Below, piece by piece: positions 1 through 37,494 of a DNA stretch of 37,494 nucleotides (the first letter of the stretch is position 1; each line of letters starts with the position of its first letter). The notes below the pieces were generated by a model, which had not been told where the DNA came from, did not search any database, and saw only the letters and a program-made list of their open reading frames with translations. Both the position numbers and the translations under genes were made by a program. The stretch comes from a virus, in IMG/VR virus record IMGVR_UViG_3300032309_002153, positions 1 through 37,494 of that record. One strand, given 5' to 3'.

Positions 1-197
1 TGACCGGAACCTTGACCGTAACCGTTACCATCACTGTTACCGTAACCGTTACCGTCACCGGAACCTGAACCCGCGCCGTAGCCTTCATCGTGACCGTGAC
101 CGCAACCGGAACCGTGACCGGAACCGTCACCTTTGCCGTAACCGTTACCGTCACCGTCATCGTGACCGTAATTGTCATCAAGACTTATTAAACTCAA
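1..197 (-). CDS. (Gly-X)n repeat protein, array gene d, truncated by window edge
   Basis: This TTG-started gene begins MSLISLDDNYGHDDG and continues as Gly-X repeats (X = Asp, Tyr, Asn, Ser, His, Cys) to the window edge with no stop. The Shine-Dalgarno TAAGGAGA just upstream contains the stop codon of the preceding array gene. Its N-terminal cap is nearly identical to that of array gene 3 at the other end of the window. I recognise no function. The protein is predicted disordered and low-complexity, with acidic and aromatic residues alternating with glycine. Confidence 0.7.
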   Translation of the reverse strand, partial: MSLISLDDNYGHDDGDGNGYGKGDGSGHGSGCGHGHDEGYGAGSGSGDGNGYGNSDGNGYGQGSG

Positions 198-206
198 ATT
201 ATCTCC

Positions 207-386
207 TTAGCCGTGGCCAGTGCCGTCAAAAAAGCCGCTACCGTAACCGTAACCGTCACCGTGACCGTAACCGGAACCGTCACCGTAACCGTCACCGGAA
301 CCGTCACCGGAACCTGAACCCGAGCCGTAGCCTTCATCGTGACCGCGAACGCAAATGGAACCTTCATCAAGACTTGTTAAACTCAA
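207..386 (-). CDS. (Gly-X)n repeat protein, array gene c
   Basis: This is a 59-residue protein with N-terminal cap MSLTSLDEGSICVRGHDEG, a Gly-Ser/Asp/Tyr/His core and C-terminal cap GSGFFDGTGHG. The start is TTG at 386 behind TAAGGAAG, and the TAA of that motif is the stop of gene b. Its N-terminal cap matches array gene 2 and its C-terminal cap matches array gene 1 in the right-hand array, which suggests recombination between cassettes. Function unknown. Confidence 0.75.
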   Translation of the reverse strand: MSLTSLDEGSICVRGHDEGYGSGSGSGDGSGDGYGDGSGYGHGDGYGYGSGFFDGTGHG

Positions 387-395
387 ATTACTTCC

Positions 396-737
396 TTAGC
401 AGGGGCCAGTGCCGTCAAGGGAACCTTTACTGCAACTTCCACCTGCACCGGAACCGTTACCGTCACCGTAACCGGAACCGTCACCATAACCGTTACCGAA
501 ACCGCCACTTTCACTGTCACCGGAACCGTCACCGGAACCGTCACCGTCACCGATACTTTCATCGTCACCGGAGCCGTCACCATTACCGTCACCGCAACCT
601 GTACCCGCGCCGTAGCTAAAACCATAACCGTCAACGTAGCCCCGGCCCCAGCCGTAGCCAGGGCTGAGGCCGTCACCGTCACAAGAACCTTTACCGTACC
701 CGCTACCGGAGCCGTCATCACAATTTATTAAACTCAA
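396..737 (-). CDS. (Gly-X)n repeat protein, array gene b
   Basis: This 113-residue protein starts at TTG (737) behind AAGGAGG and reads MSLINCDDGSGSGYGKG, then a Gly-X core with Asp, Ser, Tyr, Asn, Glu and Cys, ending GSLDGTGPC. The start overlaps the stop of gene a in a TTGA quartet, so translation is probably coupled. The end cap DGTGPC recurs in array gene 2. I prefer this frame over the open Val-Thr frame because only this frame has the conserved caps and the ribosome binding site. Function unknown. Confidence 0.75.
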   Translation of the reverse strand: MSLINCDDGSGSGYGKGSCDGDGLSPGYGWGRGYVDGYGFSYGAGTGCGDGNGDGSGDDESIGDGDGSGDGSGDSESGGFGNGYGDGSGYGDGNGSGAGGSCSKGSLDGTGPC

Positions 738-1114
738 ATTACCTCCTTAGCCGAGCCGTAGCCAGTGCCACCAAGGGTACCGTCAAAGCAACGTTCACTG
801 TAACCCTTACCGTAACCGTCACCGTGACCGTGACCGGAACCGTTACCGAAACCGCCACCGGAACCGTCACCGTAACCGTAACCGTAACCGTCAACGCAAC
901 CTGAGCCCGAGCCGTAGCCGTCGCTGGAACCATAACCGTTAACGTAGCCCCGGCCGTAGCCGTAGCCAGTGCCGGAACCGTTAACGAAGCCACGGCCCCA
1001 GCCGTAGCCAGTGCCGTGACATTCACCGTTACCGTAACCGTAATCGTCAATGGAGCCGTTACCGTAACCGGAGGGATTATTTCTTATGTAAACCTCCAAT
1101 TTTACGCTTCCCAA
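734..1114 (-). CDS. (Gly-X)n repeat protein, array gene a (first in left array)
   Basis: This is the longest left-array member, about 126 residues if started at TTG 1114, overlapping the end of the DUF6948-like gene. The real start is uncertain. A GGAGGT lies inside this segment and is followed by ATA, not a standard start codon, so the gene may instead begin near 1084-1090. After the leader the protein is Gly-X repeats with Trp-Gly-Arg-Gly motifs. It ends GTLGGTGYGSAKEVI, reading through the next gene's Shine-Dalgarno and stopping in the TTGA overlap. That ending looks like a small frame change relative to its paralogues, which stop earlier. Confidence 0.65.
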   Translation of the reverse strand: MGSVKLEVYIRNNPSGYGNGSIDDYGYGNGECHGTGYGWGRGFVNGSGTGYGYGRGYVNGYGSSDGYGSGSGCVDGYGYGYGDGSGGGFGNGSGHGHGDGYGKGYSERCFDGTLGGTGYGSAKEVI

Positions 1115-1392
1115 ACTGGCACCTCAGCAATACATAATCTTGCTTCTTCTGTAACGTCCAGTATTTCAATGGCTTCTAATAATTCAACCCTGGATACTTC
1201 GCAAGGAAATTTACAATTTTCAGGTCTTTTTACCCCTTCCATTGCAAGCTGGCTTAAGCTAGCGGCACCGTCCCAATACCATAAACGCCTGGCATCTCTT
1301 AAAACAACTTCTTGTTCTTTTTTTGATTCCAAATAACCAGCAAAAACTCCAGCTGAATACGTTCTTACAATTACATATTTTAAATCACTCAT
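1102..1392 (-). CDS. DUF6948-like phage protein, copy 1
   Basis: I chose ATG 1392 over the upstream 1404 because GAGGAAAG precedes it. It overlaps the Sak4-like gene's stop by 8 nt. The 96-residue protein begins MSDLKYVIVRTYSAGVFAGY and carries RRLWYWDGAASLSQLA, then a conserved Cys in NCKFPCEV, ending EVPVWEA. From memory this matches the phage family annotated as DUF6948, whose function is unknown. In this genome a second diverged copy lies at the right edge, and both copies sit immediately upstream of a (Gly-X)n array, which implies a functional pairing. Confidence 0.8.
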   Translation of the reverse strand: MSDLKYVIVRTYSAGVFAGYLESKKEQEVVLRDARRLWYWDGAASLSQLAMEGVKRPENCKFPCEVSRVELLEAIEILDVTEEARLCIAEVPVWEA

Positions 1393-2059
1393 TGCTTTCC
1401 TCATTGTAGTAGTTAAACATCGCCTCTCTAATAACAGCTAAATCATTATCAATGTAAAGCTGCTCAAACATGCCCAAAGGATTTTTAGCTATGTGGCTTC
1501 CATCGCTTTGGGTTAAAAATTTAAATTCACCGTTGGTTATTACTGATTGAAATATTGATGTAAACATGCCTTCCAGGGTTATCTTCTCATCAAGCAATTT
1601 GCCAATAGTTTTAAGCTTGCTAACCCCGTTAATATCAATTTCATTGTGCGTCATTACTACTGAAAATAAATCCTCTCTTGTAGCAATCATTGCATTAAAA
1701 ACACTCCAGATATGGGTAGCAAGCTCTGTAAACTTATTAAATCCATGCTCCGAGGACCTTCGCATAAACTCATGAGCCATCAAATAATGGGCGTCATCTA
1801 AAATTAATGTCTTAATGTCAGGCCTGTCTTCATTAACCATTTTTATGCATCTCATGACTTTCATCCAATCATCGCTAGCATAATAATTGCCTTTTTTATC
1901 GTCCCGTCCAGCAATAGGAATGTAATTTTTTTTATAAAATCTAAAAGGCAATGGCTTGTCTAAAACATTAATACAAAACGTTTCTTTAGGGTTTAAATTT
2001 CTCATGCTTGTGCTTTTGCCGGAGCCACTGGCCCCAATAATTAAAGTCGCATTACTCAT
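1385..2059 (-). CDS. Sak4-like / AAA_24-type recombination ATPase
   Basis: This 224-residue P-loop NTPase has its Walker A (GASGSGKST) at residues 9-17, close to the N-terminus, and a Walker B-like LILDDAHYLM near residue 85. A late motif KTIGKLLDEK and a C-terminal TQSDGSHIAKNPLGMF segment fit the RecA-like single-strand annealing ATPases (Sak4, AAA_24) of phages. Its likely role is homologous recombination or repair in phage DNA replication. The operon would also include the SSB-like protein and Cas4-like nuclease if the genome is circular. The start overlaps the upstream small gene as ATGA. A generic phage AAA ATPase remains possible. Confidence 0.75.
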   Translation of the reverse strand: MSNATLIIGASGSGKSTSMRNLNPKETFCINVLDKPLPFRFYKKNYIPIAGRDDKKGNYYASDDWMKVMRCIKMVNEDRPDIKTLILDDAHYLMAHEFMRRSSEHGFNKFTELATHIWSVFNAMIATREDLFSVVMTHNEIDINGVSKLKTIGKLLDEKITLEGMFTSIFQSVITNGEFKFLTQSDGSHIAKNPLGMFEQLYIDNDLAVIREAMFNYYNEESNE

Positions 2060-2196
2060 CCAGCAACCCCCGCGTTTGTTATTTCTTTTTCTTTCGGCAT
2101 TTCGTAGCTATCAAACCTATCAATAGAGCCAAGTAACAACAAAACACCGACTATCAAAACGGTCTTTAATTCTTTTTTTGTAAGTTTGGTTTTCAT
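2056..2196 (-). CDS. small single-span membrane protein
   Basis: This is a 46-residue ORF: MKTKLTKKELKTVLIVGVLL, then LLGSIDRFDSY and a charged tail ending NAGVAG. It has a basic N-terminus followed by one hydrophobic segment at about residues 12-23. It overlaps the upstream gene (ATGA at its start) and the ATPase gene (ATGA at its end), so it belongs to a tightly coupled operon. No family recognised. Confidence 0.7.
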   Translation of the reverse strand: MKTKLTKKELKTVLIVGVLLLLGSIDRFDSYEMPKEKEITNAGVAG

Positions 2197-2660
2197 GCGT
2201 TCACCTCAAGAGTTACGTTAGGCTTTGCAAAATCAAAACTAATAAATTTATCAATTAATTTTTTGTCTTCTTCTGAGCCATACAAATCAATAGAAGCTAA
2301 AGTTTTTTTGTCGACACGATAAGAAATGGATGTTTTTATGGGATTAAATTCTTCGCGTAAAGAATTTTTTATAATTTCGTATTCTTCTTTGTTTACCTTG
2401 TAAAGCAAATCAGTTTTTATCTTTATTTTATATTTGCCTATCAAATGCTGATGTCTACCTTCCTTGGTAATTTTAATTAAATTACCAGAACCATCAAATT
2501 CACCCCGCCCAGTTTCTAATATCACAAGCTTTTCTATCTCAGCTTTTATTCTTAAAAGCTCAGCAACCTGGTAGTTAATCCTGTCAAGATTTGCTAAATG
2601 CTCGTTAATCTTGACACTCATATCAACTTCAAAACCTTCGTATTCATTATTTATTGTCAT
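2193..2660 (-). CDS. early phage protein of unknown function
   Basis: This 155-residue protein is the first gene of the leftward operon. An N-terminal helical stretch (residues 15-48, NEHLANLDRINYQVAELLRI) looks coiled-coil-like. A beta-rich central part follows (GRHQHLIGKYKIKIKTDLLY) and then ISYRVDKKTLASID. The layout resembles small host-nuclease-inhibitor or recombination-accessory proteins found next to phage recombinases, but I do not recognise a specific family. AGAGGT precedes the ATG by about 7 nt. Confidence 0.75.
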   Translation of the reverse strand: MTINNEYEGFEVDMSVKINEHLANLDRINYQVAELLRIKAEIEKLVILETGRGEFDGSGNLIKITKEGRHQHLIGKYKIKIKTDLLYKVNKEEYEIIKNSLREEFNPIKTSISYRVDKKTLASIDLYGSEEDKKLIDKFISFDFAKPNVTLEVNA

Positions 2661-2708
2661 GTTAACACCTCTTTATTAGTAATTAATGCGGCGGCTTACC
2701 GTGAAAAC

Positions 2709-2738
2709 ATAATATCATGGTATTTTGCGGTATGTCAA
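2709..2738 (-). promoter_or_regulatory. leftward early promoter (PL-like)
   Basis: Reading the minus strand, TTGACA (2738-2733) and TATTAT (2714-2709) are separated by 18 nt. This faces the 2660 gene and would drive the Sak4/DUF6948/array operon. An imperfect inverted repeat (TACCG...CGGTA) lies around the -10. Confidence 0.7.
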
Positions 2739-2746
2739 GCTTGACA
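2733..2746. promoter_or_regulatory. 14-bp perfect palindrome forming both -35 boxes (operator candidate)
   Basis: TGTCAAGCTTGACA is a perfect palindrome. Its left half is the -35 of the leftward promoter and its right half is the -35 of the rightward promoter. One dimeric repressor bound here would block both. The Cro-like protein encoded just downstream at 2792 is the obvious candidate binder. Confidence 0.65.
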
Positions 2747-2768
2747 CATAAAATTAAATGTTTATAAT
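2741..2768 (+). promoter_or_regulatory. rightward early promoter (PR-like)
   Basis: TTGACA (2741-2746) and TATAAT (2763-2768) are both perfect consensus, with a 16-nt spacer. It drives the Cro-like gene and probably the replication genes. Confidence 0.85.
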
Positions 2769-2791
2769 AAATTTTTTACAGTGAGGTTACT

Positions 2792-2986
2792 ATGACCATT
2801 GACGACATAAAGCACTATTTTGGTACGTCTTACGCTTTTCATAAAAAAACTGGGATGACTCATACAAATTATATTCATTGGCAAAGAAAAGGGTATGTAC
2901 CTTACATGACTCAAAAAAAGATTGAACGCATCACAGAAGGGGTGCTTATTGCCGAGTATAGTCATGGTGAGGGCTCAAAAATCTAG
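2792..2986 (+). CDS. Cro-like helix-turn-helix regulator
   Basis: This 64-residue basic protein begins MTIDDIKHYFGTSYAFHKKT and continues through NYIHWQRKGYVP and KKIERITEGVL. The pattern of a short helix, a recognition-helix region and a late IERITEG segment is typical of small Cro/YdaS-like repressors. It sits 24 nt after a consensus promoter, in the position of cro. It probably binds the palindrome shared by the two divergent promoters. No partner CI-type repressor is visible in the window. Confidence 0.75.
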   Translation: MTIDDIKHYFGTSYAFHKKTGMTHTNYIHWQRKGYVPYMTQKKIERITEGVLIAEYSHGEGSKI

Positions 2987-3011
2987 AATTTTTATAAAAG
3001 GAGCTGTAGCT

Positions 3012-3227
3012 ATGATAAGTCAAAACGTAAAAATGGACGGGGTTTCTAATTGTGTTTATATGTATATAAAAGATAAATACGAGCAAGGACAAACCATAGA
3101 TGACATTGTTACCAGTATTGGAATAGCTCCCGAAAAAATTTTTGATGCGTTAGAAGCGCTTGAATACGCTGGGTATGTGATGATTGCCCGAAATCAACAA
3201 CCGTTTATTTATAGAGTCGCCCGATGA
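3012..3227 (+). CDS. small winged-helix-like protein
   Basis: I take ATG 3012 (AAGGAG about 10 nt upstream) instead of the longer frame from 2922, which overlaps the Cro-like gene. The 71 residues include KYEQGQTIDDIVTSIGIAPE, then a KIFDALEALEYAGYVMIA helix-strand stretch and PFIYRV. This reads as a winged helix (helix, turn, recognition helix, then beta wing). It could be a second early transcription regulator. No specific family recognised. Confidence 0.65.
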   Translation: MISQNVKMDGVSNCVYMYIKDKYEQGQTIDDIVTSIGIAPEKIFDALEALEYAGYVMIARNQQPFIYRVAR

Positions 3228-3433
3228 ATGAATTAAATGAAACAGAAATACAAGAATTTTTAGCGTGGAAAAGGGAGAAAGACAAGACCGGATTCGAAAA
3301 AGCGTTTTATTTGCTAGAACAATCGCTTTTAAATCCATCGTCACGCCAATTTAATTGCGTTATGCCTTCGGCCTCATATAGAGTATTGGGCGAGGCATTG
3401 CTAGCATTAAAAAGGAGATTGATAGATGAGTGA
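3224..3433 (+). CDS. small early protein of unknown function
   Basis: This 69-residue protein starts in an ATGA overlap with the preceding gene. It is helical and charged (NELNETEIQEFLAWKREKD), with a C-terminal RVLGEALLALKRRLIDE helix. It is probably co-translated within the rightward early operon. No family recognised. Confidence 0.65.
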   Translation: MNELNETEIQEFLAWKREKDKTGFEKAFYLLEQSLLNPSSRQFNCVMPSASYRVLGEALLALKRRLIDE

Positions 3434-3629
3434 ACCAATAGTTGGAGACACTGCTTACTGGTTTTCTAAAGGCAGATTAGTTTCATCAACAATTAAAGGC
3501 GTTTACCCGGAATATGTAAGAACAAAAAACGAAGACATTATCGATAGGCAACAAGTGCACACATCAAAAATTGATGCTATTAACAATATGCAAGTAGTGC
3601 TTAACAAATTGAAAGAGAGGGAGAAATAA
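3426..3629 (+). CDS. small early protein of unknown function
   Basis: This 67-residue protein has a start that overlaps the previous stop by 8 nt and is preceded by AAGGAG. Its N-terminal half, VGDTAYWFSKGRLVSSTIKG, looks like a small SH3-like beta barrel, and it ends in a helix with a basic tail. No function assigned. Confidence 0.65.
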   Translation: MSEPIVGDTAYWFSKGRLVSSTIKGVYPEYVRTKNEDIIDRQQVHTSKIDAINNMQVVLNKLKEREK

Positions 3630-3631
3630 AA

Positions 3632-3721
3632 ATGGAAAAAACCATCATTCTTGCCACCGTCATTGCTCAATGGTTCTGTATTATTTATTTAATCCGCAAC
3701 GTAATTTCTTTCTTGTCTTAA
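3632..3721 (+). CDS. 29-residue membrane peptide
   Basis: MEKTIILATVIAQWFCIIYL followed by IRNVISFLS is almost entirely hydrophobic, with a single membrane span. The ATG follows the upstream stop by 2 nt and GAGGGAG serves as the ribosome binding site. Such peptides are common in phage early operons. Function unknown. Confidence 0.5.
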   Translation: MEKTIILATVIAQWFCIIYLIRNVISFLS

Positions 3722-3750
3722 TTGACAACTCATTGATTCATAAGGATAAT
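3722..3750 (+). promoter_or_regulatory. sigma-70-like promoter before replication genes
   Basis: TTGACA at 3722-3727 and GATAAT at 3745-3750 are separated by 17 nt. The stretch 3751-3931 that follows holds no convincing gene. An ORF at 3670-3864 covers it, but it has no ribosome binding site and contains the promoter. The stretch is best read as the leader of the replication operon. Confidence 0.6.
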
Positions 3751-3931
3751 GAAAGACTAAGCAAGTACTTGGCGGTGCTTGCCCAGTCGTGGCCGTTGGC
3801 CATTGAATTAACCATGCTTTCACAAGAAGCAGATTATGTGTTTATTTTACCCATCATTAATTAGTTACGCAAGAGTTTTTTTATGCTATTTATTTGGTAG
3901 GTATCTGTGCGCTTAAAATTTGGGGTATTTT

Positions 3932-4165
3932 ATGGATGATGATAAATTATTTTTTTATTACTTGCTTGAGGAAATAAAAAGAGGCAGCCAAAAGCTTTCA
4001 ATGTCATTGTTTGATCAGATTTGGTTATTTGTACATTCTTTGGAAGGATTGAAAGCAAAAGAAAAATTTTTCAAAACGGAACTGCCGGGTTATTGTATGA
4101 GACAGCAAGGATTAGCACAAAACCCATTCAAGAATTTTTTTAAGGATAAGAAAAATGTCAATTGA
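3932..4165 (+). CDS. small early protein of unknown function
   Basis: This 77-residue protein starts MDDDKLFFYYLLEEIKRGS and ends FKNFFKDKKNVN. I use ATG 3932; a TTG at 3920 in frame is also possible. The ribosome binding site is weak (GGGG). The C-terminus overlaps the start of the replication gene by 11 nt, so it may be translationally coupled to it. No family recognised. Confidence 0.55.
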   Translation: MDDDKLFFYYLLEEIKRGSQKLSMSLFDQIWLFVHSLEGLKAKEKFFKTELPGYCMRQQGLAQNPFKNFFKDKKNVN

Positions 4166-5147
4166 GAAGTTAGATTTCGAAACTATTGAAAAAGAACAAG
4201 TGCCTTTTGTGATGGTTTCAACCAACGTTATACAAAATATAAAAAACCCAACCGCGGGTTTTATGTGGGTATATTTTAGCTCTTTACCCCACAACTGGAA
4301 GATAAACAAATCACATATCATGTCGCATTTCGACATTAGCGAAAGAACATATCAACGCCATATGAGTTATCTAAAATCGCATAATCTTATCGAATATCGT
4401 CGAAATCGACTACCAAACGGCACGCTTGGATCAGTGACTTTAGTTTGTCTAAACGGCTTAAAGTTCAATGCCAGCAAGGGCTCTGACCACAATGCCAAAT
4501 TTGACATAGTGGTAACCAACCACACCGCCAAAAAACCACATAGTGGTGAAACCACAGCAGTGGTTTCTGGCACCCTTATAAATACTATAACTTCCTTCGG
4601 AAGTAAAAAAAGAAAAGATATATTAAATATCGTCGATTCTTCGAATACGACAACCGAAAGCAATTCGATTTCTACAAAACCGGAAAAGAAAAAAGCGCCT
4701 AAGGACTATAAATCTAGCCAGATGTTTATGCGTTTATACGAAGCCTATCCAAAAAAACAAAAACCGCATGATGCTTATAAAGCTTTCTTAAAGCTAAACG
4801 CGGATGAAATTATGGTTGATATGATTATCGATGACATTAAAAAAAGATTAGCAAAAGATGATCACTGGCAAGAAATGCAATTCATTCCATTTCCCGCAAC
4901 ATATTTGAATGCGAAGTATTGGGAGGGAGATATATGCAACTCAGAAGAACAAAAAGCAGAAAACAAAGCTAAAGCAAAACAAATTGCAGACGAAAAAGTT
5001 AAAAAGTTAGAGGAATTATCCCGAAGAGAAACAGAAAAGAAATTCCAATACATTGGCGATGCTCATCAAGCACAAAAAATAACCACAGCCATTATGTCTA
5101 ATAATGCTAAAAACATGTCGGAGCTCTTAAGGTCGTTAAGAAAATGA
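4155..5147 (+). CDS. phage replication initiator (O-like)
   Basis: This 330-residue protein has an N-terminal winged-helix region (about residues 15-95: NVIQNIKNPTAGFMWVY, then ISERTYQRHMSYLKSHNLIE). A polar linker follows. The C-terminal domain has YEAYPKKQKPHDAYKAFLKL and FIPFPATYLNAKYWEGD, a signature of phage replication O-like and DnaB-loader-type proteins. It is expected to bind the phage origin and recruit host replication proteins. The last ~70 residues are lysine-rich and probably helical. The stop overlaps the next gene. Confidence 0.8.
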   Translation: MSIEKLDFETIEKEQVPFVMVSTNVIQNIKNPTAGFMWVYFSSLPHNWKINKSHIMSHFDISERTYQRHMSYLKSHNLIEYRRNRLPNGTLGSVTLVCLNGLKFNASKGSDHNAKFDIVVTNHTAKKPHSGETTAVVSGTLINTITSFGSKKRKDILNIVDSSNTTTESNSISTKPEKKKAPKDYKSSQMFMRLYEAYPKKQKPHDAYKAFLKLNADEIMVDMIIDDIKKRLAKDDHWQEMQFIPFPATYLNAKYWEGDICNSEEQKAENKAKAKQIADEKVKKLEELSRRETEKKFQYIGDAHQAQKITTAIMSNNAKNMSELLRSLRK

Positions 5148-5410
5148 ACCTAATGTTATTCAACTTTCTAAAATACTGCGAACAAAAAGACATAAAACTT
5201 TTGTCAGGAGACATTGCATACATTAAATCAATTTTATTGATTTTGCCGTCTTACCTCCATAGAAGCGTTTTAAGGGGTTATATTGATATATGGGTAGAAT
5301 CTATAGGGCAATGCAATAACGAAGCTAAAAAGATGAATTTTGGGCGAAGAAACGCTAATTTGTGGCTAGGAGATGAGGCGGAAAGATTGCTGAGAAAATT
5401 AGATGAATAA
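5144..5410 (+). CDS. replication-module protein of unknown function
   Basis: This 88-residue protein starts in an ATGA overlap with the replication initiator. The sequence LLSGDIAYIKSILLILPSYL and GRRNANLWLGDEAERLLRKL is helical. Small genes of this kind commonly follow the O-like gene in P22-like phages. The coupling suggests a role with the initiator, but no activity can be assigned. Confidence 0.65.
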   Translation: MNLMLFNFLKYCEQKDIKLLSGDIAYIKSILLILPSYLHRSVLRGYIDIWVESIGQCNNEAKKMNFGRRNANLWLGDEAERLLRKLDE

Positions 5411-5445
5411 TTAGGGCTAATTAACAGGGGTTAATTTTGCCCTAA
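5411..5445. terminator. hairpin between convergent operons
   Basis: TTAGGGC/GCCCTAA and AATTAAC/GTTAATT form a nearly continuous 14-bp stem with a 4-nt loop. It separates the rightward replication operon from the leftward CsrA operon. Neither strand has a clean T-run after the stem, so intrinsic termination is likely but not certain. Confidence 0.5.
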
Positions 5446-5450
5446 AAAAA

Positions 5451-5621
5451 TTATTCCGTGAATTTTTTAGGTGTATTTGCTATTTCTTTGCGCATAATCT
5501 TAATTTCTTTTGGTGCTTTGCAAGAAATTGTAGCTTGATTTTTACTCAATTTTGTTATTGTTATTTCTATTTTGTCTCCTATCATGATGGTTTCGTTTAG
5601 TCGTCTTGTTAGTACTAACAT
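5451..5621 (-). CDS. csrA: CsrA/RsmA-family carbon storage regulator
   Basis: This 56-residue ORF reads MLVLTRRLNETIMIGDKIEI and then KAPKEIKIMRKEIANTPKK, the CsrA family pattern of five beta strands and a C-terminal helix. Family knowledge places the RNA-contact residues at L4 and R44, and both are present. CsrA dimers bind GGA motifs in mRNA leaders and change translation or stability. A phage copy could reprogram host metabolism or regulate phage mRNAs. AAGGA precedes the ATG. It is the last gene of the accessory operon and was too short for a standard ORF scan. Confidence 0.9.
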   Translation of the reverse strand: MLVLTRRLNETIMIGDKIEITITKLSKNQATISCKAPKEIKIMRKEIANTPKKFTE

Positions 5622-5643
5622 TTATTTTTCCTTTTTGTTTAGA

Positions 5644-5850
5644 TTATTCTTTTAAATCTAATTTAAAACGAGACAAAACATCTCTTAATCTTTGAAGTGA
5701 TTTTTTCCCAAATCCTTGGCCATAAATAAAAAAATTCCAATCTTTTTGCAATAAAAGCTCAAGAGAATCAATTTTGTGCCATATAAAAAAATTTTTTATC
5801 CTTGTGTCCATGTAGAATAAAATTTCCTCAAAAATTTCTTCATCAGTCAT
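5644..5850 (-). CDS. RNA polymerase alpha C-terminal-domain-like protein
   Basis: I start at ATG 5850, behind a GGGGGG-rich Shine-Dalgarno, not at the upstream in-frame start. The 68 residues contain RIKNFFIWHKIDSLELLLQ, then YGQGFGKKSLQRLRDVLSRF. The ordered pattern of an N-terminal helix, 'sleLL' helix, GFGKKSL turn and final helix is that of the helix-hairpin-helix alpha-CTD of RpoA, which contacts UP-element DNA and activators. A free-standing copy could redirect host transcription. The similarity is a motif match made by eye. Confidence 0.65.
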   Translation of the reverse strand: MTDEEIFEEILFYMDTRIKNFFIWHKIDSLELLLQKDWNFFIYGQGFGKKSLQRLRDVLSRFKLDLKE

Positions 5851-5882
5851 TTTTACCCCCCTTATTTTTAAGTAATTTATCT

Positions 5883-6215
5883 TTATTTGAAAAATTCTTT
5901 TATTCTTATTTCCCATTCTGTATCATGACCGGCATCGTCTATATTTTCTTCATCAGTTGGTTCACAAGGAAATTCAGCCCAATGTGTTATTTTCTGGCTT
6001 TGCCAATCACGATGGCCTGACCAGCCCCAAGGGTATTTATTATTTCCGCACCCTGTATCGAATGTACGCCATGGTCCATTAGGCCTATGTTCTCCTTGGC
6101 AAAATGTAGCCGTGTGAATCTCGCAGTTATACCATATAAGAGCTTTTTGACCGTCTTTAGGTAATCTATCTTTTGTAGATATCCAATGAATTTTTGTTTT
6201 TTTGTTGTTAATCAT
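5883..6215 (-). CDS. DUF551-like protein
   Basis: This 110-residue protein has the motif HWISTKDRLPKDGQKALIWY near the N-terminus and KITHWAEFPCEP towards the C-terminus, the two hallmarks of the DUF551 family found in many phages. Function is unknown. The start overlaps the preceding gene's stop by 8 nt. The rest is acidic. Confidence 0.8.
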   Translation of the reverse strand: MINNKKTKIHWISTKDRLPKDGQKALIWYNCEIHTATFCQGEHRPNGPWRTFDTGCGNNKYPWGWSGHRDWQSQKITHWAEFPCEPTDEENIDDAGHDTEWEIRIKEFFK

Positions 6216-6390
6216 CTTGATATCCCATTGTTTGCTTTAAAATATAAACATAGTGTTCTTTTATAGAATCCACCAAATCATAATAACCGTGATTATTGCC
6301 GCGGTCTCCCCATATTATTGGATAACAAATTGCTTCAAGTTGACCTAGTAGAATTAGCATTTTTTGTTTTAGTTTTTCGTCTTCAATCAT
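6208..6390 (-). CDS. small accessory protein of unknown function
   Basis: This 60-residue protein starts at ATG directly after a strong AAGGAGG, which itself lies in the last codons of the upstream gene. The sequence includes LLGQLEAICYPIIWGDRG and YDLVDSIKEHYVYILKQT. It is helical and weakly acidic. No family recognised. Confidence 0.65.
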   Translation of the reverse strand: MIEDEKLKQKMLILLGQLEAICYPIIWGDRGNNHGYYDLVDSIKEHYVYILKQTMGYQDD

Positions 6391-6630
6391 TTAAACCTCC
6401 TTAACTTGTTCAAGCAAAGAATCATGAATTTTATTAATAACATCGGTTTGTATGCTTGCATCCCATTGCGGTTCCGATGCAATAAACGCAGAAAGATTGG
6501 TAACTAAAGCAGATATTGTTACCGGGATGGTGCGCACATCCTCAACGTCTTTTTCACCAGCAAAATGTTCTCTAATGCAGTGCAATATTTTGTCCGAAAG
6601 GTCTTTTACTGTGTCTTTTTCTTGTGTCAT
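6391..6630 (-). CDS. small accessory protein of unknown function
   Basis: ATG 6630 is favoured over 6663 because AAGGG lies 8 nt upstream. The 79 residues are mostly helical (DTVKDLSDKILHCIREHFAG, then SIQTDVINKIHDSLLEQVKEV). The final Lys-Glu-Val codons form the Shine-Dalgarno of the next gene, so the two are coupled. No family recognised. Confidence 0.65.
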   Translation of the reverse strand: MTQEKDTVKDLSDKILHCIREHFAGEKDVEDVRTIPVTISALVTNLSAFIASEPQWDASIQTDVINKIHDSLLEQVKEV

Positions 6631-6649
6631 TTTTTTTGCCCTTATTAAA

Positions 6650-6769
6650 TTAATGAAATACATTGTACGCTATTACTCCAATAAAAAATGAACATATTGA
6701 TAACACCAATATGTCGGCTGTTTTAGGGGAGCATAAAATTTTTTTTAGTTTGTTAAATTTATTCATCAT
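6650..6769 (-). CDS. 39-residue membrane protein
   Basis: The reading is MMNKFNKLKKILCSPKTADI followed by LVLSICSFFIGVIAYNVFH: a basic N-terminus and one membrane span ending at the C-terminus. The start overlaps the stop of the acidic 38-residue gene upstream. A longer frame from 6862 exists, but it runs across that gene in another frame and I reject it. Confidence 0.55.
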   Translation of the reverse strand: MMNKFNKLKKILCSPKTADILVLSICSFFIGVIAYNVFH

Positions 6770-6875
6770 TTTTATAATCGCTTTGATGTTCATCCCAGTA
6801 AGCTTCTTTGGCTTGGTGCTCATAATACTCTGTTTCTTCTTCGTCACCGTGGTAATTATCATAGTTGCTTATCAT
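6759..6875 (-). CDS. 38-residue acidic/aromatic protein
   Basis: The short ORF MISNYDNYHGDEEETEYYEH, then QAKEAYWDEHQSDYKNDE, has a good ribosome binding site (GAGGAAAG) and overlaps its neighbours at both ends (ATGA at the start). It is very acidic and Tyr-rich, which could suit a DNA mimic or an adaptor, but that is speculation. Confidence 0.6.
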   Translation of the reverse strand: MISNYDNYHGDEEETEYYEHQAKEAYWDEHQSDYKNDE

Positions 6876-7252
6876 TTTCTTTCCTCTTTTAGTTGTTGTA
6901 AAAATTCAAATATATTTTTGTTACATTCTTTAATTATTTCTGAAGAAAAATAACTCATACTTAATGAGATTATTGTAAAGAATAAAGTTACTATTGAGGC
7001 CGAATAAATAGATTCATAAATAACAATGCTTACCGTTATGCAAATAGAAAAGTAAAATATTTTTTTTGAAATATTCTTTAGCTCAATCGCACGACCTGTT
7101 AATTCAGGTATACACCTGTAATCTTTAATTAATAAATCCCTAGATATATCTTTTACAAAATTTTTGTATATATTATATTCAATAACGCGTTTTTTTATTG
7201 TGCGACGTAAAAAATCAATCCATAAATAACGTATTAATTTTATTATTTTCAT
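6872..7252 (-). CDS. two-span membrane protein
   Basis: This 126-residue protein has a basic N-terminal half (IRYLWIDFLRRTIKKRVIEY) followed by two hydrophobic helices at about residues 62-82 and 85-105 and a charged C-terminal helix. It overlaps both neighbours by ATGA. It is probably an inner-membrane protein. Superinfection exclusion is a possible role for membrane proteins in such operons, but nothing here proves it. Confidence 0.65.
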   Translation of the reverse strand: MKIIKLIRYLWIDFLRRTIKKRVIEYNIYKNFVKDISRDLLIKDYRCIPELTGRAIELKNISKKIFYFSICITVSIVIYESIYSASIVTLFFTIISLSMSYFSSEIIKECNKNIFEFLQQLKEERK

Positions 7253-7503
7253 TTTCTTTCCTTAATAATTTCTTTATATTCTTCTATCATTTTTGCTCGC
7301 GTAATTTCGATTTCTGTTAACATTTCTGCTCGCGTGTTTTCGATTTTTGTTAACATTGCATAATAAAGCTGCTGTTGGTTTTTCATAAATTCAAAATGAA
7401 AATCCATTAAATCTAATTTTTTTTGTAAATATTTTTTGTTGAAAATAATTATTAATACAATTGGGGGTACAATTATTGATAAACCCAATAAAAATAATGT
7501 CAT
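7249..7503 (-). CDS. membrane-anchored coiled-coil protein
   Basis: This 84-residue protein has an N-terminal membrane span (MTLFLLGLSIIVPPIVLIII) and then a long helix containing a short internal repeat, KIENTRAEMLTEIEITRAKM. It looks like a membrane-tethered coiled coil. It is coupled by ATGA to the genes on both sides. No family recognised. Confidence 0.65.
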   Translation of the reverse strand: MTLFLLGLSIIVPPIVLIIIFNKKYLQKKLDLMDFHFEFMKNQQQLYYAMLTKIENTRAEMLTEIEITRAKMIEEYKEIIKERK

Positions 7504-7673
7504 TTTTTCCTCTTTTTAGTTATAAAATTTGAATCTTCTTTAAAATCTTTAGTGCCATCGGCCCATCCTTTGTCGTAAGCCCAGATTATTAAGTCTATTA
7601 TGCCTTCTTCGTCTAACCCTCCGTGTGGTTTTCTGTGCAGCTCTATGTACTTCTTGGCTTCTTTTGCGTTCAT
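7500..7673 (-). CDS. 57-residue accessory protein
   Basis: The ORF MNAKEAKKYIELHRKPHGGL, then DEEGIIDLIIWAYDKGWADG and a basic tail, fits between its neighbours with 1 nt between upstream stop and start and a 4-nt ATGA overlap downstream. Its composition looks coding. I know no family for it. Confidence 0.65.
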   Translation of the reverse strand: MNAKEAKKYIELHRKPHGGLDEEGIIDLIIWAYDKGWADGTKDFKEDSNFITKKRKK

Positions 7674-7674
7674 T

Positions 7675-7848
7675 TTATTCCCATGACTTTTCTAAAAAAT
7701 CCACAATAGCATTGAGCTCAGTATCACCTACGCCCATATTTTTATTTTGTGGGTCGTAATTCAATCGCTTCAAATTCATTTCTTCAAACAAATCATAAAA
7801 TTGATTCATCTTTTTTATTTCATCCATCTCATTTTTGTATTCGGGCAT
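7675..7848 (-). CDS. 57-residue accessory protein, first gene of leftward accessory operon
   Basis: MPEYKNEMDEIKKMNQFYDL and NKNMGVGDTELNAIVDFLEK make a small acidic helical protein. AAGGAG lies 7 nt before the ATG. It follows the promoter at 7875-7902 directly. No family recognised. Confidence 0.7.
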   Translation of the reverse strand: MPEYKNEMDEIKKMNQFYDLFEEMNLKRLNYDPQNKNMGVGDTELNAIVDFLEKSWE

Positions 7849-7874
7849 TTTATTCTCCTTGTTAGTACATGATT

Positions 7875-7902
7875 ATCTTAACACATATTATGTGTAAGTC
7901 AA
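7875..7902 (-). promoter_or_regulatory. leftward promoter of the accessory (CsrA) operon
   Basis: On the minus strand TTGACT (7902-7897) and TAAGAT (7880-7875) are separated by a 16-nt spacer that is almost entirely a palindrome. The promoter points at the 7848 gene and would transcribe down to csrA. Confidence 0.65.
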
Positions 7903-7916
7903 CACATAATATGTTA
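7881..7916. promoter_or_regulatory. two palindromic operators 21 bp apart
   Basis: ACACATATTATGTGT (7881-7895) and the related ACACATAATATGTTA (7902-7916) have centres 21 bp apart, two helical turns. The first fills the promoter spacer and the second covers the -35. This suggests cooperative repression of the accessory operon by a dimeric regulator, which is not identified here. Confidence 0.65.
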
Positions 7917-7950
7917 TTTTTTTAATGAAAATTTTTGATCAAGTACGTAA

Positions 7951-8011
7951 GTTGATAATTTATCTATGTTTTGTTAACATACTCACTTAGTTATCAACAG
8001 ATATTGTGAGT
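7951..8011 (+). promoter_or_regulatory. late rightward promoter and leader with nested dyads
   Basis: TTGATA (7952-7957) and TAACAT (7975-7980) are separated by 17 nt. A perfect 8-bp dyad, GTTGATAA (7951-7958) and TTATCAAC (7991-7998), brackets the promoter. A second dyad, ACTCAC (7981-7986) and GTGAGT (8006-8011), would fold in the transcript and cover the Shine-Dalgarno of the 8014 ORF. The promoter would serve the packaging operon. Confidence 0.5.
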
Positions 8012-8013
8012 AA

Positions 8014-8124
8014 ATGATGGAATTGTACACTGATTGTACAGACAATATGCAATCATTAAGGTCATATCTTGATGCTGTTGACGTTTTTATTAAAGAATTA
8101 AAGAGAGTATATGGAATCGACTAA
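8014..8124 (+). CDS. 36-residue leader protein of the packaging operon
   Basis: MMELYTDCTDNMQSLRSYLD followed by AVDVFIKELKRVYGID is acidic at the start and helical after. GTGAG lies just upstream of the tandem ATGs. Its 3' end overlaps the next gene's start by 14 nt. Either a small early protein or a translational leader for the zinc-knuckle gene. Confidence 0.5.
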   Translation: MMELYTDCTDNMQSLRSYLDAVDVFIKELKRVYGID

Positions 8125-8365
8125 ACGCTTGTTATGCGTAAGATGTACGGGTACTGGTCGAATTATGGGCGGTGGAATGATATATGAAAATTGTCATTTG
8201 TGCTCTGGTAGTGGTAAATTAATACCTGCGACAGAAAAAGTTGACGTTGTTGTAGATAAGCGTAGCAAGACATATAAAGATGCTATAGCAAAGATAATGG
8301 AAGCGAGTGACGTATCTAAAGAAGAAGCGGCTCGTATTTTTGATGAAGAGTTTGAAAAGCTATGA
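8111..8365 (+). CDS. small zinc-binding protein with DnaJ-like CxxCxGxG motifs
   Basis: This 84-residue protein has two half-sites, CVRCTGTGRIMGGG (from residue 9) and CHLCSGSGKL, which match the CxxCxGxG zinc repeats of DnaJ. A helical acidic tail follows. It probably binds one zinc ion and may act in protein or nucleic-acid binding. Small phage proteins of this type often sit near terminase genes. Its stop overlaps the next start (ATGA). Confidence 0.7.
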   Translation: MESTKRLLCVRCTGTGRIMGGGMIYENCHLCSGSGKLIPATEKVDVVVDKRSKTYKDAIAKIMEASDVSKEEAARIFDEEFEKL

Positions 8366-8796
8366 AAAATGTTATGGACTTTAGCTCAGAGGTAGAGCGG
8401 CAAAAAAGCGATAAGCTTAATTGCGACGTGCGTGAGTTCGATTCTCACGGGGAACACCAACTTTTAGATGATGCTATATTTAGTGTAATTGCAAAAAAGT
8501 TTTCGTCTTTTAAGCATCAAATGCTAAAAGATGTAAATAGTTTTTTATTAAAGGCTGAATTTAAAGCCGATGAAATAAAAACAGGCCTTACATATTTACA
8601 AAAAGAAGAAATTAAAGCCCATTGCATGGATTATTTGCGCAGAGATTGCCCTACCCTGAGGCAATTAGAAGAGTGTAAATTGTTGTTCCTCCCGGTGACT
8701 ATTGGTATGCAAAACATTTATGATGAATTAAAAAAAGAAATTGGAAGCTTAAAACAAGAGCTTGACGATTTAAAACAAAAATTTGATAAACTGTAG
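8362..8796 (+). CDS. unknown protein with tRNA-derived N-terminal segment
   Basis: This 144-residue protein starts in an ATGA overlap with the zinc-binding gene. Residues 5-33 (DFSSEVERQKSDKLNCDVRE and on) are encoded by a tRNA-like sequence (8375-8459). The remainder is helical, ending in a heptad-like LKKEIGSLKQELDDLKQKF coiled coil. The coding frame runs through the tRNA-like part without a stop. A later start is possible, but no better one is visible. It lies directly before the small terminase gene. Confidence 0.65.
   Translation: MKNVMDFSSEVERQKSDKLNCDVREFDSHGEHQLLDDAIFSVIAKKFSSFKHQMLKDVNSFLLKAEFKADEIKTGLTYLQKEEIKAHCMDYLRRDCPTLRQLEECKLLFLPVTIGMQNIYDELKKEIGSLKQELDDLKQKFDKL
8375..8459 (+). 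ncRNA. tRNA-like element (intact elbow, broken acceptor and anticodon)
   Basis: The D arm is canonical: T8 A9, stem GCTC/GAGC (8384-8387, 8395-8398) and loop AGAGGTA with A14, G18, G19, A21. The T arm is canonical too: GTGAG TTCGATT CTCAC (8432-8448), with C48 before it. It is followed by 7 nt, a discriminator A and encoded CCA (8457-8459). The 5' strand of the acceptor (TGGACTT) does not pair with the 3' strand (GGGGAAC). The only anticodon-like stem (GCGAT/ATTGC, 8408-8424) has a loop without U33 and follows 9 nt where one is expected. It is therefore a tRNA mimic or a captured, degenerate tRNA, not a functional tRNA. Confidence 0.7.
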
Positions 8797-8805
8797 GAGA
8801 TTATT

Positions 8806-9261
8806 ATGCCTCAAGGCCGACCTACAACGTACACCCCTGAATTAGCCGCGTATGTTTGTGAAATGATAGCGACTCATACTTGTGGGTTAAAAAAATTAAC
8901 AAAAATGTATGAAAAATTTCCCAGTCAATCCACATTGTATGCTTGGATGACTTACGAGCCAAGTTTCTCGGGACAATATTTTGAAGCAAAAAGGCTACAA
9001 GCTAACTACTTAGCCGATTCTTTGCTCGATATGCCAGATGATTTGCCAACTTATATTGATGAAAAAGGCGTTGAAAGAATAGATCCCGGGATGCTTGGCC
9101 GGGAGAAGTTACGATATCAAATTAACGTTTGGCATGCTTCAAAATTGGCTCCCAAAGTTTACGGCGACAAAAAACAAGAAGAAACCAACACAGCTGACAC
9201 GCTCTCTAAGATTAAATCTCTTGTTGATGACTTAAACAAAATCAATAGTAGTGATATCTAA
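8806..9261 (+). CDS. terminase small subunit
   Basis: This 151-residue protein opens MPQGRPTTYTPELAAYVCEM, the start typical of Sf6/P22-like small terminases. An HTH region follows (KLTKMYEKFPSQSTLYAWMT) and then a helical central part (AKRLQANYLADSLLDMPDDL and HASKLAPKVYGDK). It recognises the packaging site and brings DNA to the large subunit. It lies directly upstream of the large terminase gene, and AGGAG precedes the ATG. Confidence 0.85.
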   Translation: MPQGRPTTYTPELAAYVCEMIATHTCGLKKLTKMYEKFPSQSTLYAWMTYEPSFSGQYFEAKRLQANYLADSLLDMPDDLPTYIDEKGVERIDPGMLGREKLRYQINVWHASKLAPKVYGDKKQEETNTADTLSKIKSLVDDLNKINSSDI

Positions 9262-9278
9262 CCATATAATGAGAGATA

Positions 9279-9317
9279 ATGAGCAAAAAAGTCGAAGACA
9301 TAATTAATGAATCCTAA
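9279..9317 (+). CDS. 12-codon upstream ORF overlapping terminase large subunit
   Basis: ATG 9279 opens MSKKVEDIINES and stops at 9317, 8 codons' worth of overlap shy of nothing else: it crosses the TerL ATG at 9307 in another frame. It could couple or tune translation of the large terminase, which otherwise has only a weak ribosome binding site. Evidence is limited to position and frame. Confidence 0.3.
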   Translation: MSKKVEDIINES

Positions 9318-10839
9318 CGAACAAGCGCAATTGATTTCAGATTTACAATCAAGTTTTTTTTTGTTTGTCAGAACTTTTTACCCATTACTAACAGCGCGTG
9401 ATTTCATCGTATCAAATCCACCGGGGCGCGAAAGCCACGTAATTACTATATGTCGTGAGCTTGTTAAAGTTGCAAAGCTCGAGACTAATAAACTGGTATT
9501 AAACGTGCCCCCAGGGCATGGCAAGAGCACGCTTTTAAGTATGTGGGTTGCTTGGACCATGGCAAAATATCCCGACTCGCGTTTTCTATATATATCTTAT
9601 TCACAAACGCTTGCAGCTACTCATACCGATGTGATTCGTCGGATTATGATGTTGCGGGAATATAGAGAGCTTTTTGGTGTTGAACTACGAGCTGACAGCA
9701 AAGCTAGAGACTTTTTTCAGACTACTGCAGGAGGAGCCGTGGGAGCTTTTGGCTCTTCTGGTGCTATTACCGGTCGTGACGCTGGGTTGCCTGGCCTTAA
9801 TCGTTTTAGCGGTGCTCTCATCTTAGATGATCCACACAAGCCGGACGAAGTATTTTCTGACACCATGCGCGAAAAGGTAATACATAATTATCGCGACACA
9901 ATACAACAGCGGCCACGTGGCATAAACGTACCATTTATAATGATAGGCCAGCGGCTTCACGAAGCAGACTTAGCGGCATATTTGTTGGCAGGTGAAGATG
10001 GCCACGATTGGAAACGAGTTATATTAAAGTCCATCGATGAGGCAGGCAATGCGTTATATCCCGAAGCTTTCCCGATTGAAATGCTGCGCATCAGACAAGA
10101 ACGAGATATATACGTTTTTGCAGCTCAACATCAACAAGACCCACAACCAGCAGGCGGTGCGGTGTTTAAGCAAGAATGGTTTGTTAAGCTAGATTTAGAA
10201 CCGATGATGATATCAACCTTCATCACAGCTGACACATCGGAGACGAATAAAGACTACAACGACGCAACAGTCTTTAGTTTTTTTGGTTTATATGAAATAG
10301 AAAACTTTGGTAGAAAAACAGGTGAGTACGGTTTGCATTGGATAGATTGCTTAGAAACACGAATCGAACCATGCGACTTACACAGCACGTTTATGGATTT
10401 CTGGGCTGGATGTATGAGACATAAAACACCTCCATTATTAGCAGCAATCGAGAAGAAAAGCACAGGAAGCACTTTGCTTTCATCGCTTAAAGAAGCCAGA
10501 GGCATGCAAGTACGAGATATACCGCGTAATGCGGCAAGTGGTAACAAAACTAAAAGATTCCTAGAATGTCAACCACATGTGGCAGCTAAAAAAATAAGCT
10601 TTACAACGGGAGCTAGGCACGCCGACATGTGTATCACTCACATGACTAAAATTACAGCAAACGAAACGCATCGCCATGACGATATTGCAGACACTCTTGC
10701 AGATGCTATTCGTATCGCTTTAATCGACAAAACACTAATCTATGCAAACACACAAAAAACAGATTATAATCAATTAGCACAATCTCTCATGTCATCAACA
10801 AATAAAGTTGATAGATTGCGTCAAAAAGCATATAAATAA
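9307..10839 (+). CDS. terminase large subunit
   Basis: This 510-residue packaging motor has Walker A VPPGHGKST at residues 67-75 and Walker B LILDDP at 171-176. The C-terminal RNase H-like nuclease has a first acidic motif in TADTSETNKDYNDAT (about 307-321) and a late HDDIADTLADAIRI. It translocates DNA into the prohead and makes the headful cut. The order TerS-TerL-portal is that of P22-like phages. The length is normal for the family. Confidence 0.95.
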   Translation: MNPNEQAQLISDLQSSFFLFVRTFYPLLTARDFIVSNPPGRESHVITICRELVKVAKLETNKLVLNVPPGHGKSTLLSMWVAWTMAKYPDSRFLYISYSQTLAATHTDVIRRIMMLREYRELFGVELRADSKARDFFQTTAGGAVGAFGSSGAITGRDAGLPGLNRFSGALILDDPHKPDEVFSDTMREKVIHNYRDTIQQRPRGINVPFIMIGQRLHEADLAAYLLAGEDGHDWKRVILKSIDEAGNALYPEAFPIEMLRIRQERDIYVFAAQHQQDPQPAGGAVFKQEWFVKLDLEPMMISTFITADTSETNKDYNDATVFSFFGLYEIENFGRKTGEYGLHWIDCLETRIEPCDLHSTFMDFWAGCMRHKTPPLLAAIEKKSTGSTLLSSLKEARGMQVRDIPRNAASGNKTKRFLECQPHVAAKKISFTTGARHADMCITHMTKITANETHRHDDIADTLADAIRIALIDKTLIYANTQKTDYNQLAQSLMSSTNKVDRLRQKAYK

Positions 10840-10866
10840 TAATTCTATTATGAGGACGACGCAAGT

Positions 10867-12957
10867 ATGCAAGTTGCTCAAAAACATCAAGCTCAACTCG
10901 AGCGGATTAAAAAAAACATCCAGGGCTCTTACGAGTATTTTCGCCATAACTACGAACGTTACAATGAATTTGTAAGATTTGTGTTCGAGTCAAATTTAAC
11001 GGGCGACGAAATAAATTTACTTCAAACGATGAACCGCCCACAGTTGGAATTTAATACCTTAGCCAGCCGAATTCATAGATTGCTCGGTGAGTTCTCAAAG
11101 CAAGAGCCAGATATTATGGTGACTTGTGATGATGAAAACCAAGTGGACTGGCACACACTAAAGGTCGTTGAACAGCATTTGCGCCATGTTTTATTAGACA
11201 TTGATAATCATCATACTCGCTACGAAGTTTACAAAGATGTTTTAGCAGGCGGATTTAGTACGCTTAAAGTTTACACCGATTATGCCAACCCTATGTCGAT
11301 GGATCAAGTCATTAAATTCGACAGGTGCGAACCCACGTTATGTGGTTTTGATAAGCTAGCCAAATTTTCCCACAAAGGTGATGGCAATTATTGTTTTGAA
11401 TTATTTCCTAAAACTAAAACAGATTTTGAAGAAGAATACCCAGGCGTAGATATATCCGAGGTATCATTCAGTCACGGTATAGGGGGATTTAACTGGTCAT
11501 ACATCAATGATCAAGAACCCATGTTGTTATGCGCTGATTACTACGAAAAGAAAAAAACTCGCGAAACCATTGTTAAGGTTCGTGATGGTCGCACTATGAT
11601 ATTGCGTGACTACGAAAAAATGGTTGAAGAGTGGAACGATATTACCGTACCACCCACATATGTAGGAGAGCCTCGCAAAACCATTCTTGATAAAATTGTC
11701 CGGTATCGTTTGATAGACAATCAAATACTAGAATATGTCGAGACTGACTATACAATGTTGCCGCTGGTATTTGTTGACGGCGCAAGCAACATGGTTAAGA
11801 CACACAAAAATGGTAACATTCGTCAAGTATGTTTGCCGTACGTTTATCACGCTAAAGGCGCTCAAAGGCTTAAGAACTTTGCTGGTAACTCACTAGCCAA
11901 CGAAATTGAAAATACGGTCCAACACAAATTTATGGTGGCCAAAGAAGCTCTTCCAAAAGAAGAGGAATTTATGGACGCTTACAAAGATGTGCAACGCGCC
12001 AACACACTTATTTTCAATTCGGTTCATGAATCCAATCCAGAAATGCCTATTTCCAATCCAATACGGGAAGTACAAAGAATTCCATGCCCACCCGAAATTG
12101 TCCAGGCATTTACTGGCGCAGACAGTTTAATGGAGCAAATATTAGGCTCATATGATGCAAGCCTTGGGATTAATAACAATCAACTCAGTGGTGTTGCAAT
12201 TGTTGAAGGGGCAACGCAATCCAACTCAGCAGCCATGCCATATGTTGTAGGATCTATGCAAGGATTTCAGCGGGCTAGCCAAATTTACGTTAATTGGTTG
12301 CCTAAATATTTCACCACCCCTCGCACAATACCAATAATGGATGCAGAAGGCAGGCGCAACTTCTTAAAGATAAATCAAAAAGATGGGATGCCTATGGATT
12401 TTGACACCAACGCATTGAACGTTGTGGTTAAAGCGGGCGTATCGTTCCAAATTCAAAAATCAAGAACCATTAATATGGTCAAGGAAGTCATGCAAATGTC
12501 ACCTGAATTTGCTAACTTTATTGGCACAAAAGGCATTAACTTTATTCTTGATAACGTTGAGGGTCGTGGTGTTGAGCAGCTTAAAGAAATGGTTGGCGAA
12601 TGGAAACAAGAACAAGAGCAAGCCAAACAACAAGCCATGCAAATGCAACAACAAGAAGCCATGAACAACCCTGCTATGATGAAAAATCAAGTAGACATGC
12701 AAAAGCTGCAGATGGAAGCCAAGAAAAACGAGGCACAATTTGCGGTAGACATGGAAAAGATTGAACTTGAAAAATATAAAACCGAGGCCAGCGTGCACAT
12801 GAACGAAACAAACGCTAGTGTTGGTTTGGTTCGAGCAAGCACGGAACGCATGGCTAAGCATGTTGACTTAGAGATTAAGAAAATGGGCATGGCTCATAAT
12901 CATTTAAAAGAAGCCATTGAATTGCATCACATGAAAGAGCAACCTAATCATGCTTAA
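10867..12957 (+). CDS. portal protein, P22 gp1-like
   Basis: This 696-residue protein is similar in length to the P22 portal (725). Its N-terminal half has features such as GDEINLLQTMNRPQLEFN and LLGEFSKQEPDIMV that are typical of the P22-portal family. The C-terminal ~120 residues are Gln-, Met- and Lys-rich coiled coil (QEQEQAKQQAMQMQQQEAM), fitting the helical barrel of P22-type portals. It forms the dodecameric DNA entry vertex. GAGGACG precedes the ATG, and the stop overlaps the next gene. Confidence 0.93.
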   Translation: MQVAQKHQAQLERIKKNIQGSYEYFRHNYERYNEFVRFVFESNLTGDEINLLQTMNRPQLEFNTLASRIHRLLGEFSKQEPDIMVTCDDENQVDWHTLKVVEQHLRHVLLDIDNHHTRYEVYKDVLAGGFSTLKVYTDYANPMSMDQVIKFDRCEPTLCGFDKLAKFSHKGDGNYCFELFPKTKTDFEEEYPGVDISEVSFSHGIGGFNWSYINDQEPMLLCADYYEKKKTRETIVKVRDGRTMILRDYEKMVEEWNDITVPPTYVGEPRKTILDKIVRYRLIDNQILEYVETDYTMLPLVFVDGASNMVKTHKNGNIRQVCLPYVYHAKGAQRLKNFAGNSLANEIENTVQHKFMVAKEALPKEEEFMDAYKDVQRANTLIFNSVHESNPEMPISNPIREVQRIPCPPEIVQAFTGADSLMEQILGSYDASLGINNNQLSGVAIVEGATQSNSAAMPYVVGSMQGFQRASQIYVNWLPKYFTTPRTIPIMDAEGRRNFLKINQKDGMPMDFDTNALNVVVKAGVSFQIQKSRTINMVKEVMQMSPEFANFIGTKGINFILDNVEGRGVEQLKEMVGEWKQEQEQAKQQAMQMQQQEAMNNPAMMKNQVDMQKLQMEAKKNEAQFAVDMEKIELEKYKTEASVHMNETNASVGLVRASTERMAKHVDLEIKKMGMAHNHLKEAIELHHMKEQPNHA

Positions 12958-13183
12958 GCTTTCAATTAGAAATAATTTTTCCGGAGTTTGCGGTGATAGC
13001 AAGGAAAAAACATTTGTTGTTTTGGAAGATGGCAGTGGCAATCAAATGTGTTTGCTAGCAAAAAATGAACCATCTGGTTGTTTGCCTGTTGCTATATTAA
13101 ATGTATGCGATATGATTTTAATGAAAGATTTTTTGAATGAACGAATAGAGGAAATTAACAATGTCAAAAATGCCGACTTATAA
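12950..13183 (+). CDS. small protein of unknown function
   Basis: This 77-residue ORF begins inside the last codons of the portal gene (8-nt overlap). It contains KEKTFVVLEDGSGNQMCLLA and ends in a charged helix. It looks like a small beta domain. It lies among a run of short genes between portal and head-protein genes. No family recognised. Confidence 0.6.
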   Translation: MLKLSIRNNFSGVCGDSKEKTFVVLEDGSGNQMCLLAKNEPSGCLPVAILNVCDMILMKDFLNERIEEINNVKNADL

Positions 13184-13340
13184 TGATTTAATGACTGGCA
13201 CATCTGCGGAATTAAAAAAAACTTATAAAATTACCGACAGACAACTGGAAGTAGCTACAAGGCGACAAATGGACGGCGCAAATTCACAAGAAAGACGAGA
13301 ATTTTACGAGTCTGTTTATAACACTAAAAGGAAATCATAA
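13161..13340 (+). CDS. 59-residue basic protein
   Basis: MSKMPTYNDLMTGTSAELKK, then TYKITDRQLEVATRRQMDGA and a basic tail. AGGAAAT precedes the ATG, and it overlaps its upstream neighbour by 23 nt. The stop shares a base with the next start (TAATG). No family recognised; the frame looks coding. Confidence 0.65.
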   Translation: MSKMPTYNDLMTGTSAELKKTYKITDRQLEVATRRQMDGANSQERREFYESVYNTKRKS

Positions 13341-13492
13341 TGCCTTTAATAAAAGGTAAAGCCGCAAAAACTAAAGCAGGTTTTTCCAAAAACGTAGCCA
13401 CAGAAATAAAAGCTGGCAAACCACAAAAGCAAGCGGTTGCTATAGCATATAACGTTTCTCAAGAAAAAAAACCAAAAGGAAAGAAAAAATGA
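13340..13492 (+). CDS. 50-residue lysine-rich phage protein
   Basis: MPLIKGKAAKTKAGFSKNVA and GKPQKQAVAIAYNVSQEKKP match a short family often seen near head genes of P22-like and other phages (the GKPQKQAVAIAY segment is its hallmark). It is very basic. Function unknown; nucleic acid binding is plausible. Overlaps both neighbours. Confidence 0.75.
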   Translation: MPLIKGKAAKTKAGFSKNVATEIKAGKPQKQAVAIAYNVSQEKKPKGKKK

Positions 13493-13584
13493 AAAAAGTA
13501 ATGAGCAAAACTAAAAAACATTCAGACGTTAAAGAAGATAAAAAACTTGTAAAAAAAATGGTTAAAAAAGGATGTATGAAATAA
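13489..13584 (+). CDS. 31-residue lysine-rich peptide
   Basis: MKKVMSKTKKHSDVKEDKKL followed by VKKMVKKGCMK is nearly all charged, with one Cys. It starts in an ATGA overlap with the previous gene and is followed at once by the parS site. Peptides like this recur downstream of the GKPQKQA-type gene in related phages. Function unknown. Confidence 0.5.
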   Translation: MKKVMSKTKKHSDVKEDKKLVKKMVKKGCMK

Positions 13585-13587
13585 TAA

Positions 13588-13603
13588 TGTTCCACGTGAA
13601 ACA
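13588..13603. promoter_or_regulatory. parS: chromosomal-type parS site
   Basis: TGTTCCACGTGAAACA matches the 16-bp consensus TGTTNCACGTGAAACA, the site where bacterial chromosomal ParB clamps load. It is intergenic, at the end of a run of small genes and before the next structural gene. No ParA or ParB gene is present in the window, so any binding would have to use the host ParB. I found no second copy in this window. Confidence 0.85.
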
Positions 13604-13660
13604 TTTATAAGGCGAGCTCGTGACAGAGCTTTGAATTAGATAAAAAAAAGGATATTAGTC

Positions 13661-14515
13661 ATGAGTATTGCTAAGATTTACCAATTACCTACAATGATTC
13701 CGGGTACAGTTGGCGTGTTGCCTAATCAAAAATCTATGGTATGCGGAAACACATTAGAAGAAGTAACTACAGCTGGTTTTTTAAGCAGAACAAGTTTGGA
13801 AGGTTACCCAGTATCCACTAATGATGTGCTTCAAGTTTTTTATAATTATAACCAACAAACACAAGTTGGTGACTATGCAACATTTACCGTTGAAATTAAT
13901 AACGGTGTAATTACTTTGGTTCAAGTAGGCGCTGCAAGTGGTGGCGTTATTTTACCAGTTGTGGATGGTAATTTTGCTGTTTTTGCAGGCACTGATGGCA
14001 CTATTGCAGACATCGGTGTATCTCCCACAGGGCCTGGATTTGCTAAAGTAGTTTCATTTAATGATTTAGGTGAGCCAATTACCGAAGGGGATTTTGCTGT
14101 TTTCACTGACACGGACGGCAGCATAACTAACACTGGCTTGTCTCCAACCAATTCAGCTTTCCGAAAAGTTACTACGTTTAAAGATTTAGAAAATCCAATA
14201 TCCGGCAACCTTGCCATGTTTGCAGATGACTACGGCAGCATCGAAGACTCCGCAATCATTGCTACTGATGTGCAATTGAAATCTAGCGTGATAGCTGGCA
14301 AAGCAAACGTTACAGGGGGCGGAGCTGGTCCATACATTATTTCTGTACCAGGATGCTTAGAAACTAGCGTATTGTGCGTAACATTAAATCAGTCGGAATT
14401 ACCTGTATCATTGGTTCGTGCTTTTCCAGCTAACAACGAAATTGTTGTTGGATTAAATGCAGATCCAGGAACTATAGGAATTATAAGTTACATTGTTTAT
14501 AAAATCCCTCAGTAA
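13661..14515 (+). CDS. structural protein with repeated GDFAVF/TDGS motif
   Basis: This 284-residue protein contains about three imperfect repeats of the form NFAVFAGTDGTIADIGVSPT, GDFAVFTDTDGSITNTGLSP and NLAMFADDYGSIEDSAI (about residues 105-205). Similar repeats are common in phage virion proteins such as decoration or fibre proteins. The C-terminal ~70 residues form a separate beta-rich domain. It lies between portal and scaffold and is probably a head decoration or tail-associated protein. AAAGGA precedes the ATG. Confidence 0.65.
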   Translation: MSIAKIYQLPTMIPGTVGVLPNQKSMVCGNTLEEVTTAGFLSRTSLEGYPVSTNDVLQVFYNYNQQTQVGDYATFTVEINNGVITLVQVGAASGGVILPVVDGNFAVFAGTDGTIADIGVSPTGPGFAKVVSFNDLGEPITEGDFAVFTDTDGSITNTGLSPTNSAFRKVTTFKDLENPISGNLAMFADDYGSIEDSAIIATDVQLKSSVIAGKANVTGGGAGPYIISVPGCLETSVLCVTLNQSELPVSLVRAFPANNEIVVGLNADPGTIGIISYIVYKIPQ

Positions 14516-14525
14516 TCCCAATTAT

Positions 14526-14560
14526 TTTTATTGCCTAGGATTTTCCCCTGGGCAATAAAA
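14526..14560. terminator. bidirectional hairpin between convergent genes
   Basis: TTTTATTGCC/GGCAATAAAA is extended inward by TAGG/CCTG (one G-T pair) to a 14-bp stem with a 7-nt loop. It lies between the end of the 13661 gene and the stop of the small reverse gene. U-rich flanks on both sides suit termination in both directions. Confidence 0.65.
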
Positions 14561-14710
14561 TTATTTGCCGCTATCAATTTTAGCAATAATAATCATTAGC
14601 GACTCTACAATTTTATTGTAGGTTGTTCTTAACAATTCTTTGTCTGCTGTACTAGATAGTCCTTGTACGTATTCTTTCAGCCCCTCCAGCATTTCATTTT
14701 CTTTTTCCAT
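14561..14710 (-). CDS. 49-residue protein on the reverse strand
   Basis: MEKENEMLEGLKEYVQGLSS, then TADKELLRTTYNKIVESLMI and IIAKIDSGK is a clean helical ORF with AAAGGA before the ATG. It is the only gene on the minus strand within the head operon and converges on the hairpin at 14526. No family recognised. Its transcript would start within or near the structured region that follows. Confidence 0.6.
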   Translation of the reverse strand: MEKENEMLEGLKEYVQGLSSTADKELLRTTYNKIVESLMIIIAKIDSGK

Positions 14711-14749
14711 TACAAATCCTTTGTTTTTAAATTTATTGGTGAAATTATT

Positions 14750-14965
14750 TGTTCGGCACGAACAGGGTTTATGTCGAAATTTGTTCGTGCAGAATAAGTA
14801 TAAATTAACGCGGCGATTAGAACCCTATTGCGCTTAAAAAAATACTGACGTAAAATGTCAGTAAGTGACGTAGATTGTCACTATTGCGCAAAACGAGACC
14901 TATGCGTTAATTAGGGAATCAACCGTAATACGGGTTAAATATTCGAGATTCGCGCGATATGCGAA
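14750..14965 (+). ncRNA. structured RNA leader of the scaffold gene
   Basis: Perfect complementary pairs seen by eye: P0 GCACGAACA 14756-14764 with TGTTCGTGC 14782-14790; P1 ATTAACGC 14804-14811 with GCGTTAAT 14904-14911; P2 TTGCGC 14828-14833 with GCGCAA 14886-14891; P3 14844-14849 with 14857-14862; P4 14864-14869 with 14877-14882; P5 TTCGC 14949-14953 with GCGAA 14961-14965. P2 encloses P3 and P4, and P1 encloses P2. P3, P4 and P5 all have 7-nt loops. CCCTA 14823-14827 could pair with TAGGG 14912-14916 as a pseudoknot across P1. CGAACA (14759-14764) can also pair with TGTTCG at 14750-14755. No coding frame explains it. The scaffold gene starts 50 nt later. Confidence 0.75.
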
Positions 14966-15014
14966 GGCCATAAGGGCAAACCGTGATGGGGTTAACAGTC
15001 GAAGGATGTAGATA

Positions 15015-15731
15015 ATGGAAGAAATGAATTTGGGTCAAAGTTCAGAAGCATCAGCTCCTGTAACAAGCTCGGCTCCGGTAGAAACATCAGCGCCTAGCGA
15101 AAAGTCATTGCCTCAATCACAAGTAAACGAATTGATTGGACGCGCCAAACACGAAGCTATTGAGTCGTATAAACGTCAACAATCTAATTCGCAAGGTCAG
15201 GCTGCTCCCAGCAATTACAAAAATGAAACTGCTGAAAGTATGTCAGAGTCAAATTACCGAAAGATTGCGGCCGAAGAAGCTCAACGATTAAGAGACCAAT
15301 GGGTTTCTGATGCACAGAGCAGATCGGAACAAGAAAATGCACAGCGTATTGTTCAGACCTTCTGGGATAAAATGGCAGCAGGAAAAGAGTCTTACGAAGA
15401 TTTTGACAAAATAACGAGCGATATCGAATACGCTAGATTTCCTAATGTGGTACAGCTTTTAGCCGAACACATTGATAACTCGCATGACGTACTATACGAG
15501 CTAGGAAAAGATAGATTGAAGATGGCGCAGCTTGAGCAATTATCTCAAATGTCACCTAAAGACGCACTTGTTCACACGAGACGTTTAGCGGAATCGATCA
15601 AAGAGAATCAAGCAGCAAATCGCATCAAATACCCAAATGCACCATTGTCGCAACAACGTCCTTCTACCAGTGGAACGGAATCAGGGGGCGCTTTGTCATT
15701 TGCTCAATTAAAGGCGAAATACAAGGGATAG
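15015..15731 (+). CDS. scaffolding protein, P22 gp8-like
   Basis: This 238-residue, Ser/Ala/Gln-rich, helical and highly charged protein lies directly before the coat gene, the position of P22 gene 8 (303 residues). The N-terminus is disordered (ASAPVTSSAPVETSAPSEKS). A long helical middle contains EEAQRLRDQWVSDAQSRSEQ, and the C-terminus GGALSFAQLKAKYKG is basic, as in coat-binding scaffold tails. It directs procapsid assembly and exits before packaging. In P22, scaffold synthesis is autoregulated after transcription. The structured leader upstream may relate to that. Confidence 0.85.
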   Translation: MEEMNLGQSSEASAPVTSSAPVETSAPSEKSLPQSQVNELIGRAKHEAIESYKRQQSNSQGQAAPSNYKNETAESMSESNYRKIAAEEAQRLRDQWVSDAQSRSEQENAQRIVQTFWDKMAAGKESYEDFDKITSDIEYARFPNVVQLLAEHIDNSHDVLYELGKDRLKMAQLEQLSQMSPKDALVHTRRLAESIKENQAANRIKYPNAPLSQQRPSTSGTESGGALSFAQLKAKYKG

Positions 15732-15775
15732 CTCACAAGGTTCCGTTATTTTAACTTAAAATAAAGGATGCCAAA

Positions 15776-17092
15776 ATGTCTACATTTCCTAATAATATTT
15801 TGCAACAAGTCCAAACCTACCAACGTTCTGGTTTGGCATTAATGCAAAACTTGTGCTGCCATGTATCTACAGCAAACACAAAGTTTAAAGATTTTGAAAA
15901 AGTTCAAGCAAACTTAGGTTCTGTAGTTACCTTTGATTTACCACCACGTGCTGTAACTAGCGCCGGATTGGTTGCTGTATTTCAACCAGCAGACCAACGT
16001 GTGTTATCTTTGACTGCCGATCAAGCCAACAACAGTTCTTTTGCTGTTACATCTCAACAACGTATATTCAACTTAGAAAAAGGCGAAGATGATTACATGC
16101 GTGTATTCGGACGTAGCTTTGTTGCAGAATTAGCAACTCAAGTTGAGGGCAATATTGCTCTTAACTGGGCGTCTGGTGTACGCAGTCAATTAGATGGTAC
16201 GCTTAATACGGCATCAGGCCCATATCGTTTCTTTGGTAATGGTTCTACGGCATTATCTTCATATCAACAATTAGCACAAGCCGTAATGCTATTTAAAACC
16301 TACGGTTCTGTATCTCAAGGCATTAAAGTTTATTTGCCTGATAGTGTTACACCAAGTATCATTGGTAACGGTTTAAATCAATTTGCTCCAGAAAGAAACA
16401 ACAAAGACGCAATGAGTTGGGAACTTGGTGAGTTTGGTTCACCACGCGTAGAATATTACTCATCAAACTTGATGCCTATTCATGTATCTGGTAATACTGG
16501 GGTGTTGGGTCAAAGATTGACTGTTGTAAGCACTAACGATCCAACAGGCCAAAACGTTACTCAAATCACAGTAAGCGGTGCTACAGCAAATGATGCGCAA
16601 GCTGTTTTCTCTGGCGATTTGATGCAATTTGCTGATGGCGTAACTGGCAAGCCTGATATGAGATATTTGACATTCATTGGTCATTTCCCATCAGTGAGCC
16701 CAGTCCAATTTCGTATTACACAAGACGCTGCGGCTGATGGTAGCGGAAATGTAGTTCTTACAATTACGCCTGGTCTTAACTCAGCTGGTGGTAATACTCA
16801 AAACTTGAATAATCCTATTCAAGCTGGAATGGAAATTTTAACATTCCCATCACATCGTTGTGGCGGTATTTTGGGTGGCGATGCGTTATATTTAGCAATG
16901 CCACAATTACCAGAACAATCACCCTACGACACAGCCAACGAATATGATGATACGACTGGTGTTTCACTTCGTTTAACATACGGTTCTTTGTTCGGTCAAA
17001 ACCAAACGGGTATGATTTACGACGAAGTTCATGGCTCCGTACTTGTTCCCGAGTACTCCTTGCGCTTTATGATTCCAATGTCACAAGGTTAA
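15776..17092 (+). CDS. major coat protein, P22 gp5-like
   Basis: This 438-residue protein is close to the P22 coat in length (430). Recognisable stretches include FKDFEKVQANLGSVVTFDLP near residue 40 and EDDYMRVFGRSFVAELATQV near 120. Ending near YSLRFMIPMSQG, it has the HK97-fold arrangement of the P22 family, including a mid-protein insertion domain. Forms the icosahedral shell. AAGGATGCCAAAATG gives a good ribosome binding site. The codon choice is even and gene-like, as for a highly expressed protein. Confidence 0.92.
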   Translation: MSTFPNNILQQVQTYQRSGLALMQNLCCHVSTANTKFKDFEKVQANLGSVVTFDLPPRAVTSAGLVAVFQPADQRVLSLTADQANNSSFAVTSQQRIFNLEKGEDDYMRVFGRSFVAELATQVEGNIALNWASGVRSQLDGTLNTASGPYRFFGNGSTALSSYQQLAQAVMLFKTYGSVSQGIKVYLPDSVTPSIIGNGLNQFAPERNNKDAMSWELGEFGSPRVEYYSSNLMPIHVSGNTGVLGQRLTVVSTNDPTGQNVTQITVSGATANDAQAVFSGDLMQFADGVTGKPDMRYLTFIGHFPSVSPVQFRITQDAAADGSGNVVLTITPGLNSAGGNTQNLNNPIQAGMEILTFPSHRCGGILGGDALYLAMPQLPEQSPYDTANEYDDTTGVSLRLTYGSLFGQNQTGMIYDEVHGSVLVPEYSLRFMIPMSQG

Positions 17093-17148
17093 TAAATTTA
17101 TGGGGCTGGCAACCGCTGGCCTCTTAATTTAATTTTGAGGAAAATAAA

Positions 17149-17964
17149 ATGACCGCTATACAAAATAACCCAATTATAAATATGTCCTATCTTTATAAAT
17201 ACGGTTTTGTGATATCCAACAGTCCAGATACAATTAACACAAAATTGTTAATCTCTGCGGGTCAATGTCGAGATTCTAACAATGTTATGGATATTACATT
17301 AGGTTTTGCTAACGTTGAAGGCGTAATTAACCCTGTGACTGGCGTTGAAGGACTTGTATTAAATGCTGCAACCGTTGGAGCTAACGGATTAGACACTGGC
17401 GTTTTAGAAGCAAACACAATGTATGCGATATACGCTATTGCTGATTCACGTTATTATCTTGGTACTGCTGTTATTGCCACTAAAGCATCTAATTCCGCAC
17501 CCTCATTACCAGCTGGTTATGATTCAATGCGATTAATTGGGTTTTGGGCAACACAATCCGCAAATGCGCTATTTGAACTAGGTAGTTATTCTAATTATGG
17601 TTCTAATATGACGTTTATGTATTTAGATGAAAGACCAGTGTTATCTCTTGGAACTTCAACTTCATATGCCTATGTAAACTTGGTTAATGTTGTGCCTCCA
17701 ACTGCAAATCAGTTTGCAATTATAAATTCAATTTACAAGCCAGCAAACCCAGGCGCAAATTTACTTCTTGCCCCTGGCAGCGGCATAAACCATGCGTCAT
17801 CTGTTATAACCGGGCAAGTTTCAAACGTTAACGTAACATCTAGCACGTTTGTTTTGGTTCAGCCTCACAATATTACAGGTGCCATTGTGCCTGCTATTTT
17901 GTATGCGGTAGGCGTAGGTGATACGGCATCGTTGTCAGTAAGTGGGTTTAACGTTCAACTTTAA
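17149..17964 (+). CDS. virion-associated beta-rich protein
   Basis: This 271-residue protein lies directly after the coat gene. It has LLISAGQCRDSNNVMDITLG (about 38-57) and ANTMYAIYAIADSRYYLGTA, motifs common in phage structural proteins of unknown role in this position. It may decorate the capsid or bind the head-tail joint. GAGG precedes the ATG. No catalytic motif seen. Confidence 0.65.
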   Translation: MTAIQNNPIINMSYLYKYGFVISNSPDTINTKLLISAGQCRDSNNVMDITLGFANVEGVINPVTGVEGLVLNAATVGANGLDTGVLEANTMYAIYAIADSRYYLGTAVIATKASNSAPSLPAGYDSMRLIGFWATQSANALFELGSYSNYGSNMTFMYLDERPVLSLGTSTSYAYVNLVNVVPPTANQFAIINSIYKPANPGANLLLAPGSGINHASSVITGQVSNVNVTSSTFVLVQPHNITGAIVPAILYAVGVGDTASLSVSGFNVQL

Positions 17965-17975
17965 GAAACATAATT

Positions 17976-18000
17976 TAATGGGGGTTATAAACCCCCATTA
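17976..18000 (+). terminator. strong 10-bp hairpin after the capsid gene cluster
   Basis: TAATGGGGGT and ACCCCCATTA pair perfectly around a TATAA loop, directly after the 17149 gene and 18 nt before the gp4-like start. It lacks a long T-run, so it may stabilise the coat transcript or cause partial termination. Confidence 0.6.
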
Positions 18001-18018
18001 TTAACTGAGGGTTATTTT

Positions 18019-18774
18019 ATGGCTTATACAGCGGAACAATTGATTGAGAAATCTTTTTATTTGTCTGGTGTTGTAGCTAGAAGTTTACAGACACCTACAG
18101 GCGAACAAATATCGTTAGGTTTAGATTTGCTTAATGCGCTATTAGATTTTAAGCAAATTGAAACGGATTTAATACCATACTGGCAATACATAGAAATGCC
18201 ATGCGTTCAAAACCAAGAATATTATTTTTTGCCATACGTTGTGGCTGTTGAAAGCGCTACGTTTAACTTATCAGTTATTAGATATGGCATGAGAAGTAAT
18301 TCACGTACAGCATATACCGGCTCACCTAGGGTTGATAATATTAGTTCGTTACCTTTTTCTTACAACTTTAACAGGTGTATTGGTGGTGGTAATTTAGGTG
18401 TGTATTTTCTGCCTAACACAAATTACCCATTAAAAATGATGGTTAAGATATTTTTATCTAACGTCGCATTAAATACAGATTTAACCAATATTTCCGAATT
18501 AGTTCCATACACTTTTATAAATACGGATAATCAAGGATTTGACTCGGGTTATATTGAATATTTAAGATATGGTTTGGCTGCTAAGATATGCGAAGAATAC
18601 GGCGTATCTATGAACCCAGAAGCCATGCGCACATTAACAGCTTATGAACGTAAGTTGATGTATGTGTCACCCCCAGATTTGATTATGCAAAAATCAAGCA
18701 TGCTTAACGCAAGTAAAACACCTACGTTAAACATGGGATTTGTCAATTTGAGCAATGGGTTTGTGCCTTCTTGA
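18019..18774 (+). CDS. head-to-tail adaptor, P22 gp4-like
   Basis: This 251-residue protein has an N-terminal helical start, TAEQLIEKSFYLSGVVARSL and EQISLGLDLLNALLDFKQIE, that is characteristic of the gp4-like tail-accessory family, followed by PYWQYIEMPCVQNQEYYFLP. It is longer than P22 gp4 (166 residues). It would bind below the portal to close the head and receive the gp10-type tail hub. It is the last rightward gene of the head cluster. Confidence 0.85.
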   Translation: MAYTAEQLIEKSFYLSGVVARSLQTPTGEQISLGLDLLNALLDFKQIETDLIPYWQYIEMPCVQNQEYYFLPYVVAVESATFNLSVIRYGMRSNSRTAYTGSPRVDNISSLPFSYNFNRCIGGGNLGVYFLPNTNYPLKMMVKIFLSNVALNTDLTNISELVPYTFINTDNQGFDSGYIEYLRYGLAAKICEEYGVSMNPEAMRTLTAYERKLMYVSPPDLIMQKSSMLNASKTPTLNMGFVNLSNGFVPS

Positions 18775-18797
18775 TTAATTTTAAATAAATTAATCAA
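18771..18797. terminator. bidirectional hairpin overlapping both stop codons
   Basis: TTGATTAATTT and AAATTAATCAA form a perfect 11-bp stem around a TAAAT loop. The arms contain the stop codons of the two converging genes. A T-run is available on the minus strand. Confidence 0.7.
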
Positions 18798-20886
18798 AAA
18801 GCTCATTAAGATATTTTTTGCCTTCGTAAGCGGCTATACCCGCAGGAATTCCTATTCCGGCGGTATATAATGCTCCTTTTAATCTATTTTTAATGGCGTC
18901 TCTGTTATTAACATGCCTGCTGTATTCTTTTTGTAATCTGTCCAATTCAGTTTTAGATATGTTTTTTTGTTCCATTTTTCTTTTTAAAGCGGCAGCCAGT
19001 CTTTCTTGTTCTTTTATTTCGTATTGCATTTTAGGAATTTCAACATCAAGAGTTTTCCTTCGTTCTTGTTCTTGTTGTCGTAGTTTGAATTCATTTTTTC
19101 TTTGTTCCGCTACTTTTTGAAGCTCTGGCACAAGTCTTTCCGCTTGAGAAAGTCTGTTTGCAGCTGTTGAATGGCGCACAAAAGTTTCAGCAATATCAGG
19201 GTTTAGCTGCATGTAAGGCATTAAATTTTCACTTGGAGAACTAAGGCCTTGCATATTTTTGCCTAAAGATTGACCCACAATTAATCTTTGTAATTCAGGA
19301 TTTTGTCGGACTTGATTTTGTATAATATCGTTGCCGCTGGTATTTCCGGCAAGAATTTCTGCAATGTTTTTAGATGTTCTTCCGTGTTGTAACATTTCTT
19401 GATATAAAGGGTTTTTGTACAAAGGTGCGTATTCAGTGGCATATCGTTTATTTATTGCTTTTAATTTTTCCAGGTAATGGGAACCTAGTTGATCTTCTAT
19501 AACCGACGACATTTGTTTAGCAGTATTTTCTATTTCTTGCCCTCTAGCAATCCAATCTGATTGTGCTTGCGGGGTTACTTCTCGAGCAAAAGCTTTTTTA
19601 TAAGCTTCTTGCGATTGCCTCAATGTTTCACGATATGCCGTCATATAATCTTTGGCATTTATGTTTTTTTCTTCGGAAATAGAAAGAAATATTTTTTGAA
19701 GGTTTTTTTTCTCTTCATCAGTAGAGGCGCCACCAACCATTTTATATAAAGATTTTTGAACGTCTTTTAATTCTGGGGTTTGATGTACTGTTATATTTTT
19801 GCTGGCCAATTCTTTATTAAACTCATCATACAAATCACCTAAAGCTTGTTTTACGCCCCCTTCTCTTTTTCCTTTTTCATTTATTTTACCTTCAATTGCA
19901 TTCACAATTTCTGTAGATGCCCTTTGCCCATGATTTTCATTTGGCCTATAAAAATGTTCGGCTTGTCGTTGAGATTGATTTAATTCTTCTTTAATTCTTG
20001 GGATGATTGTTTCATGCCTCATGTCAGGAAGCATGGTGCTAAAATCTTCTGGTTGTATATTCGCATGTTCTTGTTGTAATTCTGGAAGTTTTGCTTTTTG
20101 AGTTTCAGCATTGAGCTGCAATCTTTCTGGGTTGCTTATTCCAAATTTGTGACTTGCTTCAGAAGCTAATAATTTTTCTTCTTCCGATAATTTATTTAAT
20201 TGTGTTGATGCTTGTTCTATGGCGCTGGTGGATGGTTTGCGCAATCCAAGAACTGATTTTAAAAGGGCATCAGGTAAATTGCCCAGAGCTTTGACGCCAA
20301 AAGGAATCACAGCGGCTTCTAATCCAGAAGTGCCACGTTGCATGACCCCTCCTGGCTCGGTAGCAGCAAAACCACCAAATGTAGAAGCCACGTCTGCAGC
20401 GCCTGATGATGCACCGGCTCTGCCAAGTCCAGATCTAAGTGCGGCAATCAAGGGGGCTGCAGCTATTGTTTGTCCAATTCCTCGCCCAATTGATTTTCCT
20501 GCTTGAGCCCCATATTCTTCAGGCGCCTGTTCTCCTTGAAACTTTTCACCAGATAAAGCGGCAAGTGAAGACTGCAAACCTTCCTGTGCGCCTCCCGGTA
20601 TTTGTTCTGCTGCAGGGATAACACCGTAACCAAGTTTTTGGCCTGCAGATTCTGCGTAAGGAAGATTGCTTGCTTTTCCAACTTTTCCAAGCATTTGCGA
20701 TAAGAAATCTTTGCCGGTTTCTCTAATTCCTTGGGATAACATATCACCTATACCAGGAAGAGTTTCGCCTCTTCTTAACAACTCAGCTTCTATGTCTTCC
20801 TTTGGTGGATTTGAGGCCATATTATTTCTAGGGGTCTCGCCTCTCCTGGACAGCTCGGCTAAAATTTCTTGTTTTGTAAGTGCCAT
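18790..20886 (-). CDS. DNA ejection protein, gp16-like
   Basis: This 698-residue protein has two N-terminal repeats of the kind ILAELSRRGE and IEAELLRRGE (residues 8-17 and 32-41). An Ala/Gly-rich hydrophobic segment follows (IGQTIAAAPLIAALRSGLGR, about 137-157), and then long helical, Gln-rich stretches to a C-terminal hydrophobic patch (GALYTAGIGIPAGIAAYEGK). The size, position at the end of the ejection cluster and membrane-active look fit P22 gp16-type proteins that enter the host and help DNA cross the envelope. Assignment by position and composition. Confidence 0.65.
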   Translation of the reverse strand: MALTKQEILAELSRRGETPRNNMASNPPKEDIEAELLRRGETLPGIGDMLSQGIRETGKDFLSQMLGKVGKASNLPYAESAGQKLGYGVIPAAEQIPGGAQEGLQSSLAALSGEKFQGEQAPEEYGAQAGKSIGRGIGQTIAAAPLIAALRSGLGRAGASSGAADVASTFGGFAATEPGGVMQRGTSGLEAAVIPFGVKALGNLPDALLKSVLGLRKPSTSAIEQASTQLNKLSEEEKLLASEASHKFGISNPERLQLNAETQKAKLPELQQEHANIQPEDFSTMLPDMRHETIIPRIKEELNQSQRQAEHFYRPNENHGQRASTEIVNAIEGKINEKGKREGGVKQALGDLYDEFNKELASKNITVHQTPELKDVQKSLYKMVGGASTDEEKKNLQKIFLSISEEKNINAKDYMTAYRETLRQSQEAYKKAFAREVTPQAQSDWIARGQEIENTAKQMSSVIEDQLGSHYLEKLKAINKRYATEYAPLYKNPLYQEMLQHGRTSKNIAEILAGNTSGNDIIQNQVRQNPELQRLIVGQSLGKNMQGLSSPSENLMPYMQLNPDIAETFVRHSTAANRLSQAERLVPELQKVAEQRKNEFKLRQQEQERRKTLDVEIPKMQYEIKEQERLAAALKRKMEQKNISKTELDRLQKEYSRHVNNRDAIKNRLKGALYTAGIGIPAGIAAYEGKKYLNELFD

Positions 20887-21860
20887 TATTGCATGCTCGC
20901 TAAAAGTTGTTTAAGTTCTTCAGTAGACATCTTTCTTAAGTTCATTGCAGATGATACTTTGTTTGCTCTTGTTCTTTCGGCGTTATCCCTTGCAATTTTT
21001 TCATCAATGGACTTTGATGGAGCTTCTTCATTAATTAATGAAATGCCACCTTCTCTTTTTTTGCTTCTTTTAACTGTATCTTCAAGTCGGTGCAAAAAAG
21101 ATTTTAATCTTTGAGCATAATTTTTTTCCCCAGCCCCAACCTTTAAAACATCTTCGGCGTCTGCGTCACTATACCCAAGTTTTTTTAAGTATGGCTTTAT
21201 TTCTTTTTGTAATGATTTAAATGATTTATATTCATCTGCCAATGGCCCGGAAATTGCTTTGTCTTTGGCTACATCAAATTTAGTAATTAAATCACCGGGG
21301 AATTTTTTTGAAAGGGCAGCTAGTGCTTGTATTCTAGGCTCCAACTCCTCGTAAGCCGTTAACGTTGATTGCGTTCCTTCGGTTGTTGATGAAGTTGGAA
21401 TGCTAGAAACAGGACTGCCTTCCGGACTAATAATAGTTGAGCCAGGAGCTGCTTGTCTTGCGTTTAATTTTTCAACAATATTTTGTCGCATGCTGGTTGA
21501 TGGTGTCTGCTGGTACTGTTGGCCTGTCGCTGCTTGAGGCGCACTAGGACCGCCAAACAAACTTTTAATTGCATCAATAGGGGACTTTTGCGGCTGTTGC
21601 TGTTGGCTGCTTAATGCGTTACTAATGTAATTAGATATTTGTTGTTGGGCTTGCGGTTCTAAGGCTGAAAAGACAGGACTTATTGCAATATTTGCCAACG
21701 GAGAAATACGTTTGTGAAAAATATCGGCTTCTTGTTGTTCGGGCAAATATTTGGCCATCGTCATGGCGTTGTAAGATTGCAAAGCTTTCCCCAAAAGATT
21801 ATTCCAAGGATTTATTTCATCGGCAGTTGTTTTTCCTGGATTATAAAAAGTAGATACCAT
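20886..21860 (-). CDS. DNA ejection protein, gp20-like
   Basis: This 324-residue protein is Gln/Ser-rich and largely helical. It has an N-terminal GKTTADEINPWNNLLGKALQ and a C-terminal RKMSTEELKQLLASMQ. It lies in the middle of the ejection cluster, where P22 has gene 20. The stop overlaps the next gene's start. It would be packaged in the head and expelled with the DNA. No detailed homology can be seen. Confidence 0.6.
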   Translation of the reverse strand: MVSTFYNPGKTTADEINPWNNLLGKALQSYNAMTMAKYLPEQQEADIFHKRISPLANIAISPVFSALEPQAQQQISNYISNALSSQQQQPQKSPIDAIKSLFGGPSAPQAATGQQYQQTPSTSMRQNIVEKLNARQAAPGSTIISPEGSPVSSIPTSSTTEGTQSTLTAYEELEPRIQALAALSKKFPGDLITKFDVAKDKAISGPLADEYKSFKSLQKEIKPYLKKLGYSDADAEDVLKVGAGEKNYAQRLKSFLHRLEDTVKRSKKREGGISLINEEAPSKSIDEKIARDNAERTRANKVSSAMNLRKMSTEELKQLLASMQ

Positions 21861-21873
21861 GATATATCCTTAA

Positions 21874-22500
21874 TCAAAGAAAAGCAGAAGCCACTTTTGC
21901 AGCCCCACCCAAAATATTAGACCATGAAGAACCTTTTGATTCGTTTCTTGCTTTTTCATCTTCTCGAGCATTCTGTGATTGCTGAGCTAATTGCTGAGCA
22001 ATCATATTAGCCTGCTGCGAACCAGCTTGAAGACCTTGGTTAGCCATTCCTTGCGACCCTTGCATAGCATTGCCATAAAGATTCGTCGCACCTGTTAGCC
22101 ATTTGTAATAGTCTTGGTTTGCTAAATCAGTAGCTAATCCCATGCTGTTTTGCATATCCATAGGTGAACCAGCCATGCCCCCAGCGGCGGCACTTCTATT
22201 AGCAGAACCTAAGGCTTGTTCTAAAGCAAATTTAAATCCTGGGGATTGCTGAAAACTTGCGCCAATTTGATTTAGTTTTCCACCTGGATCGTTCATCCCT
22301 TGTTGATATTGTTGCTGCAAACCAGGCAGCTGCCCAACACCAGCTTGAAAATATGGATCAAAATATTTGCCGGTTTGACCAGGTATCTGATCTAAATACT
22401 GATTACCAGCATTAGAAACATTGTCCTTATTACCCATAGCACCAAAAAGACCACTCCCAACACCAGCCCCACCACTTATAACTTCCCTCCAATCTGGCAT
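21874..22500 (-). CDS. DNA ejection/transfer protein, gp7-like
   Basis: I start at ATG 22500 (AAGGAT upstream) instead of TTG 22527. The 208 residues show a Gly/Ala/Gln-rich composition with GAGVGSGLFGAMGNKDNVSN, then YFDPYFQAGVGQLPGLQQQY and GGMAGSPMDMQNSMGLATDL. This pattern is common in phage DNA-transfer proteins at the gp7 position. A C-terminal AAKVASAFL helix resembles a membrane-active tail. Confidence 0.7.
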   Translation of the reverse strand: MPDWREVISGGAGVGSGLFGAMGNKDNVSNAGNQYLDQIPGQTGKYFDPYFQAGVGQLPGLQQQYQQGMNDPGGKLNQIGASFQQSPGFKFALEQALGSANRSAAAGGMAGSPMDMQNSMGLATDLANQDYYKWLTGATNLYGNAMQGSQGMANQGLQAGSQQANMIAQQLAQQSQNAREDEKARNESKGSSWSNILGGAAKVASAFL

Positions 22501-22511
22501 AATAATTATCC

Positions 22512-23018
22512 TTAAATTGGTGACCAAACGGCATCAATTGGCTTGCCTGCCGTTGTGCAAATGTAAAGTATTTTGTTATTAGTATCATAGCATAGCCAAT
22601 TTAATACACCAGCTAGTGAACCATTTGGATTGCCAGAATTTGTTAACATCGTAGCAATAGGAACCCACTCAGCAAATATTACTTTTCCATCCCCATCTTG
22701 AGCAATCACAAACTGATTAGTTATCTTAGATGAAGAATTATAAATTGTTTGTCCGCTAATATCAGGCAGATTTAAAGTTAGATTTTCATACGTTTCATTA
22801 ATGTAATCTTGATACAAAGCTTGAATAGTATTGGCATTCTCTTGCGTTAACGGAGGAATCATTATCCCTTCGTTTTTAAAATTATTTTGCAATGCTTGAA
22901 ACAACGAACCAAACCCAAGAGACCAAAGAGCCGTAAATTCACCGTCTTTTGTAACGGCTGGGCTTTCAGTCGGAGCACTAGGAAATATTGCTTGTCCTTG
23001 CTTTGTATCAGATAACAT
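22512..23018 (-). CDS. tail-associated protein with GNPNG...W C-terminal motif
   Basis: This 168-residue protein lies directly after the gp10-like gene, where P22 has the tail needle gene, but it shows no needle-like coiled coil. Its C-terminus, GNPNGSLAGVLNWLCYDTNN and ILYICTTAGKPIDAVWSPI, resembles the segment [20 protein letters not shown] of the 28468 fibre protein, so the two share a domain of tail origin. It may be a structural or adaptor protein. Confidence 0.6.
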   Translation of the reverse strand: MLSDTKQGQAIFPSAPTESPAVTKDGEFTALWSLGFGSLFQALQNNFKNEGIMIPPLTQENANTIQALYQDYINETYENLTLNLPDISGQTIYNSSSKITNQFVIAQDGDGKVIFAEWVPIATMLTNSGNPNGSLAGVLNWLCYDTNNKILYICTTAGKPIDAVWSPI

Positions 23019-23023
23019 CTAAT

Positions 23024-24772
23024 TTACCTTAAATTTATTTGACCTTCGCTAAATACAGCGCGACCAATAGAATGAAATTTAAATTGACAAACAATGTCAT
23101 TACCTAACCCACATTGCCACCAAATAAGTTTATTTTTTCGCTTACCAATTGATGGCAAATTATAACGCCATTCATTACTAAACGTAGCACCACCATCATA
23201 AGATATAGACATATCCACAGCAGGAACGGCACTTGTATCAAGCGGCAAAATGCCCTCTTGTTGCGCAATTAAATATTGATAGCTAACAAAATTTTCTTGC
23301 TGGTAGGTGAACAAAATATCATCTTGAGAATCGAGCATGTCATCATTTTGCGCATACATCAAAACATCTTCCGTATTATCTTGTTGCGCAACAAGTGGAA
23401 TATCATCTTGAGTAATAAATTCAATATCCCCAGTTTTTTGAGGATTATAATCTGTCTCTCCAGATTCAATCGTAAAACCAATATCATTTATAATAAAATA
23501 ATCTTGCGATAAATCTCTAATATTTCTACATGTTCTTATTCTAGGAATTTGATAAGTAACTTTTTCCGTTGTTTTATTAGATGGCACATCTTGGTAAGTT
23601 GTAAAGTTTGTGTCAAACGCAAAAAGATTGCCGTTATTTTTTGTCACAAAATAATATTGATTATTAAAAAATGATATTTCTGATGCTATAAAATAATTTA
23701 AATTCTGATCGCAAGCATGATAAAACTTGTCGGTATTAAAATCATAAAACAATGACACGTTATCAGAATAAAAATTAATATGGTAAAACAAATGACCATC
23801 TTGTCTATACAAAAATGCTTGTGAATCTTCTGGATTTTGTAGCTCAGAGAAAAAGAAATCAATGCCGTCAGTGGTTATTTTCTTAGGCATCCCGCCATCG
23901 CTATACATAATGATAGGACCACTTTTTTCATTCTGAGCCAACCAAACTACGTAAGTGTCCATGTAAGCAACTGTTGCCGGTGATAAACACCCATAATCAA
24001 TATTGAATTGCGTGTTTCTTTGATAAGGGAATAGTTGCGCGCCCGTGTTGTACCATGCTTCAGTCACAATTGAGCCCATCACAAAAATCATATTACCTTT
24101 TGATGGAAATCGCACAACTGCTTGGACGTTATCAGGCTTTGTAGACAACAACCCAACGTTTGCAGCTTTTGATGGCCAGTTACCCGTAGAGCCATCATTT
24201 AAATTTGAAAGCCTCCAAGTGTTATTTCTTCTATTAGTAATAGAATAAGTAGCATCGCCCTTAGCAGCAGCAATAAAATAACCGTCATGAAATGTTATGT
24301 AGCCAGGCGTGAAATTTAAATCACCAACAACACTAAATCGTGTCGCTATTGGTAAAGATGGATCGTAAATATAAAGATGTTTGTTGTCAGATATTAATAT
24401 TTGCGGTTTGTTATTTTCAGTTATATAAACAACACCGGACACAGTTTCTAACTCACCAATTTTAGTTACGGATGAGTAGTCAACGTTATCTGACTGTTGA
24501 TTATAAGATATTGATACAAGATATACGTTTTTATCAAAAACACAAACAAGCTCGTTTAATTTTGTGCTTGTAAATGTTCCACGGCCTTCTTTGCCAAAAT
24601 TAAATTTAGTCGAATCTATAGCTATTTTGTAACCAGCATAAGGAACCATAAATGTTTCGCTTTGAAACATATTGACTGATTTTGATATTGATATTTTTGG
24701 ATATCTTCCGAACGTGCTGGAACCAACTAAGTCTAACTCTATTTGTCTAAAGTTATTACCTCTAGCAACCAT
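23024..24772 (-). CDS. tail hub / DNA stabilisation protein, P22 gp10-like
   Basis: I use ATG 24772 (AGGA upstream); GTG 24778 is also in frame. The 582-residue protein begins MVARGNNFRQIELDLVGSST with GRYPKISISKSVNMFQSETF, the signature start of gp10-like packaged-DNA stabilisation proteins, with PYAGYKIAID next. It is longer than P22 gp10 (472). It closes the portal channel and carries fibres. It is the first gene of the inverted tail block. Confidence 0.85.
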   Translation of the reverse strand: MVARGNNFRQIELDLVGSSTFGRYPKISISKSVNMFQSETFMVPYAGYKIAIDSTKFNFGKEGRGTFTSTKLNELVCVFDKNVYLVSISYNQQSDNVDYSSVTKIGELETVSGVVYITENNKPQILISDNKHLYIYDPSLPIATRFSVVGDLNFTPGYITFHDGYFIAAAKGDATYSITNRRNNTWRLSNLNDGSTGNWPSKAANVGLLSTKPDNVQAVVRFPSKGNMIFVMGSIVTEAWYNTGAQLFPYQRNTQFNIDYGCLSPATVAYMDTYVVWLAQNEKSGPIIMYSDGGMPKKITTDGIDFFFSELQNPEDSQAFLYRQDGHLFYHINFYSDNVSLFYDFNTDKFYHACDQNLNYFIASEISFFNNQYYFVTKNNGNLFAFDTNFTTYQDVPSNKTTEKVTYQIPRIRTCRNIRDLSQDYFIINDIGFTIESGETDYNPQKTGDIEFITQDDIPLVAQQDNTEDVLMYAQNDDMLDSQDDILFTYQQENFVSYQYLIAQQEGILPLDTSAVPAVDMSISYDGGATFSNEWRYNLPSIGKRKNKLIWWQCGLGNDIVCQFKFHSIGRAVFSEGQINLR

Positions 24773-24821
24773 GATCACATCCTAGTTTAATCACTTATTG
24801 TTGAATAATACCATAATCAGA

Positions 24822-24845
24822 GTATGATATTGAGATATATCATAC
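24822..24845. promoter_or_regulatory. perfect 9-bp inverted repeat in divergent tail promoter region
   Basis: GTATGATAT and ATATCATAC are separated by 6 nt, between the divergent gp10-like and fibre genes. TTGAAT with TATGAT 16 nt later could be the rightward promoter, with the -10 inside the left arm. This suggests a regulator binding site controlling late tail genes in both directions. Confidence 0.55.
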
Positions 24846-24858
24846 ATATGGACGATGA

Positions 24859-27144
24859 ATGGCTATTAATCCTGAATTACTTATTGCGTCTCCCACGTTA
24901 CAGGACGCGCTTGTAGGCAAAGATGGCTTGCCGTTAGTCAATGGTACCATTACTTGCTACAAAGACAACAACAGAACTACCTTAAAAAATTGGTATTATC
25001 AAACTGGATCTCCAGTTAATTATAACTGGCTACCACTTCCAAATCCATTAACATTAAGCGCTGCCGGAACCATTGTAGATATAAATGGAATTGATGTCAT
25101 TCCTTTCTTTTATCCTTGGTTTGTTGATGAAGCTGGCGTTAATATATCTGAACCTTATTACATTACCGTTAAAGATAAAAACGGCGTATTGCAATTTCCT
25201 CGCGCAAATTTTCCATACATTCCTAAAAAAAATCCAAATCCAGATCAAAACAGTATTTATTCTTATGAAAATTACATCATAAATAACAGGTTTTGGAGAA
25301 ACATAGGAAGCGTTAGCGTAGGAACGTTACCACTTACACCTAACACTGGCGCTGGATATATTAAGTCTGGTGATTTTGGCGATGCTTATAATGCCAGCGG
25401 CAACGCATATTATGTGACAATCGCACCCTCTCAAAACAACGGCTTTAGCATGCCGGATATTAACTACATTAAAAATGCCACAGGCGGCAACGAATCAATT
25501 ACTTTTAAAAACTTTCCCGCAACAGACAGGCCAGTTTTAAAAGGCGATACTATGCCTGAATATTATTTAGAACACATTTGTTCTTCAAATGAAACAGGGG
25601 TTACATTAAAGTGTTATCAATTCCCAATTTCATTGAGAGCCGATACGTTGGCAGGACAAGAGGCAACAGTTACTTTGCAAGCTAGAAGCAACAACGGCGG
25701 CACAAAATTAGAATTTAGACTTTATCAATTTTTAGGGACTGGCAACGATTCCGTGGCATCAGTTCCTTTTCAAACTTTTTCTTTAACAACGCAATTTGAA
25801 AAATTTTACGGAACGTTTGTGTTTCCAGATGATTTAATTGTTGAAGAAGATATTGCTGGCGATTCTGCTTGGTATCTTCAAATAGGTTTACCGCTTGATG
25901 TGCCTGCGTTTTCATTTGAAATGACATTGCCCTCATTATATCTTTCGCCACAAGCTAACGTTCCAACAAACAGCTTTAAAACTTACGACCAAATAGAAGC
26001 TATTATTAGCAAGCCTCGAACAGGAGACGTGAGAACAAGCTTGAACACATTCTATCCTTACGGATGGGTACCAATGAGTGATGGTACAATAGGCAAAACA
26101 GATTCAAACGCAACCGCCAGAAACAACATTGACACGTGGCCTTTGTTTTCCATGCTTTGGTCTTTGTTTAAGAAATATGACGTGTCAGGCATTAACCCAG
26201 TTGCTCAAATGTATAAAGATGATGGCACTTCAGTAGCTTATGGTGACTCTGCTATTTTGGATTGGCAAGCTAAAAAAGCCATTTCTTTGACCCGCTCCAT
26301 GGGCCAAGTACTTATGGGTACCGTCCCCATGACTGCGCTAATTAAACAATATCAAGCTACTTTTACAGCGTCACAATTAGTGGCTTCTGGTTCTGGAGCC
26401 ATAACATTTACTGCAAATGCTGGCACTTGGTTGGTAACTGTCGCGTCACTTCCCGTGACTTTTGGTGAAGTTGTATCGTTTACCGGAACAATGCCTACAA
26501 ATATTGTTGCAAATAATGGTTATTATGCAACGCCATTTAATAGTGCTGGCACCGTGTTTCATTTGTCTACCAGCCTTGCAAATGCTAAAGCCGGTGTGTT
26601 TGTCGCTTCTGGCGGTGGTGCTGGTTCGGCTCTTGTTATGACAACACGCTCATTAGTATTGACTACAGCAAATGCATTGTCTTTGTTTGTTGGTATGCCG
26701 TTTGTTGTTACCAATGAAAATGGCACGTTACCAGGCGGAATGTCTACAAACACTATTTATTATGCAGCTCCTTGCAGTGCTACAACCCTTTGTTTGGCGT
26801 TATCTTTTAATGATGCCATTACTGGATCGCTTGTTGCTTATTCTTCCGCAGGAACACCAACCAACACGATAACATGTTCTTTTTCTGGTGCGTCCGTTGG
26901 TGAATATAATCATTTACAACAAAGGCAAGAAGTTGGTGTCCATGGTCATAAAGGCACGGCAACAGCCACGTTTACAGCATCCGATTTAATCGGTGATGGT
27001 AATGCATACGCTGTTTATAGCTCAAGAACGCCTATCGGCTCAAAAACATTAAACTCGGTTGTTACTATTAATGATAGCACCCCAAATTTAGCCGCAAACG
27101 TAACACAACCAAGTACATTTAATAACGTATACATAAAATTATAG
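24859..27144 (+). CDS. tail fibre / receptor-binding protein
   Basis: This 761-residue protein opens MAINPELLIASPTLQDALVG and has KDGLPLVNGTITCYKDNNRT, a common virion-attachment module of phage tail fibres. The middle is a carbohydrate-binding-like beta region. The C-terminal third has repeated Ala/Thr/Ser strands and QRQEVGVHGHKGTATATFTA, resembling a tail-collar or metal-binding knob motif (HGHKG). It probably contacts the host surface. The divergent promoter lies just upstream. Confidence 0.75.
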   Translation: MAINPELLIASPTLQDALVGKDGLPLVNGTITCYKDNNRTTLKNWYYQTGSPVNYNWLPLPNPLTLSAAGTIVDINGIDVIPFFYPWFVDEAGVNISEPYYITVKDKNGVLQFPRANFPYIPKKNPNPDQNSIYSYENYIINNRFWRNIGSVSVGTLPLTPNTGAGYIKSGDFGDAYNASGNAYYVTIAPSQNNGFSMPDINYIKNATGGNESITFKNFPATDRPVLKGDTMPEYYLEHICSSNETGVTLKCYQFPISLRADTLAGQEATVTLQARSNNGGTKLEFRLYQFLGTGNDSVASVPFQTFSLTTQFEKFYGTFVFPDDLIVEEDIAGDSAWYLQIGLPLDVPAFSFEMTLPSLYLSPQANVPTNSFKTYDQIEAIISKPRTGDVRTSLNTFYPYGWVPMSDGTIGKTDSNATARNNIDTWPLFSMLWSLFKKYDVSGINPVAQMYKDDGTSVAYGDSAILDWQAKKAISLTRSMGQVLMGTVPMTALIKQYQATFTASQLVASGSGAITFTANAGTWLVTVASLPVTFGEVVSFTGTMPTNIVANNGYYATPFNSAGTVFHLSTSLANAKAGVFVASGGGAGSALVMTTRSLVLTTANALSLFVGMPFVVTNENGTLPGGMSTNTIYYAAPCSATTLCLALSFNDAITGSLVAYSSAGTPTNTITCSFSGASVGEYNHLQQRQEVGVHGHKGTATATFTASDLIGDGNAYAVYSSRTPIGSKTLNSVVTINDSTPNLAANVTQPSTFNNVYIKL

Positions 27145-27155
27145 AGAGGGCAGAC

Positions 27156-27512
27156 ATGGCAAATGATACTTATTTAAATTTCGGTCGTGACGTGCAAGGC
27201 TTTAATGCTTATGCTCCCGCCCCATCCACCAATAAATGGTCAGTGACTTTAGTGAATGGCGATGCCACCAGCATAACCGTACCATCAAACTACCAAACAT
27301 GGATTGTGTCTTTTCGATATTACCCTAATAATGTGTGGATTGATGTTAGCGGAAACACTGCTGCTATTCCGGCAGGAAACACATTGGCTTCAACCACATC
27401 AGAAATGAATCCTGCTACATTAACGTTGCAAAAAGGCACCGTTATAAGCATGATTACTGATTTGACCACAGCAGACGTAAGCGTGGTAATGTGGCCTGTG
27501 AGTTATTCATAA
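27156..27512 (+). CDS. small tail-associated beta protein
   Basis: This 118-residue protein is rich in Thr, Ser and Val, with TNKWSVTLVNGDATSITVPS and TLASTTSEMNPATLTLQKGT. It looks like a small beta-sandwich decoration or fibre-tip protein. GAGAGG precedes the ATG. The stop overlaps the next start. No named family. Confidence 0.6.
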   Translation: MANDTYLNFGRDVQGFNAYAPAPSTNKWSVTLVNGDATSITVPSNYQTWIVSFRYYPNNVWIDVSGNTAAIPAGNTLASTTSEMNPATLTLQKGTVISMITDLTTADVSVVMWPVSYS

Positions 27513-27691
27513 TGCCTTCTCACATTCACACACAGTTTTTTGATGTGAATTTTTCTCTAGGTGACGAGAGCGTTTTTACATTAAAAACAGATAACGAAAA
27601 CATACCCTTGCCACCTATAGAAGGTTACTTTTTGTGGCTAGATAACACGCCAGTATTTTTGCTTGATGGCGAACACATGACCCTTTTATGA
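27512..27691 (+). CDS. 59-residue tail-operon protein
   Basis: ATG 27512 overlaps the previous stop (TAATG) and is preferred to the in-frame GTG at 27491. The sequence MPSHIHTQFFDVNFSLGDES, then FLWLDNTPVFLLDGEHMTLL has alternating hydrophobic residues and may fold as a small beta unit. No family recognised. Confidence 0.6.
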   Translation: MPSHIHTQFFDVNFSLGDESVFTLKTDNENIPLPPIEGYFLWLDNTPVFLLDGEHMTLL

Positions 27692-27699
27692 GGTGGTAA

Positions 27700-28458
27700 A
27701 TGTCTAGAAATATTTATAACGTTTTTACTGATAACCCAGCAACAACCATGAATGAACCAGATATATTATATCTGGGTCGTTCGCCATTTGGCACAGGCGA
27801 TGATTTTGGGATTACTTGGGACAACATGCAGCAAAGTATTACTAAGGTTGGGAACTTGACTGCTGGTACTTGGTCTGCCAATGTGATTGCTGCGGAATTT
27901 GGCGGTACGGGCAAAAGCAACGCCGGAACTTTAGAAACAACAGGCGCAAATAATTATTTATTTCCAGACACCGCCGCCGGAACTGTTTGTGTAAATAACG
28001 CCGGGGGCTTATTAAATCTTACTCCAAAATACAGCGCATATTTAGGCGGCACTCCTCAGCCTATACCAGGCGGCGTATATACAAAATTAGAACTTGCAAG
28101 CGCATATTTTGATACCAACTCATGTTACGATGTTTCTACTTACAGATTTACGCCAACAGTTGCAGGGTTTTATCAAATCAATGGTGCATGTCTTATTACA
28201 TTTTTACCGGGTGATATTAATTGCTCTATTGTTTTGTCAATATATAAAAATGGCACGCAATTTTCTAGTGCAACATCGTGGTCAACTACATCACTTGGTA
28301 CATGGTCTGCTGGTGTAAATATGTCTGATATTGTGAATATGAACGGCACTACTGATTATATTGAAATGTACGTATATCACAATCAAGCAGGCTCAAGGAA
28401 TGCGTTTGACGGCACCACTGGCACATATACATACGTATCTGGTACTTTATTGCCTTAA
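27700..28458 (+). CDS. tail fibre protein with C1q-like head
   Basis: In this 252-residue protein, residues 1-100 look like a shaft with LTAGTWSANVIAAEFGGTGK, a common phage fibre repeat. Residues 115-252 read as a jelly-roll C1q/TNF-like domain (YRFTPTVAGFYQINGACLIT, then DYIEMYVYHNQAGSRNAFDG and YVSGTLLP). Such trimeric knobs bind receptors at fibre tips. AGGTGG precedes the ATG. Confidence 0.75.
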   Translation: MSRNIYNVFTDNPATTMNEPDILYLGRSPFGTGDDFGITWDNMQQSITKVGNLTAGTWSANVIAAEFGGTGKSNAGTLETTGANNYLFPDTAAGTVCVNNAGGLLNLTPKYSAYLGGTPQPIPGGVYTKLELASAYFDTNSCYDVSTYRFTPTVAGFYQINGACLITFLPGDINCSIVLSIYKNGTQFSSATSWSTTSLGTWSAGVNMSDIVNMNGTTDYIEMYVYHNQAGSRNAFDGTTGTYTYVSGTLLP

Positions 28459-28467
28459 GGACTAAAA

Positions 28468-30186
28468 ATGACAAGACAAAAGTTTACCGATTTACCAGCA
28501 GTATCAACCGCACAAATGACTGACGTTATTTGTGCGGTGCAAGGATATGTTGATCCAACAAATATAGGTTTATCCGTTAAAGAAACATTGCAAGATGTTT
28601 ACAATTTATTTCAGTCTAACGTAATTTTATATAACAATGGAAATCCTAACGGAACGGTTGCGGGCAAACCTTATCAGCTGTGTTGGGATAAAATTAATGG
28701 CATATTGTACGTTTGTACGGCTGAGGGCTCTGAGCTTACCGCGGTTTGGAATAAATCTATAACTTTGATTGGTGAAAATGGAATTACTATTAATCAATCT
28801 GGTGACAGCATTGTTGTTTCTGCATTAGGGTTAGAAGCCAGACCAGCATCAAAATATGTGGTATCAAAAGATGTTAATTTATCGGAATTTACATCTATTC
28901 AAGCGGCTATTAATCAAGCTGTTTTAGACGGTGTTTCTGATGTTGCAAACGCAACAATATGGATTTTACCAGGAACTTACACTGAAAATTTAACAATTCC
29001 TCCTTATGTAAATTTATGCGGTGCATCTGTTGCTGATACGCGCTCTGTAAATATCGTTGGTAATTCCACAATTTCAGGGGCCGGGGAAGTTGCCATAACC
29101 AACATTAGTTTTTTGTGCCCAAATAACAGCCAAGCGTTACTTGTTACTGGAAGCGAAGAAATTACTTGTGTGTTTCAAGGAATTTCAATTGATGCAGGAA
29201 CCGGAACCGGTCTGGTTTGCGATGGTACTATTTGCGATGTAACTTTATGTGCAAGTTTTTTAGAGTCAGAGGGAGGCGGCAAACTTTTGTCATTAACCAA
29301 TGGTTCTTTGCAATTAATGGCCTGCCTTTCTTTTAGTCCTTTGACAACCGCTTCAACAATTACTAATTCCGATTGTTATTTAAAAATAACCAATTGTGAC
29401 CTACAAGATTTTTATTCTATAGATAACGGAACAATACAGGTTGTAAATTCTTATATTTATTCAGAAGCAAATCCTTGCATTGCAGGTAGCGCAAGCGCAA
29501 ACGTAGTTGTATCTACCAGTTCTTTTTATTCTAGTTCTGCAGGAACGTTTTTTATTTCTGGTAGCGGACTGCTTAGTTATGATTCTGTATCGGCTGTTGG
29601 TTCAGCGAATTTAATTTCGCCAGGATTTACGGTTTCTCATAAAAAGCAATATTTAGGCGACACATCCGTTAGTCAATTAGTATCATCTGGATTTGTGACC
29701 GGTAATTTAGCAAGCTCAACAAATCTTCCTTTAAGCACTGGTGTGATAGGAAATTTAGACGTTTCACACTTAAATAGTGGAATTGGGGCGTCACCTACTA
29801 CATTTTGGCGGGGGGATGGTATTTGGGCTACGCCTGCAGGGGGTTCTGGTGGCTTAACATGGCTTACCGTCACAGGTTCAAGTCAAGCAATTGCTGTAAA
29901 CTCTGCTTATGTTTTAAATAATATTTCTCCAACTACGTTTACATTGCCATTAACCGCAAGCGTTGGTGATAAGTTTTTAATAAAAGGTATTGGAGTGGCT
30001 AATTTTGCAATTGCTCAAAATGCGGGGCAAAAAATAATTATAGGAAATAAAACAAGCACCATTGGTGTTGGCGGAAGCGTGACTTCAACCGATTCATTGG
30101 ATTCAATTGAATTATATTGTTTAGAAACAGATAATACATGGGGAAATGTTTCCTCTCCGCAAAGTTCTTCATTTGACGTTATATAA
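28468..30186 (+). CDS. tailspike-like beta-helix protein with shared C-terminal module
   Basis: This 572-residue protein opens with a virion-attachment part, [20 protein letters not shown], and a [15 protein letters not shown] segment. Residues ~130-400 form repeated short strands typical of right-handed beta-helices ([15 protein letters not shown] and [15 protein letters not shown]-like turns). Residues ~410-460 hold [20 protein letters not shown] with [12 protein letters not shown], which recurs in the next two genes. It may bind or cleave surface polysaccharide. I see no certain catalytic residues. Confidence 0.65.
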
Positions 30187-30197
30187 GGATTAATAAA

Positions 30198-30710
30198 ATG
30201 GCAAAGGCAAATGGGTTAAATAATGATTTAAGCAATTGCGCAGGACTACCTTTAAGCACGGGCATTACGGGAAACTTGCCTATTACTAACTTGGCTGGTG
30301 GGACCGGTGCCAGCTCAACTACTTTTTGGCGCGGTGATGGTGCTTGGGCTGTACCTGCCGGTGGCGGTACTGGCAGCCTGCCATACACAACAGTTAGCGG
30401 CACAACACAAGTAATGGCGGCTAACAATGGTTATTACATCACCAGCGCATCTTTATGTACTTTAACGTTACCAGCTTCTTTTGCCGCTGGTGATACTATT
30501 GAAATCGTGGGCGGTAACGCAGCTGGTTGGACAATTGCGCAAAATGGTGGTCAAAATATTAGGGTAGGCATTTACCTAACATCAACTGGCGGGACAGGTT
30601 CCGTGTCATCAGCAAACGGTTTTGATTCCATTGTGTTAAAAGGGATGGTATCAAACTCTTTGATGTGTTCTGTTGGTGCTCCTTTGTCATCAGGTCTTGA
30701 TGTAGTATAA
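30198..30710 (+). CDS. fibre protein with TFWRGDG module, paralogue 1
   Basis: This 170-residue protein starts [20 protein letters not shown] and carries [20 protein letters not shown] with [12 protein letters not shown]. It then has a beta domain that resembles the C-terminus of the preceding tailspike-like protein ([20 protein letters not shown] and [11 protein letters not shown]). It looks like a partial duplication of the 28468 gene's C-terminal part. Likely a fibre tip. Confidence 0.65.
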
Positions 30711-30721
30711 GGATATAAATC

Positions 30722-31285
30722 ATGGCAAAAGCAAATGCGTTAAATGGCAATTTAAGTAATTGTACTAATTTGCCATTATCAACTGGTGTCACGGGGAATT
30801 TGTCCGTGACAAATCTTGCTAGTGGAACTGGGGCTACTTCTAGTACTTTTTGGCGGGGAGATGGAACGTGGGCTACACCTACGGTTGCTGGGATTGGTAC
30901 TGTCATTGAAAGTCAAGTTGTTTACGCTAGTGCGGTTTCTTGTACAAATAATGTTGTAACTAATGTTACATCAATCACTTTACCTGCTGGCACATGGTCA
31001 ATAACAGGAAATGTTTTTGCGCATGGAACAAACGTTCCAGCTTATCTTTTTTTGCGCGCAGCAATAAGTACTGTATCTGCAACACTTCCAGATAATTCTT
31101 TGGTTGCTGAGGCTCTTACTGGAACAGGATCACTTTCGTTAAGTTCTGAGATTGCATGCTGTGCTCCCGGAGATAATGTCACAATAGCATCTAGCACAAC
31201 TTATTATTTGTGCGCTAGATTAACAGCCGGAGGAACATCTGTCCTTACGGCTTGCGGTAAAATATCAGCTATACAAATAGCTTAA
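30722..31285 (+). CDS. fibre protein with TFWRGDG module, paralogue 2
   Basis: This 187-residue protein shares its first ~55 residues with the previous gene ([32 protein letters not shown]). The remainder is unrelated: a Ser/Thr-rich beta domain with [20 protein letters not shown] and [20 protein letters not shown]. The constant N-terminus with a different head is the pattern of module swapping in fibres. Confidence 0.65.
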
Positions 31286-31303
31286 AAGTGATATTATTAA
31301 TGC

Positions 31304-31367
31304 GCAACACAAGTGTGTGCTGATTAATTGGTTCCCAGCATACATAAGTGTTGCACCTTATTAGGTG
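31304..31367 (+). promoter_or_regulatory. RNA hairpins before the endolysin gene, SD sequestered
   Basis: GCAACAC (31304-31310) pairs with GTGTTGC (31348-31354). Inside it, TGTGTGCTG (31314-31322) pairs with CAGCATACA (31336-31344) with one G-U. A second small hairpin, CACCT (31354-31358) with AGGTG (31363-31367), holds the Shine-Dalgarno of the ATG at 31372. The arrangement could delay or condition endolysin translation. Confidence 0.6.
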
Positions 31368-31371
31368 ACTT

Positions 31372-31944
31372 ATGCATTTTTACGTTGCCCCAATTGAACA
31401 TGTTATATTTGTTCATGACTCCAGTTTTGCTGTTGCCATACAAACAGTTTTAAAACATGAAGGTGGTTTTTCAGATAATAAAAACGATCCCGGAGGCATA
31501 ACAAATTACGGCATATCTTTAAGATATTTAAAATCTGAAAAAATGGATTTAAACGCTGATGGCAAATACGATTACAAAGATATACGCCAACTTAACGTAG
31601 ACAAAGCCAAAAAGATTTATTTTGATAAATGGTGGAATAAATATCAATATTACAAAATCAAAAATCAGCAAGTGGCCACAAAAATATTTGATATGTCGGT
31701 AAACATGGGCTCAGACAGAGCACATAAAATATTAAAAAAAGCCATCAACGCTATAGTTATTGAAGATATTCCAGTCGATGGCAGGCTTGACACTTCAACA
31801 ATTAATACGATTAACACACTTCCTTCGACGCATCTTTTAATGGTTTTGCGTGATTTACAAAAAAAATTTTACGTTAATTTAACAATAAATAATCCTAGGC
31901 TTTTAGTTTTTTTAAACGGCTGGATGAAACGAGCGGAGTATTAA
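31372..31944 (+). CDS. endolysin, GH108-type N-acetylmuramidase
   Basis: This 190-residue protein has the catalytic motif KHEGGFSDNKNDPGGITNYG (about residues 23-44; the Glu of EGG is the expected acid), then IYFDKWWNKYQYYKI and KIFDMSVNMGSDRAHKILKK. This is the GH108 plus peptidoglycan-binding layout of phage muramidases. It degrades host peptidoglycan at lysis. A small Asp-rich loop, MDLNADGKYDYKD, resembles a calcium-binding EF-hand. It has an unusual ~20-residue N-terminal extension and no clear signal peptide. No holin is recognised next to it. Confidence 0.85.
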   Translation: MHFYVAPIEHVIFVHDSSFAVAIQTVLKHEGGFSDNKNDPGGITNYGISLRYLKSEKMDLNADGKYDYKDIRQLNVDKAKKIYFDKWWNKYQYYKIKNQQVATKIFDMSVNMGSDRAHKILKKAINAIVIEDIPVDGRLDTSTINTINTLPSTHLLMVLRDLQKKFYVNLTINNPRLLVFLNGWMKRAEY

Positions 31945-31945
31945 A

Positions 31946-32299
31946 ATGAGAATGCCTTTTATGGATCTTGAACGCATCAAAGCATTAAAAGAATCTTTTT
32001 TAAAACTTGGTCTTTTAACAGACGAAGAACTTTTAAAAAAATGGCAGAAAGAATCGTTTTTAATAAACACTTATTACAAACAAATTTGCGGATTTATAAT
32101 ACAAGAAACTAAATTAAAACAAGAATACATTGACGGCAATTCTTGTTTAAATCCAAACAAAGACAAACCAGAATGCTACGAAACTTTTTACAAATCAACG
32201 GGAAAAATTAACAGAGATTCTCAATATTTTAAAAATGCATACAACATAGCTTTTGCAGATGAAAAATTTGAACCGCTAATAGTTTTAGATTTTTCTTAA
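31946..32299 (+). CDS. 117-residue protein in the lysis region
   Basis: The gene starts 1 nt after the endolysin stop. The sequence has LKALKESFLKLGLLTDEEL-type helices and four Cys spread over the protein (ICGF, SCLN, ECYE). It has no membrane span or lipobox, so it is neither a clear holin nor a spanin. Position suggests a lysis-related or late accessory role. No family recognised. Confidence 0.55.
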   Translation: MRMPFMDLERIKALKESFLKLGLLTDEELLKKWQKESFLINTYYKQICGFIIQETKLKQEYIDGNSCLNPNKDKPECYETFYKSTGKINRDSQYFKNAYNIAFADEKFEPLIVLDFS

Positions 32300-32320
32300 T
32301 TATTTTTAAAAGGATTTAAC

Positions 32321-32668
32321 ATGGCCCAACCAGAAAGGATAGAACACATAAAAGTTTGTGAATGGCTTCGGCAATGTCATCCTAAAATATTATTTTATCA
32401 TTTTGCCAACGAAAGAAAGTGCACGCCACAACAAGGCGCGCTGTTGAAGCGTATGGGCGTAGTTTCAGGGGTGTCAGACTTGTTTTTTCCCAAAGGTAAC
32501 CTTGCGCACAAGGGCCTTTGGATTGAGCTTAAAACGGTTACAGGTAAGCCCTCAAAGGATCAACAAGAATTTATTATTAATATGCGCAAAGAAAATTACG
32601 CAGCTGAGTTTTGTTATGGGGCTGATGAGGCTATATTTACCATTAAATTATTCTATGGGATGGAATAG
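32321..32668 (+). CDS. VRR-NUC domain nuclease
   Basis: This 115-residue protein carries the VRR-NUC pattern: KRMGVVSGVSDLFFPKG, then GLWIELKTVTGKPSKDQQEF with catalytic D, E and K as in D-(x)n-ExK, then a conserved Gln. These stand-alone nucleases of phages are thought to act on branched or stalled DNA. AAAGGA precedes the ATG. Its 3' end overlaps the converging helicase gene by 21 bp. Confidence 0.85.
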   Translation: MAQPERIEHIKVCEWLRQCHPKILFYHFANERKCTPQQGALLKRMGVVSGVSDLFFPKGNLAHKGLWIELKTVTGKPSKDQQEFIINMRKENYAAEFCYGADEAIFTIKLFYGME

Positions 32669-34357
32669 TTTTTTTATGACTTTGAGTTGCCCATAACTGT
32701 TTGCTCTACACCATATTTCATAAGGTATTTTAAAATTTTCTGTTTTCATCAATTTTTTAAGTTCTTTTGGATTATGCATAATAGTATAAAACTTTGATGG
32801 ATTATCATAATGTGCTTTAAAAAAATTAGCATACGTTATGTTTTTTGCTCTTTCGGTTCCCGTGTAAAAATATTCTTGTGCAACAACTGGGCTTGTTGTT
32901 TTATTTGTCCAATAACTAACGTTAATGCTTGGTGCTTGTTTGCTTTTATTTTCAAAAGAAAAAACATCAACCCTTTCTACTTTTAATTTATATATCTCTT
33001 TTTCTTCTTCTTTAAATCTCAATTTTGCATTTGGATCAACTAACTCGGTTTTGCATTCCCTGCAATGCCTGGATGTAGTATCGTTTTCTGTATTGCAGGC
33101 ATGACAGGGCTTGAACACGAAGAAGTAAGAGCACCTTTTATTGTTTGTATTACCAATGCAACGACGAGCGCAGATAGTATTATGTGTGCCACAGGTATAG
33201 CATTTAATAACATAGTCTTTTTCGTTCTCTTTAGTTGGCTTAAGAGCTTCATTAATAATTGGATCATCTATATCTCCATGTCTTTCAAGATTGCCAGCAT
33301 AGTCTAAAACAATGGCCTCATTTTTTTCTGGATGCAAACGTAACACTCGCCCAATTCCTTGGGTATATAATATCAAAGATTCGGTAGGTCTGACCCATAC
33401 ACACACATCAAAATTTGGTACATCAACGCCAACATTCAAACAATTTACAGAAATTAAATATTTTATGTTACCAGATTTGGCGTTAGATAGAATTTCTTTG
33501 CGTTCACTATGTGGCGTTTCGCCCGTAATAATAGCCCATTGACCATCCGGCAAACTACGGGCGCATTCTTCGCAATGCTTTCGAGTAGATGCAAATATAA
33601 ACGCACCATTTCGCCCAGAATCTATTACCCCAGAAACTTCTCGCATGATTTTACCAGTAAGACGTTCATTTTTATCTATTACTTTTTGTAATTCTTTTTC
33701 GTTAAAATTTCCAAATTTATTTACTTTAAGCGCGCTGAAATCAAACTCACCAGCAGAAGCCACACCAAATCTAGGTTTAACAAGATAATCTTGCGAAATA
33801 AGCCAGCTAGTAGAAATGGAGCACACTTCTTCTTTAAAAAATTTGTCTTTACCAACAATAGAAACGCCTTTCCCTCGGTATGGCGTACCAGTTAACCCAA
33901 TAATTCTAAAATTATAATTTTTTTCCTGCGCTCTTAATCTGTAATATTGTATTACACGCATGTACATGGATTTTTCATTATCGAAATTTATGTTGTGGCA
34001 CTCATCGATAACAATTAATCGGCAATCAATATTAGGAAATGATTTAACAACAGAGTGCGGGCTGGCAAAAATTATTTGTTTATTTGTTTCTTTGCTGTTT
34101 AAAGCGGCGCAATAAATCCCAGGATTGCCACCTTGTAAACGGTAAGTTTCAGAGTTTTGTTCTATAAGCGTACTATTCATAGTCAAACATAACGATGGGT
34201 ATTTTGCTTTTTCCATGGCTAATAATATTTCGCTTAAAATTAAACTTTTACCACTACCAACGCTTGCATTGACAAGCAAAGGTTCGCTTGTTTCTTTTAA
34301 ACGTAATTTTAATTTATTAATGGCTTCTTGTTGATATGGTCGTGGATTTTTTTTCAA
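32648..34357 (-). CDS. superfamily 2 DEAD/DEAH-type helicase with zinc ribbon
   Basis: This 569-residue protein has PRPYQQEAINKLKLRLKE as a Q-motif-like start, Walker A NASVGSGKS (about 31-39), motif II VIDECHN (about 115-121), LTGTPYRGKG, and motif VI QGIGRVLRLHPEK. From about residue 385 a Cys-rich section follows: CYTCGTHNTICARRC, then CHACNTENDTTSRHCREC. Phage helicases of this RadD/DEAD type act in replication or recombination. It is co-oriented with the upstream Cas4-like nuclease. Confidence 0.88.
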   Translation of the reverse strand: MKKNPRPYQQEAINKLKLRLKETSEPLLVNASVGSGKSLILSEILLAMEKAKYPSLCLTMNSTLIEQNSETYRLQGGNPGIYCAALNSKETNKQIIFASPHSVVKSFPNIDCRLIVIDECHNINFDNEKSMYMRVIQYYRLRAQEKNYNFRIIGLTGTPYRGKGVSIVGKDKFFKEEVCSISTSWLISQDYLVKPRFGVASAGEFDFSALKVNKFGNFNEKELQKVIDKNERLTGKIMREVSGVIDSGRNGAFIFASTRKHCEECARSLPDGQWAIITGETPHSERKEILSNAKSGNIKYLISVNCLNVGVDVPNFDVCVWVRPTESLILYTQGIGRVLRLHPEKNEAIVLDYAGNLERHGDIDDPIINEALKPTKENEKDYVIKCYTCGTHNTICARRCIGNTNNKRCSYFFVFKPCHACNTENDTTSRHCRECKTELVDPNAKLRFKEEEKEIYKLKVERVDVFSFENKSKQAPSINVSYWTNKTTSPVVAQEYFYTGTERAKNITYANFFKAHYDNPSKFYTIMHNPKELKKLMKTENFKIPYEIWCRANSYGQLKVIKKLFHPIE

Positions 34358-34413
34358 TGTTATATTCCAATTTACTATTTTATTTATTATGCTTAAGATG
34401 CCTAGTAACCCCA

Positions 34414-34510
34414 GAGTTTATTGGATGCAAGGCTATTAGGTTGTTGTTATGTATTCGGGCGTCTACATACAATAAACTCCCTCCATCGCTTAGATAATCC
34501 TAGGCGATGG
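34414..34510 (+). ncRNA. hairpin-rich intergenic region, possible small RNA
   Basis: Perfect pairs are GAGTTTATTG 34414-34423 with CAATAAACTC 34470-34479, TATGTA 34448-34453 with TACATA 34464-34469 nested inside, and CCATCGCTTAG 34483-34493 with CTAGGCGATGG 34500-34510 (11 bp, one T-G). The gap between helicase and the next gene (34358-34693) is otherwise without a gene. The terminator-like element at 34635 reads on the plus strand, opposite to both neighbours. That suggests a plus-strand small RNA. If read on the minus strand, it would be a helicase leader. Confidence 0.5.
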
Positions 34511-34634
34511 CCTAATATTTAATGACGTCAAAATATCTTTTTTCTTTTTTGTTTTCATAAAATCTCTTTATTGGTTTTAAATTTGATGCAATAATTAGCC
34601 TCAAGTGGGCTGGGGAATCCTGGCCGGCGTTTGC

Positions 34635-34668
34635 GCCCCTGTGAATATGGGGGCCTTTCGCTTTTTTT
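34635..34668 (+). terminator. intrinsic terminator-like element on the plus strand
   Basis: GCCCC (34635-34639) pairs with GGGGC (34650-34654), and a run of seven T follows at 34662-34668. The T-run is 7 nt after the stem, so efficiency is uncertain. Neither flanking gene is on this strand. Confidence 0.5.
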
Positions 34669-34693
34669 ATAAAATATCTTTATTTTTTATAAA

Positions 34694-34717
34694 TTAAATG
34701 CCATCATAAACCTGCAT
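34694..34717 (-). CDS. 7-codon minigene with consensus ribosome binding site
   Basis: A perfect AAGGAGGT is followed 7 nt later by ATG and the codons for MQVYDGI then TAA. Such minigenes are known in lambda (bar) and can drain tRNA. Here it may equally be the relic of a longer gene. Confidence 0.3.
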   Translation of the reverse strand: MQVYDGI

Positions 34718-34730
34718 ATAAAATACCTCC

Positions 34731-34790
34731 TTATTTTATTGTTAAGTCCTTTGATGCGCGCCAGTTCTCAATTAACTTGCGCGTTATCAT
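34731..34790 (-). CDS. 19-residue peptide after the Cas4-like nuclease
   Basis: The ATG shares a base with the nuclease stop (TAATG). MITRKLIENWRASKDLTIK is basic and helical. Its stop codon begins the AAGGAGG of the minigene. Coding status is uncertain. Confidence 0.35.
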   Translation of the reverse strand: MITRKLIENWRASKDLTIK

Positions 34791-35446
34791 TAATAGTGGC
34801 ACGAATCTTTAAACCCACATGCTTTGCACATAAAAAACAAAGGATTAATATTTATTTTTTCCGGCTCAGATTCTGATTCAATAATTCTTAAAGCTTTTAT
34901 TTTTAAAGACTCATAATAATCTTTGTCAAAAATCACACGTTCATCATGCAGCTCGGAATTATCTTTGTTAATAGCTATCAGATACCCATCTTTTAACCCA
35001 GACATTCCCATATATGCCTGTATTTGCGCGTAATAAGGCGCGTACCATGCACGCAATCCCCTTTTGACAAATATATTAAAACTTGAATCTTTGGCTGATT
35101 TTATTTCTATGACCGATTCGGAATTCATTATTGCGTCCATGTGTCCACAAAAATTTTTAATATCGGCATCATAAACGGCTAAGTAGTCGTTTTCTTCTTG
35201 TGGCAGCTCAAGGTTTACTCCAGCATTTAGCATTAAATTTTTAACTAGAATTTCCATGGAATTTCCAGTTTCAAATATTCTTTTTGCTTTAGGGTGAGGT
35301 GCTTTTTTTTCAAATCCGTGAAGCCCGTACCAAATTTCTCGCTCACAATATTTGCCTATTGCACTAGCGCCTATATAATTTCTTTTTTCTTCTTGGCTAA
35401 CAATGGTGTTTTTTTCTATAAAATTTGAAAGAATTCCAGTTTCCAA
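34790..35446 (-). CDS. Cas4/RecB-like PD-(D/E)XK exonuclease
   Basis: In this 218-residue protein, SAIGKYCEREIWYGLHG (about 29-45) carries the N-terminal Cys of a Cas4-type iron-sulfur nuclease. GHMDAIMNSESVIEIKSAK (about 100-120) is the D-(x)n-ExK catalytic core. QIQAYMGMSG is the conserved Q/Y helix. The C-terminal CKACGFKDSC supplies three more Cys. It probably resects DNA 5' to 3' or 3' to 5' for the phage recombination system. Stand-alone phage Cas4-like enzymes of this kind accompany Sak4-type recombinases. No CRISPR is present. Confidence 0.82.
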   Translation of the reverse strand: METGILSNFIEKNTIVSQEEKRNYIGASAIGKYCEREIWYGLHGFEKKAPHPKAKRIFETGNSMEILVKNLMLNAGVNLELPQEENDYLAVYDADIKNFCGHMDAIMNSESVIEIKSAKDSSFNIFVKRGLRAWYAPYYAQIQAYMGMSGLKDGYLIAINKDNSELHDERVIFDKDYYESLKIKALRIIESESEPEKININPLFFMCKACGFKDSCHY

Positions 35447-35467
35447 TTTAAGCCCCCAGTTGCTTTA

Positions 35468-35607
35468 TTTAAATTAGGGTATTTTCAAATAGGGGTGAAA
35501 AAATCACCCCTATTTAAATTAGGGTAATTTGCGGTAAATTACCCTAATTACCCTAATTACCCTAATTACCCTAATTACCCTAATTACCCTAATTACCCTA
35601 ATTACCC
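35468..35607. repeat. 9-bp iteron array plus 12-bp palindrome (origin candidate)
   Basis: ATTACCCTA repeats 7.8 times with a period of exactly 9 bp at 35538-35607. Upstream lie two direct copies of TTTAAATTAGGGTA (35468-35481, 35513-35526) that contain the same motif inverted. Between these is a perfect palindrome, AAATAGGGGTGA (35487-35498) with TCACCCCTATTT (35504-35515), with a five-A loop. It is intergenic between the nuclease and SSB genes. The layout resembles an iteron origin or a repeated binding site. Confidence 0.8.
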
Positions 35608-35629
35608 CGTTATCATGCAAAGTTACTTT

Positions 35630-36223
35630 TTAAAATGGCAAATCGTCATCAACATCAATAGGGTTTAATGTTTTATTGTTGCGAGATAACGCAGATTGAT
35701 ACGGGACTTCAATAGCTTTGTGCTCTAATTTAACTCCCGTTTCAGTAATAAAATTTGCTGCCGGGTGAACTTCGGAAATCCAGTTGCTATAACCTATAGT
35801 CCCATCATTTTTAGTTCGCGAGTGCTCTCTTATTTTTATGCCTAAAATTTTGTTTTTCATTTTAATTAAATCGTTATTGGTTGGCTCGTCAGAATGTTCC
35901 GGTTTAAAATGACATAAATCCATAATCAGCTTTAACATATTTAAAGCCCTATCAACTATGGTCAGTGAATTGTCAAAACATTTTATTTTTTGTCTAACAA
36001 TACAATCTTTAAAGTCACCCGATTCTAAATTCCATGTAACCTGAAAAAATTTATCTGTTTTTCCGTTATAAGTAATTTCTTTAATTGTAAAATTAACAAT
36101 TTTTGCTAACGCAGTACTATTATTTGGCACAACAACCGTCGGTTCGTTTTCTTTTTCAAATACAAAAGAATGCTCAGGTTTGCCCGTAATTTGTGCGCCA
36201 CTACCACTAGTCCAAAAGCTCAT
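35630..36223 (-). CDS. single-stranded DNA-binding protein, DUF669-like
   Basis: This 197-residue protein has an OB-like core (VNFTIKEITYNGKTDKFFQV and LGIKIREHSRTKNDGTIGYS) and ends DVDDDLPF, a tail like that of SSB proteins (DDDIPF), which recruits partner enzymes. The DUF669 family is used by phages as SSB. It lies between the second array and the nuclease in the early-left operon. Its ATG comes 1 nt after the extended stop of array gene 4. Confidence 0.78.
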   Translation of the reverse strand: MSFWTSGSGAQITGKPEHSFVFEKENEPTVVVPNNSTALAKIVNFTIKEITYNGKTDKFFQVTWNLESGDFKDCIVRQKIKCFDNSLTIVDRALNMLKLIMDLCHFKPEHSDEPTNNDLIKMKNKILGIKIREHSRTKNDGTIGYSNWISEVHPAANFITETGVKLEHKAIEVPYQSALSRNNKTLNPIDVDDDLPF

Positions 36224-36347
36224 ATTATTTTTCCTTTTTTGAATTTAATAATTTAATTGAAAAAGAACCGTCACGGCAATCCTGACCGTGGCTAATGCCG
36301 GAACCGTGACCGCGACAGTCACCATAACCGGAACTGAAGCCGTCACC

Positions 36348-36581
36348 CTAGTCCTCACCGTAACCGTAACCGTCACCGTGACCGTAACCGGAACCGTGAC
36401 CGGAACCGTAACCGTAACCGTAACCGGAACCGTGACCGGAACCGTGACCGGAACCGTGACCGGAACCGTGACCGTAACCTTGACCGTAACCGTAACCGTC
36501 ACCGAAACCGTCACCGTCAGGGTAACCGTAACCGGAACCTTTACCAAAACCGTAATTTATATTTCCGCGTTTCAAATCCAT
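36348..36581 (-). CDS. (Gly-X)n repeat protein, array gene 4, with in-frame amber
   Basis: ATG 36581 lies behind AAGGAAATA. The protein starts [20 protein letters not shown] and is dense [12 protein letters not shown] repeats. A TAG at 36348-36350 ends the frame. The same frame then continues as Gly-X repeats (GDGFSSGYGDCRGHG, ending FSIKLLNSKKEK) to a TAA at 36225-36227, one base before the SSB start. The full 356-nt frame could be an amber-interrupted or read-through version. The cap lacks the DGTG ending of the other cassettes. Confidence 0.65.
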
Positions 36582-36600
36582 ATTATTTCCTTAATCAAGG

Positions 36601-36786
36601 TTAACAGCGATCCTTTCCGTAACCGGAACCTATATTGAAAGCGAAACCATAACCGTAAGCATCACCTCTACCGAAACCGGAACCGTCACCGTAACCGTCA
36701 CCTGCACCGTAACCGTCACCCTTGCCGTAACCGTCATCGTAACCGTCATCGTGACCGTAATTGTCATCAAGACTTATTAAACTCAA
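36601..36786 (-). CDS. (Gly-X)n repeat protein, array gene 3
   Basis: This 61-residue protein starts at TTG with MSLISLDDNYGHDDG, followed by a Tyr/Asp/Lys-rich Gly-X core. It ends GFAFNIGSGYGKDRC, an unusual cap without DGTG. The start follows TAAGGAGG, whose TAA is the stop of gene 2. The start cap is nearly identical to gene d of the left array. Confidence 0.7.
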   Translation of the reverse strand: MSLISLDDNYGHDDGYDDGYGKGDGYGAGDGYGDGSGFGRGDAYGYGFAFNIGSGYGKDRC

Positions 36787-36837
36787 ATTACCTCCTTAGC
36801 AGGGGCCAGTGCCGTCAAAGCAACCTTTACTGTAACC

Positions 36838-37134
36838 TCAACCTGCACGGTCACCGTAACCGTCACCGAAACCGTGGTAAGCGTCACCGTGACCGGAACC
36901 CTCATTGTAACCGCCACCGTGACCGCCACCGCGACCGGAACCCTTACCGTAACCGTAACCTTGACGGTCACCGTAACCGTTACCGTAATCGTTACCGTCA
37001 CCGGAAACGGAACCCTTACCGTAACCGTTACCGTAACCGTAACCGTCACCATCACCGTCACCGGAACCCGAGCCGTAGCCCTCATCGTGACCGCGAACGC
37101 AAATGGAACCTTCATCAAGACTTGTTAAACTCAA
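36838..37134 (-). CDS. (Gly-X)n repeat protein, array gene 2, with in-frame opal
   Basis: Start is TTG 37134 with cap MSLTSLDEGSICVRGHDEG. The core is Gly-X with Asp/Tyr/Asn/Arg/Gln. A TGA at 36838-36840 ends the frame, but the frame resumes as GYSKGCFDGTGPC with a TAA at 36796-36798, matching the end cap of other cassettes. A GGA to TGA change would explain the interruption. It is either a nonsense mutation or a read-through site. Confidence 0.7.
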   Translation of the reverse strand: MSLTSLDEGSICVRGHDEGYGSGSGDGDGDGYGYGNGYGKGSVSGDGNDYGNGYGDRQGYGYGKGSGRGGGHGGGYNEGSGHGDAYHGFGDGYGDRAG

Positions 37135-37143
37135 ATTACTTCC

Positions 37144-37323
37144 TTAGCCGTGGCCAGTGCCATCAAAAAAGCCGCTACCGTAACCGTACCCGCTACCGGA
37201 ACCGTAACCGGAACCGTCACCGTAACCGTCACCGTCACCGTCACCGGAACCGGAACCGGAACCGTCGTTTATAATTTCCACGGCTTCACCGCCTGAATTG
37301 CTTTCATTGCTTTTTCTGTGCAT
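37144..37323 (-). CDS. (Gly-X)n repeat protein, array gene 1 (first of right array)
   Basis: This 59-residue ORF opens at ATG 37323 inside the DUF6948-like gene (MHRKSNESNSGGEAV), or at GTG 37281, then Gly-X repeats from GSGSGSGDGDGDG and end cap GSGFFDGTGHG. The overlap with the DUF6948-like gene implies coupling. The Shine-Dalgarno for either start is weak, so the start is uncertain. Confidence 0.6.
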   Translation of the reverse strand: MHRKSNESNSGGEAVEIINDGSGSGSGDGDGDGYGDGSGYGSGSGYGYGSGFFDGTGHG

Positions 37324-37494
37324 AGAGAAATTTCAATCGCCTCTGTTATGTATTTCTTAGGCTCAACCATTCCAAACTGACAATTGGCAACATTTGGAGT
37401 TCCCTCTTGTGAAACTTGCGATAAACTTGCACCTGACCATTTCCAAAGTCGAATTGAATTTAAAAGAGTTAATTCTTTTCCATTTCTTTCAGAA
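37269..37494 (-). CDS. DUF6948-like phage protein, copy 2, truncated at window edge
   Basis: The visible 74 residues read SERNGKELTLLNSIRLWKWS, then ASLSQVSQEGTPNVANCQF, ending AIQAVKPWKL. They align well with copy 1 at 1102 (LWKWSGASLSQ versus LWYWDGAASLSQ, NCQF versus NCKF, PWKL versus VWEA). The N-terminal ~25 residues are missing off the right edge. Like copy 1, it sits directly upstream of a (Gly-X)n array. Confidence 0.78.
   Translation of the reverse strand, partial: SERNGKELTLLNSIRLWKWSGASLSQVSQEGTPNVANCQFGMVEPKKYITEAIEISLCTEKAMKAIQAVKPWKL

Follow-up and report, generated by a model that had tools for sequence, protein, structure and literature searches.

The scaffolding protein of phage P22 limits its own synthesis post-transcriptionally, as shown by genetics, and we know of no RNA target of this autoregulation. 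Pseudoknot operators have been described for other genes. In gene 32 of T4 and T2 the gene product binds a pseudoknot in the mRNA leader and controls its own translation; this single pseudoknot precedes the start codon by 67 nt and acts as the nucleation site for cooperative binding across an unstructured region (PMC3014915). The translational operator of the gene for ribosomal protein S15 (rpsO) also contains a pseudoknot (PMC3014915), and the STAXI motif (RF01728) is a pseudoknot that is repeated two or more times (PMC2864571).

The leader described here, which precedes the scaffold gene of a P22-like phage, shares with gene 32 the presence of a pseudoknot in a phage mRNA leader, but it comprises two units, the last of which abuts the Shine-Dalgarno sequence of a structural gene. 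The rpsO operator has a single pseudoknot and belongs to a cellular ribosomal protein gene, in contrast to the tandem units in front of a phage capsid gene. Like STAXI, the scaffold leaders carry at least two H-type pseudoknots in tandem; STAXI, however, is enterobacterial, lies near DNA-handling genes and frequently has UUCG tetraloops, whereas the scaffold leaders keep a fixed distance to the start codon. An association with DNA-handling genes was not observed, as all leaders examined precede the scaffold gene, and the RF01728 model has no match in the leader. With P22 gene 8 the locus has gene function and head-gene order in common, but the cultured P22-like phages examined have little or no gap between portal and scaffold and no such element. 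A conserved pseudoknot near the ribosome-binding site of the controlled gene, which characterizes autogenous pseudoknot operators, is present in the leader. The leader would most likely work like the operators of gene 32 and rpsO, while differing in tandem layout, position and gene.

Neither the window nor 21 relatives matched any family of Rfam 15 at gathering score. Scanned permissively against Rfam, the leader and five loci gave chance matches only, plus an unrelated int-alpA RNA (RF02996) in L038, which scores above the gathering threshold and is located at 8307-8371, downstream of the coat gene and about 4 kb away. No description of a tandem-pseudoknot scaffold leader was found in the literature searched, a search that left most subscription journals and preprints outside its scope.

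The window, i.e. the whole IMG/VR virus record IMGVR_UViG_3300032309_002153 with 37,494 bases, encodes a P22-like head module. Its coat protein lacks a close cultured relative, the best match being Vibrio phage VvAW1 with 25% identity, and no similar DNA was found in cultured phages. The leader is located in the intergenic stretch preceding the scaffold gene. Its conserved core consists of two tandem H-type pseudoknots with a small hairpin between them, spans positions 14894-15000 and reaches the Shine-Dalgarno sequence. Both units (14894-14943 and 14944-15000) follow the same plan, namely a hairpin (GAGAC, 4-5 bp, loop mostly with CG) and then a small H-type pseudoknot of the typical form A-CC-GU-NNN-G-GG-G-(0-7 nt)-AAUA-N'N'N', where S1 is CC/GG and S2 is NNN/N'N'N'. 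PK1 of the window represents a longer form, CCG-U-AAUA-CGG-GUUAAA-UAUU. The features are as follows:

8806-9261: small terminase gene
9307-10839: large terminase gene
10867-12957: portal gene
13661-14515: gene of unknown function, 284 aa
14828-14891, plus strand: facultative upstream domain with the P0 stem TTGCGC (14828-14833) / GCGCAA (14886-14891)
14894-14915, plus strand: hairpin A1 of unit 1, CGAGAC, stem CCTA (14899-14902) / TAGG (14912-14915), loop UGCGUUAAU, based on the alignment and pair counts
14922-14943, plus strand: PK1 of unit 1, S1 CCG (14923-14925) / CGG (14931-14933)
14927-14930 and 14940-14943, plus strand: S2 of PK1, AAUA / UAUU, 100% paired, loop 3 A-rich
14944-14965, plus strand: hairpin A2 of unit 2, CGAGA, stem TTCGC (14949-14953) / GCGAA (14961-14965), loop GCGAUAU
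14967-14977, plus strand: small hairpin GCC/GGC inserted between A2 and PK2, recognized by eye
14980-15000, plus strand: PK2 of unit 2, ACCGU-GAU-GGGG-UU-AACA-GUC
14981-14982 and 14989-14990, plus strand: S1 of PK2, CC / GG
14985-14987 and 14998-15000, plus strand: S2 of PK2, GAU / GUC
15001-15006, plus strand: Shine-Dalgarno sequence GAAGGA, directly 3' of PK2
15015-15731, plus strand: scaffold gene, 238 aa, PHROG 8865 head scaffolding protein, with its ATG at 15015, 8 nt past GAAGGA
15776-17092, plus strand: P22-like coat gene, next in the operon after scaffold

The GCC/GGC hairpin is a variable insertion that is also present in L062, L086, L162 and L184. A strong terminator-like hairpin 3' of the 284-aa gene (14519-14567) may insulate the transcript of scaffold and coat from the genes preceding it. 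Between this gene and the leader, a short ORF that has a ribosome-binding site of its own runs divergently on the minus strand (14566-14712); many relatives have a divergent gene at this position, which by eye resembles an HTH (AlpA-like) regulator. Both contig ends (1-1300 and 36200-37280) contain dense GTNACCG repeats, which encode minus-strand ORFs with Gly/Tyr/Asp-rich repeats.

Most relatives were chosen by coat-protein similarity alone, independent of the RNA. The window coat as query yielded 80 IMG/VR loci with 75-82% identity; a scaffold gene is present at almost all of them, and their upstream regions share a common tandem motif immediately before the Shine-Dalgarno sequence. In an alignment of 50 leaders the proposed structure is paired in 93.0% of the cells, whereas pairing drops to 31-50% if the partners are slid by 1-3 columns. 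Two-sided changes were found in 15 of the 18 pairs and amount to 133 cells versus 33.5 in shuffles, a value that none of 500 shuffles reached. For the S2 helices, inaccessible to a nested predictor, the paired fraction is 100% and 96.6% of the cells, and all three pairs of the PK1 S2 show two-sided changes. RNAalifold independently calls hairpin A1 and both S1 stems from the same alignment. The unpaired positions GAGAC, GU and AAUA are strongly conserved among the aligned leaders. The alignment of 50 rows includes the window, whose later match to the covariance model is therefore given by construction. The initial annotation had proposed a structured RNA leader before the scaffold gene and had made covariation among relatives its own test; this covariation is strong, and the conserved pairing bears the proposal out.

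With S2 defined by position only, 106 of 117 nonredundant leaders have PK2, and its three S2 pairs are formed in 90, 104 and 104 of these 106. Among the 55 unique PK2 strings 45 are fully paired, compared to 22.9 after shuffling (maximum 31), and the S2 pair types include GAU/GUC, GAC/GUC, AGC/GCU, GGC/GCC, GGU/ACC, CAC/GUG and UAC/GUA. Searching each leader freely for its best pseudoknot was too permissive to establish significance alone, and a positional test was used for PK1 instead.

The stems that had been proposed from the window do occur in its sequence: TGTTCG/CGAACA at 14750-14764 with a second TGTTCG at 14782-14787; AATTAACGC (14803-14811) as complement of GCGTTAATT (14904-14912); the TTGCGC/GCGCAA stem enclosing TACTGAC-7-GTCAGTA (14843-14863) and AGTGAC-7-GTCACT (14864-14882); AACCG/CGGGTT at 14921-14936; and TTCGC/GCGAA at 14949-14965. 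The region 14720-15014 is also more stable than its dinucleotide shuffles (z -3.89, 0 of 200). The AACCG stem corresponds to the conserved PK1 and TTCGC/GCGAA to the conserved hairpin A2, but most of the other stems are not conserved. For the enclosing, long-range stem P1 and for other alternative pairings the family means are at or near the shuffle means, and the alternative pairing of CGAACA with TGTTCG is not conserved across the family. The minimum-energy fold is misleading for this leader because it is unable to hold pseudoknots. The idea of a pseudoknot was right, but its placement was incomplete, since the interval ended at 14965 and missed PK2 (14980-15000), the most conserved part. 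Three further candidates were rejected. A conserved switch pairing of AATTAACGC with the A1 loop and of AACCCTATTGCG with PK2 is strong in the window alone, but not in the family; a pairing between the A1 loop and the 5' side of PK1 is limited to one clade, and by eye it does not track changes in the loop; and an operator family TGAC-N7-GTCA, with seven occurrences in the window versus 0.25 expected, is absent from relatives, and its matches outside the leader fall within a gene or within the low-complexity GTNACCG repeat genes that lie at both ends of the contig.

The twin hairpins do not belong to the conserved core, but they have a topological counterpart with other sequences in about half of the close relatives. 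Just 5' of unit 1, within approximately 25 nt, 33 of 67 close relatives (e.g. L018, L052, L071 and L085) harbor a hairpin with an ANGGAN hexaloop and a covarying stem, versus 0.42 in shuffles. It is enclosed by the P0 stem, which ends just before unit 1 and has a mean length of 6.3 bp, compared to 5.4 bp for re-paired flanks (maximum 6.0). ANGGA loops are of the CsrA/RsmA type, and the Shine-Dalgarno sequence AGAAGGA could be a second CsrA/RsmA-like site in the relatives with this hairpin. The upstream domain of the window has the same topology of P0 plus twin hairpins, with the loops GUAAAAU and GUAGAUU; loops of the CsrA type are absent from the window. As these loops differ from ANGGAN, the twin hairpins represent the facultative domain in a local version at best. 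Near-consensus sigma70 promoters (TTGACA-16/17-TATGAT, TAAAAT or TACAAT) precede unit 1 by 48-58 nt in six relatives; a promoter score of 11/12 was obtained for 8 of 107 leaders versus 0.7% of shuffles, and the window has no promoter better than chance. In the L018-like clade an AT-rich motif around TTAATATT and TTCATACCGCTTAATAC recurs about 100-120 nt upstream of unit 1 and is a possible late-promoter or activator site.

Scanning viral contigs for the PK2-core pattern retrieved at least 120 stretches, a set that is biased towards the pattern; among the matches listed, those whose S2 is paired are nearly all located before a scaffold-like gene. A search with divergent coats, for which the RNA was not consulted, revealed a PK2-like element in 53 of 66 nonredundant leaders among the matches listed. 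In 44 of these 53, again among the matches listed, PK2 is fully paired as parsed and several others are merely register-shifted; alternative S1 sequences such as CGG/CCG occur in this set. The PK1 form of the divergent group, S1(3)-A-NNNAU-S1'-G-..AA-AUN'N'N'-CG, has 137 of 145 S2 cells paired versus 116.9 in shuffles (maximum 126), and the sequence of PK1 varies freely provided that pairing is kept. Among leader-bearing phages the scaffold proteins share only 19-49% pairwise identity, hence the leader architecture is kept across divergent phages. The distance from the end of PK2 to the start codon has a median of 13 nt and amounts to 10-17 nt in 102 of 106 leaders; in one divergent group S2 continues straight into the Shine-Dalgarno sequence (CAGUG-AGGU). 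In each of 20 phage contigs the covariance model identifies a single credible site, and the tandem element is located before the scaffold gene in all leaders examined. By partly visual inspection, L161 (3964-4134), L209 and L197 apparently contain more than two pseudoknot units.

The covariance model had no match in 12 cultured or deposited P22-like regions, P22 itself not being among these, and tandem pseudoknots of this kind were not found in the scaffold upstream regions of cultured P22-like phages. Where the scaffold is annotated right after the portal in such regions, no more than about 100 nt separate the two genes. A search for prophage copies in 398 genomes of one phylum returned a single match, the query genome itself. 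In L272, L275 and L285, which represent the distant cultured phages BA3 and X14 and a bacterial genome locus, a hairpin ACC[AG]GUG...CAC[UC]GGG is located upstream of scaffold, followed by an A/U-rich stretch that ends with UCG near the scaffold start; it is possibly a remote single-unit analogue.

Tandem pseudoknots, each placed after a hairpin, with pairing conserved over sequence, are thus found once per genome with PK2 against the Shine-Dalgarno sequence. We read the leader as a probable cis-acting translational control element (operator) of the scaffold gene (rough probability 0.6), because of the position of PK2 against the Shine-Dalgarno sequence, the fixed spacing and the compensatory changes. 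The 30S subunit would have to unfold or displace PK2 for translation to start, so that the rate of scaffold synthesis would be set by the folding of the tandem units or by a ligand that binds there, and the presence of two units may provide cooperativity or room for a dimeric ligand. Given the autoregulation of the P22 scaffold, free scaffold protein is the leading candidate ligand: by analogy, unassembled scaffold may repress its own synthesis as in P22, a proposal that we favor over any other ligand but hold at somewhat less than even odds. The absence of the leader from the cultured P22-like phages examined implies that scaffold autoregulation does not require it. Moreover, the PK2 core is far more conserved than the scaffold proteins, and the ligand may accordingly be the ribosome, the coat or a host protein, or the role may be ligand-free.

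Binding of another phage protein (coat, portal) or of a conserved host protein, e.g. a ribosomal one, would link the production of scaffold either to the supply of coat or to the translation machinery. The coat is encoded by the next gene and is better conserved than the scaffold across leader-bearing phages (mean 50% versus 31%), which fits the conservation of the PK2 core better; the exclusive location of the element before the scaffold gene argues against this explanation, and we regard it as rather unlikely. The same low probability is assigned to a fixed, ligand-free element that tunes translation or protects the mRNA, thereby providing a defined Shine-Dalgarno state and setting the scaffold:coat ratio. 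The fixed start-codon spacing, the extension of S2 into the Shine-Dalgarno sequence in divergent members and the tolerance of PK1 for any sequence that still pairs would be expected of such an element, but the conserved unpaired GAGAC, GU and AAUA together with the tandem duplication suggest recognition. Translational riboswitches may be arranged in tandem and have small pseudoknots against the Shine-Dalgarno sequence. A metabolite or ion riboswitch, with a tandem layout for cooperativity, would share both traits with the leader, but it is improbable given the restriction to a structural gene and the lack of any Rfam riboswitch match. Finally, the perfect dyads TGAC-N7-GTCA at 14846 and 14866 and TGTTCG-N3-CGAACA at 14750 would suit an operator, packaging site or origin at the DNA level, a role that is highly improbable because the compensatory changes and the fixed start-codon spacing point to mRNA, the pairing including the crossing helices is conserved on one strand beside the start codon, and the leader dyads were not found in relatives.

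Returning to translational control of the scaffold gene, the conserved pairing may define a widespread, previously undescribed RNA family, in which tandem pseudoknots at the ribosome-binding site of the scaffold gene are the target of the scaffold itself or of another assembly protein, and assembly sets scaffold translation; we advance this broader proposal tentatively. The scaffold is needed in the correct ratio to the coat, and the leader provides a compact, covariation-supported candidate for an RNA target. It adds a structured RNA family, present in many environmental phages, to a phage group without a close cultured member. If the proposal is true, capsid assembly itself would tune the translation of scaffold in a very large, uncultured clade of P22-like phages.
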